A stretch of 47,121 nt of DNA, taken from IMG/VR virus record IMGVR_UViG_3300028772_000024, positions 1 to 47,121 of that record; one strand, written 5' to 3'. This document shows positions 1-47,121 of this stretch, piece by piece. Made by a program: the position numbers and the translations under genes. The stretch is from a virus. Position 1 is the first letter of the stretch, and every line of letters starts with the position of its first letter. The notes beneath the pieces were generated by a model. The model had not been told where the DNA came from. It worked only from the letters and a program-made list of their open reading frames with translations, and did not search any database.

Positions 1-3000
1 TGCTGCTGCAATAGCTGCTGCCTGTGCATTATTTGCTTTGGTTGTGGCATCGTCAATTGCTCTTTGTTCCTCGGCGGTAACTATGCCGTCCGCATGGGCT
101 TTTGCGCTAGTCTCTGCCAGTATAGCCTGAGCGGTAGCATAGTCCTGAGCAGCTTCTTTGGCTATATTAGATTTTGACGTTGCATCTGCTGCTGCTGCTG
201 CTACTGCTGCCGATTGAGCTGCATTGGCTTTAGCTGTAGCATCTGCGATTGCTCGTTGCTCTTCTACTGTGACAATTCCGTCTGCGTATGCTGCGGATAT
301 TGTCTGCGCCTCTGCTTTTTTGGCATCGGCATAAGCATAGGCAGCAGTTATTGAAGCCTGTTCAGATGTTGAAACAATTCCATCTGAATAGGCTTTTGCG
401 CTAATCTCGGCAGCATCAGTATATGCTTTTGCTGAATCAATGGCAGCTTGTTCTGAAACGGTTACTATCCCGTCTGCGTACGCTTGAGCTGTAGTTTGAG
501 CTAATGTCGCTTTAGCTTCAGCGTAAGCTTGATAAGCTGCCTGAACATCTTCAGGTGCAGGCGTCCAATCAGTAGCCTTATTTCCTTTTTCGATTTTGAA
601 CTTCTTTATATCAATTGCCAATCCAACCACGGAGATTTGAAATCCACTCCAGCCATTATCTGATGTGTATGCCTCATCCTTAACCAAAGTCCAGACATTG
701 GCAGCCACCAAATTTTTCCATACAGTAAATGAGCTTGATGCACGGAAGTACATTGATCGTGAATATCCTCCAAGATTGGAGCCATCTAAAAAATAACCAT
801 ATACGGAAACCTTTTTATCTGCACTAGGTGTTACTCTTGTAAATTTCCCAGATGTATCTTCTAGGAATGTGGATGTCCCTAATCCTGTATCATTTGGATT
901 AAAATACAATGAGTGTTCGCTATCCAATACTAAATTCACTCCTCCAATCTGTAAGTTATTAACCGCCGTATCATCGGTATATTTAACTCCTTTAGACCAA
1001 TCAGAAGAAACAAAAGCCCCTGATGAACGAGCTGTATTACAACTAAACAGATCACCATTATTCAGCCATAAATCAGCTACTAAATATGGGGTAAATGGCT
1101 GAACCGAAAAAGTTGTTCGTTTGCCGTTAGCAATAGTCTGAGCAGTTGCAGCATCAGATAAAGCCTTCGTAACGTCAGAATCTTTAATTAGTGTCCATGA
1201 GTAAATAACTCCGACTTTCTGATACCTATATGCATAACCTTTACTTGTCCAATAAAACAAATCTCCAAGGTGTAAATCACGGACGGTATCTGGTGACCAG
1301 TTCGAAGCCGGTACATTATCCAGAGTTGGTTCGTAATCGTAAAAGAAAGAAGTAATGTTTCCATCAATCTGACTTTGTAAGTCTGATTTAATCGTATTTA
1401 CGTATGTTTGAGCGTTGGCATAGGCAAACGCAGATGCCGCATTAGCCTTAGCAGTTGCATCTTCAGCTGCCGCTGCAATAGCTGCTGCCTGTGCATTATT
1501 TGCTTTGGTTGTGGCATCGTCAATTGCTCTTTGTTCCTCGGCGGTAACTATGCCGTCCGCATGGGCTTTTGCATTTGTTTCTGCCAGGTCAGCCTTAGCT
1601 TGTGCTGCTGTCTCCGATGCTGAAACTGCTAAATCGTGGGCCGCATTAGCCTTAGCAGTTGCATCTTCAGCTGCCGCATTAATTGCTGCTATTTGTGCTA
1701 AACCTGCTAACCTTACGGCTTCGGATTCTGCTGCTGCTTGTGCTGCTGCTATTCCTGTGCCAACATCCGTATAGGTGTCACCAGCCATAAAGCTGATATT
1801 CCCTTTAATCTCTCCTGTATCCAAATTAAAAGAGGCTCCATTCCCTTGTATCTTACCAGTGGTTATGGTATTCCCATTTATGAAAGTAAACCCATAAGAA
1901 GTATAGAATTGCCTCATATTATCTACTACAACTCCGAGAGTACCAACCAAGAAGTAATAATATCCGTCTGTTCCAACTGTCTTATATTGAGTTTGAGAGA
2001 ATATAATATCCCCGCTGGTTAACGCAGTATTAACAGGGCATCTAAGATAGCAATAATAGGCAATTGTGCTGTCCGTAATAGGTCCCCAAGGAGCAGTTAG
2101 CGAGTTACCTCCTGCTACTGACCAAGTGCGAGAAGCAACTTGCATTTTAGTATCGGTGATACTTCCAGCAGTCCATGCTATATAATTTGGAGTTTTAGGC
2201 ACCGATGAAAACTTAATCCCAGCAACTGTAAATTGCTGCGTTGCTGTTCCCGCCAATAAAGATGCCGTTTGAACAGTTAATGGCTGAATTTTTTCTGTAT
2301 AAAAATCACCATCTGGATTAAATGCCATATCAATAGCCTCTTGTGCGCCACGAAAAGTTCGAGTCTTGAACATTGGAGAAGTAACTCCACTTTGTTCAAG
2401 ATATGTACTATTGTTAGTCACATCGTTTTTAAGTGCCTGATAACTACTTTGAACGTATGGAAGTTGAGATATTGTTATATTTTGCTTATATGGAGATGTT
2501 ATATTTCTTTTTAGAGTGATTATTCTATAATCTACATCGAGTCCTAATTTCTCATTATGAATATGCACTATTTGACCTTTTATAAATCCAATTGAATTAT
2601 TCGTAGCCCATACCTCATCAATGGGACAATCATATTGATTTTGGTCAAGCGAGTATTGTGCAAGGTATTCGGTAGCTTTATCCAACAATCTTGACTCTGC
2701 TTTTTGTACGTATGATTGAGGCATATATAAGTCAAGTAAAACATATTGATCAAATTGATTCATACCATAAACAGCAGATGGAAGAACAGAATCTGTTGAG
2801 TCTTGAATCTGACCAATGGTTATCTCGTACCCTAAATTAACCCCCAATGATAAAGCGTTCGTAATAGGAAATTGATAACCAGCCATATTCCCTGTCAGAA
2901 AACTAACTTTAGGGATAGTTCCATCCGACATGATATATTTCGGGTCAAGCGGGTTGAAGGTAAGATTGGCATCAATAAATTTATACTGACTTACAAATGT

Positions 3001-4272
3001 CGTAATTGTACCTTCACTTAATTTCCAATTAGAGCCAACAAGTGGCGCGATTCCCATACATGGAGCGATGCAATCAAAAGATCTACCACTCGAATCTAAA
3101 ACTTGTGAGCCTGCATTATACGCAGTAGAAGGGTTATAGTCTTCTGTTGCATGATGCAATTCAGGCTTAATATCATCTAATGTCACAACCCCTTCTAATG
3201 GATTCTGCGTATCAATATTTAATGAGTCGAGATAATACCTATTTGGGAGCATTAGTCGATTAGAACCGTTCCTATATGTTCCGTATAGGTTACTTGTAGA
3301 ACCTAATGCTACAAGTCTTGTTATCTTACTCGTCCCGCTTACTTCTTGTTTAGTGATTGATGTTAATCCATTTCCTTGTTCGAGAATCAACGTGTCCGTA
3401 TTAGTATAATTAAGTACCTGTGGGTCTTGAATTATTTTTGGAGCAATGTAGGCTAATTTATTGATATTAATCCTAAAGTTATCCCCATCCATATCAATCC
3501 AATGCTCAGTTTGAAACAGATTGCATACGGATGTCAATGCTCCTAAACAGGTAACATTAGAGAATGCTTGCGATAAAGGGTTCGATGCTATGCAACTTCC
3601 AACTACCCAAGTTTGATTAGGTCTTGCACGGTTCATATTACTCACCAATAATTCAGCATACCCACGAGGAGTTAGAATAGATGTAAAGTCAAATGCGGGA
3701 GCAGTATTTACTACTGTCCAGAACTCGCCTTCTACGGGTGCAATAGATGTATTTTTAAGGCATAGATAGACTACGTTTAGGATATATACATAGTTACCTT
3801 TTACGTAACTTCCAGAAGAATAAGATGGTACTTGTGTCCAATATGCTCCTTCGGTTAATGCCGATCCTACCGTTGGGGTATCATATATGAATCTCCATAC
3901 TAAATTTGTAGATGCTAAAACTACGCTGCCTTTACAGTAGATAGTTTTAGCATCGTAAGAATTAATAACTAAAAGCGAAGTATCATCAAATAGCTCAAAG
4001 TTTACCTTATCCAAAAATGCTCGTGGCGATTCAAATTTTAAAGTGTATGAATATTTATTAGTGCCATTGACTACAATAGGTGCTGGCTTGTCTAATAGAG
4101 TATATCTATTATTAAATAAATTTACGTAGTCTCCCGTATCAAATGGAATCCAACTATTAAGCTCAAACTTAGCGGATGCATACTCTTCATTCGATATTTG
4201 AAACAAGACTTCAGAATCAGACGACTCGTCAGCCTCTACCCTAATTAATCCTTCTTTGGTGTATACTATCAT
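1..4272 (-). CDS. Very long phage tail tip/fibre-like protein, 3' end outside window
   Basis: The frame is open from an ATG at 4272 to the window edge (1,424 codons, no stop). The start lies just after the stop of the distal-tail gene, so it is the next gene of the tail operon. The first ~900 residues look like a beta-rich structural protein (many Gly, Thr, Asn, Tyr, Trp). From about residue 820 it becomes Ala-rich and helical, with a repeated module of the form A-[YH]-[AS]-D-G-I-V-[TS]-x-x-E-Q-x-[AS]-I. I count five copies, one before and four after a non-repetitive insert. Position after the tape measure and distal-tail genes suggests the tail tip or central fibre, possibly host-binding. 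No enzymatic motif was recognised. Function is inferred from order and composition only. Confidence 0.85.
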   Translation of the reverse strand, partial: MIVYTKEGLIRVEADESSDSEVLFQISNEEYASAKFELNSWIPFDTGDYVNLFNNRYTLLDKPAPIVVNGTNKYSYTLKFESPRAFLDKVNFELFDDTSLLVINSYDAKTIYCKGSVVLASTNLVWRFIYDTPTVGSALTEGAYWTQVPSYSSGSYVKGNYVYILNVVYLCLKNTSIAPVEGEFWTVVNTAPAFDFTSILTPRGYAELLVSNMNRARPNQTWVVGSCIASNPLSQAFSNVTCLGALTSVCNLFQTEHWIDMDGDNFRININKLAYIAPKIIQDPQVLNYTNTDTLILEQGNGLTSITKQEVSGTSKITRLVALGSTSNLYGTYRNGSNRLMLPNRYYLDSLNIDTQNPLEGVVTLDDIKPELHHATEDYNPSTAYNAGSQVLDSSGRSFDCIAPCMGIAPLVGSNWKLSEGTITTFVSQYKFIDANLTFNPLDPKYIMSDGTIPKVSFLTGNMAGYQFPITNALSLGVNLGYEITIGQIQDSTDSVLPSAVYGMNQFDQYVLLDLYMPQSYVQKAESRLLDKATEYLAQYSLDQNQYDCPIDEVWATNNSIGFIKGQIVHIHNEKLGLDVDYRIITLKRNITSPYKQNITISQLPYVQSSYQALKNDVTNNSTYLEQSGVTSPMFKTRTFRGAQEAIDMAFNPDGDFYTEKIQPLTVQTASLLAGTATQQFTVAGIKFSSVPKTPNYIAWTAGSITDTKMQVASRTWSVAGGNSLTAPWGPITDSTIAYYCYLRCPVNTALTSGDIIFSQTQYKTVGTDGYYYFLVGTLGVVVDNMRQFYTSYGFTFINGNTITTGKIQGNGASFNLDTGEIKGNISFMAGDTYTDVGTGIAAAQAAAESEAVRLAGLAQIAAINAAAEDATAKANAAHDLAVSASETAAQAKADLAETNAKAHADGIVTAEEQRAIDDATTKANNAQAAAIAAAAEDATAKANAASAFAYANAQTYVNTIKSDLQSQIDGNITSFFYDYEPTLDNVPASNWSPDTVRDLHLGDLFYWTSKGYAYRYQKVGVIYSWTLIKDSDVTKALSDAATAQTIANGKRTTFSVQPFTPYLVADLWLNNGDLFSCNTARSSGAFVSSDWSKGVKYTDDTAVNNLQIGGVNLVLDSEHSLYFNPNDTGLGTSTFLEDTSGKFTRVTPSADKKVSVYGYFLDGSNLGGYSRSMYFRASSSFTVWKNLVAANVWTLVKDEAYTSDNGWSGFQISVVGLAIDIKKFKIEKGNKATDWTPAPEDVQAAYQAYAEAKATLAQTTAQAYADGIVTVSEQAAIDSAKAYTDAAEISAKAYSDGIVSTSEQASITAAYAYADAKKAEAQTISAAYADGIVTVEEQRAIADATAKANAAQSAAVAAAAADATSKSNIAKEAAQDYATAQAILAETSAKAHADGIVTAEEQRAIDDATTKANNAQAAAIAAA
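5..105. repeat. 101-bp direct repeat, copy 1 (partner at 1472-1572)
   Basis: Bases 5-105 are identical by eye to 1472-1572. Both lie in the same frame of the long tail gene and encode an Ala-rich module with the core ADGIVTAEEQ. The neighbouring modules are diverged, so this pair was duplicated or converted recently. Confidence 0.85.
1472..1572. repeat. 101-bp direct repeat, copy 2 (partner at 5-105)
   Basis: Second copy of the exact repeat inside the tail gene. The two copies are 1,467 bp apart, which is a multiple of three, so recombination between them would delete 489 codons in frame. Confidence 0.85.
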
Positions 4273-4274
4273 TA

Positions 4275-5162
4275 CTAATTATTTATAAAATTTCTTACTG
4301 GTCTTACCTTATAAGTACCTGTTTTCCCAAAGGAGCCATCTATACCATTACTCATGTCCACATATTTAGCCTTGCCATAACCACCATCACTAGATGACCA
4401 ATAAATGGTATTTACAGTAGTATCAATCCCTCCTATTGCTATTCTATTCAGATATATCTTTTTGAGTTCATTAAATGCTGGGAAATACCAATCTGAAAAT
4501 CCTTCAGCCGACAATGAATCACATTGATGAGCCGCATCCGTGTTCAAATCAGAAAGCAGTATGTTTGTATTAGATTGTCCATATCCGATTAAATCAGAAG
4601 TTGCAAAATCAGGAGTATAGTTTCCGAATTTATACATAGATGGTAAGTCCGATGTAGCTGCGATTAATCCTTTTTGAATAGATGAGTTATAACCAAAATC
4701 ACCAGGCTGAAGTATGTAGGCTACTTTCCCTCCAAATATAGATTGCCCTATTATTACTGGGGTTATAGCTATATTGGTCGTTCTGTTTATTGGGTTCGCC
4801 TCTCTAACTTTTATGACAAACATATTATATCCGCTATATCTATTAAAAGATGAGCACGCAAGATACTCTAAATGATACGTAGTATTAGTTAGACTATCAA
4901 ACCAAGATACGGATGGATGCGCCACCATATAATTCAAGAACATGTTGTAATGCTCAAATGAATCGCACAGAAAACTTAAAGTGAATTCTTTATGCTTTAA
5001 GAATGATTGTCCATATAGTACGTTCAATCCATTTCTGTCTGGCATATCAATAGATATCTTATCCTTTATGTCTGGGTATTGCATGAGCGTATTATAATAT
5101 CCATCCTTTGCGGGCTCAATACCCCATGCAGTTGAAATGTCTATAGAATCTACTGTTATCAT
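4275..5162 (-). CDS. Distal tail-like protein with C-terminal DUF1566/Lcl-type domain
   Basis: 295 residues. The ATG overlaps the stop of the tape measure gene (ATGA), as expected for a distal-tail protein. Residues 1-~135 match the distal-tail style (IDISTAWGIEPAKDGYY, then a beta-rich region). From ~145 on it resembles the DUF1566/Lcl C-terminal domain common in Bacteroidetes surface proteins: a start like GGKVAYILQPGDFGY, then FSDWYFPAFNELKKIY, YWSSSDGG and the ending VRPVRNF. That domain has a C-type-lectin-like fold and could bind host surface ligands. Joining it to the tail suggests a receptor-binding role (inference). Domain assignment is from motif recognition, not a search. Confidence 0.75.
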   Translation of the reverse strand: MITVDSIDISTAWGIEPAKDGYYNTLMQYPDIKDKISIDMPDRNGLNVLYGQSFLKHKEFTLSFLCDSFEHYNMFLNYMVAHPSVSWFDSLTNTTYHLEYLACSSFNRYSGYNMFVIKVREANPINRTTNIAITPVIIGQSIFGGKVAYILQPGDFGYNSSIQKGLIAATSDLPSMYKFGNYTPDFATSDLIGYGQSNTNILLSDLNTDAAHQCDSLSAEGFSDWYFPAFNELKKIYLNRIAIGGIDTTVNTIYWSSSDGGYGKAKYVDMSNGIDGSFGKTGTYKVRPVRNFINN

Positions 5163-8100
5163 AATACTTTTACTCCGTAAGTTTTAATATCAGATAAAAT
5201 GCTTTTAATTCCTGCTAAATCACGAGTATTGCGGGCTATCTCTGCCACATCATTGAATGCGATTTGCAATATCCCAGCCTGACCTTGCAAAGATAATAAT
5301 AAATCCGAAACATTATTACCAATTTTTGATAAATTTATATCCATATTAGCAGTATGAATCCGAACCGCACTAAATTGAGCCGTCAATATGTCGGCAGTGG
5401 GTTGATCCATTCCTTTTATGGCAGATGTAGTTGAATTTTTATTGTCGTTAGTTGTGCCGCCTAAATCAAATCCAGCACCAGCAGCACTCGTTTGAAAAGT
5501 TTTCCATAACTCCATTGCAGCAGGTGTTCCAGTAGCAAAAGCTGCATTTAATTCAGCTAAAGCGTCCTGTATTAGTTTTTCCTTTGTCGCATTATCTGTC
5601 GTTTTATCTAACATTGCTGCCTGTATCTTTGCTTGCGCTGTAGCAAGAGGAACAGAAAATTCCATTTGATAGATAATATCCTTTACCATTTTAGTAAAAG
5701 AATCAGAGATATACCCCGTTACATCGTCAGTCCATTGAGTTAAATTATCTTGGTCAGTAACTAACGAGTCCATTATATTTCCACCAAGAGAACTGAATAT
5801 ACCAGATAGGTAAGAGTCTATTTCATCAAGATAAGATTTATATGCGTCGTACTCATCGATTAAATTTTGAAGTATTTTCTTATCTGCATCGCTAGTTGTG
5901 CTCATTGCTAATTTAGCTTTTGCTTCTACCTCATCAAAGCCTTCGATTGTCTTAGAAATGAATCCCCATTTTGACGACATCGTTGTAGCCCCTCTCGATG
6001 TGACCTCAAGTGATTTTATTGTATCGTTATAATTGGAAGCTGCTTGATTCATTAATCCAACTTGTGCCGTAGCCTTACCAAACACGTCATCTCCAAATAT
6101 ATTACTAAACTTCTTATCATTCATAGCAGCATAAGCCTCTAAATATGCTTTTTTAACTGCTTCTATTGAGTCAAGTTCTTTTTGTGCCTCCTCTGCCCTC
6201 TTTTTAGATGCAGATGTGAATATATTAGCTATTTTAGTAGCGACAGTTATTACAGCAGAAATTACAGCAAGTATTACAGATGCTTTTTCAACTACCTGTA
6301 AAGCCCCAGCAGCTCCTTCACTTGCAGCTTTCCAACCCGTTATTGCAGAAGTAACAAAAGAACCTATATCGCCAATTGCAGATATTATTTCTCCTGCCGT
6401 ACCACCAATTGCAGAGCCGACAGATGATAACTCTTTTGATAAATCACCATATGCAGACGTAATTGTTTTTACCGCTTTTACTCCGTTATTCTGTATTATA
6501 TTCAAATTATTTTGGGAGTTGGCTACCTTATCAGTTGCGACTTTTACGGCAATTTTCTGCTCGACTCCTGATATTGGAGCAAGCATCCCAGTATCTCCAA
6601 CCTTCAATCCTGATTGAGCTAATGACAATTCTAATTTAGAGCTATTTATATCCTCTTGAGCCGTCTTTAATTTTTCAGCTTCTTCTCTTAATACCTTAAA
6701 TGGATTTTTTTCTATGAATTTATCTGTAACGTTCTGAATAGTTTTTGAATACTCCTTAAAATCAGCTACGCTTAAAGTTCCAGCAGCAGTTCTTTTAAGT
6801 TTTTCCATTTCTCCCATCAACTTTTCAAGAGTTTCAGTAGAAACATTATTTAAATCCTCAAATGCCATTGAGTATTCAGGAGTAGATTTTAATTGGTCGA
6901 AAGACAACGACATCAAATCCTTTGCCTTATTTACATTCGCCTGTATGGTTGCTGAATCAATTTGCCCAACAAGCCCCATGTCACCTTTTTTAGATGCACG
7001 CTCTCTGTCGGATGATAAGGCTGCTAATGTATCATTATATTTTCTTTCAATTTCAGTTTTTTTAGCAGTATAGTCACCGTATTCAAGTAATTGCTTTTCT
7101 AATAATACTGATAATTTTGCATCGTTATCTTTTTGAGTAGAATCAACTTCGCTATTATATGTATTTAATGCTTCTTTTGCTGCATTAAGAGATGCAAGAA
7201 TAGTAGCCTTTGTCTTCTCTCCGGTGGCGTTGTCATACATTCCTTGTAATGTATCTACTCCGCCTTGTAAGCTATCTATTTTAGGCGCAGTAGTTTTTGT
7301 CTTGCTGGTATTAGGATTTTGATTTCTAAATATATTGTTTATATTCTCCTGTTCCAATTTAAGCATTTTAGCCTGCTCCGCTGAAAGAGAAGTCATTTTT
7401 TTCTCAAAATTATTTTCCTGTTGTGCTTTTTCTTTCGCATATCCAGCATCCATTGCATCAATAATAGCCTGCGTAGCATCTGTCTCTCCTTTGCTCTTAA
7501 GATTAGCTAATTCGGCATTATTAGCACGAATTTGATCTAAACGTTTTGCTGCTTCTGATGCTTCACGATTGCGAAGTTCTTGGGCTCTATTAGCAGCTTT
7601 ATATGCCTTTTCGCTTGGAAATTTAGCCATCTCCTCATCTGCCTTCTTTTCATCGGCAAGCTGTTTTGCATAGTATTCTTTTGTTTTATTATCAGCCGTC
7701 CCTGCTTTTAATGCATCCATTGCGGCAGAACCCATATCCTTTACGTGCTGTATCGCTTCTTTTTTCAAATTAGACCAATGGTCATAAGTATCTTCTTCTT
7801 CCTTGACTTCTAACCCCTTTTTAGATTTATTATAATCCTCTATATCCTTATTAACCCTTTTAGATGTAGCAACCAAATCGTCTTGTATTTCCTTTAGTCT
7901 TATTTGAGCTCTTCCTTTTCCAGTTTCAGATGCATTAGCCACTATCTCTTGCTGTGCATACAAAGCCTGCTGTTTATCAGACACCAACTTTTTTTCACCT
8001 AAAATGACTTCGTACTCTTTTGCCTTATTCATTTTATTTTGAGCCTCAACAGAATCCATGAGTCTAAGTTGTTCGAGTTTCCTATCGCCTATTATAGCAC

Positions 8101-10006
8101 CAAATTGATCGTGCAATATTTGATAAGCATCAGATTGAGCCTTAGTTCCATTTAGAGCTTTATTCTTAATTATATCAAGATTATCGCTGAATTGTTTTGA
8201 CTTCTTGTCTGCTTTTGCTTGTATGTCGTCTAAAGCTTTCCCCAAGTTCCTCTGTGATCTCTCTGCTGCCGTTGTTCCATCGTAAAGAGCCCACACAATG
8301 GTTACTAATGTGGCTAAAGCAACTCCAGCTGCTAAGTATGGATTAACTACCATAGTCCGGGTTAAGGTTGCTGTAATCGCAGTTAATCTCGCTTTTGCAG
8401 CAGCTACTAAATCCGTTGCTGCTGCTTGTCCAATCTCACTTGCCGAGTCTATCTCATTTATTAATATCTCTTTCTTTTTAGTAGCGTTTTTCAGTTCTGT
8501 TGCCACTATGTTTCTTTCTTTTGATACTGTATTAAAGTTTTCCTGTGCCGTAGCAGCCTCTTCTGCACTAGCTGATAAAAGAGTAGTTTCAGACTCTGTA
8601 GCTTTTAATGTTATTTTATCTAATCTGGCTGATGCTGCCGCTTCTTCAGCAGTTGCCGATTCTAATAGCGCAGCTACTTCTTTCCTTATTGCCTTGCCAT
8701 AAGCTTCACTTCCAACAACAAAACCAGTTTTAGCGATTGCCGCTTTAGTTTCTGCCGATACCAATGTTTCCAATGATGCAACTTCTGCTAAGTTCGCAGT
8801 AGTTGCAGCCATATTATTACCAAGATTGACAACCATTTTAGCTACCTGATAACTTCCAACAGCAGCGGCAGCAACTGCTATCGCATCTCCAAGTGCCTGC
8901 CAATGGGCAATTGCTGTATCGACAAAACCAACAGACATATTAATAAATCCGTCTGAACTTTCACCCATATCCTTCATAGCAAGAATCCATTTATCCTTGA
9001 CGTTAGATAATAATCCGGCAGTAGTACTCATCATCTTTTCAGAGAATCCATAGTATTGACCACCAGCCGCTGTCAATGATTCAATAGCACGCTTTACATC
9101 CTCGAATCCAACAGCTCCCATTTGTGTCATTTTCTTAATTTTGTCAGGGGTAGTATCCATTACTTTAGCGAGTGCTTCATAGATTGGAATACCAAGGTTA
9201 CCAAACTGCATAAGAGTACGTGTATATACTTTACCTTCGGTTAATGACTTACCGTAAATGTAGGCTATTTCTTTTATAGGTTTTCCTGCCCCTGCTGCAA
9301 CATCGGATAACATTTTAATCTGACTAACAACGTTATCAGCACCAACTCCAAAAGCCATCAATTGCTTAGCCGCTTCGGTAATATCATTTACTTGCAATGG
9401 GGAGTTAACAGCAAATTGAGTAAGTTCGTGCATTATTTTAGCACCTTTTTCAGCACTACCAGCAAACGAGTTGATGGCTGTTTGTAGAAATTCAAACTGA
9501 GTTTTTACATCGATAATTTCACTTGCCATAGATTTTAAAACGCTAACTGAACCATAAGCAACCATAGATCCGAATGCATATTTAAAACGTCTTTCAAGAA
9601 ATGATAATTGTTCGGTACTTGATGCTACATCTTTTTGAATGCCAGCAACCATTGGGGCTAGTGGGCTGTTATTGCCGACTTGTAATTTGGCAGCCGATTT
9701 GCTAATGCGTGTCATCGACTGGTCATACTTAGCGGTAAAGTTACCCAACTTAGTAATTTCCATGTCAATGGTTTTACCCAATGTTTCTATTTGAGTTTTT
9801 ATGCTTGAAATCATAGATGGATCGACAGGATTGTCAAATTTTACCTTCGAAGCAGCGATTACCTTTCCGTACTTTTGAGTAATCTCGTCTAATGCAGCCG
9901 TAACCCGATTAGTAAGGGTTGTAAATATCTGTATGGCTTCTTGCTGATTAGCTCTTAATCCTGAATTATCAATTCCTGTAGCCCAAAATAGTTCGTTGGT
10001 GTCCAT
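5159..10006 (-). CDS. Tail tape measure protein
   Basis: 1,615 residues, the longest complete gene here. It sets tail length and is threaded inside the tail tube. Residues ~140-350 carry the recognisable phage tape-measure N-terminal domain: a helical region with NSPLQVNDITEAAKQLMAFG, then FGNLGIPIYEALAKVM and a segment ending with SNVKDKW. Long Ala/Lys/Glu-rich coiled-coil stretches fill the centre (~400-1150), hydrophobic Gly/Ala-rich segments occur at ~550 and ~1210-1300, and the C-terminus is again helical. It sits between the assembly-chaperone gene and the distal-tail gene, the usual order, although a plus-strand island separates it from the chaperone. A TATATTTG box lies about 25 bases upstream of the ATG. 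Confidence 0.95.
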   Translation of the reverse strand: MDTNELFWATGIDNSGLRANQQEAIQIFTTLTNRVTAALDEITQKYGKVIAASKVKFDNPVDPSMISSIKTQIETLGKTIDMEITKLGNFTAKYDQSMTRISKSAAKLQVGNNSPLAPMVAGIQKDVASSTEQLSFLERRFKYAFGSMVAYGSVSVLKSMASEIIDVKTQFEFLQTAINSFAGSAEKGAKIMHELTQFAVNSPLQVNDITEAAKQLMAFGVGADNVVSQIKMLSDVAAGAGKPIKEIAYIYGKSLTEGKVYTRTLMQFGNLGIPIYEALAKVMDTTPDKIKKMTQMGAVGFEDVKRAIESLTAAGGQYYGFSEKMMSTTAGLLSNVKDKWILAMKDMGESSDGFINMSVGFVDTAIAHWQALGDAIAVAAAAVGSYQVAKMVVNLGNNMAATTANLAEVASLETLVSAETKAAIAKTGFVVGSEAYGKAIRKEVAALLESATAEEAAASARLDKITLKATESETTLLSASAEEAATAQENFNTVSKERNIVATELKNATKKKEILINEIDSASEIGQAAATDLVAAAKARLTAITATLTRTMVVNPYLAAGVALATLVTIVWALYDGTTAAERSQRNLGKALDDIQAKADKKSKQFSDNLDIIKNKALNGTKAQSDAYQILHDQFGAIIGDRKLEQLRLMDSVEAQNKMNKAKEYEVILGEKKLVSDKQQALYAQQEIVANASETGKGRAQIRLKEIQDDLVATSKRVNKDIEDYNKSKKGLEVKEEEDTYDHWSNLKKEAIQHVKDMGSAAMDALKAGTADNKTKEYYAKQLADEKKADEEMAKFPSEKAYKAANRAQELRNREASEAAKRLDQIRANNAELANLKSKGETDATQAIIDAMDAGYAKEKAQQENNFEKKMTSLSAEQAKMLKLEQENINNIFRNQNPNTSKTKTTAPKIDSLQGGVDTLQGMYDNATGEKTKATILASLNAAKEALNTYNSEVDSTQKDNDAKLSVLLEKQLLEYGDYTAKKTEIERKYNDTLAALSSDRERASKKGDMGLVGQIDSATIQANVNKAKDLMSLSFDQLKSTPEYSMAFEDLNNVSTETLEKLMGEMEKLKRTAAGTLSVADFKEYSKTIQNVTDKFIEKNPFKVLREEAEKLKTAQEDINSSKLELSLAQSGLKVGDTGMLAPISGVEQKIAVKVATDKVANSQNNLNIIQNNGVKAVKTITSAYGDLSKELSSVGSAIGGTAGEIISAIGDIGSFVTSAITGWKAASEGAAGALQVVEKASVILAVISAVITVATKIANIFTSASKKRAEEAQKELDSIEAVKKAYLEAYAAMNDKKFSNIFGDDVFGKATAQVGLMNQAASNYNDTIKSLEVTSRGATTMSSKWGFISKTIEGFDEVEAKAKLAMSTTSDADKKILQNLIDEYDAYKSYLDEIDSYLSGIFSSLGGNIMDSLVTDQDNLTQWTDDVTGYISDSFTKMVKDIIYQMEFSVPLATAQAKIQAAMLDKTTDNATKEKLIQDALAELNAAFATGTPAAMELWKTFQTSAAGAGFDLGGTTNDNKNSTTSAIKGMDQPTADILTAQFSAVRIHTANMDINLSKIGNNVSDLLLSLQGQAGILQIAFNDVAEIARNTRDLAGIKSILSDIKTYGVKVL

Positions 10007-10030
10007 ATACTAAATTTTAAATGTAACATG

Positions 10031-10038
10031 CAAATATA
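10031..10038 (-). promoter_or_regulatory. Promoter -7 box for the tape measure gene
   Basis: The minus strand reads TATATTTG, matching TAnnTTTG, about 25 bases before the ATG. No TTTG -33 box is seen at the usual distance; the palindrome at 10057-10068 occupies that position instead. The same arrangement is repeated before the chaperone gene. Confidence 0.55.
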
Positions 10039-10056
10039 ACTATTTATTCTCAAACA

Positions 10057-10068
10057 TGTTGTATAACA
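10057..10068. promoter_or_regulatory. Candidate operator palindrome TGTTGTATAACA
   Basis: TGTT-N4-AACA inverted repeat. The same 12-mer recurs at 11782-11793 and, on the other strand, at 25254-25265; a related perfect palindrome is at 25514-25525. Here it lies between the leftward and rightward promoters, where a regulator could act on both. Binding is inferred. Confidence 0.45.
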
Positions 10069-10078
10069 TAAGAAAAAG

Positions 10079-10110
10079 ATTGGAATGGTGAAATAAAAGC
10101 GGTTACTTTG
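10079..10110 (+). promoter_or_regulatory. Promoter of plus-strand island 1
   Basis: -33-like TTGG at ~10080, then a spacer of about 20 bases and a -7 box TACTTTG at 10104-10110. It drives the structured RNA and the gene that follow. Confidence 0.65.
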
Positions 10111-10114
10111 CATC

Positions 10115-10258
10115 GAAAGAAATAGGTGAGCTTACCAGATACATGTAGAATGTTACATACCGAGCTGGCAAGACTGATAGCTGTCTGGATTTGTGTTTCA
10201 GCGTCAGGTAAGTTAAAAACGAGGCGACTCTATGCGCCTACACCTATTTCTTTTTTTT
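10115..10258 (+). ncRNA. Candidate structured RNA (about 140 nt) with closing helix and U-tract
   Basis: Non-coding segment directly after a promoter. A 13-bp closing helix pairs 10116-10128 (AAAGAAATAGGTG) with 10241-10253, followed by a run of T. Inside it, CTTACC (10131-10136) pairs with GGTAAG (10207-10212), ATGT (10143-10146) can pair with ACAT (10154-10157), and AGGCG (10222-10226) pairs with CGCCT (10235-10239). This gives a multibranched RNA that ends like an intrinsic terminator. It could be a stand-alone small RNA or a long 5' leader for the gene at 10312. I do not recognise it as a known riboswitch. Confidence 0.6.
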
Positions 10259-10265
10259 AATTGGA

Positions 10266-10310
10266 ATCAAATCAAATCAAATCAAATCAAATCAAATCAA
10301 ATCAAATCAA
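10266..10310 (+). repeat. Pentanucleotide repeat (ATCAA)x9 in the translation leader
   Basis: Nine perfect tandem copies of ATCAA run up to two bases before the ATG at 10312. In this orientation the repeat contains no stop codon in any frame. Shorter versions (1-5 units) precede other starts: 10729, 11950, 12245, 12911, 36121, 40203 and 42621. Confidence 0.95.
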
Positions 10311-10311
10311 T

Positions 10312-11091
10312 ATGAAAACAAAATTTTATGCAAAGGGAGATGTCGTATATTTTAGATGTCCATATACGTTTCGAAAATCGCATTATATAATTACCAATGG
10401 CTTTATAGATAGTCCAAAAGAAAATTGGGATATGCTAAAAAATATAAAACCTAAAGACAAAAAACTTTTAGTTGAAAAGGTTGGCGTAATATGCGGAGAT
10501 ATAGAAACATTCAATTCCTATGTATGTGACATTTTTGATGATAAAGTATATACTCCTATTTTAAATAAGTCATCAGTTATTGGTCGCTCTTTTGATTGTA
10601 TAACTATACTACCACGCGAGAAAGGATGCTATGATGAGGAGTGGTTAAATATGGTTATAGGAACAAGAATAGATAGACCATTATGGAATCAAATAAAATC
10701 AAATCAAATCAAATCAAATCAAATAAAAATGGAAATATATGGAAACAAACTCACTTTACCTGATAGGTTAATTGAATGGTCAATTTGTAAATATGAATTT
10801 ATTGACCAATGTAAAGATGGTGATGTAATAATACATGATAGGCTTAGTGTATTAGAGCTTGCAAGGCTATTTAACGATGCTATTAATGGAGCAGACATAA
10901 CAAATAAGAATATATTACGAGAATGTCAGCATTTAGCAGATAATTGGCTGTCAAATTACTGTTGGTGCATAGATAATTTTAGTCGAGATGCCGAATCGAA
11001 AGATTTTGAAGGATCATTCAAACATTGGTATATAAAAGATATAATAGGGGAAAATAATATAAAGTTATTTTATGATAATATATACATTTAA
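10312..11091 (+). CDS. Unknown protein, apparent in-frame fusion of two small genes
   Basis: I start it at the ATG right after the pentanucleotide tract; the frame extends upstream through the tract to a TTG at 10261. The first ~125 residues form one unknown unit (starts MKTKFYAKGDVVYFRCPY). Then the frame runs through a second ATCAA-type tract (10691-10728), translated as a QIKSN-type repeat, into an ATG at 10729 and a second unknown unit of 120 residues (starts MEIYGNKLTLPDRLIEW). The tract plus ATG looks exactly like a gene leader, so the second unit is probably also translated alone. No domain recognised in either half. Cargo of island 1, followed by a terminator. Confidence 0.7.
   Translation: MKTKFYAKGDVVYFRCPYTFRKSHYIITNGFIDSPKENWDMLKNIKPKDKKLLVEKVGVICGDIETFNSYVCDIFDDKVYTPILNKSSVIGRSFDCITILPREKGCYDEEWLNMVIGTRIDRPLWNQIKSNQIKSNQIKMEIYGNKLTLPDRLIEWSICKYEFIDQCKDGDVIIHDRLSVLELARLFNDAINGADITNKNILRECQHLADNWLSNYCWCIDNFSRDAESKDFEGSFKHWYIKDIIGENNIKLFYDNIYI
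10691..10728 (+). repeat. Internal pentanucleotide tract, leader-like, inside the fused gene
   Basis: Five perfect AAATC units (10696-10720) flanked by AAATA variants and followed by ATG at 10729. The sequence before it (TGGAATCAAAT) matches the start of the tract at 10262, so the two leaders are related. A change of one unit would shift the frame of the upstream gene into a TAA or TGA. Confidence 0.85.
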
Positions 11092-11100
11092 TAACATAAA

Positions 11101-11133
11101 AGGCTGGAACTAAAAATTCCAGCCTTTATTTTT
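11101..11133. terminator. Bidirectional terminator, GGCTGGAA hairpin
   Basis: AGGCTGGAA (11101-11109) and TTCCAGCCT (11117-11125) form a perfect 9-bp stem, followed by T-rich sequence on the plus strand and preceded by A-rich sequence that serves the minus strand. It ends island 1 and lies just beyond the chaperone frameshift frame on the other strand. Confidence 0.85.
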
Positions 11134-11284
11134 ATCCTCTTATCACTCCTGTTATATTCATTTCTTCTTTTACTTCTTCAGTATTATTCATACTACTATA
11201 TTCAGTCATCATATTTTGCAATAACGTCCATCCCATAGATAACGTATATTCTGGAGTAAATCCAAAATTTTGATTTGCAATTAC
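11132..11284 (-). CDS. Probable -1 frameshift extension of the tail assembly chaperone (T domain)
   Basis: Directly beyond the stop of the chaperone gene, the -1 frame stays open for 50 codons (segment starts VIANQNFGFTPEYTLSMGWT and ends TGVIRG) and has no good start of its own. It overlaps the upstream frame, where the -1 frame is open from at least ~11330. A and AAA runs around CAAAAATTA (~11288-11296) or GAGAAAAGA further upstream could permit slippage. This matches the G/GT arrangement that long-tailed phages place before the tape measure gene. No canonical X-XXY-YYZ heptamer is obvious, so the exact slip site is open. Confidence 0.6.
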   Translation of the reverse strand, partial: VIANQNFGFTPEYTLSMGWTLLQNMMTEYSSMNNTEEVKEEMNITGVIRG

Positions 11285-11733
11285 GATAATTTTTGTGAAG
11301 TCATATATGTCACATATCTTTTCTCTGCGGCTATTAACCCCGCTCTTGTTTGTAGGCTCAACCTTTGGATTAAGTTGATAGATTTCAGAAAAGATGATTT
11401 ACCCATTCGATACAATACTCCGATTAATATAGCCATGCAATCATCGGGGGTAGCTTTCTCCGATATGTCTTCTCCCGCAATAGTATTGACTATAAAAATA
11501 ATATCTTTGCCATACTTACCAAAAAAATCTAAAAAATCGCTTAACCTACCATTCTCTATGCTTTCTTGTAAGCCATCTAAATCCACTTTCGTTATCTTTG
11601 CTACATAAGGCTGTATTTTTACCATCTGCGCCATAGATAGCGGGTAGACCATCCACTCTTTGTATTTGTACGGAAGTCGAAGTATATTCTCCGAGTCTTG
11701 TAGTAAAAATTCTTCTATTGTTTGATTTTCCAT
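11281..11733 (-). CDS. Tail assembly chaperone (G-like) protein
   Basis: 150 residues, acidic to neutral, helical, starting MENQTIEEFLLQDSENILRL. No family was recognised by motif. The call rests on position (between tail tube and tape measure), size and the overlapping -1 frame at its end, the hallmark of the G/GT chaperone pair that coats the tape measure protein during tail assembly. A promoter box TATATTTG lies about 25 bases upstream. A plus-strand island separates it from the tape measure gene, which is unusual. Confidence 0.65.
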   Translation of the reverse strand: MENQTIEEFLLQDSENILRLPYKYKEWMVYPLSMAQMVKIQPYVAKITKVDLDGLQESIENGRLSDFLDFFGKYGKDIIFIVNTIAGEDISEKATPDDCMAILIGVLYRMGKSSFLKSINLIQRLSLQTRAGLIAAEKRYVTYMTSQKLS

Positions 11734-11755
11734 ATTATAAAATTATTTTATTGTG

Positions 11756-11763
11756 CAAATATA
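11756..11763 (-). promoter_or_regulatory. Promoter -7 box for the chaperone gene
   Basis: TATATTTG on the minus strand. The ~65 bases from here to 11820 are a near copy of 10030-10093, including the palindrome in place of a -33 box. Confidence 0.55.
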
Positions 11764-11781
11764 ACTATTTATTTCTAAATG

Positions 11782-11793
11782 TGTTGTATAACA
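11782..11793. promoter_or_regulatory. Candidate operator palindrome TGTTGTATAACA (second copy)
   Basis: Identical to 10057-10068 and in the same position between leftward and rightward promoters. Confidence 0.45.
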
Positions 11794-11803
11794 TAAGAAA
11801 AAG

Positions 11804-11835
11804 TTTGGAAGAGTGAAATAAATGATATATCTTTG
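11804..11835 (+). promoter_or_regulatory. Promoter of plus-strand island 2
   Basis: TTTG at 11804-11807, a spacer of 20 bases and TATCTTTG at 11828-11835: a full match to the Bacteroidetes consensus. Confidence 0.8.
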
Positions 11836-11845
11836 TCAAATAATT

Positions 11846-11935
11846 GCGAGTCGAAATATAGCAATTAACCTATAAAAGCCCTTTTTAAATGAAGCAGACT
11901 TCGACTCCTGCTAATTTTAGATTGGGCTATTTTTA
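11846..11935 (+). ncRNA. Interleaved-stem leader RNA, copy L1
   Basis: P1 is GAGTCGAA (11848-11855) with TTCGACTC (11900-11907). P2 is AGCCC (11877-11881) with GGGCT (11924-11928), followed by a U-rich tail. The order P1-P2-P1'-P2' is a pseudoknot layout, or two competing hairpins. The linker AGCAATTAACC is shared with other copies. The ATG of the next gene is 21 bases after P2'. Confidence 0.75.
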
Positions 11936-11949
11936 TAAATCAAATCAAA

Positions 11950-12222
11950 ATGAGTAACAACAAGAGTTATGTAAAAGTATCACAGCATGGAGCTGGGTGG
12001 GATGATGGTTGCTTTGAGCTAACGCTTATCGAATTAGAGGATATTGTCAACAAAGCAAAATTAAACGGAGCAACAAAAGTAGAAGTAACGGCAGGGCAAT
12101 CAGCATCGTTGTACTTTTACAGAGAACAAACCAATGATGAATATAACTATGAACTTCAGGGTAGAATCGACGAAAAACTATCAGAGGTTGACGAAATGGA
12201 GAAAAGTATTTTGTTAGTATAA
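11950..12222 (+). CDS. Unknown 90-residue protein, island 2
   Basis: First gene of island 2, with its start right after two ATCAA units. It begins MSNNKSYVKVSQHGAGWDDG; the sequence is acidic with mixed alpha/beta character and a helical C-terminus. No family recognised. It is the only gene of the island directly behind the interleaved-stem leader, so it may be the regulated one. Confidence 0.75.
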   Translation: MSNNKSYVKVSQHGAGWDDGCFELTLIELEDIVNKAKLNGATKVEVTAGQSASLYFYREQTNDEYNYELQGRIDEKLSEVDEMEKSILLV

Positions 12223-12244
12223 ACACTTTAAAAATAAAATCAAA

Positions 12245-12439
12245 ATGGAAAATGAAAAAATGAAAATGGAATATCTAGCGATTTCTTCCGTCCCTGAGTC
12301 GATCAAGGATGCTAATTATGTTGAGATTAATCGTACTTATAATCAGTTTGCTAATGAGATTAACGATTGCATTAATTCCAGAATAAGAAGAAAGTACGCA
12401 AGTGATTCTAAGTTACCTATGTATCCAGAAAGAAAATAG
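12245..12439 (+). CDS. Unknown 64-residue protein
   Basis: Starts MENEKMKMEYLAISSVPESI after an A-rich leader (AAAATCAAA). An internal Met at residue 6 or 8 could also serve as start. Charged, predicted helical, no motif recognised. It ends with TAG 31 bases before the next start and lies in the same short operon. Confidence 0.6.
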   Translation: MENEKMKMEYLAISSVPESIKDANYVEINRTYNQFANEINDCINSRIRRKYASDSKLPMYPERK

Positions 12440-12470
12440 ATGTATTTACAGAAAAAAAATGAAATAAGTT

Positions 12471-12890
12471 ATGAAAAATAAAAAAGACGTATTTGGTCAT
12501 ATTCCAAAATTTAAAGTATTAAATACTACGCTATCTTCTATGTCCTCAGGTGCGAATAAACTACATGAATTGTCTGTAAAATCAAGTGAGTCAGATATAT
12601 CTCTTTTAAGAGATTGTATTTCAGGTAAAATAATGGATGATAATAAGATAGAAGGAATGTCGGAAGAAATGGCAGAGAGGGCCACCAATGTCTTATCCGA
12701 AGGAAGAGAAAATGTAATAAAATCAAATTTAAATCCAATAGGAGACGCTTATAGCGCAGGAAAGATTAGAGGTTATCGTGATGGATATAATAAAGCGGTA
12801 GATGATATTACCGCAAATATATCTAAATTATGCAAAATTCAAAAACCTGCTTATCCTGGGAGTGTTAAAATATACGAGATAGAAGAATAA
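12471..12890 (+). CDS. Unknown 139-residue protein
   Basis: Starts MKNKKDVFGHIPKFKVLNTT. The central part is Glu/Ser-rich and helical. The C-terminal third has GKIRGYRDGYNKAVDDI, a G-Y-x-x-G-Y motif that recurs in the broken gene just downstream (KGYDEGYIKGYKE). Function unknown; the shared motif suggests related helical segments in the island. Confidence 0.65.
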   Translation: MKNKKDVFGHIPKFKVLNTTLSSMSSGANKLHELSVKSSESDISLLRDCISGKIMDDNKIEGMSEEMAERATNVLSEGRENVIKSNLNPIGDAYSAGKIRGYRDGYNKAVDDITANISKLCKIQKPAYPGSVKIYEIEE

Positions 12891-12910
12891 TCAAATCAAA
12901 TCAAATCAAA

Positions 12911-13021
12911 ATGGAAAAACAAACGGTAGATATTTATGTATAGGCATTCAATAAAGGCTATGATGAAGGATATATAAAAGGATATAAAGAAGTTAACTTT
13001 ACAGAAAAAAAAAGATGGTAA
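12911..13021 (+). pseudogene. Small gene with in-frame TAG (interrupted 36-codon ORF)
   Basis: Four TCAAA units lead into the ATG. Codon 11 (12941-12943) is TAG, after which the same frame continues for 25 codons with protein-like content (AFNKGYDEGYIKGYKEV) to a TAA at 13019. That TAA overlaps the ATG of the next gene at 13015, the coupling seen for intact genes here. So the full frame was probably one gene. TAG ends other genes in this window, so this is more likely a nonsense mutation than recoding. Confidence 0.6.
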
Positions 13022-13242
13022 GATTTGTAGAAATGAAAGGTATTTATGGCGATGATACAAAATCATTTGGATTTTATGATACAGTAAGAGATAAATTTAT
13101 CTATGCAGGAGGGGTATGCATATTCGATTCATTGAAAGAGTTTACCGATGCTTATAATGATGGGTGCGATTTTCCATTAGACCGACTTGAACCAAAAATA
13201 ACAGATAGATGGAGAAAAAAGATAAAAATAAAATCTAATTGA
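13015..13242 (+). CDS. Unknown 75-residue protein
   Basis: Last gene of island 2. Its ATG overlaps the end of the interrupted gene. It starts MVRFVEMKGIYGDDTKSFGF and has a basic C-terminus (WRKKIKIKSN). It resembles small phage proteins that begin by describing a DTVRDKF/F-type core, but I do not recognise the family. A terminator follows within 25 bases. Confidence 0.65.
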   Translation: MVRFVEMKGIYGDDTKSFGFYDTVRDKFIYAGGVCIFDSLKEFTDAYNDGCDFPLDRLEPKITDRWRKKIKIKSN

Positions 13243-13265
13243 AAAAATAATTGTTTAAATAATAA

Positions 13266-13293
13266 AGGCTGGAACTCTCACTCCAGCCTTTTT
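13266..13293. terminator. Bidirectional terminator, GGCTGGA hairpin (second copy)
   Basis: AGGCTGGA (13266-13273) pairs with TCCAGCCT (13282-13289), with T-rich flanks on both strands. It shares its stem with the terminator at 11101. It separates island 2 from the convergent tail tube gene. Confidence 0.85.
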
Positions 13294-13313
13294 AATGATA
13301 CGCAAATTTATTT

Positions 13314-13871
13314 TTAGAATGCTGGACTAATCTGGAAAGAAGCTCCATAAACACGATGACGCATTACATTGAATGTAACAGTAAACGGTTGTGGTTCTGT
13401 ACTCTTTCCTGCTGCTCCTGACCATGAATAGGTAGGTTTAGCGTTGAATAACTCAACCGTAATAGTTTTGCCATCAGAGTTTTTACCTGTAATTTTTACA
13501 TATTTGTTTACTACAGTTTCCGATGCAGATGTACCAAATTTCAACTTGTCAGGTGTTGTCGGAGACCCTGCCGTTCCTGCTGTCAATACTGCCGATGTTA
13601 AGTCAGCAATAGTTTCTGCGGTTGCGGTAACTAAACCTAAAACTGCTTTTTTAGCACTTGGAGTAGTTCTCACATTGTAAGTTTCCCCATCTTCCGTATA
13701 ATCATTCGTAACTGATTCTTCTGGAATATCCAAACTGAAAGAACCTTGTTTTAATTGATCCGCAGTGATAGAAACGAGCACGGTCGGTACTGTTGACGAG
13801 CTTAAATCTACATCTGCATATTCAGCAGAGACGAACTCTACTATATTGATAACACCGCTTGTTGCTGCCAT
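13314..13871 (-). CDS. Probable major tail tube protein
   Basis: 185 residues, starts MAATSGVINIVEFVSAEYAD. Rich in Thr, Val, Ser and Gly with little charge, as expected for a beta-sandwich tube subunit. The order supports it: just after the tail-completion genes and before chaperone and tape measure. No catalytic motif. Distinguishing it from another beta-rich structural protein needs a structural search. Confidence 0.7.
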   Translation of the reverse strand: MAATSGVINIVEFVSAEYADVDLSSSTVPTVLVSITADQLKQGSFSLDIPEESVTNDYTEDGETYNVRTTPSAKKAVLGLVTATAETIADLTSAVLTAGTAGSPTTPDKLKFGTSASETVVNKYVKITGKNSDGKTITVELFNAKPTYSWSGAAGKSTEPQPFTVTFNVMRHRVYGASFQISPAF

Positions 13872-13883
13872 AATTTTATTTTA

Positions 13884-14255
13884 TTAATAGTTAATTGTTC
13901 TTATTTTAAAAGTTGTGACAGTATAATTACTGTCTAAGTTATCTGTAAAAGGGTCAACGAGTTCATTGAAATTTATCTGACCATTAGCAGCTACGAATGA
14001 TTTTAATTTTAGAGATACTGTATTGCAATATGACTCAACTACTAATTTATCGTATAAACCCCCTTTTTTAGGTACATATAAAAGAATTACTATATCATTC
14101 GTGCTGCTAATATACGTCTTTTTTATCGGAATATAGGTCAATACAAAACATTTTCCTGTTTCAGCATCCTTTTTTACTTCGTTATATATAGGTATTCCTA
14201 CATCAGCAAGCAAAACTCTAAGCTGGTCAATCACACTAAATATCGTATTGGTCAT
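13884..14255 (-). CDS. Probable tail terminator/completion protein
   Basis: 123 residues, starts MTNTIFSVIDQLRVLLADVG. Size, alpha-then-beta content and the slot directly before the tail tube gene fit tail terminator proteins of siphoviruses. The ATG overlaps the stop of the preceding gene by four bases. The family call is by position. Confidence 0.55.
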   Translation of the reverse strand: MTNTIFSVIDQLRVLLADVGIPIYNEVKKDAETGKCFVLTYIPIKKTYISSTNDIVILLYVPKKGGLYDKLVVESYCNTVSLKLKSFVAANGQINFNELVDPFTDNLDSNYTVTTFKIRTINY

Positions 14256-14734
14256 ATAATTGCCATTTTTATAAAACTAAAAACCTCACTTGCATCGGGT
14301 GTAAAGCTATCTAAAACCGTTCTTCCTTTTGTTTCTACTATCCCTGCATAAGGTGCTGCTGCAAATACTATTCCAACAATTCCTATTTCAGGTATATGAG
14401 TTCCATCTGGTAATTCTGATTTGCCGATAATAAATTCGTCAAGAGCGTGTTTAAAATCTGAAAGTCCGCGGGCTGGGTCTGTTCCAGAAGTCGCCTGCAA
14501 GTTCTCCCATTTTATAATTTCCTCTCTGTTCTTTAGAATTACAATTCCAATAGACGATTCGAGTTCACCTTTTACATTTCTATAAGTGTGAATTGACTGA
14601 GCTTTCTCGGCAATTTCCTTACAAATATCGAATAATGCATCTGTGAGTTTTCCCTCGTCAAAAGCAACCTCTGTTTTTTTATTAAGTTTGCTGATAACTT
14701 GTGGTAACGTCCACTTCTGTATCATTTGACCCAC
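14252..14734 (-). CDS. Probable HK97 gp10-like tail completion protein
   Basis: 160 residues. A helical N-terminal half is followed by IVFAAAPYAGIVETKGRTVL. The Y-A-x-x-V-E-x-x-G pattern near the C-terminus is typical of the HK97 gp10-like family of neck proteins. It overlaps both neighbours slightly, as in a compact connector cluster. Confidence 0.65.
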   Translation of the reverse strand: MGQMIQKWTLPQVISKLNKKTEVAFDEGKLTDALFDICKEIAEKAQSIHTYRNVKGELESSIGIVILKNREEIIKWENLQATSGTDPARGLSDFKHALDEFIIGKSELPDGTHIPEIGIVGIVFAAAPYAGIVETKGRTVLDSFTPDASEVFSFIKMAII

Positions 14735-15015
14735 AGTTCTATATTTAAACTTGTTGGAAAATTTGAAACAATAACTCCCTCGCTATTATTACAAGTTACT
14801 TCAGAACCTATTTTGAAATCCAAAGTCGATGTCGGTGAAACAAATAATTTATACTTAACCTCGACAAAAGAACCTGCATAGCTAACTTTTTCTCCACCGA
14901 TTGTCGGTTGATAATCTGCAAAAAATGGTATATCTACTCCTTCGCTAATAGGATCACCGTTTTCATCAAGTACAGGTTCTCCTTTTATTGTTGCTAAAAA
15001 CGGATATCTTACCAT
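14722..15015 (-). CDS. Probable head-tail joining (head closure) protein
   Basis: 97 residues, beta-rich, starts MVRYPFLATIKGEPVLDENG. It has the size and slot of head closure proteins, between the first connector and the gp10-like gene. It includes VKYKLFVSPTSTLDFKIGSE, similar in style to minor capsid/stopper proteins. Assigned by position. Confidence 0.5.
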   Translation of the reverse strand: MVRYPFLATIKGEPVLDENGDPISEGVDIPFFADYQPTIGGEKVSYAGSFVEVKYKLFVSPTSTLDFKIGSEVTCNNSEGVIVSNFPTSLNIELWVK

Positions 15016-15302
15016 GAGCTTCCAGTTACGATAGTTCCAACATTAGGTTCGATATAAACTATACCTACTGAATTTAAAACAGCCTTACCCATATTATATA
15101 GGTATGACCTTGATTCATTCGATGTAGTTTCTGATGTACTTCCTTGTTTATAATCTCCTGAAATAGCCTTACCGATCATGCCTAAAGCCATTGACGGCTT
15201 ATTATCCTGCGACCCTTCTACATCTATATCATACAAACCTAACGTAAGGGTTGCTACCGTTACGTCAGGGTTATAAGACATATATGCTTGGATGTTAGTC
15301 AT
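15009..15302 (-). CDS. Probable head-tail connector (adaptor) protein
   Basis: 97 residues, starts MTNIQAYMSYNPDVTVATLT. It follows the major capsid gene directly, the slot of the head-tail adaptor. A short helical part centred on SRSYLYNMGKAVLNSVGI is compatible with an adaptor, but no family was recognised. It overlaps the next gene by seven bases. Confidence 0.45.
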   Translation of the reverse strand: MTNIQAYMSYNPDVTVATLTLGLYDIDVEGSQDNKPSMALGMIGKAISGDYKQGSTSETTSNESRSYLYNMGKAVLNSVGIVYIEPNVGTIVTGSSW

Positions 15303-16432
15303 TATACTAAAGCTGAACCAGTAGTTGTATCATCAGTTACCAAAATAGCCATAATCTTTCTGATTTTCAGAACAGGGAGAGCCGACAAATCGGATTCTAA
15401 TGTCAAATTGCCTTTTTCTGAACGAGAAGAAAGCAGTACATTTCCTTCGGTAACAGCGTAATTATAATTCTGGTCTGGCATCCATTGTTCAGCGGCTGGA
15501 GTGTACATATAGTAACCCAAGTCAGTGCCAATGGTAGCGGCTACACGTCCATCAAGGAATCCGTAGAATTGGCTAACTACATTACCGTTATCGTCTCCGA
15601 TAGCAATGGTATGGTCAACTTCATTCAATGCAGGAATCCTGTACTGACCATTAAGAACGATATTCACATTTTCAGAAGATGGAATACCTATAACTTTAGT
15701 TTGTCCAGAACCACCAGTAATATATCCAGTGATAGCATTTTTGGTGGATGTTTGAGCCAGCAACTTGCGAACTTCATCTGGATTCAAACTCAAAGTGTTC
15801 ACTTTAATCTTTAAATCTTTCCAAACTTTATTTACAAATTTGTCAAGGTCAGCTAATGCGGTAGCATTTGCAGCTTCGCTCCAAACAGTTCCTACGTGAT
15901 ATTTCTTAACCACAAAATCAATCTGATATGGAATTTTTGTTAAATTCTTATCTGAATCAATAGTAGCAGTTCCATTCGACCATTCTTCAAGTAACAACTT
16001 GTCGATAGTTACCAATGGGTTACGACTCAATTTATCGAATCTGCCTGAAAGAATTTCGGTTAATTGGTCAGTCAGTTGATCTGCAACCTCTGCATTTCCA
16101 CTTTCTACATTCTTCATAATAAAATCCTCCAACCTGCGAATTTCTTGCAGTTCATCAGATGATACAGGATATTTATCACCAAAGTGAGGAATAGTACCTC
16201 TTAATTCGGCAGGAGCTTGTGTTCCTATGATTGGTTTCCCAGAATGTTCGTCAATCAATGAAGCCATTACTGGCATATTGATGGCTTTTTCAATACCTTT
16301 CCAGTCCTTTGTTTCATTGAAACGTGGGGTTAAGTATTTACTATAAACAGTCTCTGTAAAAATAGGGTTTAAATCAGTAATGAATGCTTGAAACATCCCT
16401 GAATCGCTTACTTTATCTTGAAATCTTTCCAT
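15302..16432 (-). CDS. Major capsid protein
   Basis: 376 residues, starts MERFQDKVSDSGMFQAFITD. Length, position after the scaffold and decoration genes, and a mixed alpha/beta HK97-type layout support it. A long charged helix lies at ~95-135 (EIRRLEDFIMKNVESGNAEV) and a beta-rich C-terminal half ends in a strand with LPVLKIRKIMAILVTDD. It would form the icosahedral shell. No cleaved N-terminal delta domain is evident; scaffold is encoded separately. Confidence 0.8.
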   Translation of the reverse strand: MERFQDKVSDSGMFQAFITDLNPIFTETVYSKYLTPRFNETKDWKGIEKAINMPVMASLIDEHSGKPIIGTQAPAELRGTIPHFGDKYPVSSDELQEIRRLEDFIMKNVESGNAEVADQLTDQLTEILSGRFDKLSRNPLVTIDKLLLEEWSNGTATIDSDKNLTKIPYQIDFVVKKYHVGTVWSEAANATALADLDKFVNKVWKDLKIKVNTLSLNPDEVRKLLAQTSTKNAITGYITGGSGQTKVIGIPSSENVNIVLNGQYRIPALNEVDHTIAIGDDNGNVVSQFYGFLDGRVAATIGTDLGYYMYTPAAEQWMPDQNYNYAVTEGNVLLSSRSEKGNLTLESDLSALPVLKIRKIMAILVTDDTTTGSALV

Positions 16433-16434
16433 GG

Positions 16435-17025
16435 TTATACTATTTTAAAACCGTTAGATACTAATGCTGCAACTGTTGCAGGCGAAACGTCATAAGGTAA
16501 TTTAGCGGAATTAATCAACTCAAAAACCCACATTACAGGCATTACTCGTTCTCCACCCTGTACATTTTTTACAGCCTCTCCCAATAAGGCATTAACTGCA
16601 TATTTCAAAGCAGGAGTAGCTCCAGCTGCTGTTGCCTGTTCTAAATATGCGCCAGCAGTTGCGCCGACACACGGGGCACTCAAAGTAAGCGTATCGTACG
16701 CTGCATTTGTTTTATCAATCGAATTAATTGCGACAGCATCTCCCGATACGTATACAAATTCACCAACTGATAAAAGATTTTTCTTTGAAACTCTTGGTGC
16801 GGTAGTAGTTCCACCTGTTATTACAAGAGCGTTCTTCACAACGTGAACTATATGCGTAGATAGATCGAAATATATCGGAGTTCCTAATTTTACCGTTGTA
16901 CCAGCTGTTATTCCAGATGATGCAGCGAAATATCCTCCACCTTTACCATCGGTATATTGCTTATTATGATCCCAAATCTTAGGATCATTAATAGGAGCGT
17001 CAAAAAATTCTAAATCTTTTGCCAT
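16435..17025 (-). CDS. Probable head fibre/decoration protein
   Basis: 196 residues, starts MAKDLEFFDAPINDPKIWDH. Gly-, Ala- and Thr-rich with beta strands in the middle and a helical end (VSPATVAALVSNGFKIV). A gene of this type between scaffold and capsid is common in Bacteroidetes siphoviruses and is usually labelled head fibre or decoration protein. It sits two bases from the capsid gene. Assignment by position and composition. Confidence 0.5.
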   Translation of the reverse strand: MAKDLEFFDAPINDPKIWDHNKQYTDGKGGGYFAASSGITAGTTVKLGTPIYFDLSTHIVHVVKNALVITGGTTTAPRVSKKNLLSVGEFVYVSGDAVAINSIDKTNAAYDTLTLSAPCVGATAGAYLEQATAAGATPALKYAVNALLGEAVKNVQGGERVMPVMWVFELINSAKLPYDVSPATVAALVSNGFKIV

Positions 17026-17028
17026 TGT

Positions 17029-17649
17029 TTATTTTTTTAATTGTTTATCTCTTTTTTCCTGTAACCTTTTGACTGAATCTGAAACAGACTTATCGCCATC
17101 TGACGCATTTACGCTTGAACTCGAACTTGTTGCATAAGATTTAAGACCTCGACTAACCATTAATTGACGATACTTATCAGCGGCAGCATCAATTTCTGCA
17201 TTCGTAGCAGTAATTGGCAGTGAGCTTTTAAGCATGGTTACTTCTAACGGGTCAAATCCCTTGGTTTTTGTTTCGACATAAGCATCGAATTGAGCTTTTG
17301 CGGTAGTTTCTTTCGTAGTTTTAATATCACCCATAAGTAAGTCAAGTTTGTCTTGTATTGCTTTTAGTTCTGGTGAAACCACTGTTTCGGCAGGTTTAGA
17401 TTGCTCTGCTGGTTTACTTCTCGCTTTATCAAGAAGAGCCTGCAAAGTTTTAACCGTACCTCCGTCTGCTAATTTCTTTAACTCGTCTTCTGTATATTCC
17501 GTAATGTCTTTCGGTTTCGCAGTGAATGTTTTGGCAGTACCAACCCATGCATCTAACGCCTCCTGTGTTTCAAACGAAATCCCAATTGCGAGTTTTTCAT
17601 CAATCCCCTCCGATTGGAGTTTACTGACTATTACTTCATTTTCAATCAT
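17029..17649 (-). CDS. Capsid scaffold protein
   Basis: 206 residues, highly charged, Lys/Glu/Ala-rich and mostly helical. A central helix reads PELKAIQDKLDLLMGDIKTT, a Ser run follows, and the C-terminus is basic (KRLQEKRDKQLKK). This is the typical profile of a phage scaffold that guides capsid assembly and then leaves. It comes immediately before the head proteins. A TATATTTG box lies 20 bases upstream of its ATG. Confidence 0.75.
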   Translation of the reverse strand: MIENEVIVSKLQSEGIDEKLAIGISFETQEALDAWVGTAKTFTAKPKDITEYTEDELKKLADGGTVKTLQALLDKARSKPAEQSKPAETVVSPELKAIQDKLDLLMGDIKTTKETTAKAQFDAYVETKTKGFDPLEVTMLKSSLPITATNAEIDAAADKYRQLMVSRGLKSYATSSSSSVNASDGDKSVSDSVKRLQEKRDKQLKK

Positions 17650-17669
17650 AGTGTTTATTTAATTTGTTG

Positions 17670-17677
17670 CAAATATA
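17670..17677 (-). promoter_or_regulatory. Promoter -7 box for the scaffold/capsid genes
   Basis: TATATTTG on the minus strand, 20 bases before the scaffold ATG. Upstream is GTTATACTA, similar to the GTTATACAACA seen before the chaperone and tape measure genes but at a different spacing. Confidence 0.5.
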
Positions 17678-17710
17678 ATTAATTCTTTATTTAGTATAAC
17701 TTTTTTATAG

Positions 17711-17938
17711 TTAAAGATTGTTATTAGTTTTAGAATGTCTATATTTATAAATCTTATACCTAATTTCAGTTATTGAATCTCCAGTCCTTTGTAGACTATC
17801 CTTAAACTCGTACATATCAAATATCGTTTTTAAAAACTCAATAAATTGCTGTATTACGAATATAGCATATCCTATTGGAATGAATATACACATAAATATA
17901 AATGCTAATACTTCTAATTTCCAATTTTTCTTTTCCAT
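17711..17938 (-). CDS. Small membrane protein
   Basis: 75 residues with one strong hydrophobic segment at ~10-32 (VLAFIFMCIFIPIGYAIFVI) after a basic N-terminus, then a charged tail. The layout predicts a single membrane span. It lies between portal and scaffold. Phage small membrane proteins of this kind may act in lysis or exclusion, but nothing here decides that. Confidence 0.6.
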   Translation of the reverse strand: MEKKNWKLEVLAFIFMCIFIPIGYAIFVIQQFIEFLKTIFDMYEFKDSLQRTGDSITEIRYKIYKYRHSKTNNNL

Positions 17939-17939
17939 C

Positions 17940-19484
17940 TTAATTTACCCCTCCCTGATTTCTTACATTCTCTGCCGCACTTGCAGTAGTTTTTAAGTTA
18001 GCTTCAACCTTTGCCTTAGCTGCTGCATCTGCTGCAACCTTAGCCTTTAATTGCGCCTCTGCTGCCGTTTCACTTTTGAGTTCCTCCATTGTCTCAGGCG
18101 TATTAATAGTCAATATCCTGACAGCATTCTCAACAGATGTAATACCTGCACCAACAGCAACTGCAAGCATATTAACTGTTTCATCAACCGATGATGGCAA
18201 TAGAGAATTATAATTGAAACTAATATCCAAATCCTTCATTCCTGTAAGTTCGGGGTATAGCTCAGTTGCCATATCTTTTACGATACTGATAATTCTTGAA
18301 ATAAACTCATCGTGAATTTCACGTTTTTCTGCTACCTTAACAAAAGCCTGCAAGAATGTGAGTTTCATTGATTGAGTTGATAAGTTACCGTTTTTCATAT
18401 CGGTCATTAACTTATTTAAGTCAGGCCATGTAAAGCGATAAATATCATTTTCGTTATTCTGCATTTCAAGTTTAATAGATTCAGGAGCTGATGTAACCTC
18501 TAAGTACTTCATGTCGGCATTGCTACCTGTTTTGGCATCGAATCCACTCGCTCCATCAATCTCGTATATTTTTACGGTTGCATTGTAGACTGGCTTTTTG
18601 GATAATTTACCATGAACTACTAATGCCGGATTACCGATACGGACATTTACGTCCGAGTGCATTGATCGAGAATAGTCTTGAAGAGATATAAGGTCTTTTA
18701 CATATTCAAATTCCGATGCATCTTGTTCGAGATAAGCGAACAATAACTTTTTAGTCTGCATGGGGTTATCAATATGCTCAATGAAAGTAACTCCTTCATA
18801 TCTATCAACGCCTAAGTCAGTCCATATCTCGGTAGTTGGAACATTCATTCTAAGTACTCCATCGACTATCTTATCACGTTTATATTCAATCGTAACAGCA
18901 TCAATCTTGTTCGCATCATCACGATGTCTATAAATCTTATATCCATCTTTAAATGATAGCACCTTACCCCTTAAACTAACTCCATCATACATAAATTGAA
19001 TTGCAGATCTTGTCTCAATTCCGCACATTCTTGTTGCTTTTTTAATCAGCGACATCATACGTAGGTCTTTGTTCCAAATATCGGTAAACTTAGCAAAAGC
19101 ATCCTGAATGTTTTGGTCGTTGCGATTACCATTCAGCACTAAATCAATATCATTCCCATACAGAAAAGCCACCATGTTAGCGACTATTTGTTGTGGATAT
19201 GGTAGAGCGAGTTTAGTTTGGCGAACTTTTACTGACTTCTTTTCAATCTTACCATCTGGGGCTTCAACATCCTCCATCACATAGTAGTCTTCCTTGTCTT
19301 GGTCTATATGTATCGGGTGATGATTTTCGTAGAAACGAATATCCCTCGCAATCTGACCATAGGTAATACGGTTACAGTTTTTGCGTAAAATGGTTAACTG
19401 CTCTGAAAAGGATAGAGTTTTTATTTGCTCTATATCTAAATGATCTGGGGATAATCCCAATGATAATCCTAATTCTCCATCCAT
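17940..19484 (-). CDS. Portal protein
   Basis: 514 residues, next to large terminase. It fits the SPP1 gp6-like portal family: an N-terminal region with KLALPYPQQIVANMVAFLYG, a middle beta-rich wing region, a conserved stretch around FTWPDLNKLMTDMKNG, and an Ala/Lys-rich helical C-terminus (~480-510). The portal forms the dodecameric ring at the capsid vertex through which DNA enters. The start is the ATG before MDGELGLSLGLSPDH. Confidence 0.85.
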   Translation of the reverse strand: MDGELGLSLGLSPDHLDIEQIKTLSFSEQLTILRKNCNRITYGQIARDIRFYENHHPIHIDQDKEDYYVMEDVEAPDGKIEKKSVKVRQTKLALPYPQQIVANMVAFLYGNDIDLVLNGNRNDQNIQDAFAKFTDIWNKDLRMMSLIKKATRMCGIETRSAIQFMYDGVSLRGKVLSFKDGYKIYRHRDDANKIDAVTIEYKRDKIVDGVLRMNVPTTEIWTDLGVDRYEGVTFIEHIDNPMQTKKLLFAYLEQDASEFEYVKDLISLQDYSRSMHSDVNVRIGNPALVVHGKLSKKPVYNATVKIYEIDGASGFDAKTGSNADMKYLEVTSAPESIKLEMQNNENDIYRFTWPDLNKLMTDMKNGNLSTQSMKLTFLQAFVKVAEKREIHDEFISRIISIVKDMATELYPELTGMKDLDISFNYNSLLPSSVDETVNMLAVAVGAGITSVENAVRILTINTPETMEELKSETAAEAQLKAKVAADAAAKAKVEANLKTTASAAENVRNQGGVN

Positions 19485-19570
19485 TTTTATATTATTTATT
19501 ATTAATTAGTTATGAGTTAATATATAAATTAACTATGCTTATTGTATATAATTTATTGGTAAAATTGTGG

Positions 19571-21037
19571 CTATATATTTATCTGATTTATCCCAATCTC
19601 AATGCTCTCCCAATTACTTCTACCGCTTTTAGACTCTACAACCTTATTATTAAATCCCATCTCGTCAGTAAATCTTCTTAGCATACTCAATGAATCGGGA
19701 GCATCATCTTTTTGTTTTTCTACTTTAGCTAAGTAAGTTAGCAATTGTTGTAATGCTCTATCGTATTGACTTCCCGGCTTTACGTCATTTCTAAATACAC
19801 AATGATTCTTAATCCATGCACTATCAGTAAAGATACGAGTCTCTTTGTTTGATGTGGTAAACTGCCATGTAACATTTGTTTCTACCTCTTTTGAAATGCC
19901 TAAAGCAAATATACGTCCACCATTATTACTCTCAAATCGCATTAGATTGACGTTGTTTTCATTCAAATTCCCAATCAATAACGGTTCTGTAACCTCAACT
20001 GGTTGGTCTGTAAAAATCCAGTCGTAAATATAATACAAATCTCCGTATTTCTTTGTAAGAGGAGCAGATAAATAATCATGTCCTTCATCTGCAACGTCAC
20101 ATACGCCTAAATTTGAATCCATTGAATCAATCGGAAGTTTGCCATCATACCATTTTAAGTCATCATGGTCAAATAGTCTACCCTTAATATCAATTGGCTC
20201 TTGTTGATATTCTGCAAACCAAATTGGTTCGGCAATCTTATTTTTTACATCGAGATAGTGTTCAGTGCTTTGAACATCTTCGCAAAATGACTTATTCTTT
20301 TTAGTGAGAGCCGACACCTTAATAATGTTTTCTTTTTTATAATCGCCACGAGCTTCATTTATGCCGATAATATCATTTGTTCTCCAGCGAGTGCCCACAT
20401 CAATTTGGCAGCATCCACGCTCAACACGTGAACCCCTTGCTGATTCTGACCATTCTATTGTCTTTTGATTTACGGACTCACTGAGGGCATCTGTGATACC
20501 TCTATAAAGGTCATCCGATATATCAAGCATGGATGCACCGATACCGATAATAGTTCCACCCGTACCGCCACCAAAATAACTACTTTGGGTTGCGGTTTCT
20601 AATGCCCATGTTTTTACTCCTTTGGAACGTAATCTAACACCAAATAACCCGTACCATTTATCAGCACCGACTATTTCTCTAACATCCTTACTAAGTTTTT
20701 CATATAGAGTAGATGTACATGTATTACGCATTACAGACTTATCGGGGAAGTGACCTAACATAAATGCGCAGAAAAGAGAGACAATATACGATTTTCCTGA
20801 CCTCGGCGGGAGGCTAATTGCCACTCTTATAACTTCTTCGTTCTTATATGAATCGTATACACGTTGTAAAATTTCTGCTATGTCTTTTAGGAATGGTCGT
20901 CTTGAATAAAACTTAAAATCGTGGTATAGGCAATACTCCCAAAAATCACCACGCTTGATATTTCTCCTGCGAAGCTCTATCCTTGCAGCAGCCTTCATTT
21001 CGAGCGAATGTCTATCGAGTATTGTCTGTTTTTCCAT
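19571..21037 (-). CDS. terL: Terminase large subunit
   Basis: 488 residues. Walker A is seen as LPPRSGKSYIVSLF near residue 80, with an ATPase core following (GGTGGTIIGIGASMLDISDD). The C-terminal nuclease half includes SNLGVCDVADEGHDY, where an Asp starts the RNase H-like metal site, and later LRRFTDEMGF. It pumps and cuts DNA during packaging. It is upstream of the portal in the usual order. The symbol is the generic family name. Confidence 0.92.
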   Translation of the reverse strand: MEKQTILDRHSLEMKAAARIELRRRNIKRGDFWEYCLYHDFKFYSRRPFLKDIAEILQRVYDSYKNEEVIRVAISLPPRSGKSYIVSLFCAFMLGHFPDKSVMRNTCTSTLYEKLSKDVREIVGADKWYGLFGVRLRSKGVKTWALETATQSSYFGGGTGGTIIGIGASMLDISDDLYRGITDALSESVNQKTIEWSESARGSRVERGCCQIDVGTRWRTNDIIGINEARGDYKKENIIKVSALTKKNKSFCEDVQSTEHYLDVKNKIAEPIWFAEYQQEPIDIKGRLFDHDDLKWYDGKLPIDSMDSNLGVCDVADEGHDYLSAPLTKKYGDLYYIYDWIFTDQPVEVTEPLLIGNLNENNVNLMRFESNNGGRIFALGISKEVETNVTWQFTTSNKETRIFTDSAWIKNHCVFRNDVKPGSQYDRALQQLLTYLAKVEKQKDDAPDSLSMLRRFTDEMGFNNKVVESKSGRSNWESIEIGINQINI

Positions 21038-21220
21038 TTATAGCAATTCTATTTCTTTCTTGACTTTATTCCAATACTCAATAAATTTATATTGCGTGCA
21101 AATTGATATAATTTCATTAACGCAAATTATAACAGCATCTTTTACACCTGAATAATCTATATCGAGTGATATGTGGTCAAATTTATTAACCAACTCTTGT
21201 GCTTTTTCTTTTGGTGTCAT
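21038..21220 (-). CDS. Small helical phage protein
   Basis: 60 residues: MTPKEKAQELVNKFDHI, then VKDAVIICVNEIISI and a C-terminal YWNKVKKEIELL. This pattern is common in small proteins of Bacteroidetes phages, though the function is unknown to me. The ATG overlaps the previous stop (ATGA). It lies directly before the large terminase gene, so it may be cotranslated with it. Confidence 0.75.
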   Translation of the reverse strand: MTPKEKAQELVNKFDHISLDIDYSGVKDAVIICVNEIISICTQYKFIEYWNKVKKEIELL

Positions 21221-21546
21221 CCCTTGTCGTCTATAGGTTCTACTTCTTTGGAGGAGTCAACAATAGGGGCAGGTTCTTCAACCTTTGTCGTAGCCATCCC
21301 AACTAAACTCAGCGCATCAATCATCTCCTCTTCATTATCACCCTTAATCTTGAACCACTTTTTAAGTACCTCAATATCAGTACAAGCATACATTTCGCCG
21401 TATTGCTCATCTGCTTTTATAGTGTTAAAACTTTTAGGTTCTGCTAAATTGCGTGAACCGTTTTTCTTGTCTGAATAGAATTTAACTGTTGTTGGTTTAA
21501 ATCCTTTTTGTTTTGCAAGTTTTGCAAGTGATAGTGATATATCCAT
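21217..21546 (-). CDS. Unknown protein, 109 residues
   Basis: I choose the ATG at 21546 (MDISLSLAKLAKQKGFKPTT), one base after the previous stop; a longer frame to 21627 would overlap that gene. The middle contains FNTIKADEQYGEMYACTDIE and the C-terminus is acidic and Pro/Val-rich (EEPAPIVDSSKEVEPID). No domain recognised. Its place between the terminase subunits suggests a packaging accessory (inference). Confidence 0.65.
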   Translation of the reverse strand: MDISLSLAKLAKQKGFKPTTVKFYSDKKNGSRNLAEPKSFNTIKADEQYGEMYACTDIEVLKKWFKIKGDNEEEMIDALSLVGMATTKVEEPAPIVDSSKEVEPIDDKG

Positions 21547-21547
21547 T

Positions 21548-21826
21548 TTATTTAGTGTTAATTGTATAATCCATTCTTGAATATCCTCCGCTTGCGTTGA
21601 CCGATGATACTTGTTTTTGTGAGTCAATTCCGCTTAATGCAGATAAGCATTTACCATATCTATATTCGATACTACTTCCATTTTTTACGCAGAAATAGCC
21701 CCACTCACCAGTTCTTGATAGAACTTCGTCTAATAATTCTTTTACTGTATAATCCTTGTCAAGGATAACCTCGTATCCTGACATACAATCCCCTCTTGTC
21801 GGTGCATTTTGTCTTAGTTTGAGCAT
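21548..21826 (-). CDS. Unknown protein, 92 residues
   Basis: Starts at MLKLRQNAPTRGDCMSGYEV; an alternative ATG at residue 15 is possible. The core EWGYFCVKNGSSIEYRYGKC is beta-rich. It is 5 bases downstream of the small terminase gene and one base upstream of the next start, so it is part of the packaging operon. No family recognised. Confidence 0.65.
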   Translation of the reverse strand: MLKLRQNAPTRGDCMSGYEVILDKDYTVKELLDEVLSRTGEWGYFCVKNGSSIEYRYGKCLSALSGIDSQKQVSSVNASGGYSRMDYTINTK

Positions 21827-21831
21827 AATTT

Positions 21832-22431
21832 TTACTTCTTTTTACTTTGTTTCACCTCTTGATAATCCACCTCAACCCCTGCCATTTCAGCAAGTTCTTT
21901 ATCTGTATATTTCGATAACCCTGAGTCGCTGATCTCTTTTGGTGCGGGTTGAGCATACTGCATGATATTTATTATCTTATCCACTATTGCCATTTTGTCC
22001 GCAATCTCAAATTTCACTCCGAATTTACCGAACTCAATTTTTTTAGCGGAAAGGCGCATTGCCTCGCTCCACTCTCCAGTTTTTTTTAACTCAGACATAT
22101 CCTCGTTAAAATAGTCTGCAAGGGATACGTTGAACATATCGGCTAATCCGGTAACTACCGATTCCTTCGTTAAATTACGATAGGTAATCCGCTCTCTCTC
22201 TAATTGATTTACACGAGCTATAACATCGTTATTCTCTAATAGTAATAATGCCATGTTGTTAGCATCATCCGCATTAAGAGTAACTCCAAAAGCAGCGTTG
22301 TAGCTTTTTTCGATGCCATCACGAGAAACAATCATGCGACAGAATTGTTCACGAGAATCGTCGAGCATAACAGACTTTCGAGCAGGTTGTGTAATTCTCA
22401 ATATTCCAAGTTCAGGAGTTTCTTCTGGCAT
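21832..22431 (-). CDS. terS: Terminase small subunit
   Basis: 199 residues from the ATG at 22431 (MPEETPELGILRITQPARKS). A frame extension to 22452 would start inside the promoter box, so I reject it. The middle has a helix-turn-helix-like region (REQFCRMIVSRDGIEKSYNA) and LLENNDVIARVNQLERERIT, in the style of small terminases that recognise phage DNA. It leads the packaging gene cluster. A diverged copy of its first 13 codons lies at 23153-23194, on the far side of a homing endonuclease gene. Confidence 0.8.
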   Translation of the reverse strand: MPEETPELGILRITQPARKSVMLDDSREQFCRMIVSRDGIEKSYNAAFGVTLNADDANNMALLLLENNDVIARVNQLERERITYRNLTKESVVTGLADMFNVSLADYFNEDMSELKKTGEWSEAMRLSAKKIEFGKFGVKFEIADKMAIVDKIINIMQYAQPAPKEISDSGLSKYTDKELAEMAGVEVDYQEVKQSKKK

Positions 22432-22449
22432 ATCTATAATTTTATTGTG

Positions 22450-22457
22450 CAAATATA
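22450..22457 (-). promoter_or_regulatory. Promoter -7 box for the small terminase gene
   Basis: TATATTTG on the minus strand, about 20 bases before the ATG, with no obvious -33 box. It may replace the translational coupling lost when the endonuclease gene entered. Confidence 0.5.
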
Positions 22458-22478
22458 TACATTATTTTTTAATTTACT

Positions 22479-23006
22479 CTATAATTGCATTTTTAGTTCA
22501 TTTTGGTAAGCGTTATGAGCTTCTAATTCTGTTGGAAAACGACCAAGATATTTACGTTTTCTATTTGTAGTTATGTAGGATTCCCAATTTCCATCTCTTT
22601 TAAAGAAGCTAACGCCAGTAAATTCTGAAGAGTATTTTTCTTTGTTCTTCTTGAAGCATATAGAATTATTTTCTCTCGATGTTACAACATGTAGATTCGA
22701 TAATCTGTTATTGGTTTTATCCCCATCTATATGGTCGATTACTAATGTGTTTCCGTTTATTGTATGACCTAAAAATGCTATGGCAACTAACTGATGAACT
22801 GACATAGTTCTTGCCGTTCCATTCTTTTTTATACTAAATATCCTATACCCAGACCTATTTGCAGACTTTAGAATACGGCTATTTACCTTTCTCATACAAA
22901 ATCCATTAAGAGCCAATCTATCAACGCTCCTTACTCTTCCTAAATTGCTGACTTGGTAATAACCCTCATATTCAGGCACATCCTTCCAAATCTCTATTTC
23001 TTCCAT
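22479..23006 (-). CDS. HNH homing endonuclease (NUMOD4-HNH-AP2)
   Basis: 175 residues. A NUMOD4 DNA-binding motif at the N-terminus (WKDVPEYEGYYQVSNLGRVR) is followed by an HNH core at ~85-115 (VIDHIDGDKTNNRLSNLHVV, with SRENN after it) and an AP2-like C-terminal strand region (FTGVSFFKRDGNW, then YLGRFPTELEAHNAY). Free-standing enzymes of this kind cut a related phage lacking the gene and spread by repair. It has its own promoter and interleaved-stem leader and splits the small terminase gene from its former upstream neighbour. Two relatives are at 35341 and 37048. Confidence 0.93.
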   Translation of the reverse strand: MEEIEIWKDVPEYEGYYQVSNLGRVRSVDRLALNGFCMRKVNSRILKSANRSGYRIFSIKKNGTARTMSVHQLVAIAFLGHTINGNTLVIDHIDGDKTNNRLSNLHVVTSRENNSICFKKNKEKYSSEFTGVSFFKRDGNWESYITTNRKRKYLGRFPTELEAHNAYQNELKMQL

Positions 23007-23014
23007 AATAAAAA

Positions 23015-23098
23015 AAATAGTCCCAAATTTCAGTAGGAAATTGCTGCTTCCTGACTTACTCTAAGGGACTTATAAATTAGTTTTACATGCAGCAACAT
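23015..23098 (-). ncRNA. Interleaved-stem leader RNA, copy L5
   Basis: On the minus strand, P1 is TTGCTGC (plus 23089-23095) with GCAGCAA (plus 23041-23047). P2 is AAGTCCC (plus 23065-23071) with GGGACT (plus 23019-23024) and a U-tract. Both stems differ in sequence from the other copies yet still pair. The linker AAAACTAATTTA resembles the shared linker. Confidence 0.75.
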
Positions 23099-23105
23099 GT
23101 ATCTA

Positions 23106-23113
23106 CAAATATG
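23106..23113 (-). promoter_or_regulatory. Promoter -7 box for the homing endonuclease
   Basis: The minus strand reads CATATTTG, one base off TAnnTTTG, about ten bases before P1 of leader L5. Confidence 0.45.
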
Positions 23114-23152
23114 GTTATTATTTTTATTCTTCGTAAACTAATTAACAATTAT

Positions 23153-23194
23153 TTAAGTAATTCGGAGTATGCCGAGTTCTGGTTCTTCGCTCAT
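23153..23194 (-). pseudogene. Remnant of the small terminase 5' end (13 codons)
   Basis: Reads MSEEPELGILRIT then TAA. The real terminase start is MPEETPELGILRIT. The nine codons for PELGILRIT are the same amino acids with six or more synonymous base changes. Its ATG overlaps the stop of the upstream gene (ATGA), the coupling an intact terminase gene would have had. This marks the insertion point of the endonuclease cassette. Confidence 0.75.
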
Positions 23195-23457
23195 AATAAT
23201 TCAAAATAATGAGCAACAATAAATCCGTCATGTATTTGACATGTGCCAAGATACATTCTATTTGAATCAGCCATATCGCTACCCGTCATACATATTTCTA
23301 TGTTTTTTACAACAGGCTCGTTATTAGGCTCTACAAGATACCATAAGCATACAGTTCCGAGCTGTTGCTGAATGCATAAAAATTCTGAATATGCAGGAAC
23401 TTCTATTTGCTGAATAGCATCTTTATAATCTAATTTATATTTCCATATCTGTTTCAT
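23191..23457 (-). CDS. Unknown protein, 88 residues
   Basis: I choose the ATG at 23457 (MKQIWKYKLDYKDAIQQIEV) because it forms an ATGA overlap with the nuclease gene before it; an ATG at 23475 is possible. The beta-rich core includes AYSEFLCIQQQLGTVCLWYL, and the C-terminus ends in FIVAHYFELL. Similar small proteins, beginning 'K.W.Y.L' and describing a short beta fold, occur in many phages, but the function is not known to me. Confidence 0.7.
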   Translation of the reverse strand: MKQIWKYKLDYKDAIQQIEVPAYSEFLCIQQQLGTVCLWYLVEPNNEPVVKNIEICMTGSDMADSNRMYLGTCQIHDGFIVAHYFELL

Positions 23458-23846
23458 AGTTCTGATATTAAACATCCATTTGTTAATATACAGTCAATCT
23501 CTTCCTTAAACTGCTCTAAACTTCTTATCTCGCAAAATGCCCCACCTTGTTTTACCAATGCAGCACCAACTTCCAATTGCTCTTTTGATAATTTATCTTT
23601 ATCTACCTTGAAATCAAACATATATAATCTACCAGCGTAATAAAATTCATAGTCTAACACCCCTTTAACTAATCCTACAGCCTTCAAAGTCGACATGATT
23701 CTTAGTTTTACGTTTAACGGTATCACTCTCTCTAATATCAAAGGTAATCCATTAAAGTTTGCATGGAATAATCCTCGTAGTTCTGGGTGTTCATTATGGA
23801 GAAAAAGGTGCGATTGTGATTGAAGCTTTTCGTGACTTGCTGCCAT
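23454..23846 (-). CDS. VRR-NUC domain nuclease
   Basis: 130 residues. The core KAVGLVKGVLDYEFYYAGRL, MFDFKVDKDKLSKEQ and an ending with EIRSLEQFKEEI match the phage VRR-NUC family of PD-(D/E)xK nucleases: Asp in GVLDYE, then D-F-K as the catalytic D/E-x-K. These may process DNA junctions or the packaging substrate. It overlaps the next gene by four bases. Confidence 0.8.
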   Translation of the reverse strand: MAASHEKLQSQSHLFLHNEHPELRGLFHANFNGLPLILERVIPLNVKLRIMSTLKAVGLVKGVLDYEFYYAGRLYMFDFKVDKDKLSKEQLEVGAALVKQGGAFCEIRSLEQFKEEIDCILTNGCLISEL

Positions 23847-23851
23847 GGTGA

Positions 23852-24268
23852 TTAGTTTTTGGTATATACTTTATTTATTTCTTTAAACACATACTCAACA
23901 AGATAAGCATATTGTTCGTTTCCATCACAATAATTTTGGCTCGACATTCCGAGTGATTCAAATATATAATCTGCAATATGAACCGATTCATGGACTACAG
24001 ATGAAACATCGCATGGATTTAAAAGAAAAACTATAATGCCAATATCATTTTTTGAGCTTATAGCTTCAATCACAGATGCTCTTACATTGTCAAAATAATT
24101 AGATTTATATCCATCATGTATTAACTTAAACGTTCCATCAGTTCTTTTAGTTTTAAACTTTAGTCCTTTTATAAAACACTCGATGCATTCAACTCCTCTT
24201 AAATCTACTACCCATATTTTACGTGGATAGATTTGAATGTCGATTTCGTGGATGCGCTTAGTGGTCAT
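23852..24268 (-). CDS. Putative HExxH zinc metallopeptidase-like protein
   Basis: 138 residues. The segment SSVVHESVHIADYIFESLGM has an H-E-S-V-H zinc motif near residue 95, and a following NEQYAYLVEYVF provides a candidate third ligand (Glu). The N-terminal half is beta-rich with GTFKLIHDGYKSNY. No signal peptide, so it would be cytoplasmic. Substrate unknown. Its start overlaps the small membrane protein gene upstream. Confidence 0.65.
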   Translation of the reverse strand: MTTKRIHEIDIQIYPRKIWVVDLRGVECIECFIKGLKFKTKRTDGTFKLIHDGYKSNYFDNVRASVIEAISSKNDIGIIVFLLNPCDVSSVVHESVHIADYIFESLGMSSQNYCDGNEQYAYLVEYVFKEINKVYTKN

Positions 24269-24377
24269 CTCTGTGCTTTTCGCTTATATCATAACCGAGA
24301 CAATAACCTGAATAAAATATGATAGCCGACAAGACTATTGTACCGACTATTGTAATTACTGAAATTGGAATTATCAT
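24258..24377 (-). CDS. Small membrane protein, 39 residues
   Basis: Starts with MIIPISVITIVGTIVLSAII and continues into a Tyr/Gly-rich end and an HRDDH tail. Almost all of residues 1-27 are hydrophobic, a single membrane span. It overlaps the HExxH gene by 11 bases in another frame, consistent with a coupled pair. Function unknown; size and shape would suit a lysis or membrane accessory peptide. Confidence 0.55.
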   Translation of the reverse strand: MIIPISVITIVGTIVLSAIIFYSGYCLGYDISEKHRDDH

Positions 24378-24529
24378 TTTATTGATTTTTTGTAACAGTA
24401 TCCAGTATCATCCGACTACTGCTTTTAAGTTTAACACCTGTCTTTCGCTTTCTGTTGCCAAGTTGCGAAATGTCAACTCCGAGTCTTACTCAGCTCCTAA
24501 TTTCTGACTTAGGTTGGACTTATTTACTG

Positions 24530-24602
24530 AGCTTCCTGTCAGGATCGAACTGACGACAATATCATTACAAATGATAGGCTCTACCTGCTGAGCTAAAGAA
24601 GC
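24530..24602 (-). tRNA. tRNA-Thr (anticodon TGT)
   Basis: On the minus strand, acceptor GCTTCTT pairs with AGGAAGC (one G-U). The D arm is GCTC-AGCAGGTA-GAGC, the anticodon arm TATCA-TTTGTAA-TGATA with anticodon TGT, and the T arm GTCAG-TTCGATC-CTGAC. Length is 73 nt; CCA is not encoded. Anticodon UGU reads ACA, a frequent codon in AT-rich phage genes. A promoter lies about 100 bases upstream. Confidence 0.93.
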
Positions 24603-24701
24603 GGTTTAAATAGGCAGCACCGTCCTATTAATGTATGGTTTTAGGTTTTATTTATTCGCAGCGACCATCTTTACCTTTAACGCCGATAGTGTTTATCGTT
24701 G

Positions 24702-24733
24702 CAAAGTAAATCAATTAATTTGTAATTGCCAAA
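24702..24733 (-). promoter_or_regulatory. Promoter upstream of the tRNA
   Basis: Minus strand TTTG (24733-24730), a spacer of about 21 bases, then TACTTTG (24708-24702). It overlaps the end of the gene at 24715. Confidence 0.6.
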
Positions 24734-24957
24734 TCTTTAATCGCCATAGTATTATACAACTCTTTAAATTGCTTAGTATTCAATTTTGTCGGCAATGATT
24801 TGAGATAATTTTCTAATTGAGCCTGTAACGCATCTTTAGCAAATTCTAATGCAAGAAATGCTTCGCAAAATGTTTTATCCATTGGCGTCTCAAAAGAAGT
24901 TTTATTTTTCGAGCCATCATTGGTTACTGATATTTTTAGTTCTATGTCTATTAGCAT
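24715..24957 (-). CDS. Unknown protein, 80 residues
   Basis: I start at the ATG at 24957 (MLIDIELKISVTNDGSKNKT), two bases after the previous stop. Short beta strands, then a long helix (TFCEAFLALEFAKDALQAQL) and an ending MAIKDLAITN. No family recognised. Second gene of the leftward early transcript. Confidence 0.65.
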   Translation of the reverse strand: MLIDIELKISVTNDGSKNKTSFETPMDKTFCEAFLALEFAKDALQAQLENYLKSLPTKLNTKQFKELYNTMAIKDLAITN

Positions 24958-24959
24958 AA

Positions 24960-25163
24960 TCAATAAAACTTAGAAGATGATACTTCGATGCGCTTTTCTT
25001 TTATCAAACAAACTACATCTCCTTTTTCAAATCCAACTGAAATGTCTTTTTCTGTTTCAGTACCATAAATATGACCCACCAATTTTCCTAATGTTTTATT
25101 CCTTTTAGAATTTGCAACATAATAATCAAGTTTTCCATCTTGATAAATAAAGAATTTTTTCAT
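24960..25163 (-). CDS. Unknown protein, 67 residues
   Basis: Starts at MKKFFIYQDGKLDYYVANSK; an in-frame GTG 12 bases upstream is less likely. Beta-rich and basic, it ends with RIEVSSSKFY. It is the first gene of the leftward transcript after a consensus promoter at 25212. Function unknown. Confidence 0.65.
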   Translation of the reverse strand: MKKFFIYQDGKLDYYVANSKRNKTLGKLVGHIYGTETEKDISVGFEKGDVVCLIKEKRIEVSSSKFY

Positions 25164-25211
25164 TTTACTATTCACTTAACCAATAGTGAGAGGTTTTAAT
25201 TATTATTTATA

Positions 25212-25219
25212 CAAAGATA
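25212..25219 (-). promoter_or_regulatory. Leftward early promoter -7 box
   Basis: Minus strand TATCTTTG, 49 bases before the ATG of the first leftward gene. The TGTTATACAACA palindrome lies 35 bases upstream. Confidence 0.65.
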
Positions 25220-25590
25220 ATATGTTCAACCCAATTAAACTCATATTTATTTATGTTATACAACAGGTTTTTACTTTGGTCAAAAATTGGTCGGATATTT
25301 TTTGAGATTTAGGGGTGAAGGGAAAAAGATTTTACGTTTTTGACCCCGAATTTTTAAGCGGCATAGCGCATATTAACATTGTTAATAAATACCCTAAGCA
25401 CCCCTCCCTTCCAAATCTTTATTTTAACAATCTTTAACTATAATATATGCAATAATGTTTGGTCAATCGAAATGATATGTGTATCTTTACATCAACAAAG
25501 AAACAAACTAACATGTTGATCAACAAAAAGTTTAACATATTAAATTGAATCTTTTAACACAAATACTTTTCATATATCAATTCAATATAT
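25220..25590. promoter_or_regulatory. Divergent control region without genes
   Basis: No coding frame is convincing here. Promoters face left (25212) and right (25591), with a weaker rightward TATCTTTA near 25480. Palindromes seen are TGTTATACAACA (25254-25265), ATTAACATTGTTAAT (25372-25386) and the perfect TGTTGATCAACA (25514-25525). The layout suits an early-gene switch with repressor sites; no repressor gene was recognised in the window. Confidence 0.55.
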
Positions 25591-25598
25591 TATCTTTG
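25591..25598 (+). promoter_or_regulatory. Rightward early promoter -7 box
   Basis: TATCTTTG, 31 bases before the ATG at 25630. The -33 box is poor. Confidence 0.65.
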
Positions 25599-25629
25599 TG
25601 TCATACTAATCAACTAAAACAAACGCCTT

Positions 25630-25737
25630 ATGAAACTCTTTACAACTAAACAACTTACCGGACTTATAGCAGTAGCAGTAGTATTGATCACTGTAGTAGC
25701 ATTGCTTGTAACAGGTAACTTTGCTTATCTAAACTAA
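25630..25737 (+). CDS. Small membrane protein, 35 residues
   Basis: MKLFTTKQLTGLIAVAVVLI then a continued Val/Ala/Leu run to LVTGNFAYLN. Nearly the whole of residues 10-29 is one hydrophobic span. It is the first gene of the rightward transcript. Its promoter, start and stop are clear, which makes it credible despite its size. It is followed by a GCCTA-TTAGAT-TAGGC hairpin (25750-25765). Function unknown. Confidence 0.6.
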   Translation: MKLFTTKQLTGLIAVAVVLITVVALLVTGNFAYLN

Positions 25738-25804
25738 TACCGGGTGCAGCCTATTAGATTAGGCGCATTCACAATAACAAAGTTCTTTGACATGATGAAC
25801 ATAG

Positions 25805-25960
25805 GTTGCGAAAGGAAGCAACTAAAGAACATAGGTGACCGCTTCAGTGAAATGCTGTTATAGGTCAATTAAAAACATAGGGTGACAACCTTCAGTGCAA
25901 TGCTGTTAACCGTACAACATAGTGTTGTTTACTTCGGTGAAATGCCGTAATAGAACAAAG
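25805..25960 (+). ncRNA. Tandem array of small RNA hairpins
   Basis: A first hairpin GTTGC/GCAAC (25805-25822) is followed by three related ones: CAG-TGAAATG-CTG (25845-25857), CAG-TGCAATG-CTG (25893-25905) and CGG-TGAAATG-CCG (25935-25947). The A-U to G-C change in the stem keeps pairing. Outer arms also pair: TGACC/GGTCA around the first and TTGTT/AACAA around the last. Each unit begins near an ACATAG sequence. Reading frames across the units are not conserved, so this is an RNA-level repeat. Confidence 0.6.
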
Positions 25961-26028
25961 TAAGAGATAGGCGGTTGGTTCTGCCTATCTATACGATGCT
26001 CAATGTTGAGCAACTAACAACTATTATT

Positions 26029-26229
26029 ATGATTCACATAACAGACATTAAGCCCGACACACGTATACAGCTACAATGCGGTATAGTGATGTCAATTGAT
26101 GCAATGGAGCACATAGGAAGCAGGACATTTGTTCTGTGCACTATGGATAACGGTACTGAAGAGGGTCATAGGATTGATATTAATGACTCTGTATTATTCT
26201 TTAATGAAAATAAATCTATATTATTATGA
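26029..26229 (+). CDS. Unknown protein, 66 residues
   Basis: I start at the ATG at 26029 (MIHITDIKPDTRIQLQCGIV), after the AT-rich leader; the frame is open 18 codons further up through the region next to the hairpins. Beta-rich, probably a small SH3-like or OB-like fold by pattern (FVLCTMDNGTEEGHRIDIND), but that is a guess. Its stop overlaps the next ATG. Confidence 0.6.
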   Translation: MIHITDIKPDTRIQLQCGIVMSIDAMEHIGSRTFVLCTMDNGTEEGHRIDINDSVLFFNENKSILL

Positions 26230-26399
26230 CAAAAGATCAATTATATGTGCACACCGCTATTAATGGCAGGAGTAACTCTGTTACAAATCCAATTGAAAAG
26301 GAAGTATTAAGGAGCACCGTTGAAAAATGGGACACAGGAAAGAACATGTATCCTTATAAAGTTTGGGTGTTATACGGAACAAATAAAGACCAGTTATGA
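26226..26399 (+). CDS. 57-residue phage microprotein (paralogue 1)
   Basis: Starts MTKDQLYVHTAINGRSNSVT and ends with a basic, Trp-containing part (KWDTGKNMYPYKVWVLYGTN). It has a close paralogue of the same length at 27518 (HTAINGR and KNMYPYKVWVLYGT are shared). ATGA overlaps on both sides show it is translated in a chain. Function unknown. Confidence 0.7.
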   Translation: MTKDQLYVHTAINGRSNSVTNPIEKEVLRSTVEKWDTGKNMYPYKVWVLYGTNKDQL

Positions 26400-26509
26400 C
26401 CCTCGAAAAGCTTATCTTTATATCGATAGAATTATTTATTATAGCATACTTCATCAAGTGTGCAGTTGTTAAAATTAAAAAGTTTATTAAATATTTTAAA
26501 GAAGACTAA
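26396..26509 (+). CDS. Small membrane protein, 37 residues
   Basis: MTLEKLIFISIELFIIAYFI is a membrane span; the rest is basic (KIKKFIKYFKED). The ATG overlaps the previous stop by ATGA. A third single-span peptide in this early region. Confidence 0.55.
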   Translation: MTLEKLIFISIELFIIAYFIKCAVVKIKKFIKYFKED

Positions 26510-26513
26510 TATT

Positions 26514-26729
26514 ATGAAAACAGTTAAATTCCTTGCACCAAATCAATGTTATTTTTTCAGTGATAACAAAATTGTATTCCAGTCTTACGATACAATTGTT
26601 TGTACTATTGAAAATGGGAAAGTACAAATCACTGAAGGACAACCGCAAAGTAATACGACCGCAAAATGGTTAAACAGATTTTTGGAGTTACACGTTGGTA
26701 TTAACAATTATAAAAATATAGACAAATGA
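26514..26729 (+). CDS. Unknown protein, 71 residues
   Basis: Start chosen at the ATG at 26514 (MKTVKFLAPNQCYFFSDNKI) after an A-rich leader; the upstream extension would overlap the membrane peptide gene. Beta strands in the first 45 residues, then a helix. No family recognised. It overlaps the next gene by ATGA. Confidence 0.65.
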   Translation: MKTVKFLAPNQCYFFSDNKIVFQSYDTIVCTIENGKVQITEGQPQSNTTAKWLNRFLELHVGINNYKNIDK

Positions 26730-27142
26730 AAGCAATTAACGGATTATCAAAAGTGTTTTTCGGAGTAAGAAAATCAGATAACGAACGTATTTATTTATCA
26801 AAACCATCATGGGATTGTTCGTGGTATTGGGGATTCGGCTATTTAGGAAATAGAAATGAACATTATCATTTATCAGGATACGCAAACGGTAAAAACGTGT
26901 ACGATGCTTTGTTGGCTGATTATGATTTAAACGAAAAGATAAAAGAAAATTTGTGGGTTTTTGTTGAGTTGGTTACAACTGCATACACGCTAAAAGAAAC
27001 GGCTGAGGTGCTTGGCAGGGGTGGGAGTCATTACACTACTAACCCCTGTAAATCTATTATAATTAACGAGGTAGAAACTAAACGTATTAACGAAGATGTA
27101 CTACCTGCTATCTTTAACGAAATAGGTAGAATTATTGAATAG
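26726..27142 (+). CDS. Conserved-looking phage protein, 138 residues
   Basis: Starts MKAINGLSKVFFGVRKSDNE. The Trp/Gly/Tyr-rich part WDCSWYWGFGYLGNRNEHYH resembles a small family often seen in Bacteroidetes phages and conjugative elements, of unknown function. A Ser/Thr-rich loop (GGSHYTTNPCKSI) and a helical end follow. Coupled to the previous gene. Confidence 0.7.
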   Translation: MKAINGLSKVFFGVRKSDNERIYLSKPSWDCSWYWGFGYLGNRNEHYHLSGYANGKNVYDALLADYDLNEKIKENLWVFVELVTTAYTLKETAEVLGRGGSHYTTNPCKSIIINEVETKRINEDVLPAIFNEIGRIIE

Positions 27143-27290
27143 AACTTTAACCCGTCGAAATTCACCGTACATGAGTGAACAACAAATCAATCGAATTGGT
27201 TAAAGCATTACTTTAAATCTTGTATTTTAATGGACTGAAATACAGTAACAAACAACAAACTAAAAAAATCCGTTCAAAGCGGAAAAAATC

Positions 27291-27512
27291 ATGAAAACGA
27301 ATGAAAATGTAACAATCGAAATAACGGGGAATAAATTAACAGTAAAGCAATTATGTTTTCCGACCTACACGTTTGAAGTAAAAGAAAAAGCACCCGCAGG
27401 ATATCACATTTGGAATATAGGGCACAATATGCCGGCTGAATACACCCCGTATTGTAAGTATTTACATGACTTAAATATAGATCCTACAAGTTTAGTAGCT
27501 GTACTAAAATAA
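27291..27512 (+). CDS. Unknown protein, 73 residues
   Basis: Starts MKTNENVTIEITGNKLTVKQ. Contains APAGYHIWNIGHNMPAEYTP and ends LVAVLK. The small beta-rich layout is typical of phage accessory proteins; no family known to me. The 148 bases upstream hold no gene that I can support. Confidence 0.65.
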   Translation: MKTNENVTIEITGNKLTVKQLCFPTYTFEVKEKAPAGYHIWNIGHNMPAEYTPYCKYLHDLNIDPTSLVAVLK

Positions 27513-27517
27513 ATAAA

Positions 27518-27691
27518 ATGACATCTAATCAATTATTTGTACACACTGCTATTAATGGCAGGCAGAATGCTATTGTAGACCGCGACGAAAAAGAAATACT
27601 AAATCTAACTGTCGCTAAATGGGACAAAGGAAAGAATATGTATCCGTATAAGGTCTGGGTGCTTTATGGTACGCACAAAGATTCTATTTAA
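27518..27691 (+). CDS. 57-residue phage microprotein (paralogue 2)
   Basis: Starts MTSNQLFVHTAINGRQNAIV. The C-terminal part has KGKNMYPYKVWVLYGT, nearly the same as in the gene at 26226. Same length, diverged middle. The start is 5 bases after the previous stop. Function unknown. Confidence 0.7.
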   Translation: MTSNQLFVHTAINGRQNAIVDRDEKEILNLTVAKWDKGKNMYPYKVWVLYGTHKDSI

Positions 27692-27772
27692 TATAATCAC
27701 ACAACTTTAAATTAAACCCTCTTAAAACGCTTTAAAATCAATATAGACAAAATCTATAACATCCAAACAATT

Positions 27773-27880
27773 ATGGAAACAAACTATATTCAAGTAGGCT
27801 GCTATGTCTACATATTTGACACAAACAGGATTATTAAGGGTCAACAATGGCCTGTATTGATGAAATTCAATTTAAACTAA
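27773..27880 (+). CDS. Small protein, 35 residues
   Basis: METNYIQVGCYVYIFDTNRI then IKGQQWPVLMKFNLN. The codon pattern and beta-like alternation look genuine, but at this size confidence is modest. It overlaps an upstream extension of the next gene, whose better start is further down. Confidence 0.4.
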   Translation: METNYIQVGCYVYIFDTNRIIKGQQWPVLMKFNLN

Positions 27881-27897
27881 AAATAAAAGCCGACAAT

Positions 27898-28152
27898 ATG
27901 AAAACGAATAAGATATTTTCCCAAACCCAGTACGATATTGCCCGACTTCAAAATGAAAGAATACAATACCAAAACAATAAAACAAATTGGGTTGACTTTG
28001 ATACATTCGGAATGGATATTAATTTTGTAGGTAAGACTGGAGTTATTGCAACTAAGCATGTAAATGACTGGAAAAGTTATACGTATAAAGATTTATGTAA
28101 GAAATTTGATGAAATAGATGTTGATTCCTCTAAAATGTACTTTGATTCATAG
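27898..28152 (+). CDS. Unknown protein, 84 residues
   Basis: Start chosen at the ATG at 27898 (MKTNKIFSQTQYDIARLQNE), because the upstream extension overlaps another small gene. Charged, with VDFDTFGMDINFVGKTGVIA in the middle. No family recognised. Last gene before a promoter and leader. Confidence 0.6.
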   Translation: MKTNKIFSQTQYDIARLQNERIQYQNNKTNWVDFDTFGMDINFVGKTGVIATKHVNDWKSYTYKDLCKKFDEIDVDSSKMYFDS

Positions 28153-28174
28153 ACCTTTATCCATTTATTTTGAT

Positions 28175-28182
28175 TATCTTTG
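28175..28182 (+). promoter_or_regulatory. Promoter -7 box for the NUMOD4 protein
   Basis: TATCTTTG, twelve bases before P1 of leader L2. The -33 box is weak. Confidence 0.6.
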
Positions 28183-28192
28183 TATCAAATTA

Positions 28193-28280
28193 CTGTCTCA
28201 CATAGTAATTAACCCTTTAAAAGCCCTTTTTGATTTAATTCGCAGTGAGACACGGATTATTTTGATTAGGGCTTAATTTA
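28193..28280 (+). ncRNA. Interleaved-stem leader RNA, copy L2
   Basis: P1 is GTCTCAC (28195-28201) with GTGAGAC (28245-28251). P2 is AAGCCCT (28221-28227) with AGGGCTT (28268-28274). The linker AGTAATTAACC is shared with L1. The ATG follows 16 bases after P2'. Confidence 0.75.
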
Positions 28281-28289
28281 TATATTCTT

Positions 28290-29129
28290 ATGAAAAAACA
28301 AAAAATACAAGAAAATTGGCGTACTATCCCAGATTACAATGGTTATTTGTTAAGTGATTTAGGACGTGTTAGGACAATAGAAGGCGTATTTATAGAGACT
28401 TATAACGGGTTTGTCATGCTCGAATTAGAACAGTACTCAATTGCTGATTTAGTACAAAAAACATTCGTAAAAGAAAAGCCAGCAAATGCTGGTCATAACG
28501 ATATTTTAAACGGCTCATTTACGCTACGTTTCAAACATTATGTACTAACACCAACCTCAACACCTGATTTGTCTTCTGATGGTCTTAAAATGTGGTTTAC
28601 TGACTATGGATTTGTGTGCGTCGCGCCTCAAAGAAGTTTTCCGGTTGGTAATTGTAGATTTATATTCCCTTATGCAGTAACAGGGGATAGGGCGTATTTG
28701 TGCCCATTTGAGGAAATAACGGAAGGATCATATAGAATGCCTCGTAATTCGGGGACTGTTCAAATTTCGACCAACAAACGACCTGTACCGCTTCGGCAGG
28801 CAATAGCAATTATTTACAAAGAGTTCAATAAAGCGGTTAAGGATCATTCTCGTATTACTCCCGATACTAAATTACTAAAAAGCTATGCTTCTAACGCTGT
28901 TTTAAGTACTATAGGGAGATTAACTCCCGTATGTACTCACAATGATACTGTTTATATTATTTATGTCGATTACAAAAGCCTACGTGCTGAATACAGGGAA
29001 TTAATTTCAAAGCAGGACGTTTTTAAAATATATGAGTTCGTTTCCGTACAGTCAAATTTACTGTGGGAAAAATCATTTGGCTTTACCAAGGAATCATTCT
29101 TAAAATTGGTAGAAACTGCTGATAAATAA
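28290..29129 (+). CDS. NUMOD4-motif protein without an HNH core
   Basis: 279 residues. It starts KKQKIQENWRTIPDYNGYLL, a NUMOD4 motif as in the homing endonucleases, with SDLGRVRTIEG following and a short IADLVQKTF helix. No H-N-H catalytic residues can be seen after it; the remaining ~200 residues are unrecognised (contains FVCVAPQRSFPVGNCRFIFP). It shares its leader type with two endonucleases. It may be a decayed or repurposed homing protein, perhaps DNA-binding only. Confidence 0.6.
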   Translation: MKKQKIQENWRTIPDYNGYLLSDLGRVRTIEGVFIETYNGFVMLELEQYSIADLVQKTFVKEKPANAGHNDILNGSFTLRFKHYVLTPTSTPDLSSDGLKMWFTDYGFVCVAPQRSFPVGNCRFIFPYAVTGDRAYLCPFEEITEGSYRMPRNSGTVQISTNKRPVPLRQAIAIIYKEFNKAVKDHSRITPDTKLLKSYASNAVLSTIGRLTPVCTHNDTVYIIYVDYKSLRAEYRELISKQDVFKIYEFVSVQSNLLWEKSFGFTKESFLKLVETADK

Positions 29130-29940
29130 TATGTTATCTAATAATACCAAATAGGAAATAAAAATAAAAAATGAGAAGTGCTTATATATTAAATACTTAT
29201 CTACATTTAACTACATATACTATATTTTCGACACATAAAAATCAAACTTCTACACTTTTTATAGTTTTATTTTTATTTTTCAGCCCTATTTTATTACAAC
29301 ATTTTGCCTCTCTTATCTTTTATTAACTCTACTCTTTAATTACTATCTAATATAATAAATAATATAAATTTTATATAGTATATATATTTATAGTATATAT
29401 TATTATTTATAGTTAAGTATTTGATTTAGAGTATAGTTAATAAATATAGAATGCAGTTACTATAATGTAATTTAACTTATTTTAAGGATAGTTGTTAATG
29501 AAATATAATTATTCCACTAACTATCAAATTACCAAATCATTACAACTAAAATCTAAAGTATAATAAAAGCTAACTAATTGATATTCATCAATGTTAATTG
29601 AATTAACCTTTAAGTGCCGTATATTGCCAATAACCAACTAACTTGATCAATCTTACATTCATTTGATTATCCTTACTAAATCATACTTGAATAACAAATA
29701 TCATTAATCAAGTATATTAATAAGTGTTTACGGGATTTACTCTGAAATCTTTAAAATACATTAAATCGTAATAGGTAAGAATAATCAAAACAACTATATC
29801 TATAATCAAGTTTTGCCATATAACTAATCAAGTTTATTTAAGTATAATCAAAATAACTTGATTGTTTTAATTATTATTAACTTGAATGGTCTTTATCAAT
29901 AATCAAATAAGCATTATCTTTGCCATTATTAATTTAAAAA
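29130..29940. other. AT-rich gene-poor region with ATCAAGT repeats (candidate origin or control site)
   Basis: About 800 very AT-rich bases. In 29641-29862, ATCAAGT or its complement occurs at 29641, 29707, 29805, 29827 and 29856, with ACTTGAA variants at 29685 and 29880. The first half contains long AT tracts (29340-29460). The only frame of note is 29171-29326 (51 codons, hydrophobic middle), which I do not trust. Directly repeated 7-mers beside an AT-rich stretch suggest an iteron-type origin or multi-site operator; this is inference. Confidence 0.45.
29915..29922 (+). promoter_or_regulatory. Promoter -7 box
   Basis: TATCTTTG, 27 bases before the ATG at 29950, just after the ATCAAGT cluster. 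Confidence 0.65.
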
Positions 29941-29949
29941 CGTAACAAA

Positions 29950-30333
29950 ATGAGTAACGAAACAAATCATGGCGGTAAAAGGGAAGGTGCAGGACAAAAG
30001 CCAAAAGAACCACGCAAAACACTGCATAGAAATATACCTATAAGTCAGTATGATAGAATGGCAGAATCAATCGATGCCTTCTTAGAAAAATATCGAAAAA
30101 AGGAAATTGAAAACAGAGAGGCTATACATCCTGCCAGAAAAAAGAATTACGATCAGGAAATGCTTAAAAAAATAATGGATGATGGTTGGTCAGTAAAAAC
30201 ATCTACAACGTCCTATTTCGCCTCTAAAAGTGCGGATGAGATTGTACAAGGGGAGACTATTTGTGATTTGTTTGAAGCGATATATGGGGCAAGGGAATAT
30301 AACAAGTATTTGAAACAAATTAAAAGGCACTAA
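29950..30333 (+). CDS. GGKREGAG-motif phage protein, 127 residues
   Basis: Starts MSNETNHGGKREGAGQKPKE. The basic, Gly-rich N-terminal motif is common in phage proteins and is thought to contact DNA. Then helical charged sequence and a C-terminal block DGWSVKTSTTSYF...DLFEAIYGAREY. That last block is shared, in diverged form, with the next gene and with a 51-residue protein at 33851. First gene after the repeat region. Confidence 0.7.
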   Translation: MSNETNHGGKREGAGQKPKEPRKTLHRNIPISQYDRMAESIDAFLEKYRKKEIENREAIHPARKKNYDQEMLKKIMDDGWSVKTSTTSYFASKSADEIVQGETICDLFEAIYGAREYNKYLKQIKRH

Positions 30334-30334
30334 A

Positions 30335-30808
30335 ATGAGATACGAAAACGACAGAGCAGATTATGAGTTTATGACCAAACTAAGAGCCTTAGAAGCTCAA
30401 AGATGGAAGGATCTGGAGGTGGCACACGCCAAGCGATTAGAGGATGAAAGGTTAGCCAAGATAGAAGATGAAAAATTGAGACTATCAGAAATTTTCGAAC
30501 AAGAGAAAGCAGCACTTTTGGAAATTGCCGAACAGGAAATGAAAAGAGCAACAGAAGCTAAAATAAAGCTTGAGCTCGAAAAGGAGGAACGCAGGGTTTA
30601 CGCAGAGAGAATGATAAAAATTGAGAGAGAAGCAGCGGAGAAAAAGATAAAAGATATGACCGATAAAATGACTAACGATGGCTATATTATAAGTAGGAAT
30701 GATCTTAGAAGTATAACGTCTATTTATTACGCTACTAAAGATGGAATTACAATACATGCAACTCCACTTTGTTGCTTATTTGAAAAGATTTATGGAACGA
30801 GTTATTAA
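30335..30808 (+). CDS. Coiled-coil protein with shared C-terminal block
   Basis: 157 residues. Residues ~15-105 are an almost continuous charged coiled coil (Glu/Lys/Arg-rich). The last ~40 residues (DGYIISRNDLRSITSIYYAT ... LFEKIYGTSY) repeat the block found in the preceding gene. One base separates the two genes. The block may be a dimerisation or targeting element (inference). Confidence 0.7.
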   Translation: MRYENDRADYEFMTKLRALEAQRWKDLEVAHAKRLEDERLAKIEDEKLRLSEIFEQEKAALLEIAEQEMKRATEAKIKLELEKEERRVYAERMIKIEREAAEKKIKDMTDKMTNDGYIISRNDLRSITSIYYATKDGITIHATPLCCLFEKIYGTSY

Positions 30809-30855
30809 AATCGAGTTATTAAACTTAAAAAGAAAGAGAGGCTTTTATCAAATAC

Positions 30856-31536
30856 ATGGGTTCAAAAAACAGGATAGCAAAATACATCCTGCCTATAATT
30901 TTAGAGAACAGAAAAGAAGGACAGTGGTATGTAGAGCCGTTTTGCGGTGGTTGTAATACGTTGGATAAAGTAACAGATAATCGGGTAGGCTGTGATAGTA
31001 ACTTAAACGTGATCAATGCTATGATAGCTATCAGGGACTGTATTTGTGATTTACCACAAGACAATAAACAATTTACCGAAGAAGACTATAAAAATTTAAG
31101 GTCTGGCGATTATAAATATAAAGGTTATGCGGGCTTTGCATTCAGTTATGGCGGTAAATGGATGGGTGGATGGTGTAGGGATGGATTAGATAGCCGTGAT
31201 TATGTGGCTGAATCGTACAGAAACGCACTAAATCAGTCTCCATTATTACAAGGTGTACAATTAGTCCACAAATCATATTTAGACCTTAAATTCAAGCAAA
31301 ACTGTATCATTTATTGTGATCCTCCATATTTTGGCAGTACCGGATACAAAGACAAATTTAACCATACCGAATTTTGGGACTGGTGTAGACAAATGAAAGC
31401 CGAAGGACATACCATATTTATAAGTGAATATAATGCACCTGACGACTTTAAATGTGTTTGGCAAAAAGAGCAGGTTAGCTCACTGACCAAAGACACAGGG
31501 AGTAAAAGAGCGATAGAAAAATTATTTACTATTTAA
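30856..31536 (+). CDS. DNA adenine methyltransferase, D12 class (Dam-like)
   Basis: 226 residues. N-terminal GSKNRIAKYILPIILENR matches the DNA/AdoMet entry motif; YVEPFCGGCNTLD is a variant of motif I (FxGxG) that binds AdoMet; NCIIYCDPPYFG carries the catalytic D-P-P-Y. These define the alpha-class N6-adenine methylases. It likely protects phage DNA from host restriction or marks it. No cognate endonuclease is adjacent, so it is an orphan. The motif I spacing (G-G-C-N) is slightly unusual. Confidence 0.9.
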   Translation: MGSKNRIAKYILPIILENRKEGQWYVEPFCGGCNTLDKVTDNRVGCDSNLNVINAMIAIRDCICDLPQDNKQFTEEDYKNLRSGDYKYKGYAGFAFSYGGKWMGGWCRDGLDSRDYVAESYRNALNQSPLLQGVQLVHKSYLDLKFKQNCIIYCDPPYFGSTGYKDKFNHTEFWDWCRQMKAEGHTIFISEYNAPDDFKCVWQKEQVSSLTKDTGSKRAIEKLFTI

Positions 31537-31555
31537 ACCAATAAAATTTAGTATT

Positions 31556-31954
31556 ATGATACCAGAAATTATTAAACAATGGGAAGAAAACAAGCATAAG
31601 CTTGAAGAGTATTTCAGAACCACAAAGCAAGAAGAGTATTCTAATTATAAGGATATTGTAAAAGCGTTATTTTATTGTTGCATCGGAGAATTTAATGTCG
31701 ATAAAATGACCGTTATCGATGATGGAGATTATCAAGGAACGCAAATTTTTATTATCCCAAAAGGTTGCTACCAACCATCAGTAGATGACTATATCGTTAC
31801 GGATACTTATTACGGGTCGTGTTCAGGTTGCGACACTTTGCAGGCTATATGCTCTTATGAATACGAAGAACTACCTTCAGAGTCACAAGTCAAAGATTAT
31901 ATGACTTTGGCACTACATTTAGTTCAAAGATTACACCGGCTTTCCATACCTTAA
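31556..31954 (+). CDS. Unknown phage protein, 132 residues
   Basis: Starts MIPEIIKQWEENKHKLEEYF. The central region has YIVTDTYYGSCSGCDTLQAI and ends with LALHLVQRLHRL. The YGSCSGCDTLQ block is recurrent in phage and plasmid proteins from Bacteroidetes and Firmicutes, of unknown function. The three cysteines might bind metal. It sits 19 bases after the methylase. Confidence 0.7.
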   Translation: MIPEIIKQWEENKHKLEEYFRTTKQEEYSNYKDIVKALFYCCIGEFNVDKMTVIDDGDYQGTQIFIIPKGCYQPSVDDYIVTDTYYGSCSGCDTLQAICSYEYEELPSESQVKDYMTLALHLVQRLHRLSIP

Positions 31955-31959
31955 CCACC

Positions 31960-32178
31960 ATGAACAACATCCGACAACCATACGCCGAGAGAAATCATAA
32001 ACAGTATACAGAAGGCGTACACAGATTTAATTTAGATTGGATAGTTTATATCCCCAAGCAATTAAAAGGGCACACAACTCCTTGTATCGTTGCGGATAGG
32101 AAGTTTAAAGATAAGGGAGCAGCAGATATTTATTATAAATCAATTAAAAATGCAAATCCAACTAACAGACAAATCTAA
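31960..32178 (+). CDS. Unknown protein, 72 residues
   Basis: Starts MNNIRQPYAERNHKQYTEGV; basic, with aromatic residues (FNLDWIVYIPKQLKG). No family recognised. Five bases after the previous gene, thus cotranslated. Confidence 0.6.
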   Translation: MNNIRQPYAERNHKQYTEGVHRFNLDWIVYIPKQLKGHTTPCIVADRKFKDKGAADIYYKSIKNANPTNRQI

Positions 32179-32233
32179 TTTTTATCAGTATGTCGATAGT
32201 GACGTACTTAACCAATTAATAATAGCAATATGA
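32150..32233 (+). CDS. Possible 27-residue leader peptide or micro-ORF
   Basis: MQIQLTDKSNFYQYVDSDVL then NQLIIAI. It overlaps the end of the previous gene and its stop overlaps the next ATG (ATGA), so it bridges two genes by coupling. Credible only because of that geometry. Confidence 0.3.
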   Translation: MQIQLTDKSNFYQYVDSDVLNQLIIAI

Positions 32234-32502
32234 AAAAGACTATTGAAATTACGACAACAAGAAAAAAGGAAGTTGAAATTATATTCCCGTTATATACAAA
32301 AACGAATTGCCATTCTTTTTACTTTAAGAGCGAAAAAGAGCTTATATGTGTTACGCTGTCTACGCTTGGAAATAATATAGAATTGTTTTCAAATCCATTT
32401 GATTATATAGAATGGGCTAATGAAAGAAAGTCAAATCGCAAACAATTCATTAGAGCCTATAATTCAGCATTAAAATCAATCAATAAAATAATAGAACCAT
32501 GA
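32230..32502 (+). CDS. Unknown protein, 90 residues
   Basis: Starts MKKTIEITTTRKKEVEIIFP; beta-rich first half, helical second half with NRKQFIRAYNSALKSINKII. Similar short phage proteins open with the same K-x-I-E-I-T-T style. Overlaps the next gene by ATGA. Confidence 0.65.
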   Translation: MKKTIEITTTRKKEVEIIFPLYTKTNCHSFYFKSEKELICVTLSTLGNNIELFSNPFDYIEWANERKSNRKQFIRAYNSALKSINKIIEP

Positions 32503-32798
32503 AAACACTAATCACTACGCTAATAATCTTAGCGTTATTATCAATCTTATTTTTCTTAATCAGAATCTATTTTAGCAAAGAGGTTGAAGAACCTGAAGAA
32601 CAAATCAATTTCGAGTTTATCAAACCTGTATCATTAGCCGGAAGTATACGAGTATTTAGTCTATACGGTAATCATTTAGCCGACATTAGTTGCGATGGGT
32701 CTATTGTGTATATTAGCAGCAAATCTATCGGTCAACAGGCTGAGATTAGGTATATAATGGATAATTATAAAACGGTTTATAAACAGTTAGCACAATGA
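32499..32798 (+). CDS. Membrane-anchored protein, 99 residues
   Basis: Residues 3-24 (LITTLIILALLSILFFLIRI) form a signal-anchor helix, then an acidic stretch (KEVEEPEEQINFEF) and a soluble domain of ~60 residues with VFSLYGNHLADISCDGSIVY. Probably displayed from the inner membrane. Function unknown. Confidence 0.7.
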   Translation: MKTLITTLIILALLSILFFLIRIYFSKEVEEPEEQINFEFIKPVSLAGSIRVFSLYGNHLADISCDGSIVYISSKSIGQQAEIRYIMDNYKTVYKQLAQ

Positions 32799-32812
32799 AC
32801 AAACAATGATTT

Positions 32813-33235
32813 ATGGCAATGAGTTTGCCTTTTGGATTAAAAGTAAAATGCGATAATTTAATATGCGGTTTAGTGTCTGTAAAGGTGTTAAATGACATGG
32901 TAGAAATTACATATCCAGAAAACCCAAGCATGCCATTTTCAAGACACAAAAACGTATATAAACCCATTCTTCACCCACTTTCCGACCTCACAAAACCGAT
33001 TGAGCATAATGGTGAAAAGTTTGTACCGATGGTTGAATTAGGCAGAATATTTAAACTAAATGTTGCTGAGTATTGTGTTATAGAACAAAATATTAAATAT
33101 AAAGAATTTGCACCCGATAACTTTAGATTTAGTGTAGTTATGCAGCTCATAGAATGGCATTTTGACATTGCATTTTTAATCGAAAAAGGAGAAGCGATTG
33201 ACGTAAACACATTAAAAACAAACCCATACTTATGA
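32813..33235 (+). CDS. Unknown protein, 140 residues
   Basis: Starts MAMSLPFGLKVKCDNLICGL. Soluble, mixed alpha/beta. A central part FVPMVELGRIFKLNVAEYCV is followed by a helix-rich end (FSVVMQLIEWHFDIAFLIEK). No family recognised; overlaps the next gene by ATGA. Confidence 0.65.
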   Translation: MAMSLPFGLKVKCDNLICGLVSVKVLNDMVEITYPENPSMPFSRHKNVYKPILHPLSDLTKPIEHNGEKFVPMVELGRIFKLNVAEYCVIEQNIKYKEFAPDNFRFSVVMQLIEWHFDIAFLIEKGEAIDVNTLKTNPYL

Positions 33236-33525
33236 CACAACTATCGTTAAAAGAAGCAAAAAGACTCTCTATTATTAAATGGGAAGCACATGTAAAGGCG
33301 GGAGGATATGAGCCAAATCTGCCAAAAGAGTTAGCCCCATTAGCGGCTAGTTGCGGATTCTGCGAAAGGTGGAATAATATATGTAGCGGATGTGAATTTG
33401 GAAAATTAGCTGGTCGTTGTGCCAGTTGGGATAAGAGCGACTTGTTTTCGATATGGTACAATAAACCAAACATCGAAAACGCCCAATCCATTCTAAACAT
33501 CATTAAATCTATACCCGATGAATAA
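33232..33525 (+). CDS. Cys-rich probable zinc-binding protein, 97 residues
   Basis: The segment CGFCERWNNICSGCEFGKLA followed by GRC gives C-x2-C-x6-C-x2-C with a fifth Cys, a likely zinc knuckle. The N-terminal helix is SLKEAKRLSIIKWEAHVKAG. It may bind nucleic acid. It is coupled to both neighbours by overlaps. Confidence 0.7.
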   Translation: MTQLSLKEAKRLSIIKWEAHVKAGGYEPNLPKELAPLAASCGFCERWNNICSGCEFGKLAGRCASWDKSDLFSIWYNKPNIENAQSILNIIKSIPDE

Positions 33526-33664
33526 CGGAAAATTAGTATACATAGAAGGCTCAAAAGAAACCGTTCTCAAAAACGACGCTCCATTTGCCTTATTGCAAAG
33601 TATGAGATCAGAAATGATAAGAAAAGGATATGATAAATTAAAACTAAAAATTAGATATAAATGA
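33518..33664 (+). CDS. Small protein, 48 residues
   Basis: Starts MNNGKLVYIEGSKETVLKND and ends in a basic helix (GYDKLKLKIRYK). It overlaps the previous gene by 8 bases and the next ATG by ATGA. Codon use is like its neighbours. Function unknown. Confidence 0.6.
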   Translation: MNNGKLVYIEGSKETVLKNDAPFALLQSMRSEMIRKGYDKLKLKIRYK

Positions 33665-33804
33665 AAATATTTAAGCCAGATTATAGATTTACAGTTCGTT
33701 GATTTATAGAAATTGCAGCAACGTTAGTGTCTATGTTGACAATGGGTATAATTAGACCGAGATGGTTATTTACTTATACTAAGAATAAAATGATCTTTAA
33801 ATAA
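33661..33804 (+). pseudogene. Small gene with in-frame TGA (interrupted 47-codon ORF)
   Basis: Starts by ATGA coupling. Codon 14 (33700-33702) is TGA; the frame then continues for 33 codons with FIEIAATLVSMLTMGIIRPR and a basic end to TAA at 33802. The second part contains a likely membrane helix. Reading TGA as Trp would give a smooth protein, but TGA ends many other genes here, so a nonsense mutation is the simplest reading. Confidence 0.55.
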
Positions 33805-33850
33805 GTGTATTAAACAATCACTTTAAATAACAACACATAACTAATTGATT

Positions 33851-34006
33851 ATGAACAAACAGCAAAAATTAGATAGACTGAAAAATGATGGATGGATAGT
33901 CACTGGATTTCCATTTAGAACCAAGCGTTTCGAAGCTCTAAAAAGAGGAGTAGAGATTAAAACTAAAAATATTTATAATTTACATAAACAAATATTTGGA
34001 TATTAA
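33851..34006 (+). CDS. Small protein with the shared DGW-IFG block, 51 residues
   Basis: MNKQQKLDRLKNDGWIVTGF then TKNIYNLHKQIFGY at the end. It consists almost entirely of the block that ends the proteins at 29950 and 30335 (D-G-W-x-V ... I-F/Y-G). This suggests a small stand-alone domain that is fused elsewhere. Function unknown. Confidence 0.65.
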   Translation: MNKQQKLDRLKNDGWIVTGFPFRTKRFEALKRGVEIKTKNIYNLHKQIFGY

Positions 34007-34007
34007 T

Positions 34008-34208
34008 ATGCTAGAAATTTTAAAATTTTCAGTTTCTGGGTTCTGGATTTTTATTGGATGTTATTCAATTATTTCCTTATTCCTTTATTTCGTAATAAAT
34101 GGAATACTTAGATTAGTATCCAGAACTTACAGGTTTTTCATTATTATGAAGTATGGTTATCCTCCTGAGCATTGCGATGCAGATGGAGACTTAAAAGTTA
34201 AGTCATGA
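34008..34208 (+). CDS. Small membrane protein, 66 residues
   Basis: Start at the ATG at 34008, one base after the previous stop. A hydrophobic stretch at ~9-33 (GFWIFIGCYSIISLFLYFVI) is one long or two short membrane helices; the C-terminus is soluble and acidic. Function unknown. Confidence 0.6.
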   Translation: MLEILKFSVSGFWIFIGCYSIISLFLYFVINGILRLVSRTYRFFIIMKYGYPPEHCDADGDLKVKS

Positions 34209-34312
34209 AATTACGAGTTATCAAAACGCATTAGCGAATATATAATAGTTAAACATTCTATTTTATGTTATTAAACATGCATAGAGATTATTAATCAATT
34301 AAATTAAAGTAT

Positions 34313-34320
34313 TATCTTTG
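34313..34320 (+). promoter_or_regulatory. Promoter -7 box
   Basis: TATCTTTG, 22 bases before the GTG start at 34343. The ~100 bases upstream hold no gene. Confidence 0.6.
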
Positions 34321-34342
34321 TAAACACTAAAAATTAAACCAA

Positions 34343-34921
34343 GTGAAACTATTAAAAAATTCCACGTATCAAAATTTATTGAATGAAAATTCTGTATTAT
34401 GCTCAGCCAATGCCAATTTAAAAAGTAATTTGGACATTATGTCGGATAAAGCCGTCAGACTAGAAAGAAAATTAATCAAAGTAGAAAAAGATTCTAAGAT
34501 TTTAACAGAAGGAATAGTTAGAATTGAACAGGAGAAGTCGGAAATTAGAAAGATGTATGCGAACGAACTGCTAAAAAGAGAGCATGTAATATCAGACTTA
34601 GAAAAAGAACGCCTTTATGTCAATTTAACGAGAGATAAGAAAGGGGTGCTGCATTCGATTGTAAAGAAGGAAAAGGCAGTCAAAAAGCCAGTAATTGTTT
34701 TATCCGCAAAAGAGTTTGCTGAAAAGTATTTAGGAAAGCGGACTAAAACAGATATTGGAACAGGTAAAATTTGTGGCTACGATCCAACTGATTCTTCTAT
34801 TTTGGTTGGGTTTGATGACAGTTTAAAAGGGCATGGTGGGTCAGCTTCTAATGGTGTTAAACTAAAAGAATATCCATCTTACTATTGGCAACATAAAGAC
34901 TTAATTAAATTAGCAAATTAA
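34343..34921 (+). CDS. Coiled-coil protein with small C-terminal domain, 192 residues
   Basis: GTG start; no ATG is suitably placed. Residues ~10-95 form a coiled coil. The C-terminal ~70 residues contain FAEKYLGKRTKTDIGTGKIC, GYDPTDSSILVGFDD and YWQHKDLIKLAN, a compact beta-rich domain of unknown type whose G-K-I-x-G-Y pattern resembles SH3-like domains. It is separated from its left neighbours by its own promoter. Confidence 0.7.
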   Translation: MKLLKNSTYQNLLNENSVLCSANANLKSNLDIMSDKAVRLERKLIKVEKDSKILTEGIVRIEQEKSEIRKMYANELLKREHVISDLEKERLYVNLTRDKKGVLHSIVKKEKAVKKPVIVLSAKEFAEKYLGKRTKTDIGTGKICGYDPTDSSILVGFDDSLKGHGGSASNGVKLKEYPSYYWQHKDLIKLAN

Positions 34922-34923
34922 CC

Positions 34924-35094
34924 ATGCCAAACTATTACGACAAGCACACCGCTACCGGATCGAGTCGCATTCAAAAAGTCAATCTCTCTATACAGGGAGA
35001 GATTGATTTAGAAGAAATACATAAAACGGATGTCGGAAAAATTCCGATACGAATAGATAAAAACACAATTAAATTAGTTAAAAATGGAAAATGA
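34924..35094 (+). CDS. Unknown protein, 56 residues
   Basis: Starts MPNYYDKHTATGSSRIQKVN and ends in basic residues (RIDKNTIKLVKNGK). It overlaps the next start by 11 bases. Beta-rich. No family recognised. Confidence 0.55.
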   Translation: MPNYYDKHTATGSSRIQKVNLSIQGEIDLEEIHKTDVGKIPIRIDKNTIKLVKNGK

Positions 35095-35281
35095 AATGAA
35101 TTTAAGAGATCGAGTAATTAAAATGATCATGGATAGCCTTGGAGATGCACCAAAAACTGCTTACCAAATTAACAAAAAAACAGGGATCAACCTTACAACG
35201 GCTGCCCAGATAATTAACGGGAATTTTAATCCCACGTTTAATACACTTTTAGAAATGGAAAAGAAATATAGTGTAAAATAG
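35084..35281 (+). CDS. Small helix-turn-helix regulator, 65 residues
   Basis: Contains KTAYQINKKTGINLTTAAQI then NGNFNPTFNTLLEMEKKY, a XRE-like helix-turn-helix with a following scaffold helix. It is short for a repressor and has no extra domain. It could act on the TGTT-N4-AACA sites or on the local promoter at 35304 (inference). Confidence 0.7.
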   Translation: MENEMNLRDRVIKMIMDSLGDAPKTAYQINKKTGINLTTAAQIINGNFNPTFNTLLEMEKKYSVK

Positions 35282-35303
35282 TTACTATATGAAATAATTG
35301 TTG

Positions 35304-35311
35304 TATCTTTG
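35304..35311 (+). promoter_or_regulatory. Promoter -7 box for homing endonuclease 2
   Basis: TATCTTTG, 29 bases before the ATG. Unlike the other two endonucleases, this gene has a short, unstructured leader. Confidence 0.6.
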
Positions 35312-35340
35312 CAACATTATTTTATTAAACTATTTATATT

Positions 35341-35895
35341 ATGAGGACAAGAAATTTAAAAGGCGGAGTATTATGGCAAAGATGGAAATTTATACCAGAT
35401 TATGAAGGGTATTATCGGTGTAGTTCTTTAGGCAGGGTTAGGAGCGTTGGCCGAGTAATTATAAGGTCGAATGGAGCTTCGCAAATAATACATGATCGAA
35501 TTCTAAGCGGATGGGTGTCGACTGGTTATCCGATGGTTACTTTATGTATTGGAGGCACCCATAAGGCAATGCACATTCATCAATTAGTATCTATAACATT
35601 TTTGGGACATAAGCAATGCAAGTTTGATTTTATCGTTGATCACAAAGACGGAAACAAGAAAAAGAACTACTTGTCGAATTTGCAGATTGTAACCAGTAGG
35701 GAAAATACTTCTGTTTGTTTTATTTCGGGAAGGGAAAACTATATGTCTCAATTCGTTGGTGTAACATGGGACAAAAGTAGAGATAAATGGATGGCTCATA
35801 TTAGAATAGGAAAATCAAGGAAAACAATTGGTAGATTCCTTACCGAAATAGAAGCCTCTAACGCATATCAAAATGAACTTTTAAAAATAAAATAA
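35341..35895 (+). CDS. HNH homing endonuclease (NUMOD4-HNH-AP2), copy 2
   Basis: 184 residues. NUMOD4 motif (WKFIPDYEGYYRCSSLGRVR), HNH core near residues 95-125 (DFIVDHKDGNKKKNYLSNLQ with SREN after it), and an AP2-like end (FVGVTWDKSRDKW, IGRFLTEIEASNAY). Same architecture as the genes at 22479 and 37048. It lies between a helix-turn-helix gene and a broken gene at 35895. Confidence 0.92.
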   Translation: MRTRNLKGGVLWQRWKFIPDYEGYYRCSSLGRVRSVGRVIIRSNGASQIIHDRILSGWVSTGYPMVTLCIGGTHKAMHIHQLVSITFLGHKQCKFDFIVDHKDGNKKKNYLSNLQIVTSRENTSVCFISGRENYMSQFVGVTWDKSRDKWMAHIRIGKSRKTIGRFLTEIEASNAYQNELLKIK

Positions 35896-36107
35896 TGTCC
35901 TCATCTGTAAAATGGAAGCAAGAGCATCCTGTATAAGCAAAGATAAATCAAAAGAAGTACAACGATAAGCATTGGGGTAAAAAATCGAATGGTGAGGCTA
36001 ATATAGAGTCAATAGTGGATAATTTACTATCTGGTAATATGTCAGTATTGGATGTAGAAGTGGCTTATGGTAAAATCAATAATTTAATAATCAAATCAAT
36101 AATTTAA
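35895..36107 (+). pseudogene. Small gene with in-frame TAA (interrupted 70-codon ORF)
   Basis: MSSSVKWKQEHPV, then TAA at 35934-35936 (codon 14), then 56 more codons in the same frame with good protein content (AKINQKKYNDKHWGKKSNGE and LLSGNMSVLDVEVAYGKI). The ATG overlaps the endonuclease stop. The end runs into a tandem duplication of about 21 bases (36075-36115) that also forms the next leader. Likely a recently inactivated gene. Confidence 0.55.
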
Positions 36108-36119
36108 TAATCAAATCAA
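36075..36119 (+). repeat. Tandem repeat of about 21 bases before the gene at 36121
   Basis: The block ATCAATAATTTAATAATCAA occurs twice in a row and ends in ATCAAATCAAA before the ATG. It belongs with the A/T-rich leader repeats that precede other genes here. Confidence 0.8.
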
Positions 36120-36120
36120 A

Positions 36121-36906
36121 ATGAAACAAGAATTTAATATAAAAGTATCCATTGAGCAAATTGAAAATAAGATTGTGACGGAGTTTGAATGTTCTCCCAA
36201 AAAATATAAAGACGGGGATATTGTATTGGTAAATTGGGATTATGCACACGATGCGCCAGCTATATTAAAAGATTATAATATGGGGTCTTGTCATGTCGCA
36301 ATAGCCACAGATAAGGATAATATACCCATATATAACCATAGCATAACAAATACAAATATAATCTGCTATGCCACTCCACACGAAAAACAACTCCTATTCG
36401 ATGCCTTAGAAAAAGCAGGAAAACGATGGAATGCTGAAACATTGCAAATTGAAGATTTAAAAGTTGAGCCAAAGGTTGGGGATTACGTGAAACTGATCTA
36501 CGGCGATGAGGAAGATTGCATATATTGTAGAATATTATCAATAAATAGCAAACAAATCGTATCTAAATCATCTTTCGCTCCTAAGGAGAACCGCTTAGAT
36601 TGTCGAAGTTTTTGCAACTATTCTACATATAGGATATTGACAGAAGCTCAATTCCAATCCGAAGTAAACTCTTTAGGTTTTGAATATGATTTTAAGAATA
36701 ATACGTTTAATGAGTTGAGATGGGAGCCGAAAGAAGGAGAAAGATGCTTCGAGCTGTCTATATTTTTAAATGAGCTTTGCGTAGTTGAAATTTTATATGA
36801 CTCAAGGTATCATAAAAAGTCATATGACGAAGGCAGGACGTTTAAAACCAGACTTGAATGCGAATCAGCAATTGAAAAAATAAAAGAAATATTAAAAAGC
36901 AAATAA
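36121..36906 (+). CDS. Unknown phage protein, 261 residues
   Basis: Starts MKQEFNIKVSIEQIENKIVT. Two diverged copies of a helix-plus-strand unit are seen: EKQLLFDALEKAGKRWNAET followed by LQIED, and EAQFQSEVNSLGFEYDFKNN followed by TFNE. That unit, with a preceding beta-barrel-like region (GDYVKLIYGDEEDCIYCRIL), occurs in many Bacteroidetes phage and mobile-element proteins of unknown function. Probably soluble. Confidence 0.7.
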   Translation: MKQEFNIKVSIEQIENKIVTEFECSPKKYKDGDIVLVNWDYAHDAPAILKDYNMGSCHVAIATDKDNIPIYNHSITNTNIICYATPHEKQLLFDALEKAGKRWNAETLQIEDLKVEPKVGDYVKLIYGDEEDCIYCRILSINSKQIVSKSSFAPKENRLDCRSFCNYSTYRILTEAQFQSEVNSLGFEYDFKNNTFNELRWEPKEGERCFELSIFLNELCVVEILYDSRYHKKSYDEGRTFKTRLECESAIEKIKEILKSK

Positions 36907-36932
36907 AACTTCGATATATCAAAATAATTCAC

Positions 36933-36940
36933 TATCTTTG
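36933..36940 (+). promoter_or_regulatory. Promoter -7 box for homing endonuclease 3
   Basis: TATCTTTG, 14 bases before P1 of leader L3. Confidence 0.6.
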
Positions 36941-36952
36941 CATAATATAATT

Positions 36953-37040
36953 ACGGTCTGACACTTAGTAATTAACAATTTAAAGCCTCATTGCATGGAT
37001 ATAGAAAGTCAGACCTCTATTGAAATCTTTGGGGCTATTT
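36953..37040 (+). ncRNA. Interleaved-stem leader RNA, copy L3
   Basis: P1 is GGTCTGAC (36955-36962) with GTCAGACC (37008-37015). P2 is AGCCTC (36984-36989) with GGGGCT (37031-37036), using one G-U pair, then a U-rich tail. Linker TTAGTAATTAAC as in L2. Confidence 0.75.
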
Positions 37041-37047
37041 TATTATT

Positions 37048-37815
37048 ATGAAACGAAACTTAGTAAAAGGTTATTTGTGGCAAAGGTGGAAGGATATACC
37101 AGATTATGAAGGGTATTATCGGTGTAGTAGCTTAGGGAATGTTAAAAGCTTAAATAGAACTATAATTAGAAGCGACCTAAGGATAAGTAATATAAAAGAA
37201 AAAATACTTAAGCCAGCACTCACTAAAAAAGGGTATCTCATGGTCGTATTATGTGTCAATAGTAAAAATGTATCTCTTCAAATACAACAGTTAGTCGCAA
37301 TTACCTTTCTTGGTCATATTAGCTGTGGAAACAAAGTAATAGTAGATCATAAAAATGGAAACAAGGTAAAGAATTATGTATCTAATCTTCAAACAGTAAC
37401 AAGCAGAGAAAATAATACAGTTTGTTTTAGAAAAAATAATGGAAAATACTCTTCTCAATATGTTGGTGTGTCATGGAATAACGGTCTTAATAAGTGGATG
37501 TCTCAAATTTACGTAAACGGGAAACATAAATATCTTGGCTTATTTGATTCGGAACTTGAAGCTTCGGAATCCTATCAAAAAGCATTAGAGCACGTTAAGA
37601 TTGGATGCCCTGAAAGTTATTTGGAATCAATATCCCATAAATCTTCATCTACATACGTAGGGGTTTCTTGGTATAGAAAATTAAACAAATGGAGATCAGC
37701 TATACGTATTGATGGTAAAAAGAAACATCTTGGATACTTTTATTCAGAATCTGAGGCATCATCTAAATATCAAAATGAATTATTAAAATTAAATCAATTA
37801 AAATTAAACCAATAA
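37048..37815 (+). CDS. HNH homing endonuclease with two AP2-like modules, copy 3
   Basis: 255 residues. NUMOD4 (WKDIPDYEGYYRCSSLGNVK), HNH core (KVIVDHKNGNKVKNYVSNLQ with SREN) and then two AP2-like units: YVGVSWNNGLNKW with YLGLFDSELEASESY, and YVGVSWYRKLNKW with HLGYFYSESEASSKY. Its relatives have one. The extra DNA-binding unit probably widens the recognised site. Its stop overlaps the ATG of the ATPase gene (TAATG). Confidence 0.92.
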   Translation: MKRNLVKGYLWQRWKDIPDYEGYYRCSSLGNVKSLNRTIIRSDLRISNIKEKILKPALTKKGYLMVVLCVNSKNVSLQIQQLVAITFLGHISCGNKVIVDHKNGNKVKNYVSNLQTVTSRENNTVCFRKNNGKYSSQYVGVSWNNGLNKWMSQIYVNGKHKYLGLFDSELEASESYQKALEHVKIGCPESYLESISHKSSSTYVGVSWYRKLNKWRSAIRIDGKKKHLGYFYSESEASSKYQNELLKLNQLKLNQ

Positions 37816-39518
37816 TGGAATCACCAAAAATTATTTCACTAACTCTAAATAGTAGATTTGGAGTTTTAGAAGCTCAGGAAGTTATTTTTACTCAGGATGT
37901 AAATCAACTTGTACAAATCAAAGGACAGGTCGGGCATGGAAAAAGTAGTGTAGGCAATGCTATTTCGGTAGGACTATCGGGAGGGTCAGAACGTGAAGTT
38001 CCATTAGACTTAAAGAAATTTGAGAATTTGGACATAGAAGAGCAGCTATCTTTCGGCGATGTTCCTGTATTCTTACACACTAAATATGAAGCAGGTAAAC
38101 TATCATCATCTGTTTATATTAAAGACATAAATGGTAAGCGATGTGACAACCCAGTACTTGCTGGCTCAAAATTTACCGCCGCATCACTGCGTGATTTTCT
38201 AAAGACCGAGCTTACATTCGGTGTTGATGAATTTTTATCTGAAAATCCAAAAGTACAGTTTAATTGGATGACAAGTGTCTACAAGGACAAATTAAAAGAT
38301 TGTGGAGTCATATTCGACAAGAAATCTCCATTATATGTTGGCTCAATCCTTTACGATTTGGAGCAAGCAAAAATGGATCGTTCACGTATCTACAACAAGG
38401 TAACCGAACTTAACGCATTTAAGACCAGATTGGAACAAGAAGGATATAAGGAAACTAACATTCCGGACTACATTAACGTTTCGCTTATCGAAGAGGAACA
38501 ACGCTCGGCAACCAAAAAGTACTACGAGGAAATTCAATCAATTGACAAGGAAATTAGCGATCTTAGTATTCAGGCATCTCAATATAATTCAGTTATTGCA
38601 AATTATAATGCAACGCTGGAAACGCAAAAAAAACTCATAGATTCCGAGGAAGAAAAAAAAGTAAATGAATTTAACTCTGTAGTTCAAAAAGAAATAGACC
38701 TAAGAGAAGAAATTCGTGTTTGTGTTGATTTCTTAGTCAAAAATGGGTTCACTGGAGTTAAAGAACAATTTGAAAGTCTACCAACAATAAGAGATAAAAA
38801 AGAAATAATTCTAACAGTAATAACCAAGATTGAAAAAGATGAGAACAACAAATTTATTCGCGTTGGTAACTATACTCCTGAAGTTGATAGTGCATTCGTT
38901 GGCATATCTGATTTACGCACTGCTGGGGCTATTCTCATGGATAAAAAATCTAAAGTGATAGAACCTAAAGAAGAAGATTATAGGTCTCGTATTGAGTCTG
39001 CAAAGGGGGCTAATCGCATTGCTGAACGTTGGAGTATTTTCTTTGAACATCAAGAAGCGGATAACAAGGTAAAAGAAATTTTTAACCGTTACAGAAAAGT
39101 ATTTACTACTATTGACTTAGGAGTTGCAGGGTTGAAGATGTCGTTACTTGGTGATGATTCGGATGAATCGAATGAAATTCGTACAACTTACAACGGAGAG
39201 CATGATACGGTACTATTCCATAACGAGAAGAAAGAAGCCCGCATTATATCGGCATATTCGCATACGCAAAGGAATGTATTGGCGGTATTACTTCAAATCT
39301 ATTTGCTTGAAGAGAAACGCAAAAAAGGACAAGAAGGTCTGAGGTACATGTTTTTTGACGCTCCTATTGATTTAAAGACTCGTGATATTTTAATTGATAT
39401 GCAGAAAAAGTATGATTTGCAGTTGATTACAACAACTACAGGGGATTTTGTTGTAGAGAATTTGAAAGAGGGTGAGATATTAATTGAGAATGGCTATTTA
39501 CTTTCAAAAAAGATATAG
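37815..39518 (+). CDS. SMC/RecF/Rad50-like ATPase
   Basis: 567 residues. The N-terminal Walker A is GQVGHGKSSVG at ~38; the middle (~200-290 and ~375-400) is coiled coil (RIYNKVTELNAFKTRLEQEG); the C-terminus has the ABC-type signature region and Walker B in RNVLAVLLQIYLLEEKRKKG and YMFFDAPIDLKTRDILI. This is the layout of SMC-like ATPases that hold or process DNA ends. It opens the recombination module with the YqaJ exonuclease downstream, so it may act like phage gp46/SbcC in recombination. No SbcD/Mre11 partner is visible. Confidence 0.8.
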   Translation: MESPKIISLTLNSRFGVLEAQEVIFTQDVNQLVQIKGQVGHGKSSVGNAISVGLSGGSEREVPLDLKKFENLDIEEQLSFGDVPVFLHTKYEAGKLSSSVYIKDINGKRCDNPVLAGSKFTAASLRDFLKTELTFGVDEFLSENPKVQFNWMTSVYKDKLKDCGVIFDKKSPLYVGSILYDLEQAKMDRSRIYNKVTELNAFKTRLEQEGYKETNIPDYINVSLIEEEQRSATKKYYEEIQSIDKEISDLSIQASQYNSVIANYNATLETQKKLIDSEEEKKVNEFNSVVQKEIDLREEIRVCVDFLVKNGFTGVKEQFESLPTIRDKKEIILTVITKIEKDENNKFIRVGNYTPEVDSAFVGISDLRTAGAILMDKKSKVIEPKEEDYRSRIESAKGANRIAERWSIFFEHQEADNKVKEIFNRYRKVFTTIDLGVAGLKMSLLGDDSDESNEIRTTYNGEHDTVLFHNEKKEARIISAYSHTQRNVLAVLLQIYLLEEKRKKGQEGLRYMFFDAPIDLKTRDILIDMQKKYDLQLITTTTGDFVVENLKEGEILIENGYLLSKKI

Positions 39519-39522
39519 TATT

Positions 39523-39921
39523 ATGGAAAAAATTTTAAGAATTGAAGAATCTAACTTCAAAATTAATGAAAAGTCATACGGTGGATATGATGGGTATGAA
39601 ATAGTAACCGATAAGCAAACAATTCGGATAGGAATATCTGATAGTCAATGCTGCTGTGAAGATTTCGGGTGCATAATCACAAATGATGAAATTTCAGAAT
39701 TTATTAACGCAGAATTAATTGGAGTTTCAATTACCGATACTGCATTAAACAATAAAGAAATTGAAGAGCTTGAATGCTTGGATTGCGGTGGAGCTATGTT
39801 TGTAAATATAGAAACCAACAAGGGTCTACTTCAATTTGTTACCTACAACTCACACAACGGATATTACGGGCATGAAGCGGTATTAGTGAGCAAGCAACTT
39901 AATCATAATGAAGATTTATAA
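39523..39921 (+). CDS. Small phage protein, DUF7448-like, 132 residues
   Basis: I start at the ATG at 39523 (MEKILRIEESNFKINEKSYG) because the longer frame overlaps the ATPase end. Features: IRIGISDSQCCCEDFGCIIT and a YNSHNGYYGHEAVL end. The C-C-E-D-x-G motif with a following His-containing turn matches a family of small phage proteins of unknown role (tentative DUF name). Confidence 0.65.
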   Translation: MEKILRIEESNFKINEKSYGGYDGYEIVTDKQTIRIGISDSQCCCEDFGCIITNDEISEFINAELIGVSITDTALNNKEIEELECLDCGGAMFVNIETNKGLLQFVTYNSHNGYYGHEAVLVSKQLNHNEDL

Positions 39922-39923
39922 CT

Positions 39924-40058
39924 ATGTCTAACCTTAAACAACTCTTATCACAAATCCTCAAAATGCTCGAAAATAACGAGTGCTATTAAATATATTCCAA
40001 TCGTGTTGGCTATGTAAAATATGTTCTTAAACATATAAATAAATTTGCATATAAATAA
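39924..40058 (+). pseudogene. Short ORF with in-frame TAA (weak candidate)
   Basis: MSNLKQLLSQILKMLENNEC then TAT and TAA at 39987; the same frame continues for 22 codons (IYSNRVGYVKYVLKHINKFA) to a TAA at 40056. The second half overlaps the -33 box of the next promoter, so the continuity may be chance. The first 21 codons alone could be a micropeptide. Confidence 0.3.
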
Positions 40059-40075
40059 ACTATGCAATATCTTTG
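40044..40075 (+). promoter_or_regulatory. Promoter of the recombination operon
   Basis: TTTG (40044-40047), a 20-base spacer, TATCTTTG (40068-40075): a full consensus match. Confidence 0.8.
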
Positions 40076-40085
40076 CAAATATAAT

Positions 40086-40185
40086 TGCAGGTTCGACAAT
40101 ACATGCAACTAACAAAATAAGCCCCTCTGTATGGAGATAAGATGTCGAACCCTTATCAAAGTCTTTGGGGCTAACTTATTTTAAA
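40086..40185 (+). ncRNA. Interleaved-stem leader RNA, copy L4
   Basis: P1 is GGTTCGACA (40090-40098) with TGTCGAACC (40143-40151), nine perfect pairs. P2 is AGCCCC (40120-40125) with GGGGCT (40167-40172), then a U-rich tail. Linker CAACTAACAAAATA. It precedes the gene at 40203 and probably the whole downstream operon. Confidence 0.78.
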
Positions 40186-40202
40186 AATCCAATCAAATCA
40201 AA

Positions 40203-40733
40203 ATGAGCAATCGAATTACAAAGTCAGAAGCTACACAAGTAGCAAAATTAATGGTGAATGATACCATCGACAAAAAACGTGTAGCGTTAAAAGAGAAAAT
40301 GTCGGCATTAATTCTGCCTGTCGTTTTATCTTCAATCCCAAATGAAGTAAACGAAACGTTTATCAAATTTCCAAACTATTTTCAAACAGCCAAACAAGTT
40401 AATGCAGTTTTAAATGGCGGTGGGTCTGAAAACGTTGAATTATCTGTCAGATTCCCTTCAACAAACGAATGGTGTCCGGCAATTGAAACACCAAAAGAAA
40501 TTTATTCAGAGATTTTGAAATTAAGCAATCAAAGATCAAAGTTGCGTGAAAAGTCAGATCAGATAAAAAATAATATTTACGAAACACTTGTTTCACTCGC
40601 TACATATAAAAAGATTAAAGACCAATTCCCAGAAGCGTATAAATATATACCTATTGAATGGTTATCAGAGTCTTTTACTACTCTCGCATTACCAATTGAA
40701 GAATTGACCAAGGAACTTGAAAAATATAAATAG
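40203..40733 (+). CDS. Unknown protein, 176 residues (possibly Nmad5-like)
   Basis: Starts MSNRITKSEATQVAKLMVND after an ATCAAATCAAA leader. Mostly helical. A C-terminal part reads YETLVSLATYKKIKDQFPEA then YKYIP. That ending recalls the Nmad5 family linked to nucleotide modification, but the match is weak and from memory. First gene after leader L4. Confidence 0.55.
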   Translation: MSNRITKSEATQVAKLMVNDTIDKKRVALKEKMSALILPVVLSSIPNEVNETFIKFPNYFQTAKQVNAVLNGGGSENVELSVRFPSTNEWCPAIETPKEIYSEILKLSNQRSKLREKSDQIKNNIYETLVSLATYKKIKDQFPEAYKYIPIEWLSESFTTLALPIEELTKELEKYK

Positions 40734-40735
40734 TC

Positions 40736-40891
40736 ATGAACCACAAACCAAGAAACATCTTAATTCTAAAAGGAAATGGACAACCATTAAAAGCCGTAAA
40801 ATCAGGTCGTAATGAATTATGCTCATGTGGATCAGGGAGAAAATCGAAAAAGTGTTGTGATAAAGAGACTCAATACTTTAAAACAAAATAA
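40736..40891 (+). CDS. SEC-C motif microprotein, 51 residues
   Basis: Contains SGRNELCSCGSGRKSKKCC, the SEC-C zinc-binding motif (C-x-C-x8-C-C). The rest is a short basic N-terminal tail (MNHKPRNILILKGNGQP). The motif occurs in SecA and many accessory proteins, where it binds zinc and protein partners or the ribosome. Stand-alone in a phage it may be an adaptor. Two bases after the previous stop. Confidence 0.8.
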   Translation: MNHKPRNILILKGNGQPLKAVKSGRNELCSCGSGRKSKKCCDKETQYFKTK

Positions 40892-40893
40892 TT

Positions 40894-41052
40894 ATGTCAG
40901 AAGAAATAACAGTAGGCAGTAAGGTTATTGTATGTGGAGAATTAGAGACCACTATAACTAAAATAGAAGGAGATGAATACTATTTTCTTGATTCCGATGG
41001 TAAAGAATGGAAAGAAACAACTGACGCAATAGAATTAATAGTAACTATTTAA
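40894..41052 (+). CDS. Unknown protein, 52 residues
   Basis: Starts MSEEITVGSKVIVCGELETT; acidic, beta-rich (GDEYYFLDSDGKEWKETTDA), like a small SH3-fold domain by pattern. Two bases after the SEC-C gene. No family recognised. Confidence 0.6.
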   Translation: MSEEITVGSKVIVCGELETTITKIEGDEYYFLDSDGKEWKETTDAIELIVTI

Positions 41053-41065
41053 TAATCAAACACTT

Positions 41066-41614
41066 ATGGAAGTCAACATTGATGCATTTAAGTATCGCAA
41101 GTCAACGCACCTCGCAAGTATCGATATAAGGGAGATCATACGAGAAAAAGGAGAATGCGTTCTTACTATAAAACTCGCCTATTACGAAAAAGGCGTAAAT
41201 GTAAACGGCAAAAAGCAAGACGGGTATTTTATCCGCTTTGAAGAACCGCTAAAAGAATTTATGCCAAACTCAGGTAATCGTAAAATTATAGCCAACATTG
41301 TTAAAGAGAAATTAAATATCCCGTTAACTGAAGCTATGATAATAAGCACGTGGACAGGACTTAAAATTAAATTGCTTTTTGACCCGAATAGAACGTTTGC
41401 AGGTGAAGTAACGGGTGGTATTTTAGTTGATAGAACATATCAAGAAGCACCTAAAAAGACTCTCGAAGAAGCATTAGATGCTTTTAAGTCGGTGAGTAGC
41501 AGGGAATCGTTCGTTGTTGCTATGACTGACTTTAAGGAGTTTATGCAGAATGAAACAGTATTAACAGAGTGTAAAGAGTTAGCAGTTAAATATCCTAATA
41601 CAGAGAAGAAATGA
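41066..41614 (+). CDS. Unknown recombination-module protein, 182 residues
   Basis: Starts MEVNIDAFKYRKSTHLASID. Beta-rich N-terminal half (VLTIKLAYYEKGVNVNGKKQ) followed by TWTGLKIKLLFDPNRTFAGE and a helical C-terminus. It occupies the position where phages often keep a single-strand annealing or accessory protein next to the exonuclease, but I see no Erf/RecT motif. Function open. Overlaps the next ATG. Confidence 0.65.
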   Translation: MEVNIDAFKYRKSTHLASIDIREIIREKGECVLTIKLAYYEKGVNVNGKKQDGYFIRFEEPLKEFMPNSGNRKIIANIVKEKLNIPLTEAMIISTWTGLKIKLLFDPNRTFAGEVTGGILVDRTYQEAPKKTLEEALDAFKSVSSRESFVVAMTDFKEFMQNETVLTECKELAVKYPNTEKK

Positions 41615-41922
41615 AAATAATAGATATTGAAAAAGTATTAGATGAACAATGGAAAGTCTCAACTCAAGTATCTGATAAATTTGAAAATTTGGGTACCTTA
41701 ATAAGCAATATCATAGGAGTTGAGTCTGGGAGATGCTTTGGGCTGGGAGTTAATTTTGCAGAAACAGAACTACAAAATTTAGCAATTGAGTTTGCAAGTT
41801 TCATTGGAGACCATCACTACAGATATAATCAAAACATGCTATTTTGGTTTAGTGATAGAAGTAAATATACATTGACTACATCCGAATTATTCACCAAATT
41901 TATAACCGAAAGAAACAAATGA
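41611..41922 (+). CDS. Unknown protein, 103 residues
   Basis: Starts MKIIDIEKVLDEQWKVSTQV; contains NLGTLISNIIGVESGRCFGL and YNQNMLFWFSDRSKYTL. Overlaps both neighbours by ATGA. No family recognised; the location suggests a role with the exonuclease. Confidence 0.6.
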   Translation: MKIIDIEKVLDEQWKVSTQVSDKFENLGTLISNIIGVESGRCFGLGVNFAETELQNLAIEFASFIGDHHYRYNQNMLFWFSDRSKYTLTTSELFTKFITERNK

Positions 41923-42593
41923 AAATCTACAAAGAATTACAACAAGGATCTCAACCTTGGTTAGAAATCAAACACGAAAAAGTAGGCGGTTCACGACTTG
42001 CAAAGATTATGACAAAGTTAGATAAATCAGTTCGTGAATGTTCTGAATACTATGCTATACTTGCCGAACACATGGAGGATTTTGATCCATTCGAAGTCAA
42101 TTTTCAAAGTGTGGCTATGGCTCGTGGCAATGAATTTGAACCATTAGCCCGCAAAGAATACGAACGTATATACGGAGTTAAAGTTGAGCAATACGGATGG
42201 ATTCAAAGCGATGAAATTAAAATAGCTGGCATTTCGCCTGATGGTCATATACCTTCACTTGATAAGGCAATAGAAATTAAATGTCCATCGGATAATACTC
42301 ACGTAATGTATATGCTTAATCCTGCTGCATTTTTAGAGGAGTATTGTTGGCAAATTGTTCATAACTTCTTAGTAATTGGAGTTAAGTCAGTAGATGGTAT
42401 TTCATATCGACCTGAGAATAAAATAAAGCCAATGCTTGTTATTCCTGCTACAAAAGATACTTTAATTCAAATATCAAAAAAAGAATGTTACCCAATATCT
42501 TATTTGGTTGAGTTAGCTGAAAAAAGATTAATTGAATTAGAGATGTGTATTAAGGAGGATTTAGATAAATTAAATAAAGAGAATCAATTTTAA
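41919..42593 (+). CDS. YqaJ-type recombination exonuclease
   Basis: 224 residues. It shows the lambda-exonuclease/YqaJ pattern: QGSQPWLEIKHEKVGGSRLA at the N-terminus, ARGNEFEPLARKEYE near 70, AGISPDGHI near 105 and IEIKCPS near 119, the D and E-x-K of the PD-(D/E)xK site, then EEYCWQIVHN. It would degrade one strand of a DNA end to start recombination. The likely partners are the neighbouring SSB-like and unknown proteins. Confidence 0.9.
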   Translation: MKIYKELQQGSQPWLEIKHEKVGGSRLAKIMTKLDKSVRECSEYYAILAEHMEDFDPFEVNFQSVAMARGNEFEPLARKEYERIYGVKVEQYGWIQSDEIKIAGISPDGHIPSLDKAIEIKCPSDNTHVMYMLNPAAFLEEYCWQIVHNFLVIGVKSVDGISYRPENKIKPMLVIPATKDTLIQISKKECYPISYLVELAEKRLIELEMCIKEDLDKLNKENQF

Positions 42594-42620
42594 AAAAAAC
42601 AATTTAAAAACAAATCAAAA

Positions 42621-42947
42621 ATGCGAATTAACGGTAGAATTACAGTAGTCCTTCCATTACAAGAAGGTACAAGTGCAAAAGGAACTGCATGGAGTAAACA
42701 AACAGCAGTAGTAGAAGAATCAGAAGGTCAGTACCCTCAAAGTTTGGCATTCGATATGATGGGTGACAAAATCGTTGCTTTGACAGTTGGACAGCAAGTT
42801 GAAGTCGACTTTGATACAAAGTCTCGTGAATATCAAGGTAAGTATTTTAATAACGTGAATGCGTGGAAAGTGACGGTGGTAGGGCAAGTAGCTCCGGCAA
42901 CAACTCAAACTACACCTACACCAGCAGAAAAAGATCTCCCTTTTTAA
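42621..42947 (+). CDS. SSB-like DUF3127 protein
   Basis: 108 residues. The DUF3127 OB-fold pattern is clear: EGQYPQSLAFDMMGDKIVAL, VGQQVEVDFDTKSREYQGKY, FNNVNAWKV. The C-terminus is a Thr/Pro linker ending in EKDLPF, like the acidic DDxPF tip of bacterial SSB that recruits partners. It probably binds single-stranded DNA made by the exonuclease. Start after an A-rich leader. Confidence 0.85.
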   Translation: MRINGRITVVLPLQEGTSAKGTAWSKQTAVVEESEGQYPQSLAFDMMGDKIVALTVGQQVEVDFDTKSREYQGKYFNNVNAWKVTVVGQVAPATTQTTPTPAEKDLPF

Positions 42948-42959
42948 CATTCATTAACT

Positions 42960-43373
42960 ATGTACTACGAAATTAAAACCCAATACTCAAAAATTGGGGA
43001 GGATGGCAACCCTAAAAAAGTTAGCGAATCATTTTTAGCAGATGCTATTAGCTGCACGGATGCTGAATTAATCGTAACGAAAGAAGTCCAGCCATTTAGT
43101 AACGGAGAGTTTAAAATCAAAAATATCCGTGAAACTACAATTGCTGAATTATTTCAACGTGATTTAGAAGGTAAGTGGTATGCGTGTAGGCTAAATGCCT
43201 TATCCGTAGACGATAAAGGAAATGAAAAGAAGTTTCCTGTACTCATATATGTGAAAGCTACAGAGGTAAAGGATGCAGAAAGTTTCGTTATGCTCCAACT
43301 TAAAAAGTCAGTTCAGGAATGGGTGATAGTATCTGTTGTTGAAACTAAAATTATTGATGTATTTACTAAATAA
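42960..43373 (+). CDS. DUF4494-like phage protein
   Basis: 137 residues. Pattern: MYYEIKTQYSKIGEDGNPKK, ESFLADAISCTDAELIVTKE, then KIKNIRETTIAELF and FPVLIYVKATEVKDAESFVM. This is the DUF4494 family of Bacteroidetes phages, function unknown. It is encoded right behind the SSB-like gene. A hairpin follows within 10 bases. Confidence 0.8.
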   Translation: MYYEIKTQYSKIGEDGNPKKVSESFLADAISCTDAELIVTKEVQPFSNGEFKIKNIRETTIAELFQRDLEGKWYACRLNALSVDDKGNEKKFPVLIYVKATEVKDAESFVMLQLKKSVQEWVIVSVVETKIIDVFTK

Positions 43374-43382
43374 TTAATCAAT

Positions 43383-43405
43383 CCCCGAATCGTAATGGTT
43401 CGGGG
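43383..43405 (+). terminator. Hairpin CCCCGAA/TTCGGGG (weak terminator or attenuator)
   Basis: CCCCGAA (43383-43389) pairs with TTCGGGG (43399-43405). The following sequence is TAAATAACC, without a real T-run, so it may stall or process the transcript rather than end it. Confidence 0.5.
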
Positions 43406-43420
43406 TAAATAACCTCAGAA

Positions 43421-43831
43421 ATGATTTGTATCCAATGTGGGCTAAAACAATCAGAAAAAGGTAGCAGGAAATGCAACTCATGCAACTACAAACAAAAGAA
43501 GAAATCAAACCCAATAAGAATAGCCTATACATCACTTAAAGGACATGCTAAAGAACGGGGAAAGGATTTTAATTTGACCATTAAGCAGTTTGAAGAATTT
43601 TGTATAAAATCAAACTACTTAAATTGTCGTGGAATTGAAAAGTTTAGTTATCACATTGATAGAATAGAGGAAACAAAGGGTTACGAAGTTGGGAATTTGC
43701 AGCTACTAACTAATATCCAAAATGTTAGAAAATACATTAAGTTTGTCGAGATAAATCAACACGGAACTAAGATTTTTAAGACGCAAGTTGCGGTTAATTT
43801 AAAAGAAATACGTACTGATGCACCTTTTTAA
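43421..43831 (+). CDS. HNH-family protein with N-terminal zinc ribbon
   Basis: 136 residues. The start has C-x2-C and C-x2-C (MICIQCGLKQSEKGSRKCNS then CNYK). A helical middle is followed by FSYHIDRIEETKGYEVGNLQ and LLTNIQNVRKYIK, the H-x-D-R-I ... N ... N layout of phage HNH proteins that often act in packaging or recombination. It lacks NUMOD4 and AP2 units, so it is distinct from the homing enzymes. It ends in DAPF. Confidence 0.75.
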   Translation: MICIQCGLKQSEKGSRKCNSCNYKQKKKSNPIRIAYTSLKGHAKERGKDFNLTIKQFEEFCIKSNYLNCRGIEKFSYHIDRIEETKGYEVGNLQLLTNIQNVRKYIKFVEINQHGTKIFKTQVAVNLKEIRTDAPF

Positions 43832-43840
43832 AATAAAGTT

Positions 43841-44014
43841 ATGGCTAAGAATAGTTTAGATGTCACTTATTGCAAAGACTGCCCAAACGGTGGAGAAATA
43901 AAAAACTTTCTCGTTAAATGCAAGGTGGATGGCAGTTGGAATCATAGTATTGTTAATTGTAGAAAAATAGCCGATGATAACTCTAAGACCGTATCAACAA
44001 GAAATCGAAAATAA
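43841..44014 (+). CDS. Cys-containing small protein, 57 residues
   Basis: MAKNSLDVTYCKDCPNGGEI, then KCKVDGSWNHSIVNCRKI: four cysteines (C-x2-C, C, C) with a His, a probable zinc knuckle. Its last 14 codons overlap the helicase start in another frame. Probably cotranslated with the helicase. Confidence 0.55.
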   Translation: MAKNSLDVTYCKDCPNGGEIKNFLVKCKVDGSWNHSIVNCRKIADDNSKTVSTRNRK

Positions 44015-45536
44015 AATTTACGAAAAGTGGAATGAGAAGTCAAATGTACGAGATGGTAACAAGAAAAGTTTATTGGTTCAACTTGGAACAGGTGGAGGGA
44101 AAACGGTAATTTTCAGCGATATAGCTAAAAAGGCGCAGAAAAAAGGTTCGGTAGTTCTTGTTCTTACACATAGGGAAGAATTACTTTCTCAAACAAGTGG
44201 TACGCTCGTAAAATTTGGTTTATTCCCTGATTTAATTACCAGAGATACTAAATATCCGCCAAAAGGTAGTTTGATAGTAGGTATGGTTGAGACTGTGATT
44301 CGTAGATTATCTAAACCTGAATGGTTATCGTGGTACTCAACTGTAACGCTATGCATCTTAGATGAAGCCCATGAACAACTATTCAATCGTATATTCGACA
44401 TTCCAGCGACTAAGGATAAGTTCGTATTAGGATTTACTGCTACACCTGAAAGGAATGGGAAACAGAGACAATTGAAAGCTGACTATGAAGATATGGTCGA
44501 GGTTTCGGATGTCCAACAGTTAATTAATCTTGGCTATCTTGTCCCAGATAAATACTACTCAATTCCTGTCGACATGAAAGGTGTTTCAGTAAAACAAGGG
44601 GAGTTCGACTCTTCAGAGATGTTCAACCGATATAATAAATCCGAACTTTATTCAGGAGTTATCGACAATTGGAAGCGACTTTGCCCGAACACAATTACCT
44701 TAGTATTTTGTTGTAATATACAGCATTCAATCAATACTTGTAAAGCACTAAACGATGCAGGAATAAAATCAAAGTTCATTGTATCTGATTTGGCAAAGCC
44801 ACAAGTACCTGATGAAAAGGCAACTAAAGGAGATATTGCAAAATATAACATTAAAGTTTTGGAATATGAGAATTATTTAGTTAGCTTTGAATCCTTTTCC
44901 GGTAAAAGAAAAGATGTCATACAACAGTGGAAAGATGGCGAATTTTACGTATTAATAAACGCCGGAATTGCCACCACAGGGTTCGATCACCCACCTATTG
45001 AAACAGTAATCATAAACAGAGCTACAATGTCCAAGAATTTGTTAATGCAAATGATTGGAAGAGGTAGTAGAATCTTCAAAAACAAACAATTCTTTTATCT
45101 TATTGATTTTGGAAATAATTGTGAGCGACTTACTTGCTATTATAGATTATGCCATGAATGGTCTTTGACTCACGAGGAGTCTAAGAGTACCGGAGATGGT
45201 GTAGGTACAGTAAAGGATTGTCCTCAATGTGGAAGATTAGTCCATGCCAGTGTAAGAGTTTGTCCGTGCGGCTATGTTTTTCCAATCACTCACGAACAAA
45301 AAATAGTTGATTTAGTCGAAATAAGTTATTCGGAAGCTGTAAAAAAACTTGAATCAATTAAAGATTACGAAATCTATTCTGAAGCAAAAGGGTATTCAAA
45401 AAATTGGCTATTTAGGCAAGTATTTATTAAATACGGTAAAGATGGTCTAATCGAATATGCTAAAACTCATAACTTTCCGCAAAATTGGGTTTACATACAA
45501 ATTGCGAGATATAATGCGCAGGGATTAAGAAAATAA
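43974..45536 (+). CDS. SF2 DNA helicase (DEAH type)
   Basis: 520 residues. Motifs in order: Q-like RPYQQEIENKIYEKW, Walker A LGTGGGKTVIF (I), DEAH in CILDEAHEQ (II), GFTATPERNG (III), and ATTGFDHPP, QMIGRGSRIF (VI). After the helicase core comes a zinc-ribbon-like CPQCGRLVHASVRVCPCGYV (four Cys) and a C-terminal domain of ~95 residues with YSKNWLFRQVFIKYGKDGLI. It unwinds DNA for replication or recombination. Confidence 0.93.
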   Translation: MITLRPYQQEIENKIYEKWNEKSNVRDGNKKSLLVQLGTGGGKTVIFSDIAKKAQKKGSVVLVLTHREELLSQTSGTLVKFGLFPDLITRDTKYPPKGSLIVGMVETVIRRLSKPEWLSWYSTVTLCILDEAHEQLFNRIFDIPATKDKFVLGFTATPERNGKQRQLKADYEDMVEVSDVQQLINLGYLVPDKYYSIPVDMKGVSVKQGEFDSSEMFNRYNKSELYSGVIDNWKRLCPNTITLVFCCNIQHSINTCKALNDAGIKSKFIVSDLAKPQVPDEKATKGDIAKYNIKVLEYENYLVSFESFSGKRKDVIQQWKDGEFYVLINAGIATTGFDHPPIETVIINRATMSKNLLMQMIGRGSRIFKNKQFFYLIDFGNNCERLTCYYRLCHEWSLTHEESKSTGDGVGTVKDCPQCGRLVHASVRVCPCGYVFPITHEQKIVDLVEISYSEAVKKLESIKDYEIYSEAKGYSKNWLFRQVFIKYGKDGLIEYAKTHNFPQNWVYIQIARYNAQGLRK

Positions 45537-45550
45537 AAAAACATACTATT

Positions 45551-45964
45551 ATGAAATACGAAGTAAAAGGACTTAATAATTTAAGTAAACAGTTTTCAGA
45601 CTTTCAAATAAAAATGGGATTCACTGATTCAAACGTAACACAAAGGTTAATGCTTGTGATTTCAGAGGTTTCAGAGGCTTTTGAGGCTTACAGAAAAGAT
45701 AATTATGCTAAATTGAACCCGTTTTTAAATAAAACTCTGTATAGCGTTATTTCAGACTTACCGTGCTGTGAATTAAATAACAAAGAATATAAAGATTTAT
45801 TTGAATCTGAAATAAAAGATACTTTTGAGGATGAAATAGCAGATACCGTGATACGGTTGTTGGCCATTTGTGGAGAGAGAGGTATTGATATTGAAAATCA
45901 TATAATCTCGAAAATGAAATATAATGAAATGAGAGGATTTAAGTATGGTGGTAAAAAGTTTTAG
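45551..45964 (+). CDS. MazG-like nucleotide pyrophosphohydrolase
   Basis: 137 residues. The EExxE...ExxD pattern is visible: LMLVISEVSEAFEAYRK, then DTFEDEIADTVIRLLAICGE and a later Met-Lys end with KMKYNEMRGFKYGGK. These residues bind Mg and nucleoside triphosphate in the MazG family. Phage members are thought to alter nucleotide or alarmone pools. Fifteen bases after the helicase. Confidence 0.82.
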   Translation: MKYEVKGLNNLSKQFSDFQIKMGFTDSNVTQRLMLVISEVSEAFEAYRKDNYAKLNPFLNKTLYSVISDLPCCELNNKEYKDLFESEIKDTFEDEIADTVIRLLAICGERGIDIENHIISKMKYNEMRGFKYGGKKF

Positions 45965-46005
45965 GTAAATTTTGTTTTTATTTTATAACTTTTAATTTTA
46001 CTATC

Positions 46006-47121
46006 ATGCCAAACTTAATTCAAACAGCCAAATCCTACATCAATCTCGGCTACTCAGTCGCTCCAATAAAAAAAGGACTAAAAAGACCAGCCTTAGAAAC
46101 ATGGAAGCGTTTACAATCATTCATACTTACATCGGAAGAGATAGATAGAGCCTTTGACGGTGACTACAATATATGTATGATTTTTGGTAAAGTATCAGGA
46201 AATTTAGAATGCTTAGACTTTGATAATCACCTTGGTAATGCATCAAATCTATTTTTAAGCTTTAAGTCAATAATAGACACCTTTAACTTACCGTATGAGA
46301 CTACAAGGTCGGGTGGCTTCCACGTCTTTTATCGCTGTGAAGAGCCAATCGAAGGAAGCCGAAAATTAGCAATGGCTTATGACCCTGTGGCTGGTAGACC
46401 TACCGCCTTGATTGAAACAAAAGGCGAAGGTGGAATTACGGTCATTTCCCCATCGGATGACTACATAATGCAGGCTGGTTCTTTTGCAGAGATGCCAATT
46501 ATAACCAAAGAAGAAAGAGACTTTATTATTACTGAATGCCAAAAGTATAATGAGATAATTGAGAAAGAATACGAACAGCCAGCAAGCATTACTGAAACTA
46601 ATAATTACGGAGTAGGTGATAAGGTAGGTGACAGATATAATTCATCATCTCATGCAGTCAATGAATGTAGGCAACTCTTAATTCAAAACGGTTGGACATT
46701 TGAGCGCAATGGATTACAATGTGCAAGACCGGGGAAGAGCTTGTCGGATGGAATATCTGCTACTCTTGGAAAAGTAACTTCCAGAGCTGGGATACCTCAA
46801 TTCTGGGTATTCAGTGAGAATGCACATCCTTTTGAGTGTGGACGAGATGGGAAAGGGAAGGGGTATACCCCTCTTGCTGTCAGAACAATTTTAGCTTATG
46901 CAGGAGACTACACTCAATCGGTTATTGAGCTTGCAAAAGAAGAGGGTACGTATAAAGAACCAAGAGAAGTAATGAAAACTATAAAACGAGTTGAATTTCC
47001 ACCTATAAAACCAGAGATGCAAAATGAAAATGTAAACATACCGAACTTTATTCTTGAAACAGAGAATAAGATAAAAAGTATTGATTCAAGGATGGGCGTT
47101 AGCGGCGAAGTAAGTCCATTA
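46006..47121 (+). CDS. Bifunctional primase-polymerase, 3' end outside window
   Basis: The frame from the ATG at 46006 is open to the window edge (372 codons). N-terminal LIQTAKSYINLGYSVAPIKK and ALETWKRLQSFI, then GNLECLDFDNH (acidic catalytic pair D-x-D) and TTRSGGFHVFYRC (the S-G-G-x-H motif), and ALIETKGEGGITVISPS. This is the prim-pol domain (PF09250 type) that starts replication in phages and plasmids. A second domain starts at about 220 (WTFERNGLQCARPGKSLSDG), typical of the linker before a helicase domain, which would lie off the right end. Confidence 0.9.
   Translation, partial: MPNLIQTAKSYINLGYSVAPIKKGLKRPALETWKRLQSFILTSEEIDRAFDGDYNICMIFGKVSGNLECLDFDNHLGNASNLFLSFKSIIDTFNLPYETTRSGGFHVFYRCEEPIEGSRKLAMAYDPVAGRPTALIETKGEGGITVISPSDDYIMQAGSFAEMPIITKEERDFIITECQKYNEIIEKEYEQPASITETNNYGVGDKVGDRYNSSSHAVNECRQLLIQNGWTFERNGLQCARPGKSLSDGISATLGKVTSRAGIPQFWVFSENAHPFECGRDGKGKGYTPLAVRTILAYAGDYTQSVIELAKEEGTYKEPREVMKTIKRVEFPPIKPEMQNENVNIPNFILETENKIKSIDSRMGVSGEVSPL

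Follow-up and report, generated by a model that had tools for sequence, protein, structure and literature searches.

Promoter-linked kissing-hairpin leaders in Bacteroidota phages probably set the expression of the genes that follow them

Five genes in the window, as we call the whole 47,121-nucleotide stretch of virus DNA analysed here (IMG/VR record IMGVR_UViG_3300028772_000024), are preceded by leaders (L1 to L5) built to a single plan: a promoter box, hairpin A, a linker, hairpin B (comprising the stems P2 and P3), a U-tract, and the start codon. In each leader, the P1 segment inside loop A is complementary to P1’ inside loop B, so that the two hairpins are predicted to join in a loop-loop kiss. 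These leaders constitute a real RNA family, given that the shape persists while the sequence changes; no entry for it was found in Rfam 15. They probably set the expression level of the downstream gene. The RNA structure itself, which is supported by covariation, can be regarded as close to certain.

Architecture of the leaders in the window

The original prediction had described five copies of two interleaved stems, and the P1/P1’ and P2/P2’ arms that it quoted are all present where it placed them. MFE folds computed without pseudoknot or P1 information, however, yielded P2 together with two stems that had been missed, P0 (flanking P1) and P3 (flanking P1’), in five out of five copies (Table 1). 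The supposedly shared linker, AGTAATTAAC, does exist but is mostly the 3’ arm of P0, and the P2 sequence AGCCC/GGGCT, thought to occur in most copies, holds for L1 and L2, whereas L3 carries AGCCTC/GGGGCT and L4 AGCCCC/GGGGCT; AGTCCC/GGGACT in L5 had been read correctly. The term pseudoknot rightly captured the interleaving of the stems and can now be refined to an intramolecular kissing complex of two hairpins. While TAnnTTTG is the motif of Bacteroidota promoters (PMC2483708), the box of L5, CATATTTG, does not strictly follow this pattern, which had been ascribed to all copies. The start codons, previously placed 15-35 bases after the leader, lie 12-27 nt past the last G/C of P2’.

L1 to L5 score 60-69 with a descriptor of the kissing design, compared to a maximum of 54 among 100 dinucleotide shuffles, and the design is therefore not a product of chance. 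Folding-energy z-scores are strong for L1, L2, and L5 but weak for L3 and L4, and the case for structure therefore rests on comparison rather than on energy. A scan of the whole window returned no further leader with the same build, promoter, and start codon; whatever else matched was an antisense image or a repeat, either AT-rich or coding. Separately, a promoter-like stretch near L1 (11729-11822) recurs in the phage, e.g. at about 9987-10044 on the minus strand.

Table 1. Positions of the five leaders and of the genes behind them in the window.
Feature	Position	Strand	Elements	Basis
L1 promoter box	11828..11835	+	TATCTTTG (Bacteroidota -7 type)	sequence
L1 hairpin A	11841..11867	+	P0 TAATTGC 11841-11847, P1 GAGTCGAA 11848-11855, P0’ GCAATTA 11861-11867	MFE fold, descriptor, covariation
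L1 hairpin B	11877..11928, then U-tract	+	P2 AGCCC 11877-11881, P3 AGCAG 11893-11897, P1’ TTCGACTC 11900-11907, P3’ CTGCT 11908-11912, P2’ GGGCT 11924-11928	MFE fold, covariation
Gene behind L1	11950..12222	+	90 aa, no Pfam/PHROG match	
L2 whole	28175..28274	+	box 28175-28182	fold, covariation, descriptor
L2 hairpin A	28188-28210	+	P0 AATTAC/GTAATT, P1 TGTCTCAC 28194-28201	
L2 hairpin B	28221-28274	+	P3 TAATTCG 28236-28242, P1’ GTGAGACA 28245-28252, P3’ CGGATTA 28253-28259, P2’ 28268-28274	
Gene behind L2	28290..29129	+	279 aa, NUMOD4 motif (PF07463, 24.8 bits)	
L3 whole	36933..37036	+	box 36933-36940	fold, covariation, descriptor
L3 hairpin A	36948-36974	+	P0 TAATTAC/GTAATTA, P1 GGTCTGAC 36955-36962	
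L3 hairpin B	36984-37036	+	P3 ATAGA 37001-37005, P1’ GTCAGACC 37008-37015, P3’ TCTAT 37016-37020, P2’ 37031-37036	
Gene behind L3	37048..37815	+	NUMOD4-HNH-AP2 homing-endonuclease type	
L4 whole	40068..40172	+	box 40068-40075	fold, covariation, descriptor
L4 hairpin A	40085-40108	+	P0 TTGCA/TGCAA, P1 GGTTCGACA 40090-40098	
L4 hairpin B	40120-40172	+	P3 GATAAG 40136-40141, P1’ TGTCGAACC 40143-40151, P3’ CTTATC 40152-40157, P2’ 40167-40172	
Gene behind L4	40203..40733	+	176 aa, Nmad5 (nucleotide modification associated domain)	
L5 whole (short-loop type)	23019..23113	-	box CATATTTG 23113-23106	fold, descriptor
L5 hairpin A	23101-23084	-	P0 TACATG/CATGTA, loop TTGCTG 23095-23090	
L5 hairpin B	23070-23019	-	P3 AGGAAG 23052-23047, P1’ CAGCAA 23046-23041, P3’ TTTCCT 23040-23035, P2’ 23024-23019	
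Gene behind L5	22479..23006	-	NUMOD4-HNH-AP2 endonuclease	

Relatives and covariation

Further leaders were obtained from a pattern scan of IMG/VR and from related phages found by their terminase. The five copies originally described are all real but belong to a far larger family, which comprises 38-40 distinct leaders (window copies included) with 34 kissing words. Loop A matches its own loop B over 6-10 nt in 38/38 leaders; non-cognate loop pairings reach 6 nt in 3% of cases and, within the window phage, at most 4 nt. In 34 of the 38 distinct leaders, no more than 22 nt separate hairpin A from the promoter box.

Covariance model R1, which included P0, P2, and P3 and excluded the kissing pairs, recovered four of the five window copies along with new leaders, missing L5, the loops of which are too short. 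Among 11 distinct class I leaders, the kissing helix is paired in 100% of cells and 7 of its 8 pairs show two-sided changes; slid controls for the structure reach 24-42% pairing. Since R1 did not use P1 as a pair, covariation in this helix is a largely independent test. In leaders of a second type, class II, the kiss spans 7 bp within loops of 8 nt, ~20 nt link the two hairpins, an internal loop reads UGAU/UGAU, and the U-run is strong. Their alignment, A11, holds 13 distinct leaders recovered by model R2 (five of which were the R2 seed) and is paired in 272/272 cells, with two-sided changes at 18 of 21 pairs and slid controls at 31-48%; for P1, five of the seven pairs have changed on both sides. 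Given that A11 contains six G-U cells and zero A-C cells, the sense strand is favoured as the RNA. Covariation in homologues had been set beforehand as the test of the proposal, a new RNA family of interleaved stems that is linked to promoters and shows compensating changes, and its presence in the alignments of both classes, together with the lack of an Rfam match, bears this proposal out.

Among the class II members are leaders of cultured phages, namely Flavobacterium phage mumin6-4 and Polaribacter phage P12002L, in which a replication protein follows. Flavobacterium phage V186 carries related leaders in front of a 69-aa gene and of its NUMOD4 endonuclease gene; the latter leader recurs near-identically in >60 Flavobacterium phage records, and the mumin leader in 34. 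As a point against the reading given here, a close relative of L5 in six contigs has one P1 mismatch; an L5-type leader with one mismatch in the kissing helix is shared by several contigs with identical upstream DNA (L188, L190, L192, L194, and L196). Searches with Rfam 15 returned only tRNA, both for the whole window at gathering scores and for nine leader-bearing loci at E<=1. R1 gave zero matches in 395 Bacteroidota genomes under strict filters and with no positive control, R2, run on 397 Flavobacteriaceae genomes, matched only sites without a kissing complement, and a degenerate pattern scan of bacterial genomes produced chance matches only; prophages may nevertheless carry copies. An initial, looser descriptor was poor at telling real from reversed sequence, and the one applied above to L1 to L5 took its place; in the genome-wide scan, reversed-sequence decoys still reach 56-74, so that the score alone is not evidence, and the leaders named from it also rest on the box, the U-run, the start codon, and an annotated gene. 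The open papers that we searched contain no description of a kissing-hairpin leader family. As a side observation, viral contig L021 carries CRISPR-like repeats of ~37 bases (GTTTCAACCCCTAATAAGGCTTAAGCTTAATTGCTTC) with spacers around position 7857.

Homing endonucleases and a separable promoter-leader module

Three of the five leaders precede NUMOD4 genes, as had been predicted; the accompanying statement that the others precede unrelated genes was half right, since homing endonucleases, drawn from several families, make up most of the genes behind leaders, the rest being replication or small early genes. In related contigs, NUMOD4 genes have a kissing leader upstream in nearly every distinct region, the exceptions being the gene at 35341-35895 of the window and one sub-threshold match. 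In the tree, this leaderless gene is closest to the one that L3 precedes. With a stricter descriptor, a score of >=55 was reached by 9 of 11 NUMOD-like ORFs vs 8 of 294 others, and these eight include the real L1 and L4 leaders and that of a helicase. A NUMOD4-HNH profile search yielded 80 loci with 72 distinct upstream regions, 26 of which score >=54 (L281 is doubtful, and the drawing of L262 has a competing fold), and none of these scores was attained by 40 dinucleotide shuffles of each region. Many of the remaining regions are interleaved pseudoknots of a different build, and at most leaderless loci the upstream gene directly adjoins. The pseudoknots of other build fall into at least three recurring types, the first with GGATAG...CGAAGCGTTTACG, the second with TCGTAGC/GCTACGA and AGGTT...CCT, and the third with GCAATGTTAAA/TTTAACATTGC (loci L249, L254, L260, L268, L302, L248, L309/L231; L261, L265, L282, L279, L252, L286, L211; L283, L306). 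NUMOD4 genes checked in E. coli, Staphylococcus, Enterococcus, Bacillus, crAss-like, and Lak phages had no leader of the kissing build.

An IMG/VR search with the kissing word GTCGTCG returned 64 leaders with P2 in up to 22 variants. Where an ORF follows, it encodes a NUMOD4-HNH protein in 34 of 57 cases; the other genes include a GIY-YIG/NUMOD3 homing endonuclease, T5orf172/MUG113, another HNH family, a weak PD-(D/E)XK-like match, and small unknown genes. One leader type therefore serves several nuclease families. Mapped onto the endonuclease tree, which is poorly resolved, leader class changes 26 times vs 37 when shuffled, indicating a loose link. An aptamer for the encoded endonuclease is unlikely, given that leader classes are scattered on this tree and that one word serves several families.

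The notion of a separable module, also part of the original prediction, agrees with several comparisons. L1 and its gene lie within a 1.5-kb stretch (about 11735-13244) that is missing from three contigs (L151, L152, and L159), and L5 and its gene within a stretch (about 22426-23453) missing from two (L149 and L150). In contig L012, about 150 bp with promoter and leader separate a small gene from a helicase gene, the window orthologues of which abut, and the single word GTCGTCG stands before different nuclease families. Judged from these comparisons, the promoter-leader unit is separable from the downstream gene; by what mechanism it moves is a separate matter. Taken together, it is very probable that the leader regulates in cis and is carried, along with its promoter, as a module. 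Two further observations concern such loci. The L012 helicase (7648-10128) contains a ~304 aa insert with a weak, below-cut-off intein match (PF14890), and its window orthologue has neither the insert nor the promoter-leader. In L349, L352, L360, L370, L380, and L386, a constant leader ending in ...TATAACG is followed after the U-run by contig-specific DNA opening with palindromes that resemble integron attC sites, as though this were a point of gene-cassette exchange.

Possible modes of action

Our best guess, to which we assign a probability of roughly 0.45, is that the leader is a cis-acting expression governor in the form of a kissing-nucleated terminator, i.e. an attenuator. The leader RNA, about 95-110 nt long, would begin a few bases past the promoter box and stop just before the start codon. 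Hairpin A would fold first and present a loop word of 6-10 nt, the complement of which sits in the loop closed by P3, the weak inner stem of hairpin B; the kiss would lock P3 and bring the two P2 strands together, thereby nucleating a terminator-like hairpin, as P2 and the U-rich run resemble an intrinsic terminator. Only part of the polymerases would then reach the gene, and for homing endonucleases and early genes such a governor would be fitting. Nearest-neighbour duplex energies, which are not measured kissing energies, are 0 to -4 kcal/mol for P3 alone and -6 to -13 kcal/mol for the P1 duplex; P3 being near-unstable by itself and P1 strong, the kiss should drive hairpin B. The competition between P1 and P2 inside the loop that was originally envisaged is rejected, given that the four stems (P0, P1, P2, and P3) can all form at once and are conserved together and that P3 is weak without P1.

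As in intrinsic terminators and attenuators, a G+C-containing stem is directly followed by a U-run: the nine nucleotides after P2’ contain a median of 7 T, with >=6 T in 95% of 40 leaders vs 9% in the null, and the leaders of V186 and P12002L carry T9 immediately 3’ of P2’. The tract is interrupted in some class I leaders (L2, UUAAUUUAU; L4, UUAUUUUAA). Attenuation as the mechanism is slightly more tentative than the best guess as a whole. If a terminator that always acts stood in front of each start codon, the gene would stay silent unless termination were relieved, and we found neither an alternative antiterminator fold nor a ligand for the leaders. H-type relatives, moreover, carry the U-run after P1’, inside the pseudoknot. 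A U-rich stretch before the start may serve ribosome binding in hosts with few Shine-Dalgarno sites, and that of the leaders may instead have this role.

This leads to translational control, a weaker but serious contender, in which the kissing structure would control whether ribosomes can reach the U-rich initiation region. It could do so directly or by nucleating a protein, be it a phage single-strand-binding protein or the endonuclease itself, in the manner of the T4 gene 32 pseudoknot. The 40 leaders end 7-27 nt before the ATG (median about 12-13, counted from P2’), mRNA structures of I-TevI, mobE, and segB are known or implicated to lower translation initiation, and in the T4 gene 32 leader a pseudoknot is likewise followed by an A+U-rich stretch (PMC3014915). 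However, no stem covers the ribosome binding site or the start codon, and the loose class-tree link and the sharing of one kissing word among nuclease families argue against the encoded protein as the mediator. It is rather improbable that the locked double hairpin shields the mRNA against 5’-dependent decay, perhaps like exonuclease-resistant RNAs: hairpin A starts -1 to 10 nt past the box, which is about the expected transcription start, and 40/40 leaders are compact folds with interleaved stems, yet protection alone accounts for neither the U-run after P2’ nor the diversification of kissing words. Far less probable is antitermination, in which the nascent leader would bind the elongating polymerase and cause downstream terminators to be ignored. 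HK022 putRNA is likewise a cis-acting nascent RNA of early phage transcripts (PMC9378689), but many of our leaders stand before a single gene and not before a long early operon, nearly every helix is free to change its sequence, and a terminator-like stem closes the element. Even less credit is due to a DNA-level signal, with the RNA irrelevant: the arms are inverted repeats that could pair as a cruciform or be bound by a DNA-binding regulator, but 34 words in 40 leaders leave no common recognition sequence, the G-U cells of A11 without A-C cells are consistent with pairing of the sense RNA, and the orientation is fixed from box to start codon.

The nearest described cases are the T4 gene 32 pseudoknot and the RNA structures of phage endonuclease genes, with HK022 putRNA more distant. 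The gene 32 leader of T4, T2, and RB69 resembles the kissing leaders as a phage mRNA leader with interleaved stems and an A+U-rich stretch before the start codon; it is, however, one gp32-bound H-type pseudoknot of two coaxially stacked helices, whereas the kissing leaders consist of two kissing hairpins, include their promoter in the unit, diversify their words freely, and precede many unrelated genes. The structured RNAs before I-TevI, Aeh1 mobE, and T4 segB, also phage homing-endonuclease genes, are located at the ribosome binding site, in contrast to the kissing leaders, which end before the initiation region and have their own promoter directly upstream. HK022 put acts on the polymerase and differs from the kissing leaders with their complementary loops, unconserved sequence, and terminal terminator-like stem with U-run. 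In pT181-type antisense attenuators, loop-loop contact decides terminator formation through orthogonal loop words. Engineered forms of these have been described (PMC3753616). Their partner is an antisense RNA acting in trans, while that of the kissing leaders is a hairpin in cis and termination is a prediction.

As a tentative overall picture, each copy in a genome may possess a private loop word, and the promoter with its kissing leader may gate an intrinsic terminator and, in Bacteroidota phages, travel among early genes and homing-endonuclease families, where several pseudoknot leaders of other build occupy the same position. Given that the family occurs in cultured Flavobacterium phages, its function can be tested in laboratory strains. 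If true, these leaders would add a natural family of intramolecular kissing-loop RNAs to the known phage leaders, with mutually orthogonal loop pairs within one genome, and would represent a new class of phage gene control in which promoter and kissing-hairpin leader form a self-contained unit. One RNA architecture would thereby be tied to several homing endonuclease families, which bears on how selfish endonucleases are tolerated.
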